Positions 1-64,000 of a stretch of DNA of 64,000 bases are shown one piece after another. Within the stretch, counting starts at the first letter, position 1. Each line of letters begins with the position of its first letter. Source of the DNA: Hoeflea sp. (GTDB lineage Bacteria; Pseudomonadota; Alphaproteobacteria; Rhizobiales; Rhizobiaceae); assembly GCA_019084245.1 (NCBI GenBank), contig JAHRFE010000007.1:175924-239923 (forward strand). The letters are read 5' to 3'. The notes under the pieces were generated by a model. The model saw nothing but the letters and a program-made list of their open reading frames with translations, did not search any database and had not been told where the DNA came from. The position numbers and the translations under genes were made by a program.

Positions 1-162
1 AATCACACAATTCCAATAGAAATTGCTGCAACAAGGGCGTCCGACGACGCCTTGAGCTCCTATGGCGCCGCGCGCATCTGTCACGCGGCGCTTGGCAATG
101 ACTTGCGGTATCGCTCACTTGCAGCGCAAGCTGCTCAGGAAATCATTCCATGCGAAAGCTGA
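1..162 (+). CDS. possible 3' end of a gene cut by the window edge
   Basis: Reading frame 1 is open from the first base to a TGA at 160-162, giving 53 residues that end in AAQAAQEIIPCES. The other two forward frames close earlier. The residue mix is compatible with a soluble protein and the frame would converge on the chemoreceptor gene that ends at 180. No family is recognised and the stretch is short, so it could be a chance open frame. Confidence 0.3.
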   Translation, partial: NHTIPIEIAATRASDDALSSYGAARICHAALGNDLRYRSLAAQAAQEIIPCES

Positions 163-179
163 TCCGTCTCGTGCTTCTG

Positions 180-2282
180 TCAGGCGGCGCGGGCCTGACG
201 ATGGTGGTTGACCTGCCCGCTGAGCTGGAACCGGGCGATTGCCTGGTTGAGAGTCTCGGTTTCCGCATAGACCGTATGCACGGCGGCCGTGGTCTCCTCG
301 ACCATGGCAGCGTTCTGCTGGGTCATCTGGTCCATCTGGTTGACGGCGGTGTTGATTTCCTGAATTCCCACGGACTGCTCCTTCGAGGAGGTGACCATCG
401 CCTTGACGTTGGCGTTGATCGACTGCACGTGGCCGCCGATTTTCTGCAGGGCCTCGCCGGTCCGCGTCACCAGTGTCACACCCGACTGGACATGGGCTTC
501 GGATTTCTCCAGCAGCGCATTGATTTCCTTGGCGGCGCTGGCGGAGCGCTGGGCCAGTTCCCGTACCTCCTGGGCGACCACGGCAAAGCCCCGGCCGGCT
601 TCTCCGGCGCGCGCGGCTTCGACGCCGGCGTTGAGCGCCAGGAGATTGGTCTGGAACGCGATATCGTTGATCACCCCGATGATCTGCGTCACCTGTTTGG
701 AGGAGGTCTCGATCTCGCTCATGGCGGTCACGGTGTCCTTGACGATGATCTCGGATTCGGCCGCGACGCCGGAGGCTTCGTTGACCATCCGGCCGATATC
801 GGTGGCGCGCTGATGGGCGGCTTGCACGGTTGAAGTGATTTCATCCAGTGCGGCGGCGGTCTGCTCGAGCGAGGCGGCCTGCTGTTCTGTCCTGCGCGAC
901 AGATTGTCGGTGGAACTGCGGATCTCCGCCGTGCCCTGGCCGATATTGACCGAGCTGGAAGAGATTGTCGCAAACGCCGCTTCGAGGCGTTCGATCGACT
1001 GGTTGAAGTCCTGGCGCACCGCCTCGAGCGAGCCGGGGAACGCCCTGGTGATGCGGAAGGCAAGATTGCCATCGGCCAGTTGGCCCAGGCCTTCGGCAAG
1101 GGCGGTGACCGCCGACTGCAACTGCTGCGCCTGACGGGCTTTTTCGGCCTCGTTGGCGGCGCGTTCCTGTTCGGTGGTGAAACGGGTTTGCTCGGCCTCG
1201 TTTTCCAGGTCGATGTTGCGCAGCGCCGAATTGCGGAACACTTCGACCGCCTGGGCCATGGATCCGACTTCATCGGAGCGCCTGGCGAAGGGGACTTCGG
1301 TTTTCAGATCGCCATTGGCAAGAAGGCCCATGTAGTTGGTCATGCTGGCCAGCGGACGGTAAATCAGCGGCTTGCTGATCAGCGCGATCGTGCAGGCTAT
1401 CAGCATAAGCAGCAGGAACACGCCGGCCGCCGCCCACAGGCCTGCAGCAGCAATAGCGTTGTAACTGGTGCGGTCAACCGCGACGAGCGCCACGCCGATG
1501 GTGCTTCCGGAGACATCGGTGATCGGAAACACGATGTTGGCGTAGACGCCGTCGGTTCCTGGCATTTCATCGAATGTCACCCGTTCGCCGACAAGATCGG
1601 CAAGGCCCAGGGATTTTGCGGGGTCCTGTCCGGCGGGCAAGGTTGTGCCGATCTCGTGAAGACCGTCGTCGCGGAGTGCGAAGATTGCCGCCGGATTGCC
1701 GGTGTTCTGGGTAAACTTCTCGACAAAACCGCTGTGCAGGCTGAGGCCGAATTCCACCGATCCCAGGTGCTTGCCGTCAAGGGAGATCGGCGCAAGGCCG
1801 CGGATACCGATTCCGGCTACGCCTGCCTCAAGGCCGGAAAGGCTGGTCTTGGTCGCATTGACCTCAAGCACCGTGTTGCGGAAGCTGGAAAGGTCATCGC
1901 CGAATTCCTCCGGCTTGTGAACCCTCAGGAAGGAGGTGGCCGGGGGAAGGTGGAACTGGAACTGCCGCACATCATACTCGGTCTTGAGCATGTCGAACGC
2001 GCTCTTGAATTCCCTGGCCAGCGTGTCGCGATCGCCTGCAGCGAACAATTCCTTCACGCTTTGCTGCTCGGCAACAAGCTTGGACAGCATGGTGGCGGAC
2101 CGCTGCGAGGCCGATAGCTCCGACTTGAATTCGGTTTCGACGCTTGAAAGCTTGTCCTGCATCGCCTGGGACACAAAACGCTCGCTCAGATTGATCACGG
2201 TTCCCGCAACGGCAATGGCGGAAACCAGTGCTGCGCCAAAGAGCAATGTATTGAATTTGCTGCTGATGTTCATTTTGATCAT
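180..2282 (-). CDS. methyl-accepting chemotaxis protein with Cache-like sensor
   Basis: Transmembrane chemoreceptor of 700 residues that would signal to CheA/CheW. An N-terminal membrane segment (about residues 10-30) precedes a periplasmic sensor of about 250 residues with the pattern [19 protein letters not shown], typical of Cache-like ligand domains. A second membrane segment lies near 285-310, followed by HAMP, a second HAMP-like stretch and the cytoplasmic signalling hairpin, whose tip contains [20 protein letters not shown]. The C-terminus lacks the NWETF-type CheR/CheB tether. The start at 2282 has GAGG 8 bases upstream; an earlier in-frame ATG at 2315 lacks this. No che genes are nearby, so it is an orphan receptor. 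The ligand is unknown. Confidence 0.93.
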
Positions 2283-2549
2283 GGAAGATCCTCGTTCCCG
2301 CCGTGGTGCGATCAATCGGCGCCAATCTCTGTGATAGGCGGAAAGTCTGGGGTCTCATCCCGGCTAATTCGGCAACCTGCATTCAGGAACAAACAGGGCT
2401 GAAGTTTCGGAGATAAGACGTTAGAATACTATTCCATAACAACCATTGCGAACTGGTAAACGCGCCACCCTCCACTTCCCATTATTCTTCCTGATCCGTT
2501 TGCGTTTGCTGCAAAGCACACTAGGCTAACCGATCGAAGGGAGTGCCCG

Positions 2550-4166
2550 ATGGAAGAACAAATCTCCGGTGCGGTTGAAGCTGTCGGAGGCGTGGTCGAA
2601 CAGGCAGTCGCCCAGGTTGTCGAGCAGGCTGCCGGGCAGGGCGGGCATCATGGCGGCGCGCTGTTGGCGATTGCGATCGCGGTGGCCATTGCGGCGCTGA
2701 TGGGCCTGGCGTTCATGCGGTTGAAGCAGCCGCCGCTGGTGGGCTTCATTCTGGCCGGGCTTGCGCTTGGTCCCACCGGTCTGGGGGTGATCTCGACATC
2801 GGAGAACGTCTCGCTGCTGGCTGAACTCGGCGTCATGGTGCTCTTGTTCTTCATCGGCATGGAGCTGTCGATCAAGGCCTTCGTGCTGAGCCTCAGGCAG
2901 GCGGTGCTGGTGGCGGGCGGGCAGCTTGTCGTCGCCATGGCGCTGGCGGCGGCGCTGGCCTTCGTGCTGGACGCGAGCCCGGCGGAAACGCTGATCCTCG
3001 GCTTCATCATCGCGCTTTCGAGCACGGTGGTGGCGATGAAGATGCTCGATGAAATGGGCGAGTTGCGCCATGCGCCCGGCCGCGTCGCCGTCGGCGTGCT
3101 GATCGCCCAGGACATCGCCGTGGTGCCGATGCTGATCCTGGTCTCGAGCCTCGGCGGCGAAACCATCGATTATGGCGAGGTGGCGTTCAAGGTGGTCGTT
3201 GCGGTGCTGCTGCTGGCGGGCCTCTTGTGGTGGTTCGGCCGCCATCCGAAGCTCAAGATGCCCTTTGCCGAGGCGATCGAGAACAATGTCGACCTTCTGG
3301 CGATCGGTTCGCTGGCCCTGTGCTTCTCTGCCGCCGCCCTTTCGGGCCTTGCCGGGCTGTCGCCGGTCTATGGCGCGTTCCTGGCGGGCATCATCGTCGG
3401 CAATTCGACGCTTCGAAGCCGGGTGATTCCGGTGATCGAGCCGATCCAGAGCATTCTTCTGGTGGTGTTCTTCCTGTCGATCGGACTCCTGATCGATCTC
3501 GACTTCATCCTCGCCAATGTCTGGCTGGTGCTTGCCGCAGCCTTTCTTGTCGTGGCGATGAAGACCGCGCTCAACATCTTCCTGCTCCGCATCACCGGGT
3601 CGGACCCGAAAACCGCGCTGCTCGCCGGCCTGTCGATGGCGCAGATCGGCGAATTCTCCTTTGTGCTGGCCGCCGCCGGCTTCGCCTCCGGCGCGCTGGG
3701 GGCCGACATCTACCGCCTGGCGATCGCGGTGACCGCGATTTCGCTCCTGGTGTCGCCGATCTGGTTCAACGCGATGGAGCGCGTCGAGGAGCTCGCGAAC
3801 GAGGGTCTCGGCTCCTACAAGCAGGCCCTGGCGCAGGCCTATGAGGACGAACTCGACGGCGTGGAAAACGTCATGTGGGCGGTGAGGGCGCGCTACCGGG
3901 CGGCGCGGTTTGCGCTCTATCAGCGCCGCGCCCGCCGATCCGCCGCAAAAGCCGACGCGCAGTCGCCGCATGCAGGTGACGACAAGGCGGCGGACGCGGC
4001 CACCCAAGGCGCGACCGCGGATCCGGAGCCGGTGGCGCAAGGCGAGGGACCGGTCGAGAGCACGACACCTTCATCCCCTCAGGCCGGTGCGGAGCGCGAC
4101 CCTGGCGCAACGGAGCCGTCGGCGGTCAAATCACGCGGAAAGCGCAAACCGGTCAAAGACGGTTGA
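2550..4166 (+). CDS. CPA2-family (KefB-like) cation/proton antiporter
   Basis: Inner-membrane antiporter of 538 residues, expected to exchange K+ or Na+ for protons. After a hydrophilic N-terminus (1-30), about 12 hydrophobic segments run from roughly 32 to 410 with family motifs such as PPLVGFILAGLALGPTGLG and ALSSTVVAMKMLDEMGELR. The TrkA-N (RCK) nucleotide-binding domain found in many Kef proteins is missing; instead there is a tail of about 110 residues that becomes Ala/Pro/Glu-rich and ends KSRGKRKPVKDG. The start follows GAAGGGAG. The gene overlaps the convergent transglycosylase gene by 14 bases. Ion specificity cannot be read from the sequence. Confidence 0.9.
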   Translation: MEEQISGAVEAVGGVVEQAVAQVVEQAAGQGGHHGGALLAIAIAVAIAALMGLAFMRLKQPPLVGFILAGLALGPTGLGVISTSENVSLLAELGVMVLLFFIGMELSIKAFVLSLRQAVLVAGGQLVVAMALAAALAFVLDASPAETLILGFIIALSSTVVAMKMLDEMGELRHAPGRVAVGVLIAQDIAVVPMLILVSSLGGETIDYGEVAFKVVVAVLLLAGLLWWFGRHPKLKMPFAEAIENNVDLLAIGSLALCFSAAALSGLAGLSPVYGAFLAGIIVGNSTLRSRVIPVIEPIQSILLVVFFLSIGLLIDLDFILANVWLVLAAAFLVVAMKTALNIFLLRITGSDPKTALLAGLSMAQIGEFSFVLAAAGFASGALGADIYRLAIAVTAISLLVSPIWFNAMERVEELANEGLGSYKQALAQAYEDELDGVENVMWAVRARYRAARFALYQRRARRSAAKADAQSPHAGDDKAADAATQGATADPEPVAQGEGPVESTTPSSPQAGAERDPGATEPSAVKSRGKRKPVKDG

Positions 4167-5340
4167 GAAGGTCCTGGTCGGGCCAGCCATCGGCGGGCAG
4201 GCCGATACGCAATTGCTCGGCGCGCACTGCGGCACGGGTGCCGCCGCCCAGAATGCCGTCGATCTTGCCGACGTCGTGGCCGAGGCCAGCGAGCTTCTGC
4301 TGCAACTGCTTCATCGCGGCGTCACCCAGGCCGTCGCCGGGATTGCCCGGGTCATAGGGCTTGGCGCCGGCCAGCCGCGTGGCGAAATAGGCGGCCGACA
4401 CGGTGTAGATAAAGCTCTGGTTCCATTCGAGATAGATCGAGAAATTCGGGAAGGCCAGGAAGGCCGGGCCGTTGCGCCCCTGCGGCAACAGGAGGTCGGC
4501 GGGCAGGTTCTGCGTGGTCGGCTGGCCATTGGGAAAGCTCACGCCAAGGGCTGTCCAGTCGCCCATCGTCATGCCCTGGCCGAGGCCGGATTTCTCATAG
4601 GGGAAATTGCCCGCAGGCAGCGCGACTTCCGCAAGCCACGGCTCCCCCGCGCGCCAGCCGAGCGCGTTGATGTGCTTGGCGGCGGTCAGGATGGCGTCGG
4701 GCGAGGATTTCTTCAGGTCGACATGGCCGTCGCCATCGCCGTCGATGCCGTGGGCGATGATGTCGCGCGGCAGCATCTGCACCTGGCCGATCTCGCCGGC
4801 CCAGGCGCCGGTGGTGGTGTTCGGATCGAGATCGCCATGGCCGACCATCTCGATCGCCGCGATAAGCTGCGGCCGGAACAGTTCCGGCCGGCGGCAGTCA
4901 TGCGCCAGCGTCGCCAAAGCATTCATCGTGTTGAAATCACCCTGCACCGCGCCGAAATCGGTCTCCAGCCCCCAAAACGCGGTGATGACGGCGGCGGGCA
5001 CGCCATATTCGGCTTGCGCGCGGGCAAAGACATCGCCGAACTGCTTCATCTTGCTTGCGCCGACCTGCATGCGGTTGGCGCTCACCGAACGGCGGGAAAA
5101 CTCGAGGAAAGTCTGCCGGAAGACGCCCTGCGCCCGGTCGCGCGACAGAACGGTGTTGTCGACCGACACGCCGCGCAACGCCGACTGCGCCACATCGGCG
5201 CTGATTCCCTTGGCGACTGCCTCGGCTTTGACGCCTTCGAGAAACTGCGCGAAATTGCCGCCGCAGGCGGGTGCCTGGGCCAGCGCCGGAGTGGAGGCGA
5301 GGCCTGCGAGCAGCAGGACCACGGAAAACTTCGATGTCAT
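4153..5340 (-). CDS. lytic murein transglycosylase, MltB family, with peptidoglycan-binding domain
   Basis: Secreted 395-residue enzyme that cleaves the MurNAc-GlcNAc bond in peptidoglycan to form 1,6-anhydroMurNAc. It has a signal peptide (1-21, ending ALA/QA), an SLT_2 domain (about 25-325) with the catalytic Glu in WGLETDFGAVQGDF, and a C-terminal PG_binding_1 domain (about 335-395). There is no lipobox Cys after the signal peptide, so it is probably periplasmic and soluble rather than a lipoprotein like E. coli MltB. It converges on and overlaps the antiporter gene by 14 bases. Confidence 0.93.
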   Translation of the reverse strand: MTSKFSVVLLLAGLASTPALAQAPACGGNFAQFLEGVKAEAVAKGISADVAQSALRGVSVDNTVLSRDRAQGVFRQTFLEFSRRSVSANRMQVGASKMKQFGDVFARAQAEYGVPAAVITAFWGLETDFGAVQGDFNTMNALATLAHDCRRPELFRPQLIAAIEMVGHGDLDPNTTTGAWAGEIGQVQMLPRDIIAHGIDGDGDGHVDLKKSSPDAILTAAKHINALGWRAGEPWLAEVALPAGNFPYEKSGLGQGMTMGDWTALGVSFPNGQPTTQNLPADLLLPQGRNGPAFLAFPNFSIYLEWNQSFIYTVSAAYFATRLAGAKPYDPGNPGDGLGDAAMKQLQQKLAGLGHDVGKIDGILGGGTRAAVRAEQLRIGLPADGWPDQDLLNRL

Positions 5341-5529
5341 GATGGCGTCATCTCCTGATCAGGCGGCCTATCCACCGCAGATTTGTGGCGATGATGAGGT
5401 GATTCTAGGGATGGGCAAAACCTTTATGGGTGCTCTGGTTGATGTCGGAACGCTTGTGGGAATGGTACCTTGCTTGACAGGACATGCTATCAATGAACAC
5501 TGTGGATAGGGTCAAACAAGTAGTCCCCA

Positions 5530-5850
5530 ATGCCTTGGTACTCGTTGTGCGGCATTTCCTCGTATCTTTTTTATGTTGGCGTTTTTTTAATATTTTTTAC
5601 GGTGGTCATACTTCAAATATATTCGTTCGTCGTTTCATTTAATAACGGTGGAAGTTTCTTGGATGGATTACGAATATATCATTCATTTTTTTCTTTTAGT
5701 TCTTTTCTGCCGAAGAAATACAGGACTATAGAGAAAAAATACTCCCATACGAATTATTACAACCATGCGGGAAGGCTTGCCGCGATTGCGTTTGCTGTTG
5801 GTTTGTTGATTACGGTTGTCGGTCTTTCCATGATTGGATTGGCTTGCTGA
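5530..5850 (+). CDS. small hypothetical membrane protein in AT-rich DNA
   Basis: A 106-residue protein with two hydrophobic segments (about 13-37 and 84-105) separated by a basic, Tyr/Ser-rich loop. No family is recognised. The stretch 5480-5850 is far richer in A and T than all neighbours, with runs such as TTTTTTTAATATTTTTTACGG, which suggests recent acquisition. The start is uncertain: the ATG at 5530 has no strong ribosome site. Another frame opens at 5493 and runs 48 codons, ending about 5639. Confidence 0.5.
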   Translation: MPWYSLCGISSYLFYVGVFLIFFTVVILQIYSFVVSFNNGGSFLDGLRIYHSFFSFSSFLPKKYRTIEKKYSHTNYYNHAGRLAAIAFAVGLLITVVGLSMIGLAC

Positions 5851-5880
5851 TTTGATGCCCACGAAGGGCACCGGCTTTTC

Positions 5881-6405
5881 TCAAGGCCCCCACAGCGCCG
5901 GTTGCATCCAGACTTCCGGGAGCTTGATTTTTCCGTGATCCGGCGACGGTGCCGATCCCAGGCCGAGCGACTGCCAGGCTTCGCGCCACTCCGCGGGCAA
6001 GGGATAGGGCGGCGCGATGGCAGGTTCGGGGGTGAAGCCGTTGCGTCCGTAATAGGCGGGATCGCCGAGCACATAGACATGGACCACGCCTTCCCGCTCC
6101 AGCCGGCTCAGCCCTTCTCGGATCAATGCCGAGCCGATGCCCTTGCGCTGCCATTCGGGTGCGACGGCCAGCGGCGCGAGCAGTGCGGCCCGGTCCTCAC
6201 TGCCGGCGATTTCGCAGAGGGTGAACAGGATATGGCCCACCGTCGCGTCCCCGGCTTCGGCCACCAGCGAGAGAATGCCGGGTTCCTTCGTGAGCAATTG
6301 CCGTACCAGCGGCTGCAGGTCCTCATCAGGGAAGGCCGCCCGATAGAGCTGTTCGATGAAGCTCAAGTCATCGGGGCGGCTTTCGCGGATTTCTATGTCG
6401 GGCAT
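5881..6405 (-). CDS. GNAT family N-acetyltransferase (YhbS-like)
   Basis: Cytoplasmic 174-residue acyltransferase that would move the acetyl group of acetyl-CoA to an amine. The CoA-binding motif A is VAPEWQRKGIGSALI (about 83-97), preceded by a strand with AALLAPLAV and followed by GDPAYYGRNGFTP, typical of the YhbS type. The start at MPDIEIRES (6405) is preferred over the ATG at 6420 by domain boundaries. The substrate is unknown. Confidence 0.88.
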   Translation of the reverse strand: MPDIEIRESRPDDLSFIEQLYRAAFPDEDLQPLVRQLLTKEPGILSLVAEAGDATVGHILFTLCEIAGSEDRAALLAPLAVAPEWQRKGIGSALIREGLSRLEREGVVHVYVLGDPAYYGRNGFTPEPAIAPPYPLPAEWREAWQSLGLGSAPSPDHGKIKLPEVWMQPALWGP

Positions 6406-6475
6406 CGGGCTACGGACCATTAAAGGTGACGATCGGTGCCAGCATAGCTGATGCGCCCGGGCTCACAAACCCCGC

Positions 6476-7405
6476 CTACCTTGCGTATTTCTTCAGCCAT
6501 TCCTGCCATTGCTTCTTGCTGCCGGCAAAGGCGTTGATGTCGGTGTCGCCCTTGATGCCGGGCATCATGCCGGTGCCGGTGTATTGCCAGAAGGTCCAGG
6601 GGTGGTTGGGATAGATGTCCTGGGGGTGGGCGGCGACCGACCGGAGCCAGAACTGATAGCCCTGGAAGTGGCCGTCGAGGTTCTCGCGGTGGAAATCGAC
6701 CGGGGTGTAGATGATCGGCCGCTTGCCGTAGTGGCGGCCGACGATGTCCATCCAGACCTTCATTTCCGCGCGCACGGTCTCGGGGTCGGGCCGCGAGGTG
6801 CAGGTGCGCGAGGCGTGGTTCCACTCGACATCGAGAACCGGCGGCATCTGCACAGATGCGCGCGGCACATTGGCGATGAACCATTTCGCCTGTTCGCGCG
6901 CGGGCCGGCAGAAATAGTAGAAATGGTAGGGCGCGTGCGGAATGCCCGTCGCGCGGGCCTGGCGCCAATAGTCGCCAAAACGGCTGTCATTGTGGTCGCC
7001 GCCCTCGGTCGCCTTGATGAAGACGAAGGCGACGCCCGCCTTGCGAACCTCGGCCCAGTCGATATTGCCCTGCCATTTGGAAATGTCGATGCCGTGGACC
7101 GGGTAGCGGTCGGGGTGATGCTTGCCGAAGTCCACCGGCTTGCGGTCGCCGTAGCGTCCGGGGCCGGGCGGTTCCAGCTTGACGACATCGGCCGGGCTGC
7201 GCGCGGCGGCGGACGGCTTGGCGTTGCCGATCGGCTGCAGGCTCGATTCAAGGCTTGTGGAGTTGCAGCCGGCCATGCCGAGGGTCGCGGCTGCGAGCAG
7301 CACAGTCAGCGCCCGTCTCGCGCCAAATCTCGGTTTTGCCCGCACCGCCGCATCGCATCCGAGGGAGCTTGCCGGTGTCTTGGGAGCTGTGTGGCGGTGA
7401 TGCAT
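6476..7405 (-). CDS. GH25-family lysozyme-like lipoprotein
   Basis: Probable outer-membrane or periplasmic lipoprotein of 309 residues that would hydrolyse peptidoglycan. A long basic N-terminus leads to a hydrophobic stretch and a lipobox LGMAGC near residue 46. The GH25 domain (about 95-305) starts with HGIDISKWQG and contains the acidic pair in VLDVEWN plus YTPVDF and FWQYTGTG. The first ATG at 7405 gives an unusually long leader before the hydrophobic part; a later start is possible. It is the first of several cell-wall-cleaving enzymes in the window. Confidence 0.9.
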   Translation of the reverse strand: MHHRHTAPKTPASSLGCDAAVRAKPRFGARRALTVLLAAATLGMAGCNSTSLESSLQPIGNAKPSAAARSPADVVKLEPPGPGRYGDRKPVDFGKHHPDRYPVHGIDISKWQGNIDWAEVRKAGVAFVFIKATEGGDHNDSRFGDYWRQARATGIPHAPYHFYYFCRPAREQAKWFIANVPRASVQMPPVLDVEWNHASRTCTSRPDPETVRAEMKVWMDIVGRHYGKRPIIYTPVDFHRENLDGHFQGYQFWLRSVAAHPQDIYPNHPWTFWQYTGTGMMPGIKGDTDINAFAGSKKQWQEWLKKYAR

Positions 7406-7630
7406 AGGGCTCTTTTGTCAGTCAGGGTGCGTGTTTGCGGATTTACACGAGCTCGACGTCACCGTGAATCCCGCCTTGAGGCATAGGCCGGAAGCGATTT
7501 CCCCCTGTGTAACGGCAAAAGCTTAAATTTTGAGAAACAGATTAAATCATATGTTTACCATGAGAAATTGCGGGTGACATTTTGTTAAAACCTCTCGGTG
7601 CATGATGTTTTTGGAACAGGAGTATTTAGC

Positions 7631-9232
7631 ATGATGCTGAATTCTTATCTGCCAAACGCATTCAGGCGATATGCAATCGCTGGTTTGGCAATCGCATTGA
7701 TCACACCTCTGGCGGCCTTCGCTGGAGACATTCTTGCTGGCGTCGGCGGCGGGTTTGAGACCATGACCAGTCCGATTGGCCTGGCGGCAATCGCCGCGCC
7801 GGTCGCGGTCACCGGACTTGTTGCCGGGCTCGGGCGGCGTCACGACCGGCTGGCGAGACTCTTCAAGAGGCAGCAGGACAAGACCAAGCGTCTGAGGAAG
7901 GCGGCCTACCACGACAGCCTGACCGGACTGCGCAATCGCCGCGCCTTGACCGACGACGTCGCGCGCGCTCTTGCCGGTGAAAATGCCAGCCTGACGCTGC
8001 TGCTGTTCGATCTTGACCGGTTCAAGTTCATCAACGACACCATGGGCCATGCCGCGGGCGACGCGGTGCTCAGGGCGCTGGCCGAACGGCTCAAGGCGTC
8101 GTGTGGCGCGGACCGGCTGATCTACCGGCTGGGCGGCGATGAATTCGTGGTGTTGTGGGAGGGCTCCTGCGCCCAGGACACCATGGCGCAGTTCTGCGAC
8201 GAATTGATAGCGCGGGTGTTCCGGCCGGTTAGCCATGGCGACGGCGCCATCGACACGTCGGGCAGCATCGGCATCGCGGTCTCCGAGGGCGGCGGCGTCA
8301 GCTTGTCCGAACTGCTCAGGCGCGCCGACCTGGCGCTGTACCGCTCCAAGACAAAGCCTGGGTCGAGCTACAGCTTCTTCACCGAGGACATGGACAGCGA
8401 TCACCGGCTGCGCCGCGAACTCGAAGCCACGATGCGCGACGGTATCGCCAATGGCGGCTTCGAGGTTGACTACATGCCGGTGGTCACCGCGCAGACGCTG
8501 ACACCGTCGGGGTTCAAGGCAAGGCTGCGCTGGAACCATCCCGATTACGGCAATGTCGCCCATGACGTGTTCATGCCGATGGCCGAAGGCAGCGGCCTGA
8601 TCGTGCTCATCGGCAAGTGGATGCTGGGGCGGGTGCTCGAGGACGCGTCCACCTGGCATCATCAGGCGGAAATCACCCTGCCGGTGTCGTCTATACAATT
8701 GCAGGACCCGGGCTATGGGGAACTGGTGCTGAAAGCGCTGGCGGAAGCGGGGATTGCGGCCAACCGGCTGGTTCTCGACATCCGCGCCAATTCGACGCTG
8801 GGCGATTGTCCCGTGGCCTTGCGCAATCTCGAGACCCTGCGCGCGGCCCGCGTCCAGATCGCCGTCAGCGAGCTTGCGGCAAGCGTCGCGGGCCTGTCGA
8901 TGGCGCGGCCCTATCCTGTCGACCGCGTCCGTCTCGACCTCGGCCGGATCAAGGCGATCGCCGGGGAAAAGCGCACGGCGCAGATGCTCAACCTGTTCCT
9001 GCAGCTCGCCGCCACCGTGGGAACGCCAGTGACGCTCACCGGCGTTGACACGGAGAACGATCTGCAGGCCGCCTGCGCCGCCGAGCCCGCTGAACTGCAA
9101 GGCGGTTTCACCGGTGCGCCGCTCAGCGCTGACCAGACCCGGCAGTTCTTCACCTCGATGGACGGGATCACCCGGCTGAGCCCCGGCAACCGCAACACGC
9201 CCGACCGGCACGGTCTTCGCGCGGTCTGCTGA
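7631..9232 (+). CDS. GGDEF protein with degenerate EAL domain
   Basis: Membrane-anchored 533-residue protein, a likely diguanylate cyclase. Two hydrophobic segments (about 13-32 and 47-67) precede a GGDEF domain (about 95-250) with an intact RLGGDEFVVLWEG; the RxxD inhibitory site five residues upstream is absent. The C-terminal EAL domain (about 275-525) has lost key residues: GFKARLRW replaces the EAL signature and VLDIRANS replaces the usual LEITE. It is therefore probably not a phosphodiesterase, though it may still bind nucleotide. The start at 7631 (ATGATG) follows CAGGAG. Confidence 0.9.
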   Translation: MMLNSYLPNAFRRYAIAGLAIALITPLAAFAGDILAGVGGGFETMTSPIGLAAIAAPVAVTGLVAGLGRRHDRLARLFKRQQDKTKRLRKAAYHDSLTGLRNRRALTDDVARALAGENASLTLLLFDLDRFKFINDTMGHAAGDAVLRALAERLKASCGADRLIYRLGGDEFVVLWEGSCAQDTMAQFCDELIARVFRPVSHGDGAIDTSGSIGIAVSEGGGVSLSELLRRADLALYRSKTKPGSSYSFFTEDMDSDHRLRRELEATMRDGIANGGFEVDYMPVVTAQTLTPSGFKARLRWNHPDYGNVAHDVFMPMAEGSGLIVLIGKWMLGRVLEDASTWHHQAEITLPVSSIQLQDPGYGELVLKALAEAGIAANRLVLDIRANSTLGDCPVALRNLETLRAARVQIAVSELAASVAGLSMARPYPVDRVRLDLGRIKAIAGEKRTAQMLNLFLQLAATVGTPVTLTGVDTENDLQAACAAEPAELQGGFTGAPLSADQTRQFFTSMDGITRLSPGNRNTPDRHGLRAVC

Positions 9233-9415
9233 GACGCCGAGCGGTTGCGGTCGCGATCGGGCAAACGGATCCTGCAACACCCTGATGTCTTGCATCTCCG
9301 AAAGGGCGCGGCAGCCGGTGCAACACCGCGTGCGGCCGCGTCTCTCACGGCGCTTTACATCCTTCGGGACAATTGCGACTTTCGCCGCCTCCAGGTTTTC
9401 TTCGAAGGACGCACC

Positions 9416-9865
9416 ATGACACCGGAAACCCACGCCTGCATCTTCTGCCGGATCGGGCGCGGCGAGATCGAGGCGCATGTGATCCATGAGGAGGACGAGA
9501 TCCTCGCCTTCCTCGATATCGGGCCGATCCGGCCCGGCCATGTGCAGATCATCGCCCGCGAACATTACCCCTGGTTCGAGGCGCTGCCGGAGCCTCTCGC
9601 GGCGAGGATCATGGCGCTCGCCCAGAAGATTGCCCGTGTGCAGAAGCAGATCTATGGCGTGCCCCGCGTCGCCTTCATGTTCACCGGCGGCGACGTGGCG
9701 CATGCGCACGCCCATCTCGTGCCGATGGTAAAGGGCGATGACGTGACCTCCCGGCGCTACATCGTCGAGGAGACGGTGACCTACCGCCCCATCCCGATGC
9801 CGCCACTCACGGAAATGGCGGCCACCGCGGCGGAATTGCGGGCTGCGATGGCCACGGCCGGCTGA
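9416..9865 (+). CDS. HIT-family hydrolase
   Basis: Cytoplasmic 149-residue nucleotide hydrolase/transferase of the histidine triad superfamily. The N-terminus CIFCRIGRGEIEAHVIHEED is typical (the two Cys often bind zinc), and the triad is HAHAHLVPM near residue 97. The start at 9416 follows GAAGGA and excludes an upstream in-frame extension. It ends four bases before the stop of the convergent hydantoinase gene. The natural substrate (dinucleoside polyphosphate, adenylated amine or other) is unknown. Confidence 0.92.
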   Translation: MTPETHACIFCRIGRGEIEAHVIHEEDEILAFLDIGPIRPGHVQIIAREHYPWFEALPEPLAARIMALAQKIARVQKQIYGVPRVAFMFTGGDVAHAHAHLVPMVKGDDVTSRRYIVEETVTYRPIPMPPLTEMAATAAELRAAMATAG

Positions 9866-9869
9866 GTCC

Positions 9870-12800
9870 TTACGCCTTGCCGGCGCCGCCGGCTGTCGGC
9901 GTGGTCAGGATCACCGCGTCGCCGGCCTCGAGCACCGTCTGGTCGCAGGCCTTGAGCGTTTCGATGGTGCCGTCGCGGTGGCGCACCTCGGTCTTGCCGA
10001 CCTCGCCTTCGCCGCCACCGTCGATGCCCAAGGGCGGGCGGTTGCGGTGCGAGGACAGGATCGCCAGATCCATGCGCTCGAGGAAGCGGATGGTGCGCCT
10101 GGTGCCGTCGCCGGCGGAAAACCTGCCCTTGCCGCCCGAGCCCTCGCGGATGTGGAAATCCTCGAGCTGGACCGGAAAGCGCATTTCCAGGATCTCCGGA
10201 TCGGTGAGCCGGGAATTGGTCATGTGGGTGTGGACACCCGAGGTGCCGTTGAATCCGCGGCCCGAGTTCTCGTAGCCCGCCGGCGAGCCCGAGCAGATGG
10301 TCTCGTAGTACTGGTACTTGTCATTGCCGAAGGTGAGGTTGTTCATCGTGCCCTGGCTGTTGGCCAGCGCGCCGAGCGCGCCGAAGATGGCGTTGGTGAC
10401 ATGCTGCGAGGTCTCGACATTGCCGGCGACGACGGCGCGCGGATAGGCGGGCTTGAGCATTGAGCCTTCGGGAATGATGATCCTGATGGGGCGCAGGCAA
10501 CCTGCGTTCATCGGGATCGGCTTTTCGACCATCACCCGGAAACAGTAGAGCACGGCGGCGCGGGCGACAGGTTCGGGCGCGTTGAAATTGTTTTCCATGG
10601 CGCCCGAGGTGCCGGTGAAATCGACGGTCGCCTCGCGACGCTCGCGGTCGACCGAGATCTTCACCCGGATGACCTGGCCGGTGTCGGTCGGGTATTCATA
10701 CTCGCAGTCCGACAACGTGGAGACCACCCGGGCGACGCTTTCAGCGGCATTGTCCTGGACATGGCCCATATAGGCTTCGACCACATCAAGGCCGAAGTCC
10801 GTGACCATCTTGCGAAGATCGGCGACGCCCTTTTCATTGGCGGCGATCTGGGCCTTCAGGTCGGCGACGTTCTGGACGACGTTGCGGACCGGGTAGGGGT
10901 GATCGGTGAGAAGCTCGATCAGTTCCTTTTCGCGGAAGCGGCCGCGCTCGACGATGCGGAAATTGTCGATGAGCACGCCTTCCTCGTCGACGGTCGTTGC
11001 GAGCGGCGTCATCGAGCCTGGCGCGGTGCCGCCGACATCGGCGTGGTGGCCGCGCGAAGCCGACCAGAACAGGATCTCTGAGCCGTCATCGGAGAAAACC
11101 GGTGTGACCACGGTGATGTCGGGCAGATGGGTGCCGCCATTGTAGGGGGCGTTGAGCGCGAAGACGTCGCCGGGATGGATGTCGCCTTCGTTCAAACGGA
11201 TGATGGTTTCCACCGACCGGTCCATCGAGCCCAGGTGCACCGGCATGTGCGGGGCGTTGGCAACCAGAGCCCCGTTGCGGTCGAAAACCGCGCAGGAGAA
11301 ATCGAGCCGCTCCTTGATGTTGACCGAATAGGCGGTGTTCTGCAGTGTCACGCCCATCTGCTCGGCGATCGACATGAACAGGTTGTTGAACACCTCGAGC
11401 ATGATCGGGTCGGCGGTGTCGGCGCCGATGGCGAGCGCCCGGTCGAGTTTTTCGTAGCGGGTCAGCACGACGTGGTCGCGCGCATTGATGCGGGCTTCCC
11501 AGCCCGGCTCGATGACGATGGTCTGGTTGGGCTCGATGATCAGCGCGGGGCCGGCGACCCGGTGGCCAGGCTTCAGGCTCTCGCGGCGGATGACGCTGGC
11601 GTCGCGCCATTCTCCGCCGGTATAGACCCTGCGGGTCTCGCCATCCTCGGCATCGCCTGAAACGAGCGCGTGTTCGGGCTCGACGCGGCCGTCCTGGCGA
11701 TCGTCGAGGCCTTCCACAGAGATTGCCTCGATGATGATGGTCTTGTTGTCATAGATGAAGCCGAACTGGGCCTTGTGGGCCTTCTCGAATTCGGTGCGGG
11801 CGGCCTCGAAATCATGATCGGAGAAGGCCACCGGGATCGTCGTGTCGGTGCCGTCATAGCGCAGCTGCAGCACGGGTCGCCAGCTGATCGCACTGTCGGG
11901 CACACCCTGGGCGTCGAGCTCCTCGAACACGCCCTTGCAGAGCTGGTCGATCAGCATCTTCACGTCGGTGCGGCTGTCTTCCGAAAGCGGCTTGATCAGC
12001 GCCTGCTGGCGGCTCGCGAAGACGCTTGCCAGGCCGATGCCATAGGCCGAGAGCAGGCCCGAGAAGGGGTGGATCAGGATCGATTCCATGCCCAGCGCAT
12101 CGGCCACCAGGCAGGCATGCTGGCCGCCGGCGCCGCCGAAGCAATTGAGCAGGTAGCGGGTGACGTCATAGCCGCGCTGCACCGAGATCTTCTTGATGGC
12201 GTTGGCCATGTTCTCCACCGCGATGGTGACGAAGCCCTCGGCGATTTCCTCGGCGGACTTGCCGGGCTGATCCGAAGCCAGGACCTCGAAGGCCTTGGCA
12301 ACCGCTTCGCGATCGAGCGGCTGGTCCTGGCCGGGGCCGAAGATGGCGGGGAAGTAATCAGGCTGCAGCTTGCCGAGCATCACATTGGCGTCGGTGACAG
12401 TGAGCGGGCCGCCACGGCGGTAGCAGGCGGGGCCGGGATTGGCGCCGGCCGAGTCGGGACCGGCGCGAAAACGGCCTTCGCCCGAATGCAGGATCGAGCC
12501 GCCGCCGGCGGCAACCGTGTGAATGCGCATCATCGGCGCGCGGATGCGCACGCCCGCGACCTCGGTGTCGAAGGCGCGCTCGTAGTCGCCGTCATAATGG
12601 GCGACGTCGGTGGAGGTGCCGCCCATGTCAAAGCCGATGACCTTCTTGAAACCCGCAAGCGCTGCGGTCTCGACCATGCCGACGACACCGCCGGCGGGGC
12701 CGGAGAGGATGGCGTCCTTGCCGCGGAACATGTCGGCGGCGGTGAGCCCGCCCGAGGACATCATGAATTGCAGCGTCGGGCCGGGTTCGCCCGACGGCGT

Positions 12801-13496
12801 GGCGCCGAGCACGTTTGCCACCCGGTCGACATAGCGTTTCAGGATCGGCGAGAGATAGGCGTCGACCACGGTGGTGTCGCCGCGGCCGACGAGCTTGGCC
12901 AAGGGCGAGACCTGGTGGCTCACCGAGATCTGGGCAAAGCCCGCGCGCGCGCAGGCGCCCTCCACGATGGCCTCATGGATCGGGTTCTGCCAGGAATGCA
13001 TCAGCACGACGGCGACGGAATCGATGCCGTCGGCGCGGGCCCTGGCGAGTTCGGGTTCCAGCGCTTCGAGATCGGGGCCGCGCACCGCCTTGCCGTCGGC
13101 CATGGTGCGCTCGTCGACCTCGATGACCCGTTCATAAAGCTGCTCTGGCAGGATGATTTCCTTGGCGAAAATATCCGGTCTTGCCTGGTAGGCAATCCGG
13201 AGCGCGTCCCGGAATCCCCTGGTGATGACGAGAACGGTGCGGTCGCCCTTGCGTTCGAGCAGCGCATTGGTGGCGACCGTCGTGCCCATCTTGATGTGAC
13301 CGATGCGATCGGCCGGAATGGCGTCTTCAGCCGAAACGCCGAGCAGGTCGCGGATGCCCTGGATGGCAGCGTCGGGATAGGCCTCGGGGTTCTCGGACAG
13401 GAGCTTGCGCTGGTGCAACGTTCCATCGGGCGCGCGGCCGATCACATCGGTGAATGTGCCGCCGCGGTCGATCCAGAAATCCCAAACGCCCGTCAT
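9870..13496 (-). CDS. fused hydantoinase A/B (5-oxoprolinase-type) protein
   Basis: Cytoplasmic 1208-residue ATP-dependent amidohydrolase; family members open 5-oxo-L-proline to glutamate or cleave N-methylhydantoin. Order of domains: Hydantoinase A N-terminal region ([19 protein letters not shown] at about 5-23), Hydantoinase A with the ATPase motif [16 protein letters not shown], then Hydantoinase B beginning near [20 protein letters not shown] (about 690 onward). Many bacteria encode A and B separately; this fusion resembles eukaryotic 5-oxoprolinase. The start at 13496 follows GGAGG. It is transcribed away from a MarR regulator with two palindromes in the gap. Substrate cannot be decided here. 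Confidence 0.92.
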
Positions 13497-13564
13497 GATG
13501 GTGCCTCCAGCAGGTTCGCGCCGCCCCGGATCTTGCCATGGACAGCGGCTCTTGTCCGCGTATA

Positions 13565-13580
13565 ATGCCATCGTTGGCAT
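13565..13580. promoter_or_regulatory. inverted repeat 1 in hydantoinase/MarR gap
   Basis: ATGCCA and TGGCAT flank TCGT. It lies 69 bases upstream of the hydantoinase start and 25 bp, centre to centre, from the second palindrome. It may be an operator half of a two-site regulatory region, but the sequence differs from repeat 2. Confidence 0.45.
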
Positions 13581-13589
13581 AACGTCAAT

Positions 13590-13605
13590 ATTTTATCGAT
13601 AAAAT
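13590..13605. promoter_or_regulatory. 16-bp perfect palindrome, probable MarR operator
   Basis: ATTTTATCGATAAAAT is perfectly self-complementary and sits 13 bases upstream of the MarR start, between the two divergent genes. MarR dimers bind palindromes of about this length near their own promoters. This is the best candidate operator for both directions. Confidence 0.65.
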
Positions 13606-13618
13606 GTGAGCGAAAGTC

Positions 13619-14152
13619 ATGGCTTCTCCGAAATCACCGGCTTCTGCAGGCATCGGCCCGATCGTGTCAGCCTCGCATCTGGCGGATGGCGGCATGCCGG
13701 CGATGTCGGAAATGGAATTCGCCCTGGTGATCCTGAGCAATGCCTATCAGCGCTGGATCACCCGTTGCACGGCGGCTGCGGGCGGCGAGGGGCTGTCGGC
13801 GATCGAGGTGCAGATCCTGCATGCGGTCAATCACCGCGAGCGCGACAAGAGCCAGTCTGAACTGTGCATGATGTTCAACATCGAGGACACCCATGTGGTG
13901 GCCTATGCGCTGAAGAAGCTCGAGGCGCTGGGGCTGGTGCAGCCCGGCAGGCGCGGCAAGGAAAAGACCGCGCGGATCACAAAGAAAGGCGCCGATCTCT
14001 GCCTCCGGTACCGGGCCTTGCGGGAGAAATTGCTGATTGAGTCAGTTGCTTCACTTGGTCTGGATGAGGCTCGGGTGAGCGAAATCGCCTCGCTGATGCG
14101 GGTGATGTCGGGGCAATATGATCAGGCCTCGCGGGCGGCTGCGAGCTATTGA
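13619..14152 (+). CDS. MarR-family transcriptional regulator
   Basis: A 177-residue winged-helix regulator. The recognition part reads DKSQSELCMMFNIEDTHVVAY followed by KKLEALGLVQP and a wing with KEKTARITKKG (about 80-125). The N-terminal 25 residues are an extra, low-complexity extension; MPAMSEMEF (13694) is an alternative start. It is divergent from the hydantoinase gene, so control of that gene is the simplest reading. The ligand is unknown; a hydantoin, oxoproline or related amide would fit the context. Confidence 0.88.
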   Translation: MASPKSPASAGIGPIVSASHLADGGMPAMSEMEFALVILSNAYQRWITRCTAAAGGEGLSAIEVQILHAVNHRERDKSQSELCMMFNIEDTHVVAYALKKLEALGLVQPGRRGKEKTARITKKGADLCLRYRALREKLLIESVASLGLDEARVSEIASLMRVMSGQYDQASRAAASY

Positions 14153-14213
14153 CCGTCTAGCCCTCGGCTGACTATCGTCACGCCACTTTCAGGCAGGCAA
14201 TTGGAGAAGACCC

Positions 14214-15203
14214 ATGAATTATGTGCGGCTGGGGAAGACAGGGCTCAAGGTGTCGCGGCTGTGCATGGGCTGCATGAGCTTCGGCACGCCGGGCGGGGCG
14301 ACCCATCCCTGGGTGCTGCCCGAGGACGAGGCGCAGCCGTTCTTCCGCAAGGCGGTGGAAAGTGGCATCAATTTCTTCGACACGGCCAACCACTACAATT
14401 TCGGCGACTCCGAGAAGATCACCGGCAAGGCGCTGAAAAGCTTCGCCAAGCGTGACGAGATCGTCGTGGCGACCAAGGTGGGCCTCAGGATGAACGACGA
14501 CGCCCGCCCCAACACCAGCGGGATGTCGCGCAAGCATGTGTTCGACCAGATCGACCAGTCGCTGACACGTCTCGGCATGGATTATGTCGACATCCTCTAT
14601 GTCCACCGGCTCGACCCCGGTACGGAATTCGACGAGATGCTCGATGCGCTGGAGGCGGTCATCCAGGCGGGCAAGGTGCGCTATGTTGCAGCCTCGTCGA
14701 TGTGGGCGTGGCAGTTCGCCAAGTTGCGCGAAATGCAGAAGGCGCGGGGCTACCAGCAATTCGTCGCCATGCAGAATTTCTACAATCTGGCCTATCGCGA
14801 GGAAGAGCGCGAGATGATGCCCTATTGCGTGTCCGAAGGCGTGGGCGTGGTGCCCTGGTCGCCGATCGGGCGCGGTTTTCTCGCCGGCAACCGGCCGAAG
14901 GACGGGCAGGCGACCCGGCGCGCCGAGACCGATGACCGGCATCACAGCTATTTCGGTTCGGAGCAGGACTACGCCGTGCTGGCGCGGGTGGAGGAGGTGG
15001 CGGCCCGGCTCGGTGTCAAGCCGGCGCAGGTGGCCTATGCCTGGGTGCTGTCGAAATCCTATGTCACCGCGCCGATTGTCGGCACGACGAAACTCGGGCA
15101 GCTTGAGGAGGCGATCGGGGCGCTCGACATCAAGCTCGACACTGAAGCCGTCGCGCTGCTGGAATCGGCCTACCGGCCGCGCGCGGTGACCGGGCACAAC
15201 TAG
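14214..15203 (+). CDS. aldo/keto reductase
   Basis: Cytoplasmic 329-residue NADPH-type oxidoreductase with a TIM-barrel fold. The start MNYVRLGKTGLKVSRLCMG is family-typical. Catalytic residues are visible: Asp in FFDTANHYNFGDSE, Tyr in the same motif, Lys in VVATKVG and His in VDILYVHRLD. The segment GVVPWSPIGRGFLAGN and the C-terminal KLGQLEEAIGALDI belong to the YajO/Tas-like branch. It is downstream of the MarR gene with a 61-base gap and may be co-transcribed. Substrate unknown. Confidence 0.93.
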   Translation: MNYVRLGKTGLKVSRLCMGCMSFGTPGGATHPWVLPEDEAQPFFRKAVESGINFFDTANHYNFGDSEKITGKALKSFAKRDEIVVATKVGLRMNDDARPNTSGMSRKHVFDQIDQSLTRLGMDYVDILYVHRLDPGTEFDEMLDALEAVIQAGKVRYVAASSMWAWQFAKLREMQKARGYQQFVAMQNFYNLAYREEEREMMPYCVSEGVGVVPWSPIGRGFLAGNRPKDGQATRRAETDDRHHSYFGSEQDYAVLARVEEVAARLGVKPAQVAYAWVLSKSYVTAPIVGTTKLGQLEEAIGALDIKLDTEAVALLESAYRPRAVTGHN

Positions 15204-15218
15204 TCCACCTACGTGACT

Positions 15219-15242
15219 ACCTTGGTTCCTTGGTACCTTGAC
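15219..15242. repeat. three 8-bp tandem repeats, operator-like
   Basis: Three consecutive 8-mers, ACCTTGGT, TCCTTGGT and ACCTTGAC, start 54 bases before the ribbon-helix-helix-like gene. Ribbon-helix-helix repressors such as MetJ bind tandem 8-bp boxes, so this could be an autoregulatory site. Confidence 0.5.
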
Positions 15243-15255
15243 ACCTGACAGGCTT

Positions 15256-15275
15256 CATGCGACGATACTCGCATG
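15256..15275 (+). promoter_or_regulatory. inverted repeat overlapping a start codon
   Basis: CATGCG and CGCATG flank eight bases, and the right arm ends in the ATG of the next gene. In RNA it would fold into a six-pair hairpin that hides the start codon; as DNA it could be a second protein-binding site. No strong Shine-Dalgarno sequence is present in the loop. Confidence 0.45.
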
Positions 15276-15518
15276 AAAAAGATAGAGCGTGTACAAACCG
15301 GCCTGAGGATCGAAAAGCGGCTGCTGAAGGTCCTCAAGGGGCTAGCCGAACATCTCGACATCTCCGTCGCGGAGCTGATCGAGGCGATGGCGCTGCATGC
15401 CTTCGAGGGCAAGGCACCGTTCGGGAAGGACACGATGGCGAGGATCGGCCAGCTCAAGGCGGTGTATGATCTGGATCTGTCCGCAGCCGACAGCCACGTT
15501 CTGAGCGAACAGGGTTGA
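15273..15518 (+). CDS. ribbon-helix-helix-like small protein
   Basis: An 81-residue protein whose residues 5-45 (RVQTGLRIEKRLLKVLKGLA followed by EHLDISVAELIEAMALHAF) fit a short beta-strand followed by two helices, the layout of ribbon-helix-helix DNA-binding dimers. It is followed five bases later by a small gene of unknown role, giving a two-gene unit, with tandem repeats and an inverted repeat directly upstream. DNA binding and autoregulation are inferred. Confidence 0.7.
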   Translation: MKKIERVQTGLRIEKRLLKVLKGLAEHLDISVAELIEAMALHAFEGKAPFGKDTMARIGQLKAVYDLDLSAADSHVLSEQG

Positions 15519-15523
15519 GGCCG

Positions 15524-15901
15524 ATGCCGGACTACAAGGACATGCTCCGGCGTTTCGAGCGCGGCGAGCTGGATCCCGCCGGATTTCGCCATGCCGACCA
15601 TGTCGGCGTGGCCTACGAGGCGCTGTTGCGGGACGGCTTTTTCAAGGCGCTGCTGATCTATGCTGAGGGACTGACGGCCCTGGTGGAAGAGGCCGGCCTG
15701 CCGGACAAGTTCAACGCAACGGTGACATTCGCCTATATGAGCGCGATCGCGGAACGGATGCACCGGCACCCTGCGGCGAGTGCCCAGGACTTCATCTCCG
15801 CCAATCCGGACCTGTTGTCCGGCGCGGTGCTCGACCGCCACTCGAAGGCACGGCTGAACAGCGAACTCGCCCGGCAGGTGGCGCTGCCGCCTGACCTGTG
15901 A
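15524..15901 (+). CDS. small conserved hypothetical protein
   Basis: A 125-residue soluble, mostly helical protein beginning MPDYKDMLRRFERGELDPAG, with FRHADHVGVAYEALLRDGFF and a central ATVTFAYMSAIAERMHRHP. The His-containing motifs are suggestive but no family with known function is recognised. The start at 15524 is preferred over a TTG nine bases upstream that overlaps the previous stop. It is coupled to the ribbon-helix-helix-like gene (5-base gap). Confidence 0.75.
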   Translation: MPDYKDMLRRFERGELDPAGFRHADHVGVAYEALLRDGFFKALLIYAEGLTALVEEAGLPDKFNATVTFAYMSAIAERMHRHPAASAQDFISANPDLLSGAVLDRHSKARLNSELARQVALPPDL

Positions 15902-15923
15902 TCCGGGTTTCAGGCGCGCGGCC

Positions 15924-16838
15924 TCAGCCCACCTTGGCCTTTCGACCGCACCAGACCACGACGCCCACGGCGATGGCGAAGCCCAGCATCACCGGGGTGA
16001 CGGTTTCGCCCAGGATCAGGGCGGAGAGGCCGAGGGTGACGAAGCTCTGCAAGAGCTGCACCTGTCCGACGCGGGCGATGCCGCCGATCGCCATGCCCCA
16101 GTTCCAGAAGATGAAGCCGGCGAACATCGAGCCCAGCGACAGATAGAGAAGTGCCGTGAGCGCTCCCGTGCCCGGGGTGCTGATGCCGGTGTCCCAGGCA
16201 AACCACGTGCCTGCCAGCGACAGTGGCGCGGTGATCACCAGCGCCCAGCTGATCACTTCCCAGCCGGGCCGTGTGCGGGCGAGCTTGCCGGAGATGACGT
16301 AGCCGCAGGAGGCCGAAAGGGCGGCGCAAGCCAGCCACAGATCGCCGATGCCGGGTTCGATGTCGGCGCCCGAGAGCGAGAAGATCATCACCAGCGCCGC
16401 ACCCGTGATGCTCCAGGCCCAGAAGGCCAGGCCCGGGCGTTCGCCGCCAAACAGCGCCGCGAAGGTGGCGGTCATCAGCGGCAGCACGCCGAGCACGACA
16501 CCGCCGTGGGCGGCGGGCACGGTCTGCATTGCGACGCTGGAAAAGCCGGGGAAGCCGTAGATCAGCAGCACGCCTGCTGTGAACAGCGAGAGCGCGTGCT
16601 GGCGCGGGAACCGCTTGCGCAACACCAGCAAGGCGACGGCCGCCACGCTTGCCGCAATGGCGGCGCGGCAGAAGGTGATGAAGGCGGGCGAAAAGCCCTC
16701 GAGCGCGACATGGGTCGCGGGCAGGGTGCCGCCGAAGATGACCACGCCGACGAAGCCGATCGCCAGGCCAGCCAGCGGATGGGCGGGCGCGGGGCTGGCG
16801 GGGCGAATTGACGCTGGGGAACCGGAAGCTTCGGACAT
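15924..16838 (-). CDS. DMT-superfamily (EamA) transporter
   Basis: Inner-membrane protein of 304 residues with about ten hydrophobic segments in two EamA repeats (roughly 25-155 and 165-295). Signatures include VAMQTVPAAHGGVVLGVLPL in the first repeat and VGQVQLLQSFVTLGLSALIL in the second. The N-terminus (1-22) is Pro/Ala/Ser-rich. Family members export amino acids or other metabolites; the substrate is unknown. It converges on the preceding pair of small genes. Confidence 0.9.
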   Translation of the reverse strand: MSEASGSPASIRPASPAPAHPLAGLAIGFVGVVIFGGTLPATHVALEGFSPAFITFCRAAIAASVAAVALLVLRKRFPRQHALSLFTAGVLLIYGFPGFSSVAMQTVPAAHGGVVLGVLPLMTATFAALFGGERPGLAFWAWSITGAALVMIFSLSGADIEPGIGDLWLACAALSASCGYVISGKLARTRPGWEVISWALVITAPLSLAGTWFAWDTGISTPGTGALTALLYLSLGSMFAGFIFWNWGMAIGGIARVGQVQLLQSFVTLGLSALILGETVTPVMLGFAIAVGVVVWCGRKAKVG

Positions 16839-16979
16839 GGACCCGGCTTAGCGGCAGGTGCGGGGCCTGGTCCAGTCAATTCCGGCGATGACAGGCATCG
16901 TTGAACGTGATGGATCGTTCACCGATTTGTGCGCCGCGCCATACTCGATTTTCCGGCTCAAATCGGTTAAGACCGGATC

Positions 16980-17690
16980 ATGAGTTTGTTCAGCCGCCTG
17001 TTCGACGCAATTGGCGATACCGCGTCCACTGCCTTTTCGGGCATTGTTGAAGCCGTGCGCACGGTGTTCTCGGGCGATCCGGAAACCCGGCGCAGGGTGG
17101 CGTTTTCGATCGCCGTTATCGCGCTGTCGGCGAAGATGGCCAAGGCCGACGGCATTGTCGCGCCCGAAGAGGTGCGCGCCTTCCAGGAGATCTTCACGGT
17201 CCCTGAGGCCGAGGCGCAGAATGTGGCGCGGCTTTACAATCTCGCCAAGCAGGATGTGGCGGGCTACGAGATCTATGCCCAGCGGGTGGCCGGAATGTGC
17301 GGGTCGGGCGTGGCCAACTGCGCCATGCTCGAGGACGTGCTCGACGGGTTGTTCCATATCGCCAAGGCCGATGGCGTGATCCATCACAAGGAACTCGAGT
17401 TCATCGCCAATGTGGCTGACATTTTCCGGGTCGACGAGGCCCATTTCGACAGAATCCTGGCGCGGCATGTCCATCCCGACGGGATCGACCCCTATGCCGT
17501 CCTGGGGCTGGCGGTGACCACGCCCTTCGACGAGGTGAAGAAGCGCTATCGGGCGCTGGCCTCGGAAAGCCATCCTGACCGCCTGCGCGCCCGCGGCGTG
17601 CCGGACGAGTTTCTCACCATTGCCAATGACCGGATGGCGGCGCTCAATGACGCCTTCGCGGTGATCGAGAAGGCCCGCGCCGCGGCATGA
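16980..17690 (+). CDS. TerB/DnaJ-domain protein (DjlA-like)
   Basis: A 236-residue co-chaperone-like protein. Residues 40-160 form a TerB-type helical domain with two acidic repeats (KMAKADGIVAPEEVRAF and HIAKADGVIHHKELEFI). A C-terminal J domain (about 165-232) carries the HPD motif in SESHPDRLRARG, which would stimulate an Hsp70 such as DnaK. No clear membrane anchor is seen, unlike enterobacterial DjlA. Its stop overlaps the start of the AmpD-like gene by four bases (ATGA), so the two are translationally coupled. Confidence 0.9.
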   Translation: MSLFSRLFDAIGDTASTAFSGIVEAVRTVFSGDPETRRRVAFSIAVIALSAKMAKADGIVAPEEVRAFQEIFTVPEAEAQNVARLYNLAKQDVAGYEIYAQRVAGMCGSGVANCAMLEDVLDGLFHIAKADGVIHHKELEFIANVADIFRVDEAHFDRILARHVHPDGIDPYAVLGLAVTTPFDEVKKRYRALASESHPDRLRARGVPDEFLTIANDRMAALNDAFAVIEKARAAA

Positions 17691-18448
17691 GTGATTTTCA
17701 GCCTGATTTTGCGCCCGCCGGCGTCTGTCCGTCGCCCAATCATGGCGCGCGCAGGAATGGGCGGACGCCCGACATGCTGATCCTGCACTATACCGGCATG
17801 CCCTCGGCCGAGGCGGCGCTGCAGTGGCTGTGTGCCGAGGAAAGCCAGGTCTCATCGCATTACTTTGTCGATGAGGAGGGCCGCATCACCCAGCTTGTGC
17901 CCGAGAGCCAGCGCGCCTGGCATGCCGGTCAAGGCCACTGGAAGGGCGACACCGACATCAATTCGGCCTCGATCGGCATCGAGATCGCCAATCCCGGTCA
18001 CGCGGGCGGTTCGCCGCCGTTTCACGAAGCCCAGATCGAGGCGGTGATCCGGCTCTGCTGCGACATTGTCCAGCGCCATGCCATCGCCGCCGAACGGGTG
18101 CTGGCGCATTCCGACATCGCGCCGATGCGCAAGCAGGACCCGGGCGAGTGCTTTCCATGGGACCGGCTTCACAGGGAAGGCGTCGGCCACTGGGTCGAGC
18201 CGGTGCCGGTCGGCGGCGGGCGGTTTTTCCAGGAGGGCGACACCGGTCAGCCGGTGGAGGCGCTGCAGTCCATGCTCGCGCTTTACGGCTATGGCGTCCG
18301 CGTCGACGGATCCTACGATGCCGAGACCAGTGCGGTGATCCGGGCTTTCCAACGCCATTTCCGGCCCGAGCGGGTCGATGGCGTCGCCGACGCCTCCACC
18401 ATCGGCACGCTTCACAAGCTCTTGTCCGCACTGGCCACGGTTGCCTGA
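17687..18448 (+). CDS. N-acetylmuramoyl-L-alanine amidase, AmpD-like, with PG-binding domain
   Basis: A 253-residue zinc amidase (Amidase_2) that splits the bond between MurNAc and L-Ala. Zinc ligands are visible in LILHYTGMP (about 26-34), VLAHSDIAPMRKQDPGECF (about 139-157). A PG_binding_1 domain occupies about 187-250. There is no signal peptide, which points to cytoplasmic recycling of anhydro-muropeptides as for AmpD, although the binding domain would also suit murein. It is coupled to the DjlA-like gene. Confidence 0.92.
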   Translation: MSDFQPDFAPAGVCPSPNHGARRNGRTPDMLILHYTGMPSAEAALQWLCAEESQVSSHYFVDEEGRITQLVPESQRAWHAGQGHWKGDTDINSASIGIEIANPGHAGGSPPFHEAQIEAVIRLCCDIVQRHAIAAERVLAHSDIAPMRKQDPGECFPWDRLHREGVGHWVEPVPVGGGRFFQEGDTGQPVEALQSMLALYGYGVRVDGSYDAETSAVIRAFQRHFRPERVDGVADASTIGTLHKLLSALATVA

Positions 18449-18714
18449 ACCGGGCGCCCGATTCTGATCCCGCCATGCCGTTCGAACTGGCGGAGTGTTA
18501 CAGGCTGACACGCAAGTTTATTGCGGTTGTGGAACTTTTTATTGCTGGGTCACAAAATCGCCAGCCTGTGCCTTGATTGAGGCGGCTCCACGCACGGACC
18601 ACACGAGGGCAGAACGCCTCTCCGGGTTCCGGGCCGACAAGCAACGCGCCAAGGGGCAAGCCCCGTCCTCGCCGATGAGCGGATGGGCAAGGCGCCATCG
18701 GAGTAATACAAAAC

Positions 18715-19227
18715 ATGCGTCCAATTTTCACGGCTGCTTCGGCGGCCCTGCTTTCACTTGCGCTCGCGGGCTGCGAAACCACCGGAATCTCCAGCGAGAC
18801 CACCGGTTCCATCACAAGCAGCGAGATCAAGGGATCGGAACTGAAATTCGGTTATGCGACCCGGCCTCATGGCAAGCTGATTTCCAGTTACGCCAAGACC
18901 CATGGGATCCCTGAAGCCCTTGCCCATGCGGTGATCTCGGTCGAGAGCAATTACCGCGCCGATGCGCGCGGTGCGGCAGGCGAGGTCGGGCTCATGCAGA
19001 TCAAGCCGTCGACGGCGCGAATGATGGGGTACAGCGGCTCGACCAAGGGGCTCTACAATCCCGAGACCAACATCAAATACGGCATGAAATATCTGGCCAT
19101 GGCGCACAAGCTGGGTGGTGGTACAACCTGCGGCACGATCCTGAAATACAATGCCGGCCATGCTGCCAAGCGCATGAACCCGGTCTCCCAGCGCTACTGC
19201 GGCAAGGTCGCGCTCTTGATGAAGTAA
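18715..19227 (+). CDS. SLT-domain lytic transglycosylase lipoprotein
   Basis: A 170-residue lipoprotein with lipobox LALAGC at about 15-20 and one SLT domain (about 55-165). Catalytic Glu lies in VISVESNYRADARG and the family motifs GLMQIKPSTARMMGY and LKYNAGH follow. It would cleave glycan strands in the periplasm. A GGAG lies 11 bases upstream of the ATG. The 266 bases before it hold no further gene. Confidence 0.92.
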   Translation: MRPIFTAASAALLSLALAGCETTGISSETTGSITSSEIKGSELKFGYATRPHGKLISSYAKTHGIPEALAHAVISVESNYRADARGAAGEVGLMQIKPSTARMMGYSGSTKGLYNPETNIKYGMKYLAMAHKLGGGTTCGTILKYNAGHAAKRMNPVSQRYCGKVALLMK

Positions 19228-19284
19228 GAGACGGGTTTCGGCTTGCTGCTCCCCCGGCATGCTGGGTGGGCAGCAAGCCGGGCG

Positions 19285-20550
19285 TCAGTTGACCAGGCGC
19301 ACTGCGCCCGCGCCTGCGCCGGCGCCCGCCGGTCCAGGGCCATCATAGGGCGAGAGCTTCCAGTTGGCCGAGTTCATGATCATGGTGTTGACCACAAGCG
19401 AGATCTTGCTGGTCTGGTTGGTGGTCGAATTGTAGGTCGCATCGCGATTGGGGAGATGGATGATGCCGGTCAGCGTCTCGCCCAAGGAGCCGTTGAAGAC
19501 ATATTGCTGCTTGTTGGCGTTGTTGGCGGCATTGGATGTTTTCTCGAACATCAGGACCCCGGCGTAGTCGCCGGTAAGCGGCGCCGACGCGGTGAACTTG
19601 AGCGAGCCATTGGCGCGGATTTCGCTGTAGACATCCGGATAATAGAAGGTCACGCCCTCGGCGATGACAGTGGAGCCGGAATTGAGGATCATGCGGCCCT
19701 TGATGATGTGCAGGCCCGGCTTGAAGGTCACAGTCGGGTTTCCGTTGAAGGTGGTGTCGCAATGCACGCCCGGGTTCAGCGTGAAGGTCGTGCCGCTGAG
19801 CGCGCCCTGCGTCGTGCAGCTTGCCGGCACCGCGGGTTCGGGGATCTTGCCGGCATAGGGGTCGGCGGCGACGTCGCAATCGATCTGCAGGTTGCTCAGC
19901 GTGCCGCCATTCTGAATGTAGCTCGTGCCCTTGACGCAGAATTTGGCTGTGTCGATGGTGGCGCCGGCATTCATGATGAAAGCGGGCGACGAGGTCGAAT
20001 GGACATGGACTTCGCATTGCTTGGCGTCAAGCTTGGCGCCGGAGTTGATCAGCACGGCCTGGTTCTTGTTGCCCAGCGCATAGATGCAGCCGGCTCCCGC
20101 GCCGCCGCCGCCGGTCTTGATGGCCGTCGACGAGACGCTGATCGGGATATTGTCCAGATGAATGATCTTGAGAAACGCGGTCGGATGCGGCATCCGCAAC
20201 GTGCCGGTCAGGCTGCCATCGGCGTTCTTGACCAGGGCCAGGGACATGCCGGCGTCGAGCAGTTCCGGCGCGGAAAGTTCGGAATCGGAGATTTCGCGAA
20301 TGTAGGAGGTGGCCGTTGCGAGTTGTTTCTCGGCCGCTGTTTCATGCACGGCCGCGAGCACGGCGGCGTCGAGCTGATCCTGGAACCGGACCTTCTGGCC
20401 CATGGCCCAGACGATGTCGACGACGCCTCCGGCGACCACGATCAGCAGCGGGATCAACAGCGCCATGATGATCCCGAAATTGCCGCCGCGGTCGTTGCGA
20501 AGCCGGGCAAGGTTCCGGGACAGCTTTACGGCCAGGATTTGAAACAGCAT
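19285..20550 (-). CDS. TadG-like pilus-assembly/secreted protein, orphan
   Basis: A 421-residue protein with a TadE/TadG-type N-terminus: NFGIIMALLIPLLIVVAGGV makes a membrane anchor near residues 25-45, followed by FQDQLDAAVLAAVHETA. The C-terminal 270 residues are rich in Gly, Asn, Thr and Val with short repeated strands (SGAKLDAK, NAGATIDTA, NSGSTVIAEG), consistent with a beta-helix outside the cell. No other tad/flp genes are present. Start uncertain: ATGs at 20580 and 20670 are also in frame. Role unknown beyond the domain. Confidence 0.75.
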   Translation of the reverse strand: MLFQILAVKLSRNLARLRNDRGGNFGIIMALLIPLLIVVAGGVVDIVWAMGQKVRFQDQLDAAVLAAVHETAAEKQLATATSYIREISDSELSAPELLDAGMSLALVKNADGSLTGTLRMPHPTAFLKIIHLDNIPISVSSTAIKTGGGGAGAGCIYALGNKNQAVLINSGAKLDAKQCEVHVHSTSSPAFIMNAGATIDTAKFCVKGTSYIQNGGTLSNLQIDCDVAADPYAGKIPEPAVPASCTTQGALSGTTFTLNPGVHCDTTFNGNPTVTFKPGLHIIKGRMILNSGSTVIAEGVTFYYPDVYSEIRANGSLKFTASAPLTGDYAGVLMFEKTSNAANNANKQQYVFNGSLGETLTGIIHLPNRDATYNSTTNQTSKISLVVNTMIMNSANWKLSPYDGPGPAGAGAGAGAVRLVN

Positions 20551-20861
20551 GGTGAGATCGCCCCATAAAATCGTATTCATGCCGAGCTTTACAGCAAATA
20601 TTGAAACATTCCGTGAATTCAGTCCTGAAAATGCAGGCAACGTCCGGTGATCAAAAATTAGGAACTGCACCTGGCATCAGCAACGCCAGGCACTGCAAGG
20701 CCATTACGGCAACGCCTTGCTTGTTGGCGACGCCTCCTCCTGGCGACCTGGGCAGATCTTCAGAAAGGATCCGAGAATGGGCGCCGCTGCCCCATCGCTG
20801 AGGTCACATTTGAGCTCCGCTGCGGGACAGGGTCTGCAGTGAGGCCTTGGCGGCCCGGCCG

Positions 20862-22127
20862 TTAGCCGCCGAAGGCCCTGGCCAGGCCTGCGCCTGCGGT
20901 CATGTCGAGAGCGGCGGACAGCTCCGCGGGCTTGCCGAGCAGATATCCCTGACCGAAGGGGACACCCAGCAGCCGCAATGTCGAGAGTTCGGCCTCGGTC
21001 TCTATGCCTTCGGCAATGATGAAGCTGCGGGTTTCCCGGGAGAAGAACAGGAGCGCCGTGGTGAGCGCGCGGCGCGCCGCGTCGGAATCAATATCCCGCG
21101 TCAGACTCATGTCGAGCTTGATGGCGTCGGGCGCGAGCGAGAGAATGTGGCTCATGCTGGCGTAGCCGGCGCCTGCGTCATCGATCGCCAGGCGGACACC
21201 CAGCTTTCTAAGCGGCGCCAAGGCTTCGCTCAGGGTTTCGTAATTCGATACCGCATCATGTTCGGTGACTTCGAGCACAAGGCGCGAACCCGTAATCTGA
21301 TCGATAATGGTTTCGATGCCGCCATTGATGATCGTGGACGGTGAGGCGTTGACCGACAGGTAGACGTCCGGCGGCAGCTGATCGAGCGCGCCCAGAGCGG
21401 TTGTCATCACGGCAAGTTCCAGCCGTTGGCCGAGCCCTGCGGCATGGGCGTCGGCAAACCACTTGTCCGGCGAGCGGTAGGGTTCGGAGGTAAACCGGCA
21501 CAGCGATTCAAAGCCGATGGCCCGGCCTGTCGAAAGATCGACGATCGGCTGGTAGACGCAATTGTAGGCCTCCTGGTCGAGGACGGCTTCGATCAGGGCG
21601 CGGTTGCTGGCAAGCCGCCGGTCATTCTTGATCTCTGATATGATCTGCGAGCCGACGAGATCGGCGAAGACCTGCATGATCTCGAGATCACGCTGGTTCA
21701 GTGTCGGCTGGGCGTGCGGGCTGAGGCAGCAGAACATGCCCAGCGTTTCTCCGGAAGCCGACGTGATCGGCACGCCGATATGGGCACCCACCGGCGCGGT
21801 CCGGGTGAAGGGGATCGACATCGCCAGTTCGGATTTCGATGTATCGGGCATCAACTGCGGCAACCGGCCATGCAGGATATGGCCGCAGTAGTTGTCATCG
21901 AGGGACATCGAGGCGCCGGGCCTGATCGGTGCGTCCGGATCGGCGGCGTCGACGGCCTCGAACACGGCCGTGTTTTCCTCGAGACGGCACACATAGGCCA
22001 CTTCCATGCTGAGATGTTTGCGTATCGCCTCGAGAGCGGTCTGGATGGCCTGGGGAGAATCTATACCGTCTGTAAAAAAGTTTTTGAGCACGTCTTGCAC
22101 CCTTGATTGAAAAATGCTGCCTGACAC
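20862..22127 (-). CDS. GAF-EAL cyclic-di-GMP phosphodiesterase
   Basis: Soluble 421-residue protein. An N-terminal GAF sensor domain (about 20-165) precedes an EAL domain (about 180-410) that would linearise c-di-GMP to pGpG. Catalytic and metal-binding motifs are intact: GFESLCRF (ESL variant of EAL), LSVNAS, LVLEVTEHD, LAIDDAGAGYASM, IKLDMSL and IAEGIETEAEL. The start is GTG at 22127. A perfect CtrA-type site lies 29-43 bases upstream. The GAF ligand is unknown. Confidence 0.92.
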   Translation of the reverse strand: MSGSIFQSRVQDVLKNFFTDGIDSPQAIQTALEAIRKHLSMEVAYVCRLEENTAVFEAVDAADPDAPIRPGASMSLDDNYCGHILHGRLPQLMPDTSKSELAMSIPFTRTAPVGAHIGVPITSASGETLGMFCCLSPHAQPTLNQRDLEIMQVFADLVGSQIISEIKNDRRLASNRALIEAVLDQEAYNCVYQPIVDLSTGRAIGFESLCRFTSEPYRSPDKWFADAHAAGLGQRLELAVMTTALGALDQLPPDVYLSVNASPSTIINGGIETIIDQITGSRLVLEVTEHDAVSNYETLSEALAPLRKLGVRLAIDDAGAGYASMSHILSLAPDAIKLDMSLTRDIDSDAARRALTTALLFFSRETRSFIIAEGIETEAELSTLRLLGVPFGQGYLLGKPAELSAALDMTAGAGLARAFGG

Positions 22128-22155
22128 AACATTTCCGTTAAGTATACTGAAGACA

Positions 22156-22170
22156 TTAAAGTGTAATTAA
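22156..22170. promoter_or_regulatory. candidate CtrA site upstream of GAF-EAL gene
   Basis: TTAA-AGTGTAA-TTAA matches the alphaproteobacterial CtrA consensus TTAA-N7-TTAA exactly. It is 29 bases upstream of the GTG start of the phosphodiesterase gene and about 145 bases before rnpB. Confidence 0.6.
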
Positions 22171-22312
22171 AGTTGTTGCGCTGCATCAGATCAACCCGGT
22201 GGTTTTTTCACAGCCGGGTTGCCGGCCCGGTGAAGTGACCAGCAATCCAGCTCGGGTTGCCTCGCGGCGAGACGATCAGTCTTTGGCTGGTCATCCGTGT
22301 TCTTGTGGTCTA

Positions 22313-22765
22313 AGGAGAGCGCGCCAGTCGGCCGGGCAGCCGCGCCTTGCACCGTCGAAAGACAGCAGGGGGAGGAAAGTCCGGGCTCCACGGATAAACG
22401 GTGCCGGATAACGTCCGGCGGGGGCGACCCCAGGGAAAGTGCCACAGAAAGCAAACCGCCCCGCCACCTGATCGCCGGCGCCAGACCGCAAGTTTGGCCG
22501 GCCATGAGGCGGCGGGGTAAGGGTGAAAGGGTGGGGTAAGAGCCCACCGCGCGACCGGCAACGGAAGCGGCACGGTAAACCCCACCGGGAGCAAGACCGA
22601 ATAGGGATGACGCCGGGCGCAAGCCCAGCCCTTTTTCCGGGGTGATCATCCGGGTAGGTTGCTTGAGGTGCGCGGCAACGCGTATCCCAGAGGAATGGCT
22701 GCCACGTTTTCGTCGTCAGACGAAGGCCATACAGAACCCGGCTTACAGGCCGGCTGGCGCTTTCA
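22313..22765 (+). ncRNA. rnpB: RNase P RNA (bacterial type A)
   Basis: Catalytic RNA that matures tRNA 5' ends. The universally conserved GAGGAAAGTCCGGGCTCC lies at about 22372-22389, and AGAACCCGGCTTACAGGCC is near the 3' end (about 22733-22751). The 5' segment GCGCCAGTCGGCC pairs with the 3' segment GGCCGGCTGGCGC to close helix P1, which fixes the ends within a few bases. A T-rich stretch (TTTCATTTTTTCC) follows and would end transcription. Confidence 0.95.
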
Positions 22766-22987
22766 TTTTTTCCAGACCCGATGCGGTCAGCTTCCGCGCG
22801 TCATGCGTTCTGCCCTGATGGGCAGGCGCAATCGCGCCTTCCGGCCGGGAACCATTGATCCCCTCTCGCGTTGAGCGATAGACGGCATGAGGCAGTCCCG
22901 GTCCCCCGGGAACAGCACTTCCCCGGCTTTTGCCCCCATGCCGTCACAGCCCCACGGCTACCCGCCAATATCTAGAGGAAATGCGCC

Positions 22988-23461
22988 ATGAAAACCCTGT
23001 CCGACGCCTTTGAACACACGCTCAAAGACATCTATTACGCCGAAAAAGCGCTGATCAAGGCGCTTCCGAAGGTTCACGACGCCGTCACCGGCAAGAAGCT
23101 CAAGGATACGATCGCCGAACATCTCGAAGAGACCAAGGGTCAGGTCAAGACCCTTGAACAGGTGTTCAAGTCGATCGGCAAGACCGCCTCGGGCGAGAAA
23201 TGCGACGCCATCGAGGGCCTGATCAAGGAAACCGACGGCATCATCGAGGAAGCCAGCGGCGTGGCCCGCAATGCGGCCCTGATCGCCGCCGCCCAGGCCG
23301 TCGAGCATTATGAGATTGCCCGCTATGGCACCTTGCGCGAATGGGCCAAGGTGCTCGGTCATGACGAAGCGCACGACCTGCTGTCGGGTATTCTCGACCA
23401 GGAAAAGGCAGCCAACAGCAAGCTCACCAACCTTGCGGTCTCGACGGTCAACCAGGAATAG
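22988..23461 (+). CDS. YciE/DUF892 ferritin-like protein
   Basis: A 157-residue all-helical protein of the DUF892 family, related to E. coli YciE, which has a ferritin-like four-helix fold. Typical motifs are LKDIYYAEKALIKALPK near the N-terminus and a mid-protein AAAQAVEHYEIARYGTLREWA. Family members are linked to stress responses; a metal site of Glu/His residues is likely. The ribosome site GAGGAAATGCGCC is good. A strong hairpin follows the gene. Confidence 0.92.
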   Translation: MKTLSDAFEHTLKDIYYAEKALIKALPKVHDAVTGKKLKDTIAEHLEETKGQVKTLEQVFKSIGKTASGEKCDAIEGLIKETDGIIEEASGVARNAALIAAAQAVEHYEIARYGTLREWAKVLGHDEAHDLLSGILDQEKAANSKLTNLAVSTVNQE

Positions 23462-23522
23462 TCCGCAAGCGGCACATTCTGTCGACATAGGGCCGTAACC
23501 ACATCAGGCCATGACGACATCG

Positions 23523-23557
23523 GGCGGGAGGGGTGGTTCAAGGCCATCCCTCCCGCC
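23523..23557 (+). terminator. hairpin after the YciE-like gene
   Basis: GGCGGGAGGG pairs perfectly with CCCTCCCGCC, and four further pairs (one G-T) extend inward, leaving a loop of about seven bases. The T-run after it is weak (TTGCCTTG), so termination strength is uncertain. Confidence 0.65.
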
Positions 23558-23649
23558 TTGCCTTGAATAGACGTCCGGTTTCGCGAACAAGGCCAAACAT
23601 GCCGCAATCGCACTTGTAGGGCCGATGATCCGGGTGTTGACTGTCCGCC

Positions 23650-24321
23650 ATGACCGATGATCACGACGAGATGCCCGGATCTGAAGCCTGTTTCGCCCAT
23701 TTGCTGGTCGACGGCCATGTCGTCGATCCGCAGACATGGAAGGACGTCTCGTTGTTCCGCAAGGCGGAACGAAGGCGGCTTTACGCTGCGCGGCAGGGAG
23801 TGTCTCCGGCAGAGCGCAAGGACATGGCGGCCGCAATCTCATCGAGACTGACCGAAATGCTGGGTGATATCTCCGGACGGACCATCGCCCTTTACTGGCC
23901 GATCCGCGGCGAGATCAACCTGCGGGCCTGGATGGTTGAGGCAGCCTCGCGCGGTGCGCGGATCTGCCTTCCGGTGGTGGTGGAGAAGCACCAGCCGGTG
24001 GAGTTTCATCGCTGGACGCCCGATTGCGCCATGGCGAAAGGCTTCTGGAACATCCCGGTGCCCGCCAATGGAGAACCGCTTGTCCCCGAGGTGGTGATCG
24101 TGCCGCTTCTGGGCGTCGACGAGCAAGGCTACCGGCTCGGCAATGGCGGCGGCTATTATGACCGGACGCTGGCGCAACTGCCCGGCGATCTTCTCAGCAT
24201 CGGCGTCGGCCAGAGCTTCGCCCGGATGAAAACGATCTTCCCGATGCCCTGGGACATCCCGATGAAGCGGGTTGTGCTGAGTGATGGCGCGGTGACCAGT
24301 TATGGAGATAACCGGTCCTGA
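23650..24321 (+). CDS. 5-formyltetrahydrofolate cyclo-ligase
   Basis: Cytoplasmic enzyme of 223 residues that converts 5-formyl-THF plus ATP to 5,10-methenyl-THF. The C-terminal signature GNGGGYYDRTLAQL (about 162-175) and the N-terminal FRKAERRRLYAARQG (about 36-50) fit the family. There is an N-terminal extension of about 35 residues compared with short homologues. It converges on the molybdoenzyme operon with a 20-base gap. Confidence 0.92.
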   Translation: MTDDHDEMPGSEACFAHLLVDGHVVDPQTWKDVSLFRKAERRRLYAARQGVSPAERKDMAAAISSRLTEMLGDISGRTIALYWPIRGEINLRAWMVEAASRGARICLPVVVEKHQPVEFHRWTPDCAMAKGFWNIPVPANGEPLVPEVVIVPLLGVDEQGYRLGNGGGYYDRTLAQLPGDLLSIGVGQSFARMKTIFPMPWDIPMKRVVLSDGAVTSYGDNRS

Positions 24322-24341
24322 CTTTCGGTCCGACTTGAGTT

Positions 24342-26585
24342 TCAGGCGAAATCGACGAACTTGCTGAACGGCATTTCCCTCAATCTCGTGCCGGTGGCGG
24401 CGAAGATCGCGCCGGCGAGCGCTGGCGCCGCTGGCGGCACGGGCGGTTCGCCGATGCCCAGCACGCGGGCGCCGTTTTCCAGTCCGCGCACCTCGATCAC
24501 CGGGCATTGATGCATGCGCATGCCCTCATAGGTGTCGAAATTGCTCTGGTCGGCGATGCCGTCGGTGTAGGTGATTTCGCAGTTCATGGCGTGGCCGAGG
24601 CCGAAAAGGACGCCGCCCTTGACCAGATTGTCGAAATTCACCGGATCGATGACGGTGCCAACTTCGGCGGCGACCCAGACCTTTTCGATCCTGATCCCGG
24701 CATCGGTGGAGGTGACCTCCACCACCTGGGCGCAATGCACGCCGAAGGACTGGGTCAGCGCCACGCCGCGTCCGCGGCCGTCGCCCAGGACTCCATCCCA
24801 GCCAGACATCTCGCCCACGGCTTCCAGCACCTTGCGGGCCTCGTCGTCGTCGCACAGCCTGATGCGCTCAGTGAGCGGGTCAGCGCCTGCGGCATGGATC
24901 AGTTCGTCCAGGCCCGCATTGTAGAAAAAGCCGTTGGAGGAGGCGCCGACCGAGCGCCAGGAGCTGATCGGCGCGAGTTGCAGCGCGCGGTAGCCGGTGA
25001 CCCGGTGATTGGGGATGGCGAAGGGCTGGTCCCAGGCACCGGCGACAATCTGGCTGTCGGGCCCGGGAACCGACAATTCCTGGCGGGCCATCTGCGACAT
25101 GACGACCGAAGGCATGGCGATCCCGAGATCATAGCTATCGACCTGGCCGTTTCTGACAACGCCCCGCATCCGCGCCATGGCGATCTGGCGGGGGAAGTCA
25201 TGGGTCATGTCCTGTTCGCGCGAATAGGTAAGCTTGACCGGCGTGCCCTTCATCTTGACCGCAATCTCGGCAGCCTGCTTGACCACCTCGTCCTCAAGCC
25301 GGTGACCGAAGCTGCCACCCATGTAGAGCGCATGCACGGTGACCTTGTCCGCTTCGATGCCGGCGATGCGGCCGACATTTTTCTGGATGAAGCGCGGCAC
25401 CTGCGTGCCGGTCCAGACTTCGGCGGCATCATTGTCAATGCGAACGATGGCGCTCAATGGTTCCAGCGGCGCGTGCGCCAGATAGGGCGCGCGGTACTCG
25501 GCGCTGATCAGGCCTGCTGATTCTGCGAATGAGATGTCGACATCGCCGTCGTCGCGCTGGCGGCTGTCTTCAAATTCCTCGGTGAAGCTGTTCGACAGGG
25601 TCTCCCAATGGGCGTCCATGGTGGCCGGAAACGGCGCCGGACCCCAATCGAACCTGATCGCCGAGGCAGCCTGAAAGGCGCGCCAGGTGTTGTCGGCGAT
25701 GACGGCGACGCCGCCGGTGATTTGAACCACATCCCTGACGCCGCGCATGGTCAGCGCTTCGCTCGCGTCAAAGCTGTTCATCGGCCCGCCCTGCGCCGGA
25801 TTGAGGACGATCGCCGCATGCACCATGCCGTCGACCTTGTGGTCGATGCCGAAATTCTGCGTGCCGGTGGATTTGGCGACGATGTCGATGCGCCGCATCG
25901 GCTTGCCGATCAGCCGCCACTCTGACGGCTCGCGGAGGGCAATCTCCTGTGGCGGCGTGATGTCTGCTGCGATCGGGGCGAGCTCCATGTAGCTCAGCGA
26001 CGAGCCGTCGGGCAGGATCACGCGGCCGGCTTCCGTCCTGAGGTCGGCCATGGCCGTGCCGGTTTTCTGCGCTGCTGCGAGCTTCAGCGTCTCGCGCGCC
26101 ACGGCGCCGGCCTGGCGCAGCTTCATGAAGCCGTCGGGCACGGTCGTCGATCCGCCGGTGATCTGCATGCCCATGGTCTTCATCACGGCAGAGAGGACTC
26201 CGTGCGCCACCCTTTCCGCCCTGCCGCCGCTTGGAACCATGAAGGCGGCGGCCTCGTCGGCGAGGGCTGTGTTCCAGTAGGCGGGCGAGGGCGGGCCCGG
26301 ATCGACCCGGATCTGGTCGAGCTCGACATCAAGCTCCTCGGCGATCAGCGCCGCCTGGACCGAATAGGCGCCCTGGCCCTTGTCGGCGCGCGGCGTGATC
26401 AGCGTCACCCCATCGGCATTGATCAGCACATAGGGCGTGATCGCGGTGTCGCCCTGGCCCGCGCCTTCGAGCAGCGGATTGGCATGAGGCTTCGTCACCA
26501 TATAGGCGCCGAAGGCCACGCCGCCGGCGAGGGCGACCGAGCCGATCAGGAAGCCGCGGCGGGTTATTGTCTTCAGGCGGCTCAT
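24342..26585 (-). CDS. molybdopterin-binding oxidoreductase, isoquinoline 1-oxidoreductase beta type
   Basis: Large subunit, 747 residues, of a xanthine-dehydrogenase-family hydroxylase. The N-terminus carries a Tat signal (TRRGFLIGSVALAGGVAFG), so the enzyme is periplasmic. Aldehyde-oxidase/Mo-binding domains follow, with MGGSFGHRLEDEVVKQAAEI and the C-terminal active-site region LGIGEPPVPPAAPALAGA containing the expected Glu. It is the second gene of a two-gene operon, one base after the 2Fe-2S subunit. The real substrate (N-heterocycle or aldehyde) is not shown by the sequence; no maturation chaperone is adjacent. Confidence 0.92.
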   Translation of the reverse strand: MSRLKTITRRGFLIGSVALAGGVAFGAYMVTKPHANPLLEGAGQGDTAITPYVLINADGVTLITPRADKGQGAYSVQAALIAEELDVELDQIRVDPGPPSPAYWNTALADEAAAFMVPSGGRAERVAHGVLSAVMKTMGMQITGGSTTVPDGFMKLRQAGAVARETLKLAAAQKTGTAMADLRTEAGRVILPDGSSLSYMELAPIAADITPPQEIALREPSEWRLIGKPMRRIDIVAKSTGTQNFGIDHKVDGMVHAAIVLNPAQGGPMNSFDASEALTMRGVRDVVQITGGVAVIADNTWRAFQAASAIRFDWGPAPFPATMDAHWETLSNSFTEEFEDSRQRDDGDVDISFAESAGLISAEYRAPYLAHAPLEPLSAIVRIDNDAAEVWTGTQVPRFIQKNVGRIAGIEADKVTVHALYMGGSFGHRLEDEVVKQAAEIAVKMKGTPVKLTYSREQDMTHDFPRQIAMARMRGVVRNGQVDSYDLGIAMPSVVMSQMARQELSVPGPDSQIVAGAWDQPFAIPNHRVTGYRALQLAPISSWRSVGASSNGFFYNAGLDELIHAAGADPLTERIRLCDDDEARKVLEAVGEMSGWDGVLGDGRGRGVALTQSFGVHCAQVVEVTSTDAGIRIEKVWVAAEVGTVIDPVNFDNLVKGGVLFGLGHAMNCEITYTDGIADQSNFDTYEGMRMHQCPVIEVRGLENGARVLGIGEPPVPPAAPALAGAIFAATGTRLREMPFSKFVDFA

Positions 26586-26586
26586 C

Positions 26587-27045
26587 TCATGCGCTCCGGA
26601 TTGTCTGGGCGGCGGCCTTGATGGCCTCGCGGATGCGTGGGTAGGTGCCGCAACGGCACAGATTGCCGCTCATGGCGTCGTCGATGTCGGCGTCGCTCGG
26701 ATTGCTGTTCTCCGACAGCAGCGCCGCGGCGGACATGATCTGGCCGGACTGGCAATAGCCGCACTGGGCAACCTGATGCTCGATCCAGGCGGCCTGCACC
26801 GCATGCAGCGCATCGGGCGAGCCCAGCCCCTCGATGGTGGTCACCTCGCCCTCGAGATCGCCCACCGCAAGCTGGCAGGAGCGCACCGGAACGCCATCGA
26901 CATGCACCGTGCAGGCGCCGCACTGGGCGATGCCGCAGCCATATTTGACGCCGGTGATGCCGAGCTCATCGCGCAAGACCCAGAGCAGCGGCATGTCGGG
27001 CTCGACATCCACCTCGCGGGATGTTCCGTTTACGGTAAGTCTCAT
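26587..27045 (-). CDS. 2Fe-2S subunit of isoquinoline-oxidoreductase-type enzyme
   Basis: Small electron-transfer subunit of 152 residues. The plant-type ferredoxin cluster ligands are in [16 protein letters not shown] (about 39-54), and the second cluster in [10 protein letters not shown] and [14 protein letters not shown] (about 98-138). It carries no signal peptide and would be exported with the Tat-tagged large subunit. The start at 27045 follows GGTGGAGAC and removes a 42-residue upstream extension. Electrons would pass from the molybdenum site through two clusters to an unknown acceptor. Confidence 0.93.
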
Positions 27046-27331
27046 CGTCTTGTCTCCACCTGCGCCGATGATTGAGTTCACTTCGACCCAATACATCCGG
27101 GATAAGGTGTGAGCCTTGTCAGCTATCTCAAGCCCGTTCAAGATCAAGGATTGATAAAACAAGGGCCGCACTCGCGGAAGACATGATGCTGATGATGCTT
27201 GGCGCGAGTTCAGGCCGGACGTGCCCGGGCGTTTCCGCCAGGCCGATCGCCCGATTGATCCTTGTCAATGCAGCAGTTGCCCTGCCTGCGCAGAGTTGAT
27301 CATCGAGACCCTGCACCGGAGGAATACGATC

Positions 27332-27685
27332 ATGACATTGCCGATGAAACCCGTTCTGCTTGCTCTCTCGCTCTTCGCCGCATCCTGGAGCGGCCAGGCG
27401 GCGGCGGGGGATTGCACCGGCTATGTCGTGGGCGTCAAGCCGATCGGACAGTACAATCACGCGCGCGGCAGCGGCTTCCTCGCCGTGCGCACCGGTCCGG
27501 GCAGCAGCTATCAGCAGATTGGCGAGGTCTATCGCGGCGACGAGGTCTCGGTCTATGACCGGCGCGGCAACTGGTACGCCATCACCTGCATGTCCGGCCG
27601 CTGCATGCGGCCGCTGTGGGGAACGCCAATGCCCTCGGGCTGGGTGTCGAGCCGATATGTCGACGCCCGCGGCGTCTGCCCATAA
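27332..27685 (+). CDS. secreted SH3-domain protein
   Basis: A 117-residue exported protein. Signal peptide about 1-25 (LLALSLFAASWSGQAAAGDC). The mature part has a bacterial SH3 domain (SGFLAVRTGPGSSYQQIGEV, DEVSVYDRRGNWYAITC) and four or more Cys that could form disulphides. Such domains often bind peptidoglycan or other proteins. The ribosome site CCGGAGGAATACGATC is strong. It is divergent from the molybdoenzyme operon across a 286-base gap in which no further gene is seen. Confidence 0.85.
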   Translation: MTLPMKPVLLALSLFAASWSGQAAAGDCTGYVVGVKPIGQYNHARGSGFLAVRTGPGSSYQQIGEVYRGDEVSVYDRRGNWYAITCMSGRCMRPLWGTPMPSGWVSSRYVDARGVCP

Positions 27686-27754
27686 ACCTTCAGGGCGCTT
27701 TGCATCAACGGATTTCGACCATTGCTGGCGGCGGCCCTGCGGCAACGCGGTTTG

Positions 27755-28330
27755 TTACGTTCGCCGCGCAATCTCTCGGTAGAGAGCTTCCGGTGAAACC
27801 CCGATCTGTTTTGCAAGACCGGATCGCTCGCCGCGCCGCGGCAACGCGCCATCATTGAACGCCAGCCAGGCATCAAGCCGTTGCGATACCGTCTTGAGCG
27901 TCAGGATTTCCGATCGCAACCGCGCCGATTGCACCTGCCGGGCAAGATGTTCCATCCATTCGGAGGCGAAAGCCGGGGTTTCGTTGACGAGCTCGAGAAA
28001 GCGCGCCCGCGGAAGTTCCGCCACCACAGAGGATTGCAAGGCGATGGCGTCGCAATGGTAGGCGTCTGAGAACACCGAGGCTTCGGCCAGCATGGCGCCG
28101 CTGCCTGCCCGTTGCAGTATTGCGGGCTTGCCGTCCGGTGTGTGCCGGACAAGCTCGATGCAGCCGGTGGCAACAAGAAACACCGAGTGGACCGGATCGC
28201 CCCGGTGAAACAGCCATTCTCCCTGGGCGAGGCTCCTCTTGCGAAAGGCCTCGGCGGAAATATGGCGGGTTACGGCATCGAGCATGATAGCGATCATATG
28301 CGATGAATGGCGATTGATGCAAACAGGCAT
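27755..28330 (-). CDS. Crp/Fnr-family transcriptional regulator
   Basis: About 191 residues. A cyclic-nucleotide-binding-like domain (about 20-125; GEWLFHRGDPVHSVFLVATG, LVRHTPDGKPAILQRAG) is followed by a long dimer helix and a shortened winged helix (RSGLAKQIGVSPEALYREIA) ending 191. No Cys cluster typical of oxygen-sensing FNR is visible. Start uncertain between 28330 and 28297. It is divergent from the cytochrome c'-like gene with a gap under 70 bases, so it may control that gene and itself. Confidence 0.85.
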   Translation of the reverse strand: MPVCINRHSSHMIAIMLDAVTRHISAEAFRKRSLAQGEWLFHRGDPVHSVFLVATGCIELVRHTPDGKPAILQRAGSGAMLAEASVFSDAYHCDAIALQSSVVAELPRARFLELVNETPAFASEWMEHLARQVQSARLRSEILTLKTVSQRLDAWLAFNDGALPRRGERSGLAKQIGVSPEALYREIARRT

Positions 28331-28363
28331 GACCACGCCCCCGCAACGATCAAGGAGCATTCA

Positions 28364-28813
28364 ATGATTTCACGAGCAAAAGCCGGCCTGGCAATGCTGC
28401 TGGCGCTGACATCCGGCCCGGCACTCTCGGCTGAAGATACGCGCGAGCTGGTCGAGATGCCTGCGATGATGCAGGACCACATGCTTGCCAATATGCGCGA
28501 TCATCTGGTGGCGCTTGAGGAAATCCTGGGCCATCTCGCCCAGGGAAACACCGATGACGCCGGAAAGGTGGCCGAGGGCCGGCTTGGCATGTCGTCGCTT
28601 GATCTGCACGGCGCCTCGCACATGGCCAAATTCATGCCCGAGGCAATGGCGGCCGCCGGCACGGACATGCATCGGGCGGCCAGCCGTTTCGTCATTGTTG
28701 CGCAGGACGCCGAACTGGCGCCGGACGGGGAAGCCCGACAGGCAGTCTTCGGTGCGTTGCAGGCGGTGACAGCGGCCTGCAACGCCTGCCATCAGTCCTA
28801 CAGGATCAGATAG
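28364..28813 (+). CDS. cytochrome c'-like periplasmic haem protein
   Basis: A 149-residue protein with a signal peptide (about 1-22, ending SGPALSA) and a single haem c motif CNACH five residues from the C-terminus, the position typical of class II cytochromes c (c'). The rest is predicted helical with several His/Met in the first helices (MPAMMQDHMLANMRDHL). Cytochromes c' bind NO or transfer electrons. The start follows AAGGAG. It overlaps the convergent DUF2087 gene by eight bases. Confidence 0.8.
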   Translation: MISRAKAGLAMLLALTSGPALSAEDTRELVEMPAMMQDHMLANMRDHLVALEEILGHLAQGNTDDAGKVAEGRLGMSSLDLHGASHMAKFMPEAMAAAGTDMHRAASRFVIVAQDAELAPDGEARQAVFGALQAVTAACNACHQSYRIR

Positions 28814-29405
28814 CGCCGAGTGTGTGTTGACCGGCGGTGGCCGGTTTCGTCGATATGCCTGCCCCTTGGCGGCGTCGGGCTTCCAGCAGGCTGATCAGGG
28901 CTCTGGCCTCGGTGGGCGGCGCCAGTTCCTTGCGGCAATAGTCCGAGCCGTCCGGATTGCGCGTGACCATGCCGAGGCTGAACAGGGTGCGGCGCAGGAT
29001 CGCCGGGTCGTCGAAGAGATGGACCTCGCGCAGGCGCCGGTTCACCTCGCGTTCGTCCATCAGGGTCCGGGCCGGCAGAGCCGCCCAGAGCGGCCAGAGG
29101 CACAGATCCTGGATCTTGCGGCGCGAGGGCCATTGCCTGAGGCGCCCCATGGCGTCGAACTGGTTGAGCGTGCGCTCGACCAGAAGATGGTCGATCGTTT
29201 GCGCCACGGGCAGGTTCGCCAGCCGCTCACCCGCCATCCTGGCTGCGCGCAGATGCTGGAAATTGCGAAAGCCGGCGGCGCGCGACACCATGTTCATCAG
29301 CGTTAGATGAGACGGCGGGTCCTTGCTGTCGGCGATCTGCCGCGCCAGCGCGCGTGCGAACGGGGAGATATCCTCCACCACAAGCGGAATTGTAAGTTTT
29401 GACAT
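28806..29405 (-). CDS. DUF2087-domain protein
   Basis: A 199-residue cytoplasmic protein. Residues about 75-160 match the DUF2087 pattern: LNQFDAMGRLRQWPSRRKIQ, then EREVNRRLREVHLFDDPAILRRTL and DGSDYCRK. This domain appears alone or attached to regulators and is thought to bind nucleic acid, but no activity is proven. The N-terminal 70 residues (MSKLTIPLVVEDISPFARA...) are helical. Start at 29405 is chosen over 29465 from domain homology; the ribosome site is weak. Confidence 0.75.
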   Translation of the reverse strand: MSKLTIPLVVEDISPFARALARQIADSKDPPSHLTLMNMVSRAAGFRNFQHLRAARMAGERLANLPVAQTIDHLLVERTLNQFDAMGRLRQWPSRRKIQDLCLWPLWAALPARTLMDEREVNRRLREVHLFDDPAILRRTLFSLGMVTRNPDGSDYCRKELAPPTEARALISLLEARRRQGAGISTKPATAGQHTLGAI

Positions 29406-29729
29406 GACACATCCATCACGTGCCCGCGGGACAATCGCTGGTCGCTGACTTGACGATGCGGACACTGGAGTGTTGGCCAGAATGTTCCGATCAGGATGGC
29501 AGGTTTAGCTTCCCTTTGGGGGACAGCGACGCCTCGGTGACTGCCGACCGTGGAGGATGATTATCACGGCTTTTCTTACCCGGCAATCCGCGTTCGCCCA
29601 CCCAGGTTTCTGGTCTGATGTTCCGTTCCTGCGTCTCGCTCCCTTGCTCAACCGGGTAAAACGGATTTCTGCCGGTCGGCAGCGCCGTGGTATGCCCGGA
29701 GCCATGCAACGGGACCTGTGCGAGGAGGA

Positions 29730-30140
29730 TCAATGACTGACTGAGGTTGTCCCGGCCAGATGCCGCAGATAGATGGCGATGCCGATCCACACCGCCGAAC
29801 GTAATGCCATTGCTCCCACGGTGCGCATTTCATAGACACCGCCGGCCAGAACGTGCCAGCCAAACAGAGCAAAAACCGCGACAATGGCAATGGCCAGAGC
29901 GGCGGCAAGTGTGCGTGCCCAATTCTTGCGGAATGCAATTCCAAGCGCGACCGCAATATAAGCAAAGCCCGAAAGGAAATTGAACCACAGGACGAAAGGA
30001 ACGGTATTCCCCGCCGCCGCCAGCATTTCGGGGCCGCCAAACAGCACCCGCCCACCCGATACGATGGTCAAGGCCCCGAACACCAGGGCAAGACCTGCCA
30101 CGCTGTAAGGTCCTGCCATGCTTTGGTTTCCTGTGGGCAT
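29730..30140 (-). CDS. small four-helix membrane protein
   Basis: A 136-residue inner-membrane protein with four hydrophobic segments (about 10-30, 45-66, 75-96, 105-125), including LWFNFLSGFAYIAVALGIAF. No charged motif or known family is recognised; the layout resembles small DoxX-like or DUF-type membrane proteins. An internal ATG at 30119 also has a ribosome site. The 264 bases downstream of it (29466-29729) show no gene. Confidence 0.7.
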   Translation of the reverse strand: MPTGNQSMAGPYSVAGLALVFGALTIVSGGRVLFGGPEMLAAAGNTVPFVLWFNFLSGFAYIAVALGIAFRKNWARTLAAALAIAIVAVFALFGWHVLAGGVYEMRTVGAMALRSAVWIGIAIYLRHLAGTTSVSH

Positions 30141-30312
30141 TCTGATGTCTCCGATGTGCCGTGTCTACGATCCGTCTCGCGAACGGAGAGGGTAGTCAAG
30201 GAGCTTATCGTCACAGGTGCGGCGGCAGGGTGCCGAGATTACGCCGGGGCGGCGATGCAAGATGACTGCACGGCAATCTGCTCCATCCACCTTCACACTT
30301 CGTCCACCATCC

Positions 30313-30327
30313 CTAACCCTTCGTTAA
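30313..30327. promoter_or_regulatory. candidate CtrA site upstream of mraZ
   Basis: CTAA-CCCTTCG-TTAA is one base from TTAA-N7-TTAA. It sits about 260 bases before mraZ and overlaps the likely promoter region. Confidence 0.4.
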
Positions 30328-30377
30328 TCTTGACGGGGTATTAACAGGGACAAACTCGGGGTGGAGATGGGAGTGGT

Positions 30378-30412
30378 TCCCATTGACGCCCATGGTGGCC
30401 CATGTTATCCCA
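30378..30412 (-). promoter_or_regulatory. MraZ-type operator: four 10-bp-spaced repeats
   Basis: On the + strand TCCCA, GCCCA, GCCCA and TCCCA start at 30378, 30388, 30398 and 30408, exactly 10 bp apart. On the - strand these read TGGGN-N5 repeated four times, the box described for enterobacterial MraZ. The position upstream of mraZ supports autoregulation of the dcw cluster. Confidence 0.8.
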
Positions 30413-30588
30413 AATGTCCAAGATCAGCAGGCGGGCATCCGCCGTTTCATCCCCATTTGGACCGCGGTTCCGGACCGGACCCGCCAGGGCGGTATCTGCC
30501 GCCCTCGAAATCCTGTGCGCGGAAAAGCGGCGGCAAAGCGGAGGGTCTATGGCGTGGGGCCAGCAGGCGGAAACGGCGGTTGAGAGTC

Positions 30589-31017
30589 ATGAACCGGTTC
30601 CTGTCGAATGCGACAAACAGGATCGACGCGAAGGGGCGGGTTTCCGTTCCCTCGATGTTTCGCGCCGTCCTGGCGCGTTCGGCGGTCGAAGAGCTCTATG
30701 CCTGGCAGGATTTTGTGTTTCCGGCGGTCTCGATGGCCGGGCCGGACGTGCTCGACCGCTTCGAGCGGATGATCGGATCGCAGGATCCGTTCTCGGCCGA
30801 AGCCAACAAGATGTCGCTGCTCATTCATGGCGGCGGGGTGTTCATGAAGCTCGACGGCGAGGGACGGCTTCTGGTGACGGATTTCATCCGCGATTTCACG
30901 GGCATCACCGACAGGGTGACGTTCGCGGGGCGGGGGGATCATTTTCAGCTCTGGGAGCCGGCGGCATTCGAGGAAATGCAGTCGCGGGCCCGGAAAGAAC
31001 GAACGGCCAGTTCCTGA
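30589..31017 (+). CDS. mraZ: transcriptional regulator MraZ
   Basis: First gene of the dcw cluster; a 142-residue DNA-binding protein of the AbrB-like fold that forms rings and represses its own cluster. The start [20 protein letters not shown] is diagnostic, with a second AbrB-like half in the C-terminal part ([18 protein letters not shown]). The ATG at 30589 is chosen over an upstream frame start by homology. Four operator-like repeats lie upstream. rsmH follows after 26 bases. Confidence 0.96.
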
Positions 31018-31043
31018 CCGTTCGCAACGGATGGAGAAACGGA

Positions 31044-32069
31044 ATGGCGGCGGACATGGGCGACGGTGAAGCTGACGCCCAAGGCGGACCTGTCCGCCAC
31101 ATTCCGGTTCTTCTCCACGAGGTCATGGGGGTTCTGGCGCCCAAGGCCGGCGAGACCATCGTCGACGGCACTTTTGGCGCAGGGGGTTATACGGCGGCCA
31201 TTCTCGATGCCGGGGCGCAGGTGATCGGTTTTGACCGCGATCCCGACGCGATTGAAGCGGGCGCGGCCATGGTCGACGCCGCGGGCGGCCGGCTCAAGCT
31301 CATTCATGCGAAATTTTCCGAACTGCTCGATCATGTCGAGGAGAACAGCCTCGATGGCGTGGTGCTCGACATCGGCGTCTCCTCGATGCAGATCGACGAG
31401 GCGGAGCGCGGATTTTCCTTCATGCGTGACGGCCCGCTCGACATGCGGATGGCGCAGTCGGGAGTCAGCGCCGCCGATGTGGTCAACCGCGCCAAACCCT
31501 CCGACATGACCCGGATCTTCGGTATCCTCGGCGAGGAGCGTCATGCCGGCCGCATCGCCCGGGCGATCGAGTCCGAACGCCAGAAGGCGCCGTTTGCCAC
31601 CACGCGGCAACTGGCCGGGCTGATCGAGAAGGTTTCGCCCCGCCGGCCGCAGGACAAGATCCATCCGGCGACACGAGTGTTCCAGGCATTGAGGACCTAT
31701 GTCAACGATGAACTCGGCGAACTGGCGAAGACCCTGTTTGCCGCCGAACGCGCGCTCAAGCCCGGCGGACGGCTGGTGGTGGTGAGCTTCCATTCGCTCG
31801 AGGACCGGATCGTCAAGCGCTTCTTCCAGGATCGCGCCGGCAAGGCGTCGGGCTCACGGCATCTGCCGATGGTGGCCGAGAAGGTCTCCACCTTCACGCT
31901 GATCGGCAAGCAGCCGCTGACTGCGGGCGAGGCCGAATGCGCGGCCAATCCGCGGGCGCGCTCGGCCAAGCTCAGGGCGGGCTCGCGCACCGATGCGCCC
32001 GCCGGCAAGGCCAGTGACGACATCCTTCCCGTCCCCAATCTCGCCGCGCTCGCGGCGCTAGGAGGCTAA
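31044..32069 (+). CDS. rsmH: 16S rRNA (cytosine1402-N4)-methyltransferase
   Basis: A 341-residue SAM-dependent enzyme (also called MraW) that methylates C1402 of 16S rRNA. The SAM-binding motif is [15 protein letters not shown] (about 33-47), and [32 protein letters not shown] and [16 protein letters not shown] follow in family order. The start at 31044 has GGAGAAACGG upstream. It lies between mraZ and ftsL as in most bacteria. Confidence 0.97.
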
Positions 32070-32072
32070 GCC

Positions 32073-32429
32073 ATGATGCGAACTCTCGACCTGGTGCTGG
32101 TCGGCGCGATGATCGCGGCAGCCACTGTCACCTATCAGATCAAGCATGCCGCGGAGGGCAAGCTCGCCGAAGTGCGCGAGCTACAGGCCAGGATCACGCT
32201 GCAGGAGGAAACCATCGACCTTCTGGAAGCCGACTGGAGCCTTCTCAATCAGCCCTCGCGGCTGCAGCGGCTGTCCACCGCCTTTGAGGCGGACCTTGGC
32301 CTGAAGCCGATCGAACCTATGCAAATGGCCGAACCCGATGAACTGCCGGGCCGGGCCAGCGATTTTGAGCCGCTGGTGGCGGAGACCGGCACGGATGCGG
32401 ATCTGACAACGGGATCGGTGAAACCATGA
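32073..32429 (+). CDS. ftsL: cell division protein FtsL
   Basis: Small bitopic protein of 118 residues: a short N-terminus, one membrane helix (about 5-23; LDLVLVGAMIAAATVTYQI) and a coiled coil (about 28-58; EVRELQARITLQEETIDLL). It would join FtsB and FtsQ at the divisome and help activate FtsWI. Sequence conservation of FtsL is low, so the call relies on the layout and the position between rsmH and ftsI. It starts three bases after rsmH and its stop overlaps the ftsI start by four. Confidence 0.9.
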   Translation: MMRTLDLVLVGAMIAAATVTYQIKHAAEGKLAEVRELQARITLQEETIDLLEADWSLLNQPSRLQRLSTAFEADLGLKPIEPMQMAEPDELPGRASDFEPLVAETGTDADLTTGSVKP

Positions 32430-34162
32430 AGGGCTTGAGAACGCTGATGTCAGGGACCAGGCCTGCCACGACGACCGTCGCTGAAACTGGTCGTACCCCG
32501 CTCGAATTCGAGGGCGTGCGCAAGGCCCAAGGCGCCCAGGCGAAGAACCGGATGATCATCGCCATTGCCTGTTTCGGGGTGTTCTACGCCGCGATCGGCG
32601 CGCGGCTGGTGGATTACGGCCTGCGTTCGCCCGAGACGGTGTCATCGATCCAGCGCCCCGACCAGCTGCTGGTCTCGCGACCCGACCTTGTCGACCGCAA
32701 TGGCGAGGTTCTGGCGACCGATATCCGCACCGTGTCGCTGTTTGCCGAGCCCAACAAGATCATCGATGCCGACGAGGCGATCGAGTTGCTCGCCACCGTT
32801 CTGCCCGATCTCGACATGCGCGGTATCCACCGCAAACTGTCGTCGAATTCCAGGTTCCAGTGGCTCAGGCGCCAGCTCACCCCCAAGCAGCAGAGCCAGA
32901 TCCTGGCGCTCGGCATTCCTGGTATCGGCTTCAGGCCCGAGACCAGGCGGTTTTATCCCGGAGGTCCGACCGCCTCGCATGTGGTCGGTCATGTCAATGT
33001 CGACAACCGCGGCATTGCCGGGATGGAGAAATATGTCGACGGGCAGGGGCTCGGTGACCTCGCCGCCGCGGGCATGACCATAAATGAGGCCATGGAGCCG
33101 GTGCGGCTGTCGCTCGATCTCAGGGTCCAGCATGTGCTGCGCGACGAACTTTCCGCCGCCATGGACCGCTACAAGGCGATTGCGGCGGCCGGTGTGGTGC
33201 TCAATGTCCACACCGGTGAAGTCGTCGGCATGTCGTCGCTGCCCGACTACGATCCCAACAATCCGGTCGAGGCGTTGCAGAAGGACCGGCTCAACCGGAT
33301 GTCGGCGGGCACCTATGAGATGGGCTCCACCTTCAAGGTCTTCACCACGGCGATGGCGCTTGATTCAGGGCTGGTGAAACTGTCCGACACGTTCGATGCG
33401 CGTGGATCGATCCGCATCGGCGGATTCAACATCAGGGATTTCCACGGCAAGAACCGGATTTTGACTGTGCCGGAAATCTTCATTTACTCGTCCAATATCG
33501 GCACGGCCCGTATGGCCGACATCGTCGGCATCGAGGGCCACAAGGAGTTTCTGACACGGATGGGACTGCTGACCCGGATGCAGACCGAATTGCCGGAAGT
33601 GGCGACCCCCAGCCAGCCGAATGTCTGGAAGAAGATCAACTCCGTGACCATTTCCTTTGGCCACGGCGTTGCCACAACCCCGCTGCAGACGGCGGTGGCG
33701 GCGGCGGCCCTGATGAATGGCGGGAAATTGATCGAGCCGACCTTCATGCCGCGGACCTCCGAGCAGGCGGACCAGGTTGCCGTTCAGGTCATCCAGCCAC
33801 TGACCAGCAAGAGCATGCGCGATCTGATGGAGCAGAATGTCGCAAGCGGCTCGGGCCGGCGCGCCGAGGTAGAGGGCTTTCGCGTCGGTGGCAAGACCGG
33901 CACGGCTGAAAAAGTGGTCAATGGACGTTACAATTCATCGGTCCGGTTCAATGCATTTCTGTCAGCCTTCCCGATCGACAATCCCCAATATGTGGTGCTG
34001 GTGGTGATTGACGAACCCAAGCCGGAGGAGGGAAAAGCCTCCGCCACCGCCGGTCTCAACGCAGCGCCCATGGTCAGCGCCATTGTTCGCCGGTCGGCGG
34101 GCTTTCTTGGGGTTAAGCCGGAATTCGGAAACGGTTCACAGGAATTGTCGCTGACCTACTGA
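32426..34162 (+). CDS. ftsI: division-specific penicillin-binding protein 3 (FtsI)
   Basis: Septal peptidoglycan transpeptidase, 578 residues, anchored by one helix (about 47-66; MIIAIACFGVFYAAIGARLV). The pedestal domain (about 75-230) precedes the transpeptidase domain with the three active-site motifs: STFK (GSTFKVFTTAM, catalytic Ser), SSN (YSSNIGTAR) and KTG (GGKTGTAEK). It partners FtsW. It starts within the ftsL stop (ATGA) and is followed by a 93-base gap before murE, the longest gap in the first half of the cluster. Confidence 0.96.
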   Translation: MKGLRTLMSGTRPATTTVAETGRTPLEFEGVRKAQGAQAKNRMIIAIACFGVFYAAIGARLVDYGLRSPETVSSIQRPDQLLVSRPDLVDRNGEVLATDIRTVSLFAEPNKIIDADEAIELLATVLPDLDMRGIHRKLSSNSRFQWLRRQLTPKQQSQILALGIPGIGFRPETRRFYPGGPTASHVVGHVNVDNRGIAGMEKYVDGQGLGDLAAAGMTINEAMEPVRLSLDLRVQHVLRDELSAAMDRYKAIAAAGVVLNVHTGEVVGMSSLPDYDPNNPVEALQKDRLNRMSAGTYEMGSTFKVFTTAMALDSGLVKLSDTFDARGSIRIGGFNIRDFHGKNRILTVPEIFIYSSNIGTARMADIVGIEGHKEFLTRMGLLTRMQTELPEVATPSQPNVWKKINSVTISFGHGVATTPLQTAVAAAALMNGGKLIEPTFMPRTSEQADQVAVQVIQPLTSKSMRDLMEQNVASGSGRRAEVEGFRVGGKTGTAEKVVNGRYNSSVRFNAFLSAFPIDNPQYVVLVVIDEPKPEEGKASATAGLNAAPMVSAIVRRSAGFLGVKPEFGNGSQELSLTY

Positions 34163-34255
34163 AAACAGTCATACTGATAACACAAGTGGCGGGCAGGGCG
34201 TCGCCAGCCAGAGTTCAAACCGCATCCGCCCGACAACGAAAGACCCGAGCATTTC

Positions 34256-35725
34256 ATGAAACTGTCCGCGCTGATCGCAGCCCTGCCGTCCCAGACCATT
34301 GCCGCGCCCGACATGGCCGGGCTTGACCTCGACGTAACCGGGCTGACCGCCGACAGCCGCACGGTGGAGCCGGGAAATCTGTTCTTCGCGCTTGCGGGCG
34401 TGAAGACCGATGGCGCGCGATTTGCCGCCGAGGCTGCGTCCAAGGGTGCTGTGGCCATCGTCGCAGCAAGCGATGCCGTGCTGGATGGAATCAATGGATC
34501 GGTGCTCCGAGCCGCTGACCCAAGGCTCGCGCTGGCGCGCTGCGCTGCCGCTTTTTTCGGGCCGCAGCCGCGGGTGATCGGCGCAGTGACCGGCACCGCC
34601 GGCAAGACCTCGGTGGCCTCGTTCCTGCGCCAGATCTGGGCCCATGCGGGCGAGCAGGCCGCGATGATCGGAACCACCGGCGTCGTCGCCCCCGGTCGCA
34701 TCGACTACGGCACGCTGACCACGCCCGATCCGGTGGCTTTGCACCGGTTGCTCGCCGATCTTGCCAGCGATGGCGTCACCCATGCTGCGATGGAGGCGTC
34801 GAGCCACGGGCTTGACCAGCGCCGGCTCGACGGCGTGGCGCTCAGCGTCGCGGGATTTACCAATCTGGGCCGTGATCATCTGGATTATCATGCCGGCATG
34901 GACGACTACATGGCGGCCAAGATGCGGCTGTTCGACACGCTTTTGCCAAAGGGCGCGCCTGCGGTGATCTTCGCAGACGATCCCTGGTCGGGACGCGCCG
35001 TCGAGGCCGCCGAGCGAGCCGGCGCCCGGGTGCTCACGGTTGGCCGCAAGGGCGGGTTCCTGAGCCTCAAGCGGGTCGAGCACCTGCGCCACAAGCAGAT
35101 CGCCGAAGTGCATCTGGAGGGCCGGATCTTCGAGGTGCACCTGCCGCTGGCGGGCGATTTCCAGATCTCCAACGCCCTCGTGGCGGCCGGAATGGCGATG
35201 GCAACCGGTACTTCGCCGGATCAGGTGATGGAAGCGCTGGAGCACCTCACCGGCGCTTCGGGACGGCTGGAACTGATCGGCGCGACGCCTGAGGGCGCGC
35301 CCGCCTATGTCGATTACGCGCACAAGCCCGAAGCGCTCCAGAATGTGCTCCAGGCGGTGCGGCCCTTCACCACCGGACGCGTGATCGTGGCGTTCGGCTG
35401 CGGCGGCGACCGGGATCGCGGCAAGCGGCCGATCATGGGCGCGATTGCCGCCGAGCTTGCCGATGTGGTGATCGTCACCGATGACAACCCGCGTTCGGAG
35501 GAGCCTGCATCCATCCGCGCCGAGATCATGACCGCGGCGCCTGGTGCGACCGAGATCGGCGACCGCGCCGAGGCGATCCGCCAGGCGGTGGGCATGCTCA
35601 AGGCCGGCGACACGCTGATCGTCGCGGGCAAGGGACATGAGGAGGGACAGACTGTGGGCAGCGTGGTGCTACCGTTCTCCGATCACGCGGAAATCCGCAA
35701 ATGCCTGGAGGAACTCAAGGCATGA
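34256..35725 (+). CDS. murE: UDP-MurNAc-L-Ala-D-Glu:meso-diaminopimelate ligase
   Basis: Mur ligase of 489 residues that adds the third stem-peptide residue using ATP. The P-loop is GTAGKTS (about 111-117). The substrate motif DNPR ([15 protein letters not shown], about 405) indicates meso-diaminopimelate rather than lysine, as expected for a Gram-negative wall. The C-terminal GKGHEEGQ is typical. The stop overlaps the murF start by four bases. Confidence 0.97.
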
Positions 35726-37155
35726 GCCTGTTGTGGACCGCCAAAGAGATGATCGAAGCCATGGACGGGCGTCCGCTCGGCACCATGCCCGCGGGCGTCA
35801 GCGGCATTTCCATCGACAGCCGGACAGTTGGTGACGGTGAGGCCTTCTTCGCCATCAAGGGGGACAGGTTCGACGGCCACAATTTTGCAAGCGTCGCCGT
35901 GGCAAACGGCGCCAGCCTGCTTGTGGTGGATGAATCCAAGCTGCCGGCGATGGGCCGGGTCACCGCGCCGATGATCGTCGTCAACGACGTGCTGGCGGCG
36001 CTCGAGGACCTCGGTCGCGCCGCGCGCGCCAGGTCGGACGCCAGGGTCATCGCCATCACCGGTTCGGTGGGCAAGACCTCGACCAAGGAGATGCTGCGCC
36101 GGGCGCTGGAGCCGAGCGGCGAGGTGCATGCCTCAACCGCCTCGTTCAACAACCACTGGGGTGTTCCGCTGACGCTGGCCCGGATGCCCGTCTCGGCGGC
36201 CTACGGCGTGTTCGAGATCGGCATGAACCATCCCGACGAGATCCGACCGCTGGTCAAGATGGTGCGCCCGCATGTGGCGCTCATCACCACGATCGCGGCA
36301 GCCCATATGGGCAATTTCAAGAATCTGGGCGAGATTGCCGCGGCCAAGGGTGAGATCATGGAGGGGCTCGACAAGGACGGCCATCTTCTTCTCAACCGCG
36401 ACAATGAGAAATATGGCTGGCTGAAGAAACACGCAAGCGAACTCGGCCTCAAGCATGTCCATTCGTTTGGCGAAAACCCGAAGGCAGAGTTTCGCCTGCT
36501 CAATTGCAAGCTCTTGCCGGACTGCTCGACGATTACCGCCCGCATCGGCGCCGACGATGTCGCCGTCAAGATCGGCGCGCCGGGCCGCCACCTGGTGCAG
36601 AACGCGCTGGCGGTGATCGGCACGGTGCACCTGGTTGGCGCGGATCTGGCCAAGGCCACCCACGCGCTGGCCGCGATCTCGGCCGAGAAGGGCCGCGGCG
36701 CGCGGCATGCGCTCAAGATCGATGGTGGCAGCTTCATGCTGATCGATGAAAGCTACAACGCCAATCCGGCCTCGATGCGCGCCGCGCTCGAATTGCTGCG
36801 CGACACGCCGGTGCGGCTGAGGGGCCGCCGCGTCGCGGTGCTGGGCGACATGCTGGAGATGGGACGCTTTTCCGAACGCGTGCATCGTGATCTGGCGGCT
36901 CCCCTGCGCGAAGCCAAAGCGGATCTCGTCTGTCTGGCCGGGCCCGAGATGCGGGCGCTCAAGGACGAACTCGGAACGGAGATGGAGACGGTCTACCGTG
37001 ACGACGCGGACGGGCTGGCGGCGTATCTCAAGACAGGTCTCAGGGACGGTGACGCGGTGATGGTCAAATCATCGCTCGGCATCGGCTTCGGGCGCATCGT
37101 CAAGGCGTTGCTTGACAAGTATCCGGCGCTGCCTGACAGCAGCACTCAAGACTAA
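35722..37155 (+). CDS. murF: UDP-MurNAc-tripeptide:D-Ala-D-Ala ligase
   Basis: Mur ligase of 477 residues that adds the D-Ala-D-Ala dipeptide to complete the UDP-MurNAc-pentapeptide. P-loop motif [12 protein letters not shown] near residue 107, then [22 protein letters not shown] and [11 protein letters not shown] in family order. The start at 35722 overlaps the murE stop (ATGA). mraY follows after 22 bases. Confidence 0.97.
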
Positions 37156-37177
37156 TGGCGCTTAAGGACTAAAGCAT

Positions 37178-38281
37178 ATGCTCATCTGGTTGGTGGATCT
37201 GGCGGACAACGTCCAGTTTTTCAATCTTTTCAGATACATCACCTTCAGAACCGGTGCGGCAATGTTTACCTCGGCGCTGATCGTGTTTCTGTTCGGCCCC
37301 CGAATCATTGCCTCGCTGAAAGTTCGCCAGGGCCGCGGGCAGCCGATCCGGGCCGACGGTCCACAGACCCATTTTCTCAAGGCGGGCACGCCGACCATGG
37401 GCGGTCTGATGATCCTGGCGGGTATTGTCGGCTCGTCGCTGTTGTGGGCGGACCTGTCGAGCGTCTACGTGGTGACAACGCTTCTGGTGACGCTGGGCTT
37501 CGGCGCGATCGGCTTTTACGACGACTATCTCAAGGTCACCAAACAGACCGACAAGGGCTTTTCCGGCAAAGCCCGGCTTGGGCTCGAGTTCCTGATCGCG
37601 GGCGTGGCGGTGTTTTTCATCATGCAGGCCTCGATGGCGGCATCGACCGTCAATGGCGCGGCCTTCGGCTCCTCGGTGGCGTTTCCGTTCTTCAAGGATC
37701 TGCTGGTCGATCTGGGATTGTTCTTCATTGTCTTCGGCGCGTTTGTGATCGTGTCTGCCGGCAATGCGGTCAATCTCACCGACGGGCTCGATGGCCTGGC
37801 CATCGTTCCGGTGATGATCGCGGCGGCCTCGTTTGGCGCCATCGCCTATCTCGCCGGCAACGCGGTGTTCGCCAATTATCTGCAGATCCATTTCGTGCCC
37901 GGCACCGGTGAACTGGCGGTGATCCTCGGCGCGGTCATCGGCGCGGGCCTCGGATTCCTCTGGTTCAACGCGCCGCCGGCGGCGATCTTCATGGGCGACA
38001 CCGGATCCTTGTCGCTGGGCGGCCTGATCGGCACCGTCGCGGTCGCGACCAAGCACGAGATCGTCATGGCGATCATCGGCGGCCTGTTCGTCATGGAAGC
38101 GCTGTCGGTGATCATCCAGGTGGCCTGGTTCAAGATGACCGGCAAGCGCGTGTTCCTGATGGCGCCGATCCATCACCATTTCGAAAAGCTCGGTTGGACC
38201 GAAAGCCAGGTCGTGGTCCGGTTCTGGATCATCTCGGTCGGGCTCGCGATGCTCGGCCTTGCGACACTGAAATTGAGGTAG
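37178..38281 (+). CDS. mraY: phospho-MurNAc-pentapeptide transferase
   Basis: Inner-membrane enzyme of 367 residues that links phospho-MurNAc-pentapeptide to undecaprenyl phosphate, giving lipid I. About ten membrane helices; active-site motifs [24 protein letters not shown] and the histidine-rich [12 protein letters not shown] are intact. murD begins three bases after the stop. Confidence 0.98.
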
Positions 38282-38284
38282 TCA

Positions 38285-39706
38285 ATGATCCCGGCATCGA
38301 CATTTCGCGGACGGCGCGTCGCGCTCTTTGGTCTGGGGGGCTCCGGCCTCGCCACCGCGAAATCTCTGGACGCGGGCGGCGCCGACGTGATTTCCTGGGA
38401 CGACAATCCGGCGCAGGTCGAAGCGGCCCGTGCGGCGGGTCTGACGGTCGGCGATCTTCGCGGCATAGACTGGGCCGGTCTGCATGCGCTGGTGCTGTCG
38501 CCCGGGGTGCCGCTCACGCACCCGAAGCCGCACTGGACGGCGGAACTGGCGAACAGCCATGGCGTCGAGATCATCGGCGACGTCGAGATTTTTGCGCGCG
38601 AGCGGCGGTCAATCGCGCCGGGCAGCCCGTTCATCGCGATTACCGGCACCAATGGCAAGTCGACCACGACCGCGCTGATCGCGCATGTGATTGCCCATTC
38701 GGGCCGCGATGCCCAGCTGGGCGGCAATATCGGCACGGCGGTGCTGACGCTCGCCCCGCCCGCGCCGGGAAGGGTGCATGTCGTCGAATGCTCGTCCTAC
38801 CAGATCGATCTCGCTCCCTCGCTCGATCCGAGCGCAGGCCTGCTGCTTAATCTCACCCCGGATCATCTCGACCGCCACGGCTCGATGCAGCACTATGCCG
38901 AGGTCAAGGCGCGGCTGGTTGAGCATAGCGACATCGCCATCATCGGCGATGATGACGACTGGTGCCGCGGCATTGCCGCGAGGCTGGAAGCCGGAGGCGG
39001 GACTGTCGAGCGCATCTCCAAGGATCATGGGCTCACCGATGGATTGTTCGCCGAGGGTTCGATGATCCGTCAGGCAAAGGATGGCGTGGTCATCGATCTG
39101 GCGGATTTGAGCGCCATCACCACACTGCGTGGTACGCACAATGCGCAAAACGCCGCCGCGGCCATCGCAGCCTGCCGGACGGCGGGGCTGAGCGATGACG
39201 AGATCCGCGCCGGGCTTGCGAGCTTTCCGGGTCTCAGGCACCGGATGCAGCCGGTGGCGAAGAAGGGCCGCGTGATCTTCATAAACGACTCCAAGGCCAC
39301 TAACGCAGAAGCTGCGGCCCCTGCGCTCAACAGCTATGAGCGGATCTACTGGATCGCCGGCGGATTGCCCAAGGAGGGCGGGATCGCAGCCCTCGAGCCC
39401 TTTTTTGACCGCGTCGCCAAGGCCTATCTGATTGGCGAAGCGGCGGCGGGGTTTGCGGCGACGATCGGCGCGCATGCGCCGTTCGAGATATCCGGCACGC
39501 TCGACAACGCGGTTTTGGCAGCGGCCAGGGATGCGGCCGAGGATGCGGCGGAGATGCCGGTGGTGCTGTTGTCGCCGGCTTGCGCGAGCTTCGACCAGTA
39601 CCGCAATTTCGAGGTTCGCGGCGACGCCTTCGTAAGCCTGGTGTCGGCTCTGGATGATAGTCACATGCTCATCGATGTCCAAAACAAGGAAGAACAGCAT
39701 GGTTAG
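38285..39706 (+). CDS. murD: UDP-MurNAc-L-Ala:D-Glu ligase
   Basis: Mur ligase of 473 residues that adds D-glutamate. N-terminal Rossmann part with [15 protein letters not shown]-loop [11 protein letters not shown] (about 119-129), then [14 protein letters not shown] and [11 protein letters not shown]. The last codons overlap the ftsW start by eight bases (ATGGTTAG), so ftsW translation is probably coupled. Confidence 0.97.
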
Positions 39707-40853
39707 CCGGGTAGAACGCGGGCCGGTCGCCGACTGGTTCTGGACCATTGACCGCCTGTTTCTTGCAACCTTCATCGGGCTTATGGGCATCGGCCTTATG
39801 ATGTCGTTTGCAGCGAGCCCGGCGGTTGCCGAACGGCTCGGCCTCGACAGCTTTCATTTCGTCACCCGTCACGGGATCTTCCTGCTGCCGGCGCTCATCG
39901 TGATGATCGGGGTCTCGTTCCTCTCGCCGCGGCAGGTGCGGCGCGTGGCGCTGGTCCTGCTGGCCGGCTCGATCGCGATGATGGTGCTGGCGCTGTTTTT
40001 CGGCGTCGAGATCAAGGGCTCGCGGCGCTGGATTTCGATCCTTGGCATCTCGGTTCAGCCGTCCGAGTTCATGAAGCCGGCCTTCGTCATCATCTGTGCC
40101 TGGCTGTTTTCCGAGCGCTCGCGCCATCCCGAAATCCCCGGCAACCTGTTCGCCATCATCCTGTTCGGCATTGTCGCAGCGCTGCTGGTGGCCCAGCCCG
40201 ACCTGGGCCAGACCATGCTGACGGCAGCGATCTGGGGCGGCATGTTCTTCATGGCGGGCATGTCATGGTTCTGGATCGTGCTTCTGGGCGGGGCCGCCAC
40301 GGCCGGTGCGTTTTCAGCCTACTTCATGTTCCCGCACGTCGCCGACCGCATCAACGGCTTTCTGTTCGGCGAAGGCGACAGTTTCCAGGTCGACACTGCC
40401 CGCGAGGCGATCATTCGCGGCGACTGGTTCGGCCAGGGCCCGGGCGAGGGCACCATCAAGCGCATCCTGCCCGACAGCCACACCGATTTCGTGTTCTCCG
40501 TCGCGGCGGAGGAATTCGGCATCGTCTTCTGCATGGTGCTGGTGGCCCTGTTCGGCTTCATTGTCATTCGCGGGCTGGTTCGCGCCGGCCGCGAGCAGGA
40601 TGATTTCACCCGGCTGTCGGTGGCGGGCCTGGCGCTGCTGATCGGGTTTCAGTCCTTCATCAATATCGGCGTCAATCTCCAGTTGCTGCCGGCCAAGGGC
40701 ATGACCCTGCCGCTGATTTCCTATGGCGGCTCGTCGATGATCGCGGTGGCGATCACCGCGGGCTTCATGCTGGCGCTGACACGGCGCAGGCCTGAAAGCC
40801 GGGCCAAGCCCCGCACCATCTACCGGCAGCCGGCAAGCGTGGCGGCGGAATAG
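39699..40853 (+). CDS. ftsW: septal peptidoglycan polymerase FtsW
   Basis: SEDS-family glycosyltransferase of 384 residues that polymerises lipid II at the septum together with FtsI. About ten membrane segments; characteristic pieces are [31 protein letters not shown], and near the end [14 protein letters not shown] start at 39699 with AAGGAAGAAC upstream is preferred over the longer frame at 39654, which would lie wholly inside murD. Confidence 0.96.
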
Positions 40854-40857
40854 CGCC

Positions 40858-41985
40858 ATGGCCACAAGCAAACTCTTCCTGCTGGCAGCCGGCGGCACCG
40901 GGGGACACCTGTTCCCGGCCGAAGCCCTGGCGCATGAACTGATCGCTCGCGGCCACCGCGTGCATCTGGTCACCGACAGCCGCGCAGAACGCTTTGCGGG
41001 AAAATTTCCCGCGTCCGAAGTTCACATGGTCCGCTCAGCCACCATCGGCTCGAAAAACCCGGTCAAGGTGATCCAGTCCTTGTGGACGCTGTTTCAGGGC
41101 GTGCGCGAAGCCGGCAGGCTGTTGCGCAAGATCAGGCCCGATGCGGTGATCGGCTTCGGCGGTTACCCCACCATTCCGCCGCTGCTGGCAGCGTCGAATG
41201 CCGGGTTGCCGACCATGCTGCACGAACAGAACGCGGTGATGGGCCGCGCCAACAAGGCGCTGGCCTCGCGCGTCAAGGTGATCGCCGGCGGCTTCCTGCC
41301 CGAGGGCAGGGGAAGACATGCGGACAAGACCGTGATCACCGGAAACCCGGTGCGCCCCGAAGTCATTGCCGCGGCGGCCATTCCCTATGTCCCGTCACTG
41401 GAAGGCGAGCCGTTCCGGCTGGTGGTGTTCGGCGGCAGCCAGGGTGCGCAGTTCTTTTCCGACGCGATTCCGTCGGCCATCGGGCTGCTGCCGGATGCGC
41501 TGCGAGCGCGGCTGGAGCTGACCCAGCAGGCCCGTCCAGAGGACGAACCGCATGTCCGGGCGCGGCTCGAGGAAATGGGGGTGAAGGCCGAGGTCTCGCC
41601 GTTCTTCACCGATATGGCGGCGCGCATCGGTGCGGCGCATCTGGTGATCTCGCGGTCGGGCGCCTCGACCGTCTCAGAAATCGCGGTGATCGGCCGCTCG
41701 GCCATTCTGGTGCCGTACCCTTACGCGCTCGATCATGATCAGGCGGCGAACGCGCAGGCGCTGATGGATCAGGGCGGGGCCAGCGTCGTCAAGCAATCCG
41801 AGCTCAATCCGCAGCTTCTTGCGGAGATGATTACCGACCGGATGAATGATCCCGCAGGGCTTGCCGCCACCGCCGCCGCAGCCCAGGCCACGGGAAAACC
41901 CGACGCCGCGCGCTTGCTTGCCAATCTGGCAGAAGCTATTGCGGAGGGCGTCAGCATCGAGCAATTCAGGAGCAGTCCCGCATGA
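40858..41985 (+). CDS. murG: UDP-GlcNAc:lipid I GlcNAc transferase
   Basis: Peripheral inner-membrane enzyme of 375 residues that converts lipid I to lipid II. GT-B fold with the N-terminal Gly-rich motif [19 protein letters not shown] (about 10-28), [28 protein letters not shown] and the UDP-GlcNAc site [18 protein letters not shown]. It starts four bases after ftsW and overlaps murC by four bases. Confidence 0.97.
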
Positions 41986-43412
41986 AAATGCCGCAAACCA
42001 TCGGCCTTGTCCATTTTATCGGCATTGGCGGCATCGGCATGAGCGGCATTGCCGAGGTGCTCAACAATCTCGGCTACAAGGTGCAGGGCTCGGACCAGTC
42101 CGACAGCGCCAATGTGCAAAGGCTGCGCGACAAGGGCATCGAGGTGCATATCGGCCATTCCGCCGCCAATCTGGGTGCTGCCGAAGTGGTGGTGGTCTCG
42201 ACCGCGATCAAGAAGAACAATCCCGAACTGGTGGCGGCGCGGGAGCGTCTGATCCCGGTGGTGCGCCGCGCCGAGATGCTGGCCGAGCTGATGCGCTTCC
42301 GCAATGCCATCGCCATTGGCGGCACCCATGGCAAGACCACCACGACCTCGATGGTGGCGACGCTGCTCGAGGCCGGCGGGCTCGACCCGACCGTGATCAA
42401 TGGCGGCATCATCAACGCCTATGGCACCAATGCGCGCATGGGCGAGGGCGAGTGGATGGTGGTGGAGGCCGACGAGAGCGACGGCACCTTCCTCAAGCTC
42501 CCCGCCGACATCGCCGTCGTGACCAATATCGATCCCGAGCATCTCGACCATTACGGCACCTTCGACGCGGTGCGCACGGCGTTCCGGCACTTCGTCGAGA
42601 ACGTTCCATTCTATGGCTTCGGCGTGATGTGCCTCGACCATCCGGAAGTTCAGGCGCTGGTCAGCCGCATCGAGGACCGGCGGGTGATCACCTATGGCGC
42701 CAATCCGCAATCGGATGTGCGCTATTCCAACCACCGCATGGACGGGCCGGTGTCTGTGTTCGACGTGGTGATCCACAGCCGCAAGACCGGGGCCGTGGTC
42801 GAGCTCAAGGACCTCAGGCTGCCGATGCCGGGCAGGCACAATGTCTCCAATGCGGTGGCGGCCATCGCGGTCGCCTATGAACTGGGATTGACGCCGGAAC
42901 AGATCGCCAAGGGCCTTGGTCAATTCGGCGGGGTCAAGCGCCGCTTCACCCACACCGGAACCTGGAACGGGGTCGAGATCTTTGACGATTACGGCCATCA
43001 CCCGGTCGAGATCAAGGCCGTGCTGTCGGCTGCCCGCGATGCCTGCCAGGGCCGGGTGATCGCGGTGGCCCAGCCGCACCGCTATACGCGGCTCGAAAGC
43101 CTGTTTGACGACTTCTCCACCTGTTTCAACGATGCCAACACGGCGATCATCGCGCCGGTCTATTCCGCCGGCGAGGACCCGATCAAGGACATCAATGCGG
43201 CAACGCTGGTCTCCAGCATGAAAGCCGGCGGCCACCGCGACGCACGGCTGATCGACGGCCCGGAGGCGCTGGCGCCTCTGATCGCCGAGATCGCCAGACC
43301 GGGCGATTACGTCGTTTGCCTGGGCGCGGGCACCATCACCCAATGGGCCAATCAGTTGCCCAAGGAACTCGATGCGCTCAAGCCCGCGCCGGAGCCCGGG
43401 GGTGACGCATGA
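41982..43412 (+). CDS. murC: UDP-MurNAc:L-alanine ligase
   Basis: First Mur ligase of the stem peptide, 476 residues. N-terminal [16 protein letters not shown] (Rossmann), P-loop [18 protein letters not shown] (about 112-129), [12 protein letters not shown] and [14 protein letters not shown] are all present. Start overlaps murG and stop overlaps murB, each by four bases (ATGA). Confidence 0.98.
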
Positions 43413-44386
43413 AGCCCCTGCAGGTTGACGGCGAGACGCTGCTTGCGTCGCTTGAGGGCAAGCTTGACGGTGTGCGCGGTCGGCTGACGCCCAATGCCGA
43501 GATGTCGAAGATCACCTGGTTCCGCACCGGCGGACCGGCGGAAGTGCTGTTCCAGCCTGCCGACGAGGAAGATCTGGCGGCCTTTCTCGCGGCGCTGCCC
43601 GAAGAGATCCCGGTTTTGCCGGTGGGCATCGGCTCCAATCTGCTGGTGCGTGACGGCGGCATTCCCGGCGTTGTGATCCGGCTGTCGGCCAAGGGCTTCG
43701 GCCAGGCCGAACGGATCTCCGACACGCGGCTTTCGGCGGGCGCCGCCTGTCCGGACAAGCATGTGGCGGCGCTGGCGCTCGAAACCGGGCTTTCAGGCTT
43801 TCATTTCTATCACGGCATTCCGGGCGCCATTGGCGGCGCGCTGAGGATGAATGCCGGCGCCAATGGCGTGGAGACCCGCGAGCGCGTTGTCGAGGTTCAC
43901 GCCTTCGACCGCAAGGGCGTTCGCCATGTGCTTTCGAATGCCGAGATGGGCTACGCCTACCGGAATTCCGCGGCGTCAAAGGATCTCATCTTCACCCGCG
44001 CCGTGTTGGAGGGCACGCCCGGTGACCCGGCCGAGATCCGCGCCGCCATGGACGCCGTGCAGCAGCACCGCGAGACCGTGCAGCCGATCCGCGAAAAGAC
44101 CGGCGGCTCTACCTTCAAGAATCCCGAGGGTCATTCGGCCTGGAAGGTGATCGACGAAGCCGGCTGCCGCGGGCTGACCATTGGCGGCGCGCAGATGTCG
44201 CCGTTGCACTGCAATTTCATGATCAACACCGGCACGGCCTCGGGCTATGAGCTGGAAAATCTCGGCGAAACCGTGCGCGCCCGGGTGCTGGAGCATTCGG
44301 GCATCAGGCTCGAATGGGAAATCAAGCGCCTCGGCCTGTTCGAGCCCGGCCATGTGGTGCAGGAATTCCTGGGGCAGATGGTTTAG
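43409..44386 (+). CDS. murB: UDP-N-acetylenolpyruvoylglucosamine reductase
   Basis: FAD-dependent 325-residue reductase that forms UDP-MurNAc using NADPH. Motifs [53 protein letters not shown], the [11 protein letters not shown] region (type I-like Tyr-Arg) and the Ser-containing [20 protein letters not shown]. It is the last gene of the uninterrupted first half of the dcw cluster; ddlB, normally close by, is 6.9 kb further on. Confidence 0.97.
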
Positions 44387-44411
44387 CAAGCGCGCCTCGG
44401 GGGAGGGGCAG

Positions 44412-44834
44412 ATGCAGGCAGGTTCCACAGCGTCGAAACCCAAAGCCCTGACCGGCCGGTGCCTGTGCGGCGCGGTCAGCTTCACCGTTGCCGACGCCTT
44501 CGACTATGCGATGAACTGCCATTGCGGCAAATGCCGCCGCACCACCGGCTCGGCGTTCAAGCCGATGGGCGGGATCGCGCGGGCCGAACTCGCTGTCACC
44601 TCCGGCGCCGGTGACATCTTCCTTTATGGCGACGCCACCACCCATGACGCCCATTGCCGGCATTGCGGGTCGCTGCTCTATTCCCAGGTTCGCGACGCCC
44701 AGTACGCCCATGTGCCGCTCGGCGTGCTGATCGATACGCCCTCGATCCGTCCGACCCACCACATCCATGTCGCCTCGAAGGCGCCCTGGTTCGAGATCAC
44801 CGACGCCCTGCCGCAATACCAGGAATTCGATTGA
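44412..44834 (+). CDS. GFA-family (CENP-V-type) zinc protein
   Basis: A 140-residue protein of the glutathione-dependent formaldehyde-activating enzyme (GFA) family. Zinc-binding cysteines are in GRCLCGAVSF (about 17-26), NCHCGKCRRTTGSAF (about 38-52) and HCRHCGSLLYS (about 83-93). Only some members handle S-hydroxymethylglutathione; no formaldehyde dehydrogenase is nearby, so the reaction is not assigned. Start at 44412 follows GGGGGAGGGGCAG, 25 bases after murB, so it may be read from the dcw promoter. Confidence 0.9.
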   Translation: MQAGSTASKPKALTGRCLCGAVSFTVADAFDYAMNCHCGKCRRTTGSAFKPMGGIARAELAVTSGAGDIFLYGDATTHDAHCRHCGSLLYSQVRDAQYAHVPLGVLIDTPSIRPTHHIHVASKAPWFEITDALPQYQEFD

Positions 44835-44977
44835 GGGCAGAGCACGCGGTGCGATTGCCATCAAATCGAGTGCGCGATCGTGCACATATATTCAAATGTT
44901 TTTGGTTTGTTCCTGTGCTACCGATTGCGTGAAAGCTTGGGAGACAGCCTCCTGCGCGGAACATCCGGGAGCCAGCG

Positions 44978-45469
44978 ATGTCTGACACTGCATGCCATGA
45001 TTTCGATTTCGTCTACGGCGACTGGAAGGTTCGCCACCGCCGTCTCACTGTGCGACTGAAGGGAAGCGACGAATGGGAGGAGTTCGACGGGACCAGCTCG
45101 ACGCGCCCTGTGCTTGGGGGCAACGGCAATATAGAGGACAATTGGATCGATTTTCCGGGCGGCGCCTACCGGGCCGTTGCGTTGCGCTCCTATGACCGGG
45201 CCGCGGAAGTATGGGCGATCTGGTGGCTCGATCAGCGCAACCCGCACCATCTCGACGTGCCGGTGGTGGGACGATTCGCGAATGGCGTCGGCACCTTTCT
45301 GGCTGATGACAGCTTCGAGGGCCGCCCGATCAAGGTCCGCTTCAACTGGGTCAGCCTTGCGACAGATTCGTGCCGCTGGGAACAGGCATTCTCTTCGGAC
45401 GGCGGGTTAAGCTGGGAAACAAACTGGATCATGCAGTTTAGCCGCGTGGCAGATGACCAGACCCGCTAA
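44978..45469 (+). CDS. DUF1579-like protein
   Basis: A 163-residue soluble protein with a lipocalin-like or NTF2-unrelated beta-rich layout: FDFVYGDWKVRHRRLTVRLK at the start, IWWLDQRNPHHLDVPVVGRF in the middle and SCRWEQAFSSDGGLSWETNW near the end. The pattern resembles the DUF1579 family, whose function is not established. No signal peptide. It precedes the GGDEF pair, and a CtrA-like site overlaps its stop codon. Confidence 0.75.
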   Translation: MSDTACHDFDFVYGDWKVRHRRLTVRLKGSDEWEEFDGTSSTRPVLGGNGNIEDNWIDFPGGAYRAVALRSYDRAAEVWAIWWLDQRNPHHLDVPVVGRFANGVGTFLADDSFEGRPIKVRFNWVSLATDSCRWEQAFSSDGGLSWETNWIMQFSRVADDQTR

Positions 45470-45480
45470 CCCGGCATTAA
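45466..45480. promoter_or_regulatory. candidate CtrA site upstream of first GGDEF gene
   Basis: CTAA-CCCGGCA-TTAA is one base from TTAA-N7-TTAA, and the right half extends to TTAACCAT (45477-45484), which matches the extended CtrA half-site. It lies 98 bases before the GGDEF start. Confidence 0.45.
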
Positions 45481-45526
45481 CCATGCAATCTGTTTCAAAC
45501 CTGAATTATCTTCTTCGCGGGGACTG

Positions 45527-45574
45527 GCAGGATCCTGCGGGGCCTATGGCAGGACAATCTTAATTCGCTCGACC
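45527..45574 (+). repeat. duplicated upstream block, copy 1
   Basis: Contains the palindrome GCAGGATCCTGC (45527-45538) and CAATCTTAATTCG. The same order, with changes, occurs before the second GGDEF gene, so the duplication probably carried its promoter. Confidence 0.55.
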
Positions 45575-45578
45575 TACC

Positions 45579-46448
45579 ATGCTCAACGTGATTTGGAGTG
45601 TATTCATGGTCGGCGTGACCCGAAACTGGATTGTCAAACAGTTGATGCTCGGGGAGTTCCGCTCCTACCGGGATGTTTGCCGCAAGTCGGTCTGGGTCGG
45701 GGTCAAGGTCTCGTTGCTCGCCTATTGTCTCAATCTCGCGGCGCATTTTCTGATCCATGGACTTGGCCTGCTGCCCTACAGCCTGGGTGAGGCGCTGATT
45801 GTCGCCACGCTTCTGACGCCGCCCATCACCTTTATTCTCGCGGTCGGCTCCTACATGGCGGTCGGCTTCGCGATTCATGATCTTGGCGTGTCGCGCGCGG
45901 AGCTTGAACGGCTGAGCCGCACCGACATGCTGTCAGGGCTCGCCAACCGGCGGGCTTTCCAGGATGCGTTCGATAAATGCGAACTGGACAAGACCTTGGT
46001 GGTCTTTGACATTGATCGTTTCAAGACGATCAACGATACCCACGGGCACTCCAGCGGCGATGCGGCGATTGCCGAGGTCGCGACAATACTGTCGGCCGTT
46101 TTCGGAGAGCGCTGCCTGTGCGCGCGCATCGGCGGCGAGGAATTCGCCGTGTTCAGTTCCGATATCGCGTTCGCAGAATTCGCCGCGCTGGCCGAGATCG
46201 CCCGGGTGCGGATCTCCCGACTGCAAATCAGCGCCGATGCGGGCGCGTTTGGAATCACCGTCTCCGGCGGCATCGCCCGGGCGCGGGCGGAGCAGAAATT
46301 CGGCGAGAGTTTTTCGCGCGCTGACAAGGCGCTTTATGCCGCCAAGGCCGCCGGCCGCGACCGGATCTCCGTTTCATACCCGACCGATGATCACGCATGT
46401 GACGCGGAACCGGCTGATCTGCCGGTTGCGAAGACACATGCGGCCTGA
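45579..46448 (+). CDS. membrane diguanylate cyclase (GGDEF), copy 1
   Basis: A 289-residue protein with two hydrophobic segments (about 40-65 and 72-98) and a GGDEF domain (about 110-275) that would make c-di-GMP from two GTP. Active-site motif RIGGEEFAVFSSD is intact; no RxxD inhibitory site is seen five residues upstream. It is alignable end to end with the next GGDEF gene, sharing DLGVSRAELE and LSRTDMLSGLANRRAF. The start at 45579 gives three more N-terminal residues than copy 2; ATG at 45606 is an alternative. Confidence 0.92.
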   Translation: MLNVIWSVFMVGVTRNWIVKQLMLGEFRSYRDVCRKSVWVGVKVSLLAYCLNLAAHFLIHGLGLLPYSLGEALIVATLLTPPITFILAVGSYMAVGFAIHDLGVSRAELERLSRTDMLSGLANRRAFQDAFDKCELDKTLVVFDIDRFKTINDTHGHSSGDAAIAEVATILSAVFGERCLCARIGGEEFAVFSSDIAFAEFAALAEIARVRISRLQISADAGAFGITVSGGIARARAEQKFGESFSRADKALYAAKAAGRDRISVSYPTDDHACDAEPADLPVAKTHAA

Positions 46449-46551
46449 GCAGGGCTTATATCTTTCGGTCTGATCTGACCGGACTCACCCACACGTTTAC
46501 TCGAAATTCACCGAGTTATCCGCTTTAGGCCTCAATCCACCGCTTTGCCGG

Positions 46552-46606
46552 AAACGGCAAGATCCTGCACGGGCAATGACAGCACATTCTTAATCCGAAC
46601 TCTCTA
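46552..46606 (+). repeat. duplicated upstream block, copy 2
   Basis: Contains the imperfect palindrome GCAAGATCCTGC (46557-46568) and CATTCTTAATCCG, in the same order as the block upstream of copy 1. It ends about 12 bases before the ATG of copy 2. Confidence 0.5.
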
Positions 46607-46617
46607 ATAAACGCCAT

Positions 46618-47475
46618 ATGGACTGGAACGCGTACATTGTGGGCATGGCCCGTGATTGGATCATCAGGCAGCTGACACTGGGCGAGTTTGATTCGCGTCG
46701 CCATGTCTGGCGCAAGGCGATCGGGATGGCGTGCAAGATCGCGGTGCTCGCCTATGGCATCAATCTGATCGCCCATTGGATCATGTATCAGGTCGATTTG
46801 CTGCCCTACACGCTGCAAGCCGGGTTGATCGCCGCCACGGTGCTGACGCCAACCATTGCCTTTTCCGTCGCTCTTGCCGTCTATGTGGTTCTTGGTTTTG
46901 CCATCTATGATCTCGGCGTGTCGCGCGCTGAGCTGGAACATTTGAGCCGCACCGACATGCTGTCGGGACTGGCCAACCGCCGGGCATTTATGGAACAGTT
47001 CGACCAATGCAACCGGGAAAAAACCTTGCTGATTGTCGATATCGACCGCTTCAAGATGGTCAACGACAAATACGGGCACGCGGTTGGCGATGAGGTGATC
47101 GTCAAGGTCGCCAACATGCTGACATCGGTCTTTGCCGGGCGAGGGGTTTGCGCGCGCATCGGCGGCGAGGAGTTCGCGGTGTGCAGTTCGGACATGGATT
47201 TCGCCGAATTCGCTGCCCTTGGCGAGATTGCCCGCCACAGGATCGCTCAGATGCGCACCGAGGTTGATGGCGAGGCATTTTCCGTCACCGTCTCCGGCGG
47301 CATCACCCGGGCCTTTCCGGGACAGGAGTTCGCCGATATCTTTTCGCGCGCCGACAAGGCGCTTTATGACGCCAAGGAAGGTGGACGCAACCGCATCGTG
47401 CTGTCCTATGACTCCGCTTCGCCACCTCGCAAGAGTGTCCAGTCTGATCCTGTCGTACACTCATCCAGAAACTGA
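46618..47475 (+). CDS. membrane diguanylate cyclase (GGDEF), copy 2
   Basis: A 285-residue paralogue of the preceding gene with the same two-helix N-terminus (about 35-60 and 68-95) and a GGDEF domain (about 107-272). RIGGEEFAVCSSD is intact, and no RxxD site is present. The two differ most in the last 15 residues and the segment between the second helix and the active site. The tandem order, similar upstream DNA and shared motifs show a local duplication. Sensor input is unknown. Confidence 0.92.
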   Translation: MDWNAYIVGMARDWIIRQLTLGEFDSRRHVWRKAIGMACKIAVLAYGINLIAHWIMYQVDLLPYTLQAGLIAATVLTPTIAFSVALAVYVVLGFAIYDLGVSRAELEHLSRTDMLSGLANRRAFMEQFDQCNREKTLLIVDIDRFKMVNDKYGHAVGDEVIVKVANMLTSVFAGRGVCARIGGEEFAVCSSDMDFAEFAALGEIARHRIAQMRTEVDGEAFSVTVSGGITRAFPGQEFADIFSRADKALYDAKEGGRNRIVLSYDSASPPRKSVQSDPVVHSSRN

Positions 47476-47498
47476 AACAGGAGCTTTGGACCTGCGGA

Positions 47499-48626
47499 TC
47501 ATTCCGCCAGTCCCAACGCCCGCCTGACCGCATCATGCGGCAGCGCCGGCGCGAAGTTCCCGTCCCGCCCGGTCATCGCCTCATTGGCAATCATCGCATT
47601 GAGGATGGCTTCTTCGGTGGCCTGCACCACGGCCTCGAAGAACGGGTCCATGTCTTCATCCGGCACAAAGCGCACGGTGCGGACGGCGCCGGAGTCGAAA
47701 TCGCTATTGGCGCTGGAGAACGCCAGGAACAGGTCGCCCGAGCCGTGATTGGCCATGCCGCCGGTCCGACCGATCCCAAATGTGGCGCGCCGCGCCAGCC
47801 GCTTCAGCTGATGCGGCAGAAACGGCGCGTCGGTGGCGATGATGACGATGATCGAGCTCAGTTCCTTGTCCGGCGCGCCGCTTTGCATCTGCGGCAGGTC
47901 GGGATCGGCGCCGATGGTCTTTCCAAGCACGGTCAGATGCCGGCGCGTGCCGAAATTGGCCTGCACGAACACACCGGTGGTGAATTCTTCGCCGCCAAAG
48001 CCAATGCGCCGCGAGGCCGTTCCGGAGCCGGCCTTGAAACCGAAGCATTTCATGCCGGTTCCGCCGCCGATGCTGCCTTCCTCGATCGGTCCGCCATGGG
48101 CCGCGTCGATCGCCTCGATCACGTGCCGGGCCTCGACATGAAAGCCGTTGATGTCGTTCAGGAACCCGTCATAGGTTTCGGCCGCCACCGGCAGTGCGAA
48201 ATCGTCATGGTAGCGCTCGGCCAGCGCATCCACCGCCCAGCGGATGGTGGCGTCGCGGGCAATGCCGCAGGAATGGGTGTTGGTGATGGTGATCGGCAGC
48301 CCGAACTTGCCGGTCTCCTCAATGTAATGCGTGCCGCTCAGCTCGCCATTGCCGTTGAGGCTGAAGAAGCCGGCGAACAGCGGCTCGTGGATTGTCTCGA
48401 CCGGCCGCGGCAGAATTGCCGTCACCCCGGTGCGCACCGGACCCTTGCCCTGAACCAGCGCACCGTCGCCCGCAATGAGGGTCGCATATCCGACGCTGAC
48501 GCCCGCCACATCGGTGATCGCATTGTGCGGCCCGCAGATCCCCTCGAACGGCAGGCCAAGCCCCCGGGCGCGCAGCTTGCCCGAGGGCGTGTTTTTCCAG
48601 GCTGGATTCATCGGGGTGGGGGACAT
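47499..48626 (-). CDS. P1 (DmpA-type) aminopeptidase
   Basis: A 375-residue peptidase of family S58 (L-aminopeptidase D-Ala-esterase/amidase type), made as one chain that self-cleaves into two. Family pieces are LGLPFEGICGPHNAITDVAG near the start, TNTHSCGIARDATIRW, GSIGGGTGMKCFGF and GSGTASRRIG, the last covering the expected autocleavage and nucleophile site. The start at 48626 follows AGGAG. It is antiparallel to the GGDEF pair and not a dcw gene; D-amino-acid peptides are a possible substrate given the neighbours, but this is only inference. Confidence 0.9.
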   Translation of the reverse strand: MSPTPMNPAWKNTPSGKLRARGLGLPFEGICGPHNAITDVAGVSVGYATLIAGDGALVQGKGPVRTGVTAILPRPVETIHEPLFAGFFSLNGNGELSGTHYIEETGKFGLPITITNTHSCGIARDATIRWAVDALAERYHDDFALPVAAETYDGFLNDINGFHVEARHVIEAIDAAHGGPIEEGSIGGGTGMKCFGFKAGSGTASRRIGFGGEEFTTGVFVQANFGTRRHLTVLGKTIGADPDLPQMQSGAPDKELSSIIVIIATDAPFLPHQLKRLARRATFGIGRTGGMANHGSGDLFLAFSSANSDFDSGAVRTVRFVPDEDMDPFFEAVVQATEEAILNAMIANEAMTGRDGNFAPALPHDAVRRALGLAE

Positions 48627-48753
48627 GGCGGCGACGCTCCTGACAGATGCCCGTGCGCATGACTGTGCGCGGAATGCAAGGCCATCAGATGTCACAGATT
48701 CCGGTTGACCCGCAAGCAGTCCCTCGTCTGCCAGTGGACGGAACCGGTTCGAA

Positions 48754-50666
48754 TCAACCTCTCTTGACGGGCGAAGATAGCTCGGAAAGCCGGGTATCCT
48801 GATCCAGTATCATTCGCATGGCGTCCTCTGCGTGCATGGGCCTGCCGTAAAGATATCCCTGAATCAGGTCGGGCTGAAGCTTGGCAAGGATTTCCATCTC
48901 GTCTTCCGTTTCAACGCCTTCGAGAACGCATCGCAGATCGAGCTTTCTGCACAGACCGATGATGCCGGAAACGATTTCCTTCGATGTCGTGCTGTGGGGG
49001 ACCTTGCGGATGAAGCTCCTGTCGATCTTGACCTTGTCCAGCGGCAGCTGATCGAGATACTCGAAACTTGAATATCCGGATCCGAAATCGTCGAGAGCGA
49101 CCTTGCATCCGCTGCCCCGCAGGGCGGCAAGCATGGTCCTCGAGGTATTGATGTCCGACATGACCGCTGTTTCGGTAATCTCGAATTCGATACGGCTTGG
49201 TGAAATGCCGGATCGCATGATCTGACCCAGCAAGGACAGAATGAACAACCGGTCCGATATGTCCTTGCCCGAAAGGTTGAAGGAGAGGCTGATGTCCAGG
49301 GGCCACGTCGCCAGTGTGGCAAGCCCCTTTCTGAACAGGATGTCCGTGACTTTGCGGATATGGCCCGAGCGTTCCGCCGCGCGGATGAAAAGGTCGGGGC
49401 GCACGAGACCGAGCTTCGGGCTTTGCCAGCGTGCAAGGGCTTCAAAGCCGACAACACGTTGCATGCCAGGTGAGTATTGCGGTTGAAACAGAAGAAACAG
49501 CTCGGTCTCGAGATCGCCTTCGCGCAATGCGCGTTCGATTTGGATGGCCTGTTTCATTTCATCGTCTTCAGCCGTGTCAAACAGGATGCACTGGCCGCGG
49601 TGATGCTTCTTGGCCTTGTAGAGTGCGAAATCGGCTTTTTCGTAAAGCTGAGCACGTGAAGACCCCATGCTCGGGAAATGGGAAAATCCGGCAGAAACGC
49701 CGACGGCCAGTTCCATGAGTTCTATGGAGTAGGGAAGGCTGATTGCCTTGATGGCATTGTCGCCAAGCTGCCTGACCTTCTCTTCACTAAAATTTCCAGG
49801 CACAATGATCACGAATTCATCACCGCCGATACGTCCAAACGTGACGCCCTCGACGTTGAGGTTGGCGGCGCGCTCGACAACGGCGCACAGCAGAGTGTCG
49901 CCGATGATATGGCCGTACACATCATTGATCGTCTTGAAGCCATCGAGGTCTACGATGCCCATCCAGAATGGCCGGCGTTGCTCGACGAGGTAGTCGATTT
50001 TCTGAAAAATGGCGCGCCGGTTCGGGACGCCCGTCAGCATGTCGGTATTGGCGAGCCGCTGGGCCCCGGCCGCCAGTTTGTCGGCCAGCAGACGAGCGTC
50101 AATCTGCCGAAGAATTGCCTTTCTCAGCAGTGTAGCCATGCTGAAGGAGGCGAAGGCGGTGGCGACGCCAATGGAGACATACTGTGTGAACAGTTCAGGC
50201 GGGAGACTGGAGGCGAACCAGTAAGCGTCGCCAGTGACAGGAAAACGCTGAAAATCGTGACCCTGAGGGTGACGCCGGTCGTTGAAAAAATGACCGCCAT
50301 AAGTGCGAAATAGATGAGCTTTGACTGCTCGAAGTGAAGCAGCAGGTAACTCAATACGTTGAAATACACCAACAGGTTGATGAACAGACCTGTCAGTTCG
50401 AGCCTGCCCAGCGAGATTGATTTCCTGGCAAGCACATGCTGTCTGAGCAGGTAGTAGCTCAAGGCCGTGATGGAACTGATGGACGCAAGCATGGCAAGGT
50501 ACAGACCTCTTTCGTCCTGCCAATGGCTCCAGGTTATGTAGCAATAGTAGATACATCCAGGCACAAGAATGGAGCTGATAATTGGAATATAGGCATTTGA
50601 AATAGCTTGATTTCGGATTGGATCGGACGGTGATTTGAGTTTTTCGATCCAGTTGCTGGAAGCCAT
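48754..50666 (-). pseudogene. GGDEF-EAL gene split by a frameshift
   Basis: The 5' part (50666 down to about 50240) encodes MASSNWIEKL and five or six membrane helices; the frame then runs out of sense after FSVFLSLATL. The next frame picks up at about 50225-50245 with TGDAYWFASSLPPELFTQYV and continues through a last helix, GGDEF (RIGGDEFVIIVPG) and EAL (GFEALARW, LSFNLS, FEITETAVM, LDDFGSGYSS, LEGVETEDEM) to 48754. All catalytic motifs are intact, so a single one-base change (insertion of one or loss of two) separates two halves of one gene. It may be a real mutation or a sequencing error; if real, the cytoplasmic part could still be made from an internal start. Confidence 0.85.
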
Positions 50667-51317
50667 GAGATTACCTATCCCGAACGAGCATTGAGAGGCC
50701 GCGCATACCGTTCATGTAATTTGCGGAATATTGTCCATGAAGCTGAAAGTGCGTGCCTGATGGTTCAGTAACCGGCGTCCTTGTCCTTGTCTGCCATCCT
50801 CCAAATCTGGCAGTAATTGATAAATAATTGGTAATGATTTGAATGTGTGTTTTAGCGGTGCTCAGGTGGATGAGCCTCCATCGTGTCTGCCTTTGTTTTG
50901 CCAGGATGGTGTAACTTGTCAGCGGCTGTATTTGTTGACCGGAATGCAGAGACTTGAGACCTTCTATCCCGCAAGCCGCCAGGGCGAAGATCTGTCGCGT
51001 GAAAGGAACTTTCCCGCATTTGGCAACTTCACCTTGCGTGTGCTCTCTCAGTAAAGGAATTGTGGCTGAAGGATTCTGCGATCGCTTGGCGCGGGCCGGG
51101 TGGGGGCTCCGGCTTGGGGCAGTGCTTTGCACATGATCCGGAAAAGCGCCGCAATCGCCTGTGCGGCATGCATCTGGATGGCTTGGCGCAACCTTCGACC
51201 TGTATTCTGGACTGTAACTTGCCCAACCCGGCAATTTTTGACGAAAGCCGGATGGCAGGGCGCGCGGACCGACGGCGGCAAGTGGGTGCGTGCGAACGTG
51301 GCGAGACGAGGGACTGA
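50667..51317. other. 651-base gap between GGDEF-EAL gene and ddlB
   Basis: No convincing gene is seen. The left part (50667-50850) is AT-richer and would hold the promoter of the GGDEF-EAL gene. The right part must hold a promoter for ddlB-ftsQ-ftsA-ftsZ, because the upstream genes point the other way, but no clear -35/-10 pair could be picked. An inverted repeat GCCGCA/TGCGGC lies at 51148-51167. A short + frame 51060-51317 touches the ddlB start but resembles no family. Confidence 0.5.
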
Positions 51318-52256
51318 ATGACTTCCGACACACCAAAGAAACATGTGGCCGTGCTGATGGGCGGGTTTTCCTCGGAACGGCCGGTGAGCCTCGCGTCGGG
51401 CAAGCCCTGCGCCGATGCGCTGGAGAACGCCGGCTACCGGGTCACCCGCGTCGATGTCGGCAAGGATATCGCCGCGGTGCTCAGCGAGCTCAGGCCCGAT
51501 GTCGCCTTCAATGCGCTGCACGGGCCTTATGGCGAGGATGGCACCATCCAGGGCATCCTCGAATATCTTGGAATTCCCTACACCCATTCCGGCGTCACGG
51601 CTTCCGCGCTCGCCATGGACAAGCGGCTCTCCAAGATCGTCGCCAAGGCAGTGGGCATCCCGGTGGCGGAATCGAAGGTGATGAACCGGCACGAGTTCAC
51701 CTCGGCGCATCCGATGACGCCGCCCTATGTGGTCAAGCCGGTGAATGAAGGCTCGAGCTTCGGCGTCGTCATCGTCCAGGAGAACCAGAGCCATCCGCCG
51801 CAGGTGATCACCTCCAACGAGTGGAAATATGGAGACGCGGTGATGGTCGAGCGCTTCATCGCCGGACGCGAACTCACCTGCACCATCATGGGCGACGTGG
51901 CGCTGGCGGTCACCGAGATCGTGCCGCAAGGACACAGCTTCTATGATTATGACTCCAAATATGTCCCCGGAGGCTCGAAACACGTTTGCCCGGCGGAAAT
52001 TTCACCAATTGTTTACCAAAAAATACGTAGGTTGGCTTTGAAGGCGCATCAAGCGATCGGTTGTCGCGGCGTGAGCAGGTCCGATTTCCGCTATGACGAC
52101 CGTTTCTCCGAGAATGGGGAGGTCATCTGGCTCGAAATCAACACCCAGCCCGGCATGACACCGACATCCTTGGCGCCCGAAATGGCCCTGCAGGCGGGGC
52201 ATTCGTTCGAAGAATTTGTCAGTTGGATGGTGGAGGACGCTTCGTGTCGCCGATGA
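51318..52256 (+). CDS. ddlB: D-alanine:D-alanine ligase
   Basis: ATP-grasp enzyme of 312 residues that makes the D-Ala-D-Ala dipeptide used by MurF. N-terminal [55 protein letters not shown], the ATP loop [13 protein letters not shown] and the C-terminal metal/substrate site [15 protein letters not shown] are all present. Its stop overlaps the ftsQ start region by 13 bases. It is the first gene of the second half of the dcw cluster. Confidence 0.97.
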
Positions 52257-53173
52257 CGGAAAACCAAGGCAGAGCCGCTCAAGCGGTGACGGCGTCCGGA
52301 CGCGAAGCGTTCCCGGGCGCTTTCGTTCTGCCGCGTTTTCTGCGCCGTCCCGCCCGCTATTTCGCGGCCCTTGCAACGGGCCGCGTCGATATCCGTCCGC
52401 ATGCTGGCTCCGTCGCGGCCTGTGCCTTCCTCGCCGCCACCGGCTTTTACGGCATGGCGCTTGGAGGCCACACCCTCGCAGTCACGCAAGCTGTCACCAC
52501 CGGCGCGGGCTTCGCGCTGGAGGACGTCCAGGTCAGCGGCAACAAAGAGACTTCCGACATCGATATCCTGCAGCAGCTCGGACTTGACGGCACCACATCG
52601 GTGGTTGCCATCGACGCCCATGCGGCGCGCGAAAAGCTGTTGCAGCTGCCCTGGGTCACCGATGCGCGGGTGCAGAAAATCTATCCGCGCGGCCTGTCGG
52701 TCTCGCTCATCGAGCGCGAACCGGTCGGCATCTGGCAGCATGGCGACATGCTGTCGCTGATTGATGCGCGCGGCGCGGTGATTGCGCCGCTCACCGGCGC
52801 CCGTCACGCCGATCTGCCGCTTTATGTCGGGTTCGGAGCCGATCGCGCCGCCGATGAGCTCGAAGCCCGGCTGCTGTTTCATCCCGATCTGCGCGCCCGG
52901 GTGAAGGCCGCCATCCGCATCGCCGACAGGCGCTGGGATCTCCGCCTCGACAATGGCGTGACGCTGAGCCTGCCTGAAGACAATATCGGTTCGGCGCTGG
53001 AGCGGTTCGCACAATTCGATGCCGGCCGGGACGTGCTGTCGCGCGATATCACCGCCGTCGATCTGAGGCTTGAAGACCGGATAACGCTCAGGCTCTCCGA
53101 AGCTTCTTTCGAACGCCGCAAGGAAGCCCTTGAGGCGCGGGCGAAGGCGATCAAGGCGGAGAAGAAGACGTGA
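52244..53173 (+). CDS. ftsQ: cell division protein FtsQ
   Basis: Bitopic divisome protein of about 309 residues. A cytoplasmic part (1-45) with [11 protein letters not shown] is followed by one membrane helix (about 60-77), a periplasmic POTRA domain (about 85-155; [20 protein letters not shown]) and the FtsQ beta domain ([20 protein letters not shown]). GTG at 52244 has GGAGG seven bases upstream; the ATG at 52253, which overlaps the ddlB stop, is the alternative. Overlaps ftsA by four bases (GTGA). Confidence 0.94.
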
Positions 53174-54498
53174 GCCTGTTCCGCCCCTCATCCGTGCTGC
53201 CCCGGCTCAAGCCGCTGTCGACCAAGCGGGTCAGCATCGTCACCGTGCTCGACATCGGCTCGTCCAAGGTGGTCTGCATGATCGGCCGCCTGACCCCGGT
53301 TGAAGGCAGCGAAATTTTGTCCGGCCGCACCCACAAGATCGAGATCATCGGGCTTGGTCACCAGAAATCCCGCGGTCTCAAGGCCGGCGTGATTTCCGAC
53401 ATGGATGCGGTGGAGAATTCGGTGCGCCTGGCCGTCGATGGCGCCGAGCGCATGGCCGGCGTCACTGTCGAAAGCCTGATCGTCAACGTCACCGCCGGTC
53501 GGCTGAAAAGCGAAACCCATTCTTCCTCGGTCAATCTGGGCGGCCACGAGATCGCCTCGGGCGATCTGGCCAAGGTGGTCAACGCGGCGACACGGCAGAG
53601 CCAACTCAACGAGCGCGCCATCCTGCACTCGCTGCCGTCGAGCTATACGCTCGATGGCGAGCGCGGCATCTCTGATCCGGCCGGCATGTATGGCGACCTT
53701 CTGGGCGTCGACATGCATGTGCTGACGGCTGATCGCGCACCGCTCAGGAATCTCGAATTGTCGATCAATCGCGCCCACCTCACCGTCGAGGCCATGGTGG
53801 CGACGCCTTATGCCTCCGGGCTTGCGGCGCTGGTTTCCGACGAGGCCGAAATGGGCTGCGCCACCATCGACATGGGTGGCGGCACCACCACGATCTCGGT
53901 GTTCTCCGAAGGCAAGCTGGTGCATGCCGATGCGATCGCGCTTGGCGGCCAGCATGTGACCATGGATCTGGCGCGCGGGCTGTCGACACGGCTCGACGAC
54001 GCCGAGCGCATCAAGGTGGTGCACGGCTCGGCCCTGCCGCAGGCCGGCGAGGACCGTGACGTGATCTCGATCCCGCCGATCGGCGAGGACGAGCGTGACC
54101 TGCCGACCCATGTGCCGCGCGGCCTGGTCTCGCGCATCGTGCGCGCCCGGGTCGAGGAAACACTGGAAATGCTGCGCGACCGCATCCAGCAGTCGGGCTA
54201 CTCGTCGCTTGTCGGCAAGCGCATCGTGCTGACCGGCGGCGCAAGCCAGCTGACCGGCCTGTCCGAATCGGCACGACGGATACTTGCGCGCAATGTGCGG
54301 ATCGGCCGGCCGCTGGGGGTCTCCGGACTGCCGGCGGCGGCCAAGGGGCCGGCATTCTCCACGGCGGTGGGCCTGATGATTTATCCGCAGGTCGCCCATC
54401 TCGAATCACATGGCTCTGGCGAGGGCGGCTTTGCCGCCATGGCCGGCGCAGGCGGACGCCTGTCCCGCATGGGACAGTGGCTCAAAGAGAGCTTTTGA
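53170..54498 (+). CDS. ftsA: cell division protein FtsA
   Basis: Actin-fold ATPase of 442 residues that tethers FtsZ to the membrane and recruits late divisome proteins. Phosphate-binding motifs [15 protein letters not shown] (about 26-40) and [16 protein letters not shown] (about 235-250) are present, and the C-terminal amphipathic membrane helix is [15 protein letters not shown]. It starts with GTG inside the ftsQ stop. ftsZ follows after 58 bases. Confidence 0.97.
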
Positions 54499-54556
54499 AT
54501 TTACCAGATTGGCCCACGCGGCGGTGCGGCCATGCGACAAGGAAGGAACGGGTGCC

Positions 54557-56272
54557 ATGACCATCAATTTGCAGAAGCCGGACATCACCGAGCTGAAGCC
54601 GCGCATCACGGTGTTCGGCGTTGGCGGAGGCGGCGGCAATGCCGTCAACAACATGATCAATGCAGGGCTCCAGGGCGTCGACTTCGTTGTCGCCAACACG
54701 GACGCCCAGGCGCTGACCATGTCCAAGGCCGAACGGATCATCCAGCTTGGCGCTGCGGTGACCGAAGGACTTGGCGCAGGGTCGCAGCCGGAAGTCGGCC
54801 GCGCGGCCGCCGAGGAATGCATCGACGAGATCCTTGATCATCTCAACAGCACGCATATGTGCTTCGTCACCGCCGGCATGGGCGGCGGCACAGGTACCGG
54901 CGCCGCACCCGTTGTCGCCCAGGCCGCCCGCAACAAGGGCATCCTGACCGTCGGCGTGGTCACCAAGCCGTTCCATTTCGAAGGTCAGCGCCGCATGCGT
55001 CTGGCCGAGGCCGGTATCGAGGAATTGCAGAAATGCGTTGACACGCTGATCGTCATTCCCAACCAGAACCTGTTTCGCATCGCCAATGACAAGACCACCT
55101 TCGCCGACGCCTTCGCGATGGCCGACCAGGTGCTTTACTCGGGCGTCGCCTGCATCACCGACCTGATGGTCAAGGAAGGCCTGATCAACCTCGACTTCGC
55201 CGACGTCCGTTCGGTGATGCGCGAGATGGGCCGGGCCATGATGGGCACCGGCGAGGCATCGGGCGAGGGCCGCGCGATGGCCGCAGCCGAAGCCGCGATC
55301 GCCAATCCGCTGCTTGATGAAACCACGATGAAGGGCGCGCAGGGCCTGCTGATCTCGATCACCGGCGGCCGCGACATGACGCTGTTCGAAGTTGACGAGG
55401 CGGCGACCCGCATCCGCGAGGAAGTCGACGCCGACGCCAACATCATTCTGGGTGCAACCTTCGACGAAGCGCTCGAAGGCCTGATCCGCGTCTCGGTTGT
55501 GGCCACCGGCATCGACCGTGTCGAAGGCGCTGTCGAGCATCGCCCGATGATGACCGCGCCGCGCCCTGCTGCGCGTCCTGCCGCCAACGCGCAGCCGCAA
55601 GCCGCACAGGCCGCGCGTCCGGCACAGGCGCCCGCGGCCCAGCCGTCCATGGCGCCCGTCGCCAAGGATCCGGTGGCTGAAACCATCCTGACGGCGGAAG
55701 CCGAACTGGAGCGCGAACTCGACATCGCAACCAGGATGGACCTTGCCGCCAAGAGCCAGGCTCCCACCGACGTCGCCGCGCAACCCGGCTTTCAACCGCA
55801 AAGCCGCCTGTTTGCCGGCAATGGCGAGATGGCGGCGCCGCAGCAGCCGGCTATGACCGCACCGCAGCGCCCGGCCATGCCTGCGCCGCAGCAGCCTGCC
55901 GCACATGCGCCGGCCCTGCGGACCGAGCCAGAGCCGATGCGCATGCCGCGCGTCGAGGACTTCCCGCCGGTGGTCCAGGCCGAGATGGAGCATCGCGCCC
56001 AGCCGCAAGGCCATGCCGATGAGCGCGGTCCGATGGGGTTGCTCAAGCGGCTGTCGAACTCGCTCGGACGCCGCGAAGAGGACGAACCGGTTCAGGCCGT
56101 ACAGGCCGGCCCGGCGCCGCAGGCCCGGCGTCCATTGTCGCCCGAGGCCAGCGTCTATGCGCCGCGCCGCGGACTGCTCGACGATCAGGGCAGAATGACA
56201 CCGCAGGCACGCGCGAGTCACGAGGACGAACAACTCGAGATTCCCGCCTTCCTGCGCCGCCAGAGCAAGTGA
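54557..56272 (+). CDS. ftsZ: cell division GTPase FtsZ
   Basis: Tubulin-like GTPase of 571 residues that forms the Z ring. N-terminal [18 protein letters not shown], the GTP signature [15 protein letters not shown] (about 111-125) and the NxDxxD-like catalytic loop region [11 protein letters not shown]. The globular part ends near 320; a linker of about 230 Ala/Pro/Gln-rich residues leads to the conserved C-terminal peptide [12 protein letters not shown]. Such long linkers are usual in Hyphomicrobiales FtsZ. Start at 54557 after GGAAGGAAC. Confidence 0.98.
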
Positions 56273-56301
56273 TCTTGCGGTAACATGTTGAAACATTGCC
56301 G

Positions 56302-56327
56302 GCATGGCGGCTCACCGGCCGCCATGC
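56302..56327 (+). terminator. perfect 10-bp hairpin after ftsZ
   Basis: GCATGGCGGC and GCCGCCATGC are separated by the loop TCACCG, 30 bases after the ftsZ stop. No T-run follows, so it may be a terminator needing help or an RNA-stabilising hairpin. Confidence 0.6.
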
Positions 56328-56334
56328 AGAATTG

Positions 56335-56349
56335 TTAACTAATTGTTAA
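56335..56349. promoter_or_regulatory. candidate CtrA site upstream of lpxC
   Basis: TTAA-CTAATTG-TTAA is an exact TTAA-N7-TTAA, placed eight bases after the ftsZ hairpin and 216 bases before lpxC. It may control an lpxC promoter in the ftsZ-lpxC gap. Confidence 0.6.
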
Positions 56350-56564
56350 ATATGGAGTATTTGATTTCGAGACGTGTTACAGCATCGTAACAGAAGGAAA
56401 AAAAGCGTGATTTGGAAACTGGGAACCATCGCCGTATCTTGCCTGACGACGACAAGGGGTTGGGGCAGGCAATCACGTGGGGGACACGTGGCGTTGCTCC
56501 TGGCAAATGGGGACAACATGGCCTTTATGGGTCGTGCCAAAACATGCGGGAAACGGCGGACCTT

Positions 56565-57518
56565 ATGAGCAGCGATGTAGTAGGCCTTCAAACCACGATT
56601 TCGAGGTCAATTTCGTTATCCGGCATCGGTGTTCATTCCGGTGAAAGCGTCTCCATTTCATTCCATCCCGCCGATCCCGATACCGGTATCGTTTTCAATC
56701 GCCAGCACGCGTCCGGCGAGATCATCAGTGTTCGCGCTGTTTCCTCCCAGGTTGGCTCCACGGATCTTTGCACGCTTCTGGGCAGGGCTCCGGACCGCTC
56801 GGTTGCCACCGTCGAACATCTGATGGCTGCACTTTATGCGCTCGGCGTCGACAATATCAGCATTGATCTGGATGGCAGCGAAGTTCCGATCATGGACGGC
56901 AGCGCCGCGGTGTTCATCGATGCGATCGACACGGCTGGCCTCGTCAATCATGCGGTCAAGCGCCGCTACGTGCGCGTCATCAAGCCGGTCCGCATCGAAA
57001 TGGGCGGTTCCTGGGCGGAATTCACCCAGCACAACGGCACCCGCTTTGAAATCGACATTGATTTTGATTCTGCCCTGATCGGCCGCCAGTCCTGGAAGGG
57101 TGAGGTCACTGCCGACACATTCCGCCGCGAACTGGCCCGCGCCCGCACCTTCGGCTTCATGCGCGATGTCGAGCGGCTCTGGGCCTCGGGCCATGCGTTG
57201 GGATCGTCGCTTGAGAACTCCGTGGTGATCGGCGACGACGACAAGGTCATCAATGTCGAAGGGTTGCGCTTCCGCGACGAGTTCGTCCGTCACAAGACGC
57301 TTGACGCCGTGGGCGATCTGGCGCTTGCCGGCGCCCAGTTCATCGGCTGTTACCGCAGCTATCGCGGCGGCCACAAACTCAATGCGCTGGCGCTCAGGGC
57401 GCTGCTCGCCGATCAGTCGGCCTATGAAGTGGTCGAGGCGCCTGCCCGCCGCAACACGGTTCGCCACGGCGAATTGGTGGCGGTCAATGCCGCAGCCTTC
57501 GCACCCTGGGCTGTTTGA
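56565..57518 (+). CDS. lpxC: UDP-3-O-acyl-GlcNAc deacetylase
   Basis: Zinc enzyme of 317 residues for the first committed step of lipid A synthesis. The start GLQTTISRSISLSGIGVHSG is typical. Zinc and catalytic residues are in VEHLMAALYALGVDN (about 80), RHKTLDAVGDLALAG (His and Asp, about 240) and the general-base region RGGHKLNALALRAL. The ATG at 56565 is chosen by homology over 56544. It is separated from ftsZ by 292 bases with a hairpin and a CtrA-like site, so it probably has its own promoter. Confidence 0.97.
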   Translation: MSSDVVGLQTTISRSISLSGIGVHSGESVSISFHPADPDTGIVFNRQHASGEIISVRAVSSQVGSTDLCTLLGRAPDRSVATVEHLMAALYALGVDNISIDLDGSEVPIMDGSAAVFIDAIDTAGLVNHAVKRRYVRVIKPVRIEMGGSWAEFTQHNGTRFEIDIDFDSALIGRQSWKGEVTADTFRRELARARTFGFMRDVERLWASGHALGSSLENSVVIGDDDKVINVEGLRFRDEFVRHKTLDAVGDLALAGAQFIGCYRSYRGGHKLNALALRALLADQSAYEVVEAPARRNTVRHGELVAVNAAAFAPWAV

Positions 57519-57700
57519 GCACCTGAACACCGTTATCCGTCGCAAATCCGGCCTACGCTCTTGTTTTCGAATAGGGCGTTTGCCACAAAATTGCGGCAAA
57601 GCGTCTTCATGACGTTGCGAAGTTCGGGCATTTCCGGATAGAAACGCGTGTCTGGTTCCGCGGGGCGTTGGCTTCCGCGGCAGTTGAGAGGTTTTGCAGG

Positions 57701-58567
57701 ATGATTTCTTCGGTCAAGGACAGGCGCGGGCGCGTGGTGAGAGTTGCGTTCCTGGTTGCCGGGCTGGCTGGCGTTTCGTCATTCGTGAGCGGATGCCAAT
57801 CCGATCCGGATATCGACATCACCGCCTATGCGCAGTCCATCGAACCTGCTGACGTGCTTTACAATCAGGGCCTTGCCAACCTTCAGGCTGGCCAGTTGAC
57901 CGAGGCCGGCCGCAAGTTCGAATCCGTCGACAAGCAGCATCCCTATTCCGAATATGCCCGCAGGGCGATGGTGATGAGCGCCTTCACCAATTACCGCCAG
58001 GGCCAGTATTCCGAGGCGATCAACACCGCCTCGCGCTACCTCAGCCTTTATCCCAATGATGAGGATGCGGCCTATGCGCAATACATCATCGGGCTTGCCT
58101 ATTACCGGCAGATCCCCGAGGTAACCCGTGATCAGCGCACATCGGCGCGCGCCATCGCCGCCTTTACGGAAGTGATCGAGCGCTATCCTGATTCCGAATA
58201 TGTCGAGGACAGCCAGTCCAAGCTGCGCTATGCGCGCGACCAGCTGGCCGGCAAGGAAATGCAGGTCGGGCGCTATTACCAGGAGCGCAAGGAATATGTG
58301 GCGGCGGCCAACCGCTACCGCCTGGTGGTCGAGCAGTATCCTAACACCCGTCAGATCGAGGAGGCGCTGGCGCGCCTTGTCGAGACCTATTATGCGATGG
58401 GGCTGGAAAGCGAAGCACAGACGGCGGCGGCCGTGCTCGGGCACAATTATCCCGAGAGCCAATGGTATGCGGATTCCTACAAGCTCCTGAGGACCCAAGG
58501 CCTTGAGCCGAGGGAAAACAAGGGCTCCTGGATTTCGCGCGCCGGGACCCGCCTCGTCGGCGCCTGA
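57701..58567 (+). CDS. bamD: outer-membrane assembly lipoprotein BamD
   Basis: TPR lipoprotein of 288 residues, part of the BAM complex that inserts outer-membrane proteins. Lipobox VSGC near residue 32, then five TPR-like repeats ([80 protein letters not shown]). The ATG at 57701 sits just after a GCAGG. recN follows after 11 bases. Confidence 0.95.
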
Positions 58568-58578
58568 AGCGGGCGGCG

Positions 58579-60252
58579 ATGCTGGTTCAGCTGTCGATTC
58601 GCGATATCGTCCTGATCGAGAAGCTCGATCTCGAATTCGACGCCGGACTTTCGGTCCTCACCGGGGAAACCGGCGCGGGCAAATCCATCCTGCTTGATTC
58701 ACTTTCGCTGGCGCTTGGCGGCCGCGGCGATGGCGGCCTCGTGCGCCATGGCGCCGACAAGGGCCAGGTCACCGCCGTGTTCGACGTGGCCACCGACCAT
58801 CCGGCGCGGCTGCTGCTGCGTGACAACGGCATCGACGATGATGGCGACCTGGTGTTCCGCCGGGTGCAATCGGCCGATGGCCGAACCCGCGTGTTCCTCA
58901 ATGATCAGCCGGCGAGCGTGGCGCTGATGCGCGAGGCGGGCCTCAAGCTCGTCGAGATCCACGGCCAGCACGATGACCGGGCGCTGGTGGAGACGGATGC
59001 ACACCGGTCGCTGCTCGATGCCTTCGGCGGCCTGACCGGGCGCACCGCCGAGACCGGGCGGCTTTATGAGGCCTGGCGCGAAGCGGAACGGGCGCTGAAA
59101 GCCCACCGGGCGAAAGTCGAGGCGGCGCGACGGGAGGCCGATTTCCTGCGCTCCTCCGTCGAGGAGCTGGAGAAACTTCACCCGATCGAAGGCGAGGAAG
59201 AGGATCTCGCCGAGCGCCGCTCGCTGATGATGAAGGCAGAGAAGACCGCCAGCGACATCAACGAGGCCGACGAGATCCTGAACGGGCAGGGTTCGCCGAT
59301 GCCGGTGATCAGCGGGCTGATGCGGCGGCTCGAACGCAAGGCCCAGGAAGCGCCTGAGCTTCTGAACGAGACCGTGGCAGCACTCGATGCCGTGCTCAAT
59401 GCGCTGGCGGACGCGCAGTCCGCGGTGGAGGCGGCGCTGAGGGCCGCCGATTTCAACCCGCGTGACCTGGAAGAGACCGAGGAGCGGCTGTTCGCGCTGC
59501 GCGGCGCTGCACGCAAATACAATGTCACCGTCGAGGCGCTGCCCGAGCTTGCGGCGCAGATGGTGAACGATCTCAGCGATCTCGACGCCGGCGAGGAGCG
59601 GCTGGCGGCAATGGAGGCCCGGGTCGGCGAGACCAGAGCGGCGTTCCTTGAGGCAGCAAGGCAGCTTTCCGTGCGGCGGCACGAGACGGCCGAGGCGCTG
59701 ACAAGTGCGGTGATGGCGGAACTTCCGGCGCTCAAGCTTGAACGCGCCGAGTTCATTGTCGAGATGCTGAGCGATGCGGGCAATGCGGGGCCGTCGGGCA
59801 TCGACGCCATCGCCTTTCACGTGCGCACCAATCCGGGCTCGCGGCCGGGCCCGATCATGAAGGTCGCCTCAGGCGGCGAGCTGTCGCGATTCCTGCTGGC
59901 GATCAAGGTGGCGCTGGCCGATCGCGGTTCGGCGCCGACGCTGGTCTTTGACGAGATCGACACCGGGGTCGGCGGCGCCGTGGCCGACGCCATCGGCAAG
60001 CGCCTGAAGCGGCTGGCTTCGGGCGTGCAGGTGCTTTCAGTGACGCACGCGCCGCAGGTGGCTGCGCGTGCGGCCACGCATATGCTGATCGCCAAGGGAC
60101 CGTCCGCGGCAGGTTCGCTCACGGTCACGACGAGGGTCTCCACCATGGGCGCGGATCAGCGGCGCGAGGAAATCGCCCGGATGTTGGCGGGCGAGCATGT
60201 GACCGACGAAGCCCGGGCGGCTGCAGCCCGGCTCCTTGACGTGGCGGAGTGA
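58579..60252 (+). CDS. recN: DNA repair protein RecN
   Basis: SMC-like ATPase of 557 residues for double-strand break repair. Walker A is GETGAGKSILLDSLSLALGG (about 29-48); a coiled coil covers about 150-370; the ABC signature is VASGGELSRFLLAIKVAL and Walker B is LVFDEIDTGVGG (about 453-464), followed by SVTHAPQVAARA. Gene order bamD-recN-ligA is common in this order of bacteria. Confidence 0.96.
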   Translation: MLVQLSIRDIVLIEKLDLEFDAGLSVLTGETGAGKSILLDSLSLALGGRGDGGLVRHGADKGQVTAVFDVATDHPARLLLRDNGIDDDGDLVFRRVQSADGRTRVFLNDQPASVALMREAGLKLVEIHGQHDDRALVETDAHRSLLDAFGGLTGRTAETGRLYEAWREAERALKAHRAKVEAARREADFLRSSVEELEKLHPIEGEEEDLAERRSLMMKAEKTASDINEADEILNGQGSPMPVISGLMRRLERKAQEAPELLNETVAALDAVLNALADAQSAVEAALRAADFNPRDLEETEERLFALRGAARKYNVTVEALPELAAQMVNDLSDLDAGEERLAAMEARVGETRAAFLEAARQLSVRRHETAEALTSAVMAELPALKLERAEFIVEMLSDAGNAGPSGIDAIAFHVRTNPGSRPGPIMKVASGGELSRFLLAIKVALADRGSAPTLVFDEIDTGVGGAVADAIGKRLKRLASGVQVLSVTHAPQVAARAATHMLIAKGPSAAGSLTVTTRVSTMGADQRREEIARMLAGEHVTDEARAAAARLLDVAE

Positions 60253-60294
60253 AGCCTGCTGCCCGGTCTGGGCCGGTGCGGCGGAAATCTGAGC

Positions 60295-60978
60295 CTACCA
60301 ATAGACCTTGTTGAAGGCCGACGGGCCTTCGAGCCGGACCATGATGTCGACGACGCGGGAGGTGGCGTCGCGCGCGGTCTCGGCGTTCCACCGCGTGACC
60401 GGCTTGTCGCGGGCGTCATCGGCCATCATCTCGACCACGCCGCGCAGATGATGCGCCGTGCTCATGAAGCTTGCCGCCGTCTCCAGATCCTGCTCGCTCA
60501 ACCGGTAGCGGCCCGGCGCGTCATCGCCCAGGATGTCGAGATAGGCCAGGGGCAGGGCGGGGGACATGGCCGGGGTCTTGTCGTCAGTCGCGGCGAGGCC
60601 ATTGACTTGCGATCCGGCTTGTTCACCGCCCGGGAGCCGGCCGAGACCTGCCAGCGTCTTGAACGAGGAAGCGAAATCGGTGGCCGCGGCTTCAAGCTCC
60701 TTGGCCATCCGCGCGGAGTGACCGACCAGGAACCCCGGCGCCAGGTTGAACAGCGCCAGCGTGTTCATCTGCTCCTTCAGATGGTCGAGCCGGTCCTCGG
60801 CAAACGCCTTGCGGCTGAGTGCGGCCGATTCCATGAAATCATCGAGCATCGTCAGCGGATCGGGGCCCGCGTCTTCGCTTGCGGTACCGGTCTGCGCCGT
60901 AGCCGAGGACGTGCCCATGGCGGCAGGCCGTTCGGTGACCGGCTTGCTGACGGAATATGCGTTTGCGCTGACAATCAT
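60295..60978 (-). CDS. hypothetical protein between recN and ligA
   Basis: A 227-residue soluble protein of unknown family. The first 35 residues are Ser/Thr/Ala-rich; the rest is mostly helical with LDHLKEQMNTLALFNLAPGF and ARMAKELEAAATDFASSFKT, and a C-terminal VTRWNAETARDATSRVVDIM. No signal peptide or membrane segment. The start at 60978 follows AAGGA. It is convergent with recN and divergent from ligA, so it is outside the usual operon. Confidence 0.75.
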   Translation of the reverse strand: MIVSANAYSVSKPVTERPAAMGTSSATAQTGTASEDAGPDPLTMLDDFMESAALSRKAFAEDRLDHLKEQMNTLALFNLAPGFLVGHSARMAKELEAAATDFASSFKTLAGLGRLPGGEQAGSQVNGLAATDDKTPAMSPALPLAYLDILGDDAPGRYRLSEQDLETAASFMSTAHHLRGVVEMMADDARDKPVTRWNAETARDATSRVVDIMVRLEGPSAFNKVYW

Positions 60979-61057
60979 CCGGCCACAGTCCTTCATCGCA
61001 GACGAGAAACATGCTGCGACTTTTCATCTTACGCCCCAAACCCTAACCGCTGATTGA

Positions 61058-63226
<2,169 letters not shown>

Positions 63227-63294
63227 GGAGAATTCCATATGGGGGCAAACCACTTATCTTGTCATTTGACAATTTAAGGCATGAGGCTTAGATC

Positions 63295-63570
63295 TTGTCA
63301 CGCGACAGACATCCCAAGAAAGAGGTCGAGGCGGCGCTGCAGGCTGCCGAAGACCTTGGCTGGACGATCGTCAGGCGCAAGGGCAAAGGGCATGCCTGGG
63401 GGCTTTTAAGATGTCCAAGACCAACGGATGCCTGCCGCTGCGGTCAATATTGTCAGATGTCGGTCAACTCGACACCGGAAAACCCGGCAGCGCATGCCGC
63501 CAAGCTGATTGGCAAGGTGCGTGGATGCACCAACCCGCTGAAGGAGGATGATGATGGCAGAAAAGTTTGA
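63295..63570 (+). CDS. HicA-like cysteine-rich small protein
   Basis: A 91-residue protein starting at TTG (only possible start; GAGG lies eight bases upstream and a stop codon is two codons before). The pattern EDLGWTIVRRKGKGHAWGLL resembles the strand-loop of HicA-type RNA-binding toxins, where a His follows a Gly-rich turn. It is followed by CPRPTDACRCGQYC, four cysteines that may bind zinc, and HAAKLIGKVRGCTNP. A toxin role is inferred from the layout and the overlapping partner, not proven. Confidence 0.65.
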   Translation: MSRDRHPKKEVEAALQAAEDLGWTIVRRKGKGHAWGLLRCPRPTDACRCGQYCQMSVNSTPENPAAHAAKLIGKVRGCTNPLKEDDDGRKV

Positions 63571-63868
63571 ATTCGAGCTCGTCTTTGCCCTTCCCGACGG
63601 TGAGCATGATGCTTTCGAGCTTTCCGATGCGGTTTTTGAAGCTGGTTATCAGGATGCGATCATCGGTTCGGGCGATCCACGCCTGTTGGCCGTTGAACTC
63701 GAGGTGGATGGGGACGACGCCGAGACAGTTATCCTCACCGTGGCCCGGTCACTTCTGAAACACCTCCCTAAGGGCACGGCATTGCGCGAAGTCCGGCCGG
63801 ATCTGGTGAGCCTGGCGGATGTTGCCGAGCGGCTTGAAGTGCGGCGTCAGGCCCTGCAGCATGTGTAG
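63554..63868 (+). CDS. partner of the HicA-like protein, ending within a helix-turn-helix
   Basis: A 104-residue protein overlapping the previous gene by 17 bases. Residues 1-75 form an alternating strand/helix domain (FEFELVFALPDGEHDAFELS, LAVELEVDGDDAETVIL), and 83-101 look like the beginning of a helix-turn-helix (LVSLADVAERLEVRRQAL). The frame ends two residues later, so the DNA-binding unit is incomplete by comparison with a full helix-turn-helix and the gene may be truncated. ATG at 63554 is chosen because AGGAGG lies six bases before it. Confidence 0.65.
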   Translation: MAEKFEFELVFALPDGEHDAFELSDAVFEAGYQDAIIGSGDPRLLAVELEVDGDDAETVILTVARSLLKHLPKGTALREVRPDLVSLADVAERLEVRRQALQHV

Positions 63869-64000
63869 ACGCCCGTTTGGCAAGAGGAATCTTTAGTCGA
63901 TATTTGCGCGTTGTCGGGTGCTGACATGTGTCCGGCCTTTGATGCGGCTTTTTCACATGCCGCGGGCCCGTATGGTGTTCGCAGGTCAGGTCCAAAACAA

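Follow-up and report, generated by a model that had tools for sequence, protein, structure and literature searches.

In Myxococcus xanthus, the membrane-anchored GGDEF enzyme DmxA is linked to a division gene (it is encoded in an operon with ftsB), and this arrangement is kept in relatives. YfiN (also termed DgcN) of Escherichia coli and Salmonella is described as a membrane diguanylate cyclase that lacks an I-site (PMC10127611), while RgsP of Sinorhizobium meliloti is, according to the account in PMC6107284, a c-di-GMP enzyme connected with polar growth of the wall in the Rhizobiales, an order known for that mode of growth. The locus analysed here, from a Hoeflea strain, shares with the first of these a membrane-anchored GGDEF enzyme beside division and wall genes, with the second the lack of an I-site, and with the third its taxonomic setting.

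The murB-ddlB interval of the window

The window (the whole stretch of 64,000 nucleotides that was analysed) contains a dcw cluster whose Pfam matches run, to the left of the interval, in the order MraW, an FtsI-type transpeptidase, two Mur ligases, an MraY-type transferase, a third Mur ligase, FtsW, MurG, MurC (a Mur ligase) and MurB, and to the right of it Ddl, FtsQ and FtsA. Pfam support covers these genes; what we take to be mraZ (within the open reading frame at 30361-31017) and ftsZ (54410-56272) were identified by eye from their translations. An initial, sequence-only reading had described a run of dcw genes to murB, a gap of 6.9 kb and then ddlB, with three c-di-GMP genes (two tandem GGDEF genes and a frameshifted GGDEF-EAL gene) among the six in the gap; its coordinates are exact, the Pfam order agrees with it, and Pfam and alignment bear out the three assignments. 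Thus, murB (43409-44386, forward strand, with MurB_C and FAD_binding_4 domains) stops at 44386, and ddlB (51318-52256, forward), followed by ftsQ, ftsA and ftsZ, starts at 51318.

The first two inserted genes, both on the forward strand, encode a GFA-family protein by Pfam (44412-44834), which murB also precedes in four other genomes (G004, G005, G007 and G013), and a 163-residue protein with no Pfam match (44978-45469). They are followed by two tandem diguanylate cyclase genes on the same strand, DGC-A (45579-46448) and DGC-B (46618-47475), and then, on the reverse strand, by a gene for a Peptidase family S58 protein (47499-48695) and the GGDEF-EAL gene. The last is divided between two frames, with its 3' part at 48754-50346 (in an open frame that begins at 50556) and its 5' part, the membrane region, at 50124-50666. 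At 49-51 kb the G+C content reaches lows of 0.554 and 0.513, and a search against Rfam at the gathering score found no match in 43.0-52.3 kb. Three c-di-GMP genes in 6.9 kb compare with approximately 0.04 expected under even spacing (DGC-A has matches at E 0.001 in 30 places of the whole 4.82-Mb genome), two of the three being tandem duplicates.

Ten other Hoeflea genomes carry the GGDEF-EAL gene, all with intact copies; aligned with each of them (10 of 10), the window copy has a net deficit of one base near 50.22 kb, and the frame break is real by that comparison. The gene, which is divergent from ddlB and often present in Hoeflea, lies within the interval in 11 of 18 Hoeflea genomes and is missing from the five nearest relatives of the window strain (G004, G005, G006, G007 and G013). 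Two further c-di-GMP genes that had been pointed out upstream are identified by Pfam as a GGDEF-EAL gene (7598-9232, forward) and a GAF-EAL gene (20862-22127, reverse). The former has a homologue in 17 of 18 Hoeflea genomes (22-43 kb from murB, measured by hand, in the 14 that carry both on one contig) and the latter in 4 of 18; both add little to the argument for a link with division.

A fixed position in a changeable slot

Comparison of murB-ddlB intervals across relatives, as the sequence-only reading had proposed, places an orthologue of DGC-A between the two genes in 14 of 18 Hoeflea genomes, the other four being without it. A search with the membrane domain recovered 45 loci across several genera of the Rhizobiaceae; murB lies upstream on the same strand in all 45 and ddlB downstream in 44, and the 12 strong matches in the family outside Hoeflea are all at the same site. 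Holders of the gene at this slot are Hoeflea, Pseudohoeflea, the Mycoplana group and the Ciceribacter/Peteryoungia group, in the last of which it starts approximately 60-156 bp past murB in 27 of 31 loci. A recent, random and strain-specific insertion beside the division genes, which the broken GGDEF-EAL copy and the dips in G+C might suggest, is extremely improbable: it is ruled out for the GGDEF genes by these orthologues at the same place in Hoeflea and other genera, and the GGDEF-EAL gene recurs in the interval as stated above. The initial reading had staked its functional link on the insert not being confined to one strain with random sites in relatives, and every close orthologue examined is at the site.

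The gene is thus held in place beside division and wall genes in the manner of DmxA. It is not a core member of the dcw cluster in the sense of a gene present in nearly all relatives: besides its incomplete occurrence in Hoeflea, matches to its N-terminal domain were found in 40 of 394 family genomes at a threshold of 0.001, and at 1e-8 in one of 297 genomes of the order (that of the window itself), so that most sampled relatives are without it. Weaker matches in the family number 23, of which 13 were fetched; 11 of the 13 have neither murB nor ddlB within the fetched 6.6-12 kb, and the genes of two more distant relatives (G307 and G347) adjoin murB, with ddlB outside the fetched stretch.

The junction itself is a changeable slot within an otherwise conserved cluster. 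In a sample of 141 Rhizobiaceae genomes, the gap between murB and ddlB (measured by hand) is at least 0.67 kb in 56 of the 126 in which it was measurable, and a single family of MFS transporters, unrelated to the cyclase, occupies the slot in 15 of the 53 survey intervals that were fetched and is kept there as faithfully as the cyclase. Six of 30 interval genes run through Pfam gave no match; in L111, L113, L117 and L127, four of the six, the chosen frame overlaps a transporter match on the opposite strand and is probably wrong. The slot being generally variable and the transporter resident in it, a fixed position is by itself no proof of function. The initial interpretation is supported in part: a GGDEF gene is indeed retained at the site, but in a variable slot where a transporter is equally fixed, and the proposed local link between c-di-GMP and septation or wall synthesis stays a conjecture. 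The Rhizobiaceae junction would tolerate extra genes, probably because murB appears to end one transcription unit and ddlB-ftsQ-ftsA-ftsZ to have an upstream region of its own.

Predicted enzymes and a shared upstream element

Pfam finds GGDEF as the sole domain in DGC-A (E 6.9e-31) and DGC-B (1.2e-35), and no GAF domain in either. The active site is intact in all 54 DGC proteins surveyed (GGEEF in 52 and GGEEY in two), and an I-site, which we take to be an RxxD motif separated from GGEEF by five residues, as in PleD-type enzymes, is present in none of the 54. An N-terminal domain of approximately 100 residues carries two or three hydrophobic segments in 51 of 54 proteins, the gene starts having been picked by script. 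Ratios of dN/dS against five relatives (0.16-0.28 for DGC-A and 0.25-0.28 for DGC-B) show that both genes are under purifying selection. Both are presumably transcribed and catalytically active, and c-di-GMP would then be made at the inner membrane, free of product feedback given the missing I-site. In the protein tree DGC-B is the sister group of DGC-A within Hoeflea, where the gene was duplicated.

A promoter-like element (TnTTAA, 11 bases, TAnnnT) precedes 46 of 50 DGC genes with strict spacing and all 50 with loose spacing. Because the pattern was derived and counted on one set of sequences, controls were included: it occurs in none of 44 regions upstream of murB and in none of 44 upstream of ddlB, and among 20,000 random windows 108 contain the strict and 132 the loose form. 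The strict form is missing from three more distant DGC genes that lie in the slot or next to it (L124, L161 and L162) and from 10 of 11 unlinked ones. In the window, the element lies at 45556-45580 (forward) for DGC-A and at 46586-46610 (forward) for DGC-B, where the last hexamer, TAATAA, deviates from TAnnnT. Translation of DGC-A probably starts at a conserved Met at 45606, because the first ATG, at 45579, begins within the last hexamer of its element, which ends at 45580.

Other candidate signals were set aside. A wide regulon was rejected, the whole genome holding three occurrences of the element (two of them those of DGC-A and DGC-B) against 12 of a reversed control pattern; a palindrome directly upstream of DGC-A is, by eye, not kept in relatives. 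The full CtrA site, presumably TTAA-N7-TTAA, is found in none of the 50 upstream regions, and GANTC, present in 12 of 50 regions and in 11% of random windows, is unconvincing. In the Peteryoungia group, a putative leader hairpin over the ribosome site has five pairs across 18 sequences, and no pair shows changes on both sides.

The strict position and strand at 45 loci, the dedicated element and the missing I-site are together consistent with an enzyme that divisome or wall-synthesis proteins recruit, through its membrane domain, to the division site or the growing pole. A local pulse of c-di-GMP would there couple septation or the formation of a new pole to surface behaviour, and the place in the dcw cluster would reflect that role. 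Such a function would resemble that of DmxA, and YfiN of E. coli is reported to localise to the Z ring (PMC4992967). Such a role is possible but not probable: the gene is absent from four of the Hoeflea genomes and most of the family, the transporter is equally fixed, and the short N-terminal domain without GAF contrasts with the six helices and two GAF domains of DmxA. Furthermore, RgsP is reported still to fulfil its essential role in growth in an S. meliloti strain with no detectable c-di-GMP (PMC6107284), so that c-di-GMP is not generally needed for growth in that species.

Descent, transfer and comparison with known systems

The interval-located DGC proteins fall on one side of a single branch, both when long rows are excluded (50 of 50 rows, support 100) and when they are included (54 rows, support 89); L151, L209, L183, L196 and eight outside rows were left out of the 50-row tree and the AU tests as long or redundant. 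On a MurB+DdlB tree of 167 loci (two of 169 having been dropped for a short MurB or DdlB), presence and absence of the gene require six changes, although loci from the membrane-domain search entered that tree through their DGC, and presence counts on it are not frequencies.

This patchiness might reflect transfer of the gene between lineages by recombination through the conserved murB and ddlB flanks, with the fixed place as a by-product, a process compatible with both descent and a division role. The grouping of Ciceribacter/Peteryoungia with Mycoplana expected from the flanks is nearly rejected on the DGC tree (p-AU 0.055). That value nevertheless lies above the 0.05 rejection level, Ciceribacter/Peteryoungia as a single clade is not rejected (p-AU 0.375), and the flank genes could themselves have moved or may share the history of the DGC gene; such transfer is judged unlikely.

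The reading preferred here, to which a probability of approximately 0.6 is assigned, is that the membrane diguanylate cyclase of these groups is inherited, has a conserved promoter-like element to itself and occupies a variable slot within the dcw cluster, and that its place is kept mainly by descent; a special role in division would then be lacking. Descent is not proven, because the DGC tree comes so near to rejecting the flank-expected grouping. The constancy of site and strand among the 45 close orthologues may mean more than descent, and the distant genes of G307 and G347 also adjoin murB.

Literature searches, with coverage mostly excluding subscription journals, gave no sign of a published account of a DGC at the murB-ddlB junction. 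The locus adds a second case, phylogenetically distant from the first, in which the gene for a membrane diguanylate cyclase keeps a fixed place next to division or wall genes, in an order known for polar growth; and since it is a single gene, absent from some wild relatives and present in genera held in strain collections, division-site c-di-GMP in the Rhizobiaceae is directly testable. It is rather doubtful that some Rhizobiaceae carry, in the dcw cluster, a c-di-GMP synthase with a dedicated conserved promoter that delivers the messenger in pulses at the septum or the growing pole, having evolved independently of DmxA to work alike. DmxA combines six membrane helices with two GAF domains and an I-site of low affinity, whereas the predicted Rhizobiaceae enzyme has mostly two or three hydrophobic segments and neither GAF domain nor I-site, and its gene, preceded by a promoter-like element of its own, lies between murB and ddlB. 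The YfiN system, as described in PMC4992967, includes the periplasmic inhibitor YfiR. RgsP is reported to be a 7TMR-PAS-GGDEF-EAL phosphodiesterase with an inactive GGDEF domain and an essential growth role independent of c-di-GMP (PMC6107284), whereas the slot enzyme has an intact GGEEF. Unlinked short membrane DGCs of other Rhizobiaceae share its domain order, similar length (275-287 residues, with starts chosen by script) and 30-36% identity in the N-terminal domain, and differ in that 11 of the 13 weaker matches examined have neither murB nor ddlB in the stretch fetched.

The murB-ddlB interval in the window and across Hoeflea

The sequence-only reading held that c-di-GMP genes, comprising two tandem GGDEF genes and one frame-split GGDEF-EAL gene, interrupt the cluster of wall and division (dcw) genes between murB and ddlB; Pfam matches and open reading frames bear out both points, and the cluster is recognized on either side. 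Between the stop of murB (at 44386) and the start of ddlB (at 51318) lie a GFA-family gene (Pfam), a 163-residue gene without a Pfam match, two genes for membrane GGDEF proteins (the predicted diguanylate cyclases DGC-A, 45579-46448, and DGC-B, 46618-47475) and, on the reverse strand, a Peptidase_S58 gene and the GGDEF-EAL gene, the latter in two frames. The G+C content is 0.554 and 0.513 across positions 49001-51000, which cover the GGDEF-EAL gene and the region upstream of ddlB, and 0.59-0.64 in neighbouring windows. As for the c-di-GMP genes upstream of the cluster, 17 of 18 Hoeflea genomes contain a homologue of the GGDEF-EAL gene at 7598-9232 (22-43 kb from murB, measured by hand, in the 14 with both on one contig), and the GAF-EAL gene is found in four of the 18.

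Both murB and ddlB are present in all 18 Hoeflea genomes (murB of G008 being partial, at a contig end), separated by 2.6 to 7.4 kb as worked out by hand from coordinates. The comparison of these intervals among related genomes, suggested with the original reading, found DGC-A kept there in 14 of the 18 (it is missing from genomes G009, G010, G015 and G016), DGC-B in seven (the window's own genome, G000, and G003, G004, G005, G006, G007 and G013) and the GGDEF-EAL gene in 11, with two copies in G002. At least one of the three occupies the interval in 16 genomes; that of G009 gives a weak, partial EAL match, and that of G015 no match to any of them. Two further frames were read by eye: one in the G003 slot (locus L052, 6545-7819) resembles an IS66-type transposase, and one in the G015 slot (locus L064, 1197-3116) a methyl-accepting chemotaxis protein.

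Matches to the 5' membrane region of the GGDEF-EAL gene number 13, from 11 of the 18 genomes: 12 lie in the interval and one on contig C7 of G014. None came from G004, G005, G006, G007 and G013, the five nearest to the window on a MurB+DdlB tree. The open frame reaches at least 640 residues in the 12 other copies, versus 195 in the window copy, which in DNA alignments has a net deficit of one base near 50.22 kb relative to all ten other genomes compared. Both parts of the broken gene retain dN/dS values of 0.11-0.24 against relatives where computable (three of seven comparisons of the 5' region were saturated), and because such low values persist, the break is either recent or an assembly error.

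A predicted diguanylate cyclase shared with other Rhizobiaceae

Among 394 family genomes searched, 40 (five of them Hoeflea), in 12 of 109 genera, matched the membrane N-terminal domain of the DGC; at a threshold of 1e-8, none of 297 genomes of the order matched except the window's own. All 12 strong matches outside Hoeflea (E <1e-19) were fetched, and every one lies between murB and ddlB; the 13 fetched from the 23 weaker matches comprise two beside murB and 11 with neither murB nor ddlB in the 6.6-12 kb taken. A scan of GTDB contigs with an alignment of the same domain gave 45 loci (16 on contigs of genomes already in the set, by length), with murB upstream on the same strand in all 45 and ddlB downstream in 44, the remaining contig being cut. 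Their record titles name Hoeflea, Pseudohoeflea, Ciceribacter, Rhizobium, Peteryoungia, Allorhizobium, Agrobacterium and Mycoplana, some giving a higher group only; one titled Arenimonas is probably mislabelled. That this enzyme resides in the slot is well supported. Loci L161 and L162 (genomes G307 and G347) carry more distant DGCs directly 3' of murB, with no ddlB within the 12 kb fetched, and in L129 (G134, a distant family member) murB and ddlB flank a GGDEF-EAL gene that is oriented like the cluster and is apparently an independent arrival.

With long rows excluded, the DGC tree separates 50 interval-located proteins from all others at a branch of support 100; with them included, 54 rows are separated at support 89. 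The DGC-A and DGC-B proteins of Hoeflea are sister to each other as groups (supports 92 and 98), so the tandem pair probably arose by duplication in the common ancestor of the genus, followed by loss of DGC-B. On the MurB+DdlB tree (167 loci), DGC presence requires six changes. The grouping of Ciceribacter/Peteryoungia with Mycoplana expected from the flanking genes is nearly but not formally rejected for the DGC (p-AU 0.055), and a single Ciceribacter/Peteryoungia clade is not rejected (p-AU 0.375).

Among 31 Ciceribacter/Peteryoungia-group loci, the gene follows murB by about 60-156 bp in 27 and by 1.2-1.4 kb in the other four (L184, L191, L196 and L201); from its end to the ddlB match there are about 210-260 bp where seen (64 bp in L186). 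Many genomes lacking the gene show a similar murB-ddlB spacing (120-360 bp for most of the short class, by hand), as if the gene had been inserted ahead of an unaltered ddlB upstream region, the comparison being of spacer lengths rather than spacer sequences.

Other residents of the slot

By hand count, murB and ddlB share a contig within 11 kb in 126 of 141 family genomes, 70 with a spacing below 600 bp and 56 (three of them Hoeflea) with at least 0.67 kb. No GGDEF match was labelled in the 60 short intervals fetched; five of the 53 longer non-Hoeflea intervals fetched contain one. For 29 of these 53, one or two large frames each were compared with Pfam (30 proteins in all), giving transporters, regulators, glycosyltransferases, acyltransferases and other families, with six proteins unmatched. 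A single MFS transporter (query L118:1355-2656; 66-92% identity) occupies 15 of the 53 slots across 13 genus codes of Rhizobiaceae, the query locus counted, as well as four more loci of the Mycoplana group, and in 19 of 19 it runs opposite to the cluster. This transporter is the chief reason why a fixed place between murB and ddlB need not imply a function in division. A MatE transporter family (51-62% identity) also recurs there in five genomes (L114:1129-2532, L111, L123, L127 and L133).

Protein features, a promoter-like element and known systems

Among 54 DGC proteins the active site reads GGEEF in 52 and GGEEY in two, the RxxD I-site occurs in none, and the first 110 residues contain two or three hydrophobic segments in 51 and one in three. 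Most of the nearest solved structures cover the GGDEF part alone, the best being 6tts (the GGDEF diguanylate cyclase DgcB). Measured against five relatives, dN/dS is 0.16-0.28 for DGC-A and 0.25-0.28 for DGC-B, versus 0.08-0.15 for murB and 0.05-0.15 for ddlB, so the cyclases are under constraint, though a weaker one than that on the core genes.

A promoter-like element, TnTTAA followed by TA, lies upstream of the DGC genes at an 11-base spacer in 46 of 50 cases and at 9-12 bases in all 50 (murB 0/44; ddlB 0/44; random windows 0.5-0.7%, n=20,000); 45 of the 46 strict elements have the form TAnnnT. Because the last hexamer of the DGC-A element (45556 to 45580) overlaps the first ATG (45579), the conserved Met at 45606 is the probable translation start. 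The DGC-B element ends in TAATAA. Unlinked paralogues carry the strict element in one of 11 cases (several others, by eye, a TTAG variant), and it is absent from the more divergent DGCs of L124, L161 and L162, which lie in or next to the slot. A third match in the window's genome (L219, G000:C25:152468-152488), just downstream of another GGDEF-EAL-type frame, may be chance. In the Peteryoungia group (L192:7935-8014 and 17 relatives) a short CCCC-GGGG hairpin has the DGC ribosome site in its 3' arm; no two-sided changes were found in support of this hairpin.

The interrupted cluster with its resident DGC is real and conserved, and the literature searches made returned no earlier report of the arrangement. 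In E. coli, YfiN brings division to a halt (PMC4992967), and RgsP links a phosphodiesterase to polar growth in an essential role that functions without c-di-GMP (PMC6107284). The closest precedent is DmxA of Myxococcus (PMC11255338), which is encoded in an operon with ftsB and is recruited through its membrane domain to the septum and activated there, and whose deletion leaves growth and cell length without defect.
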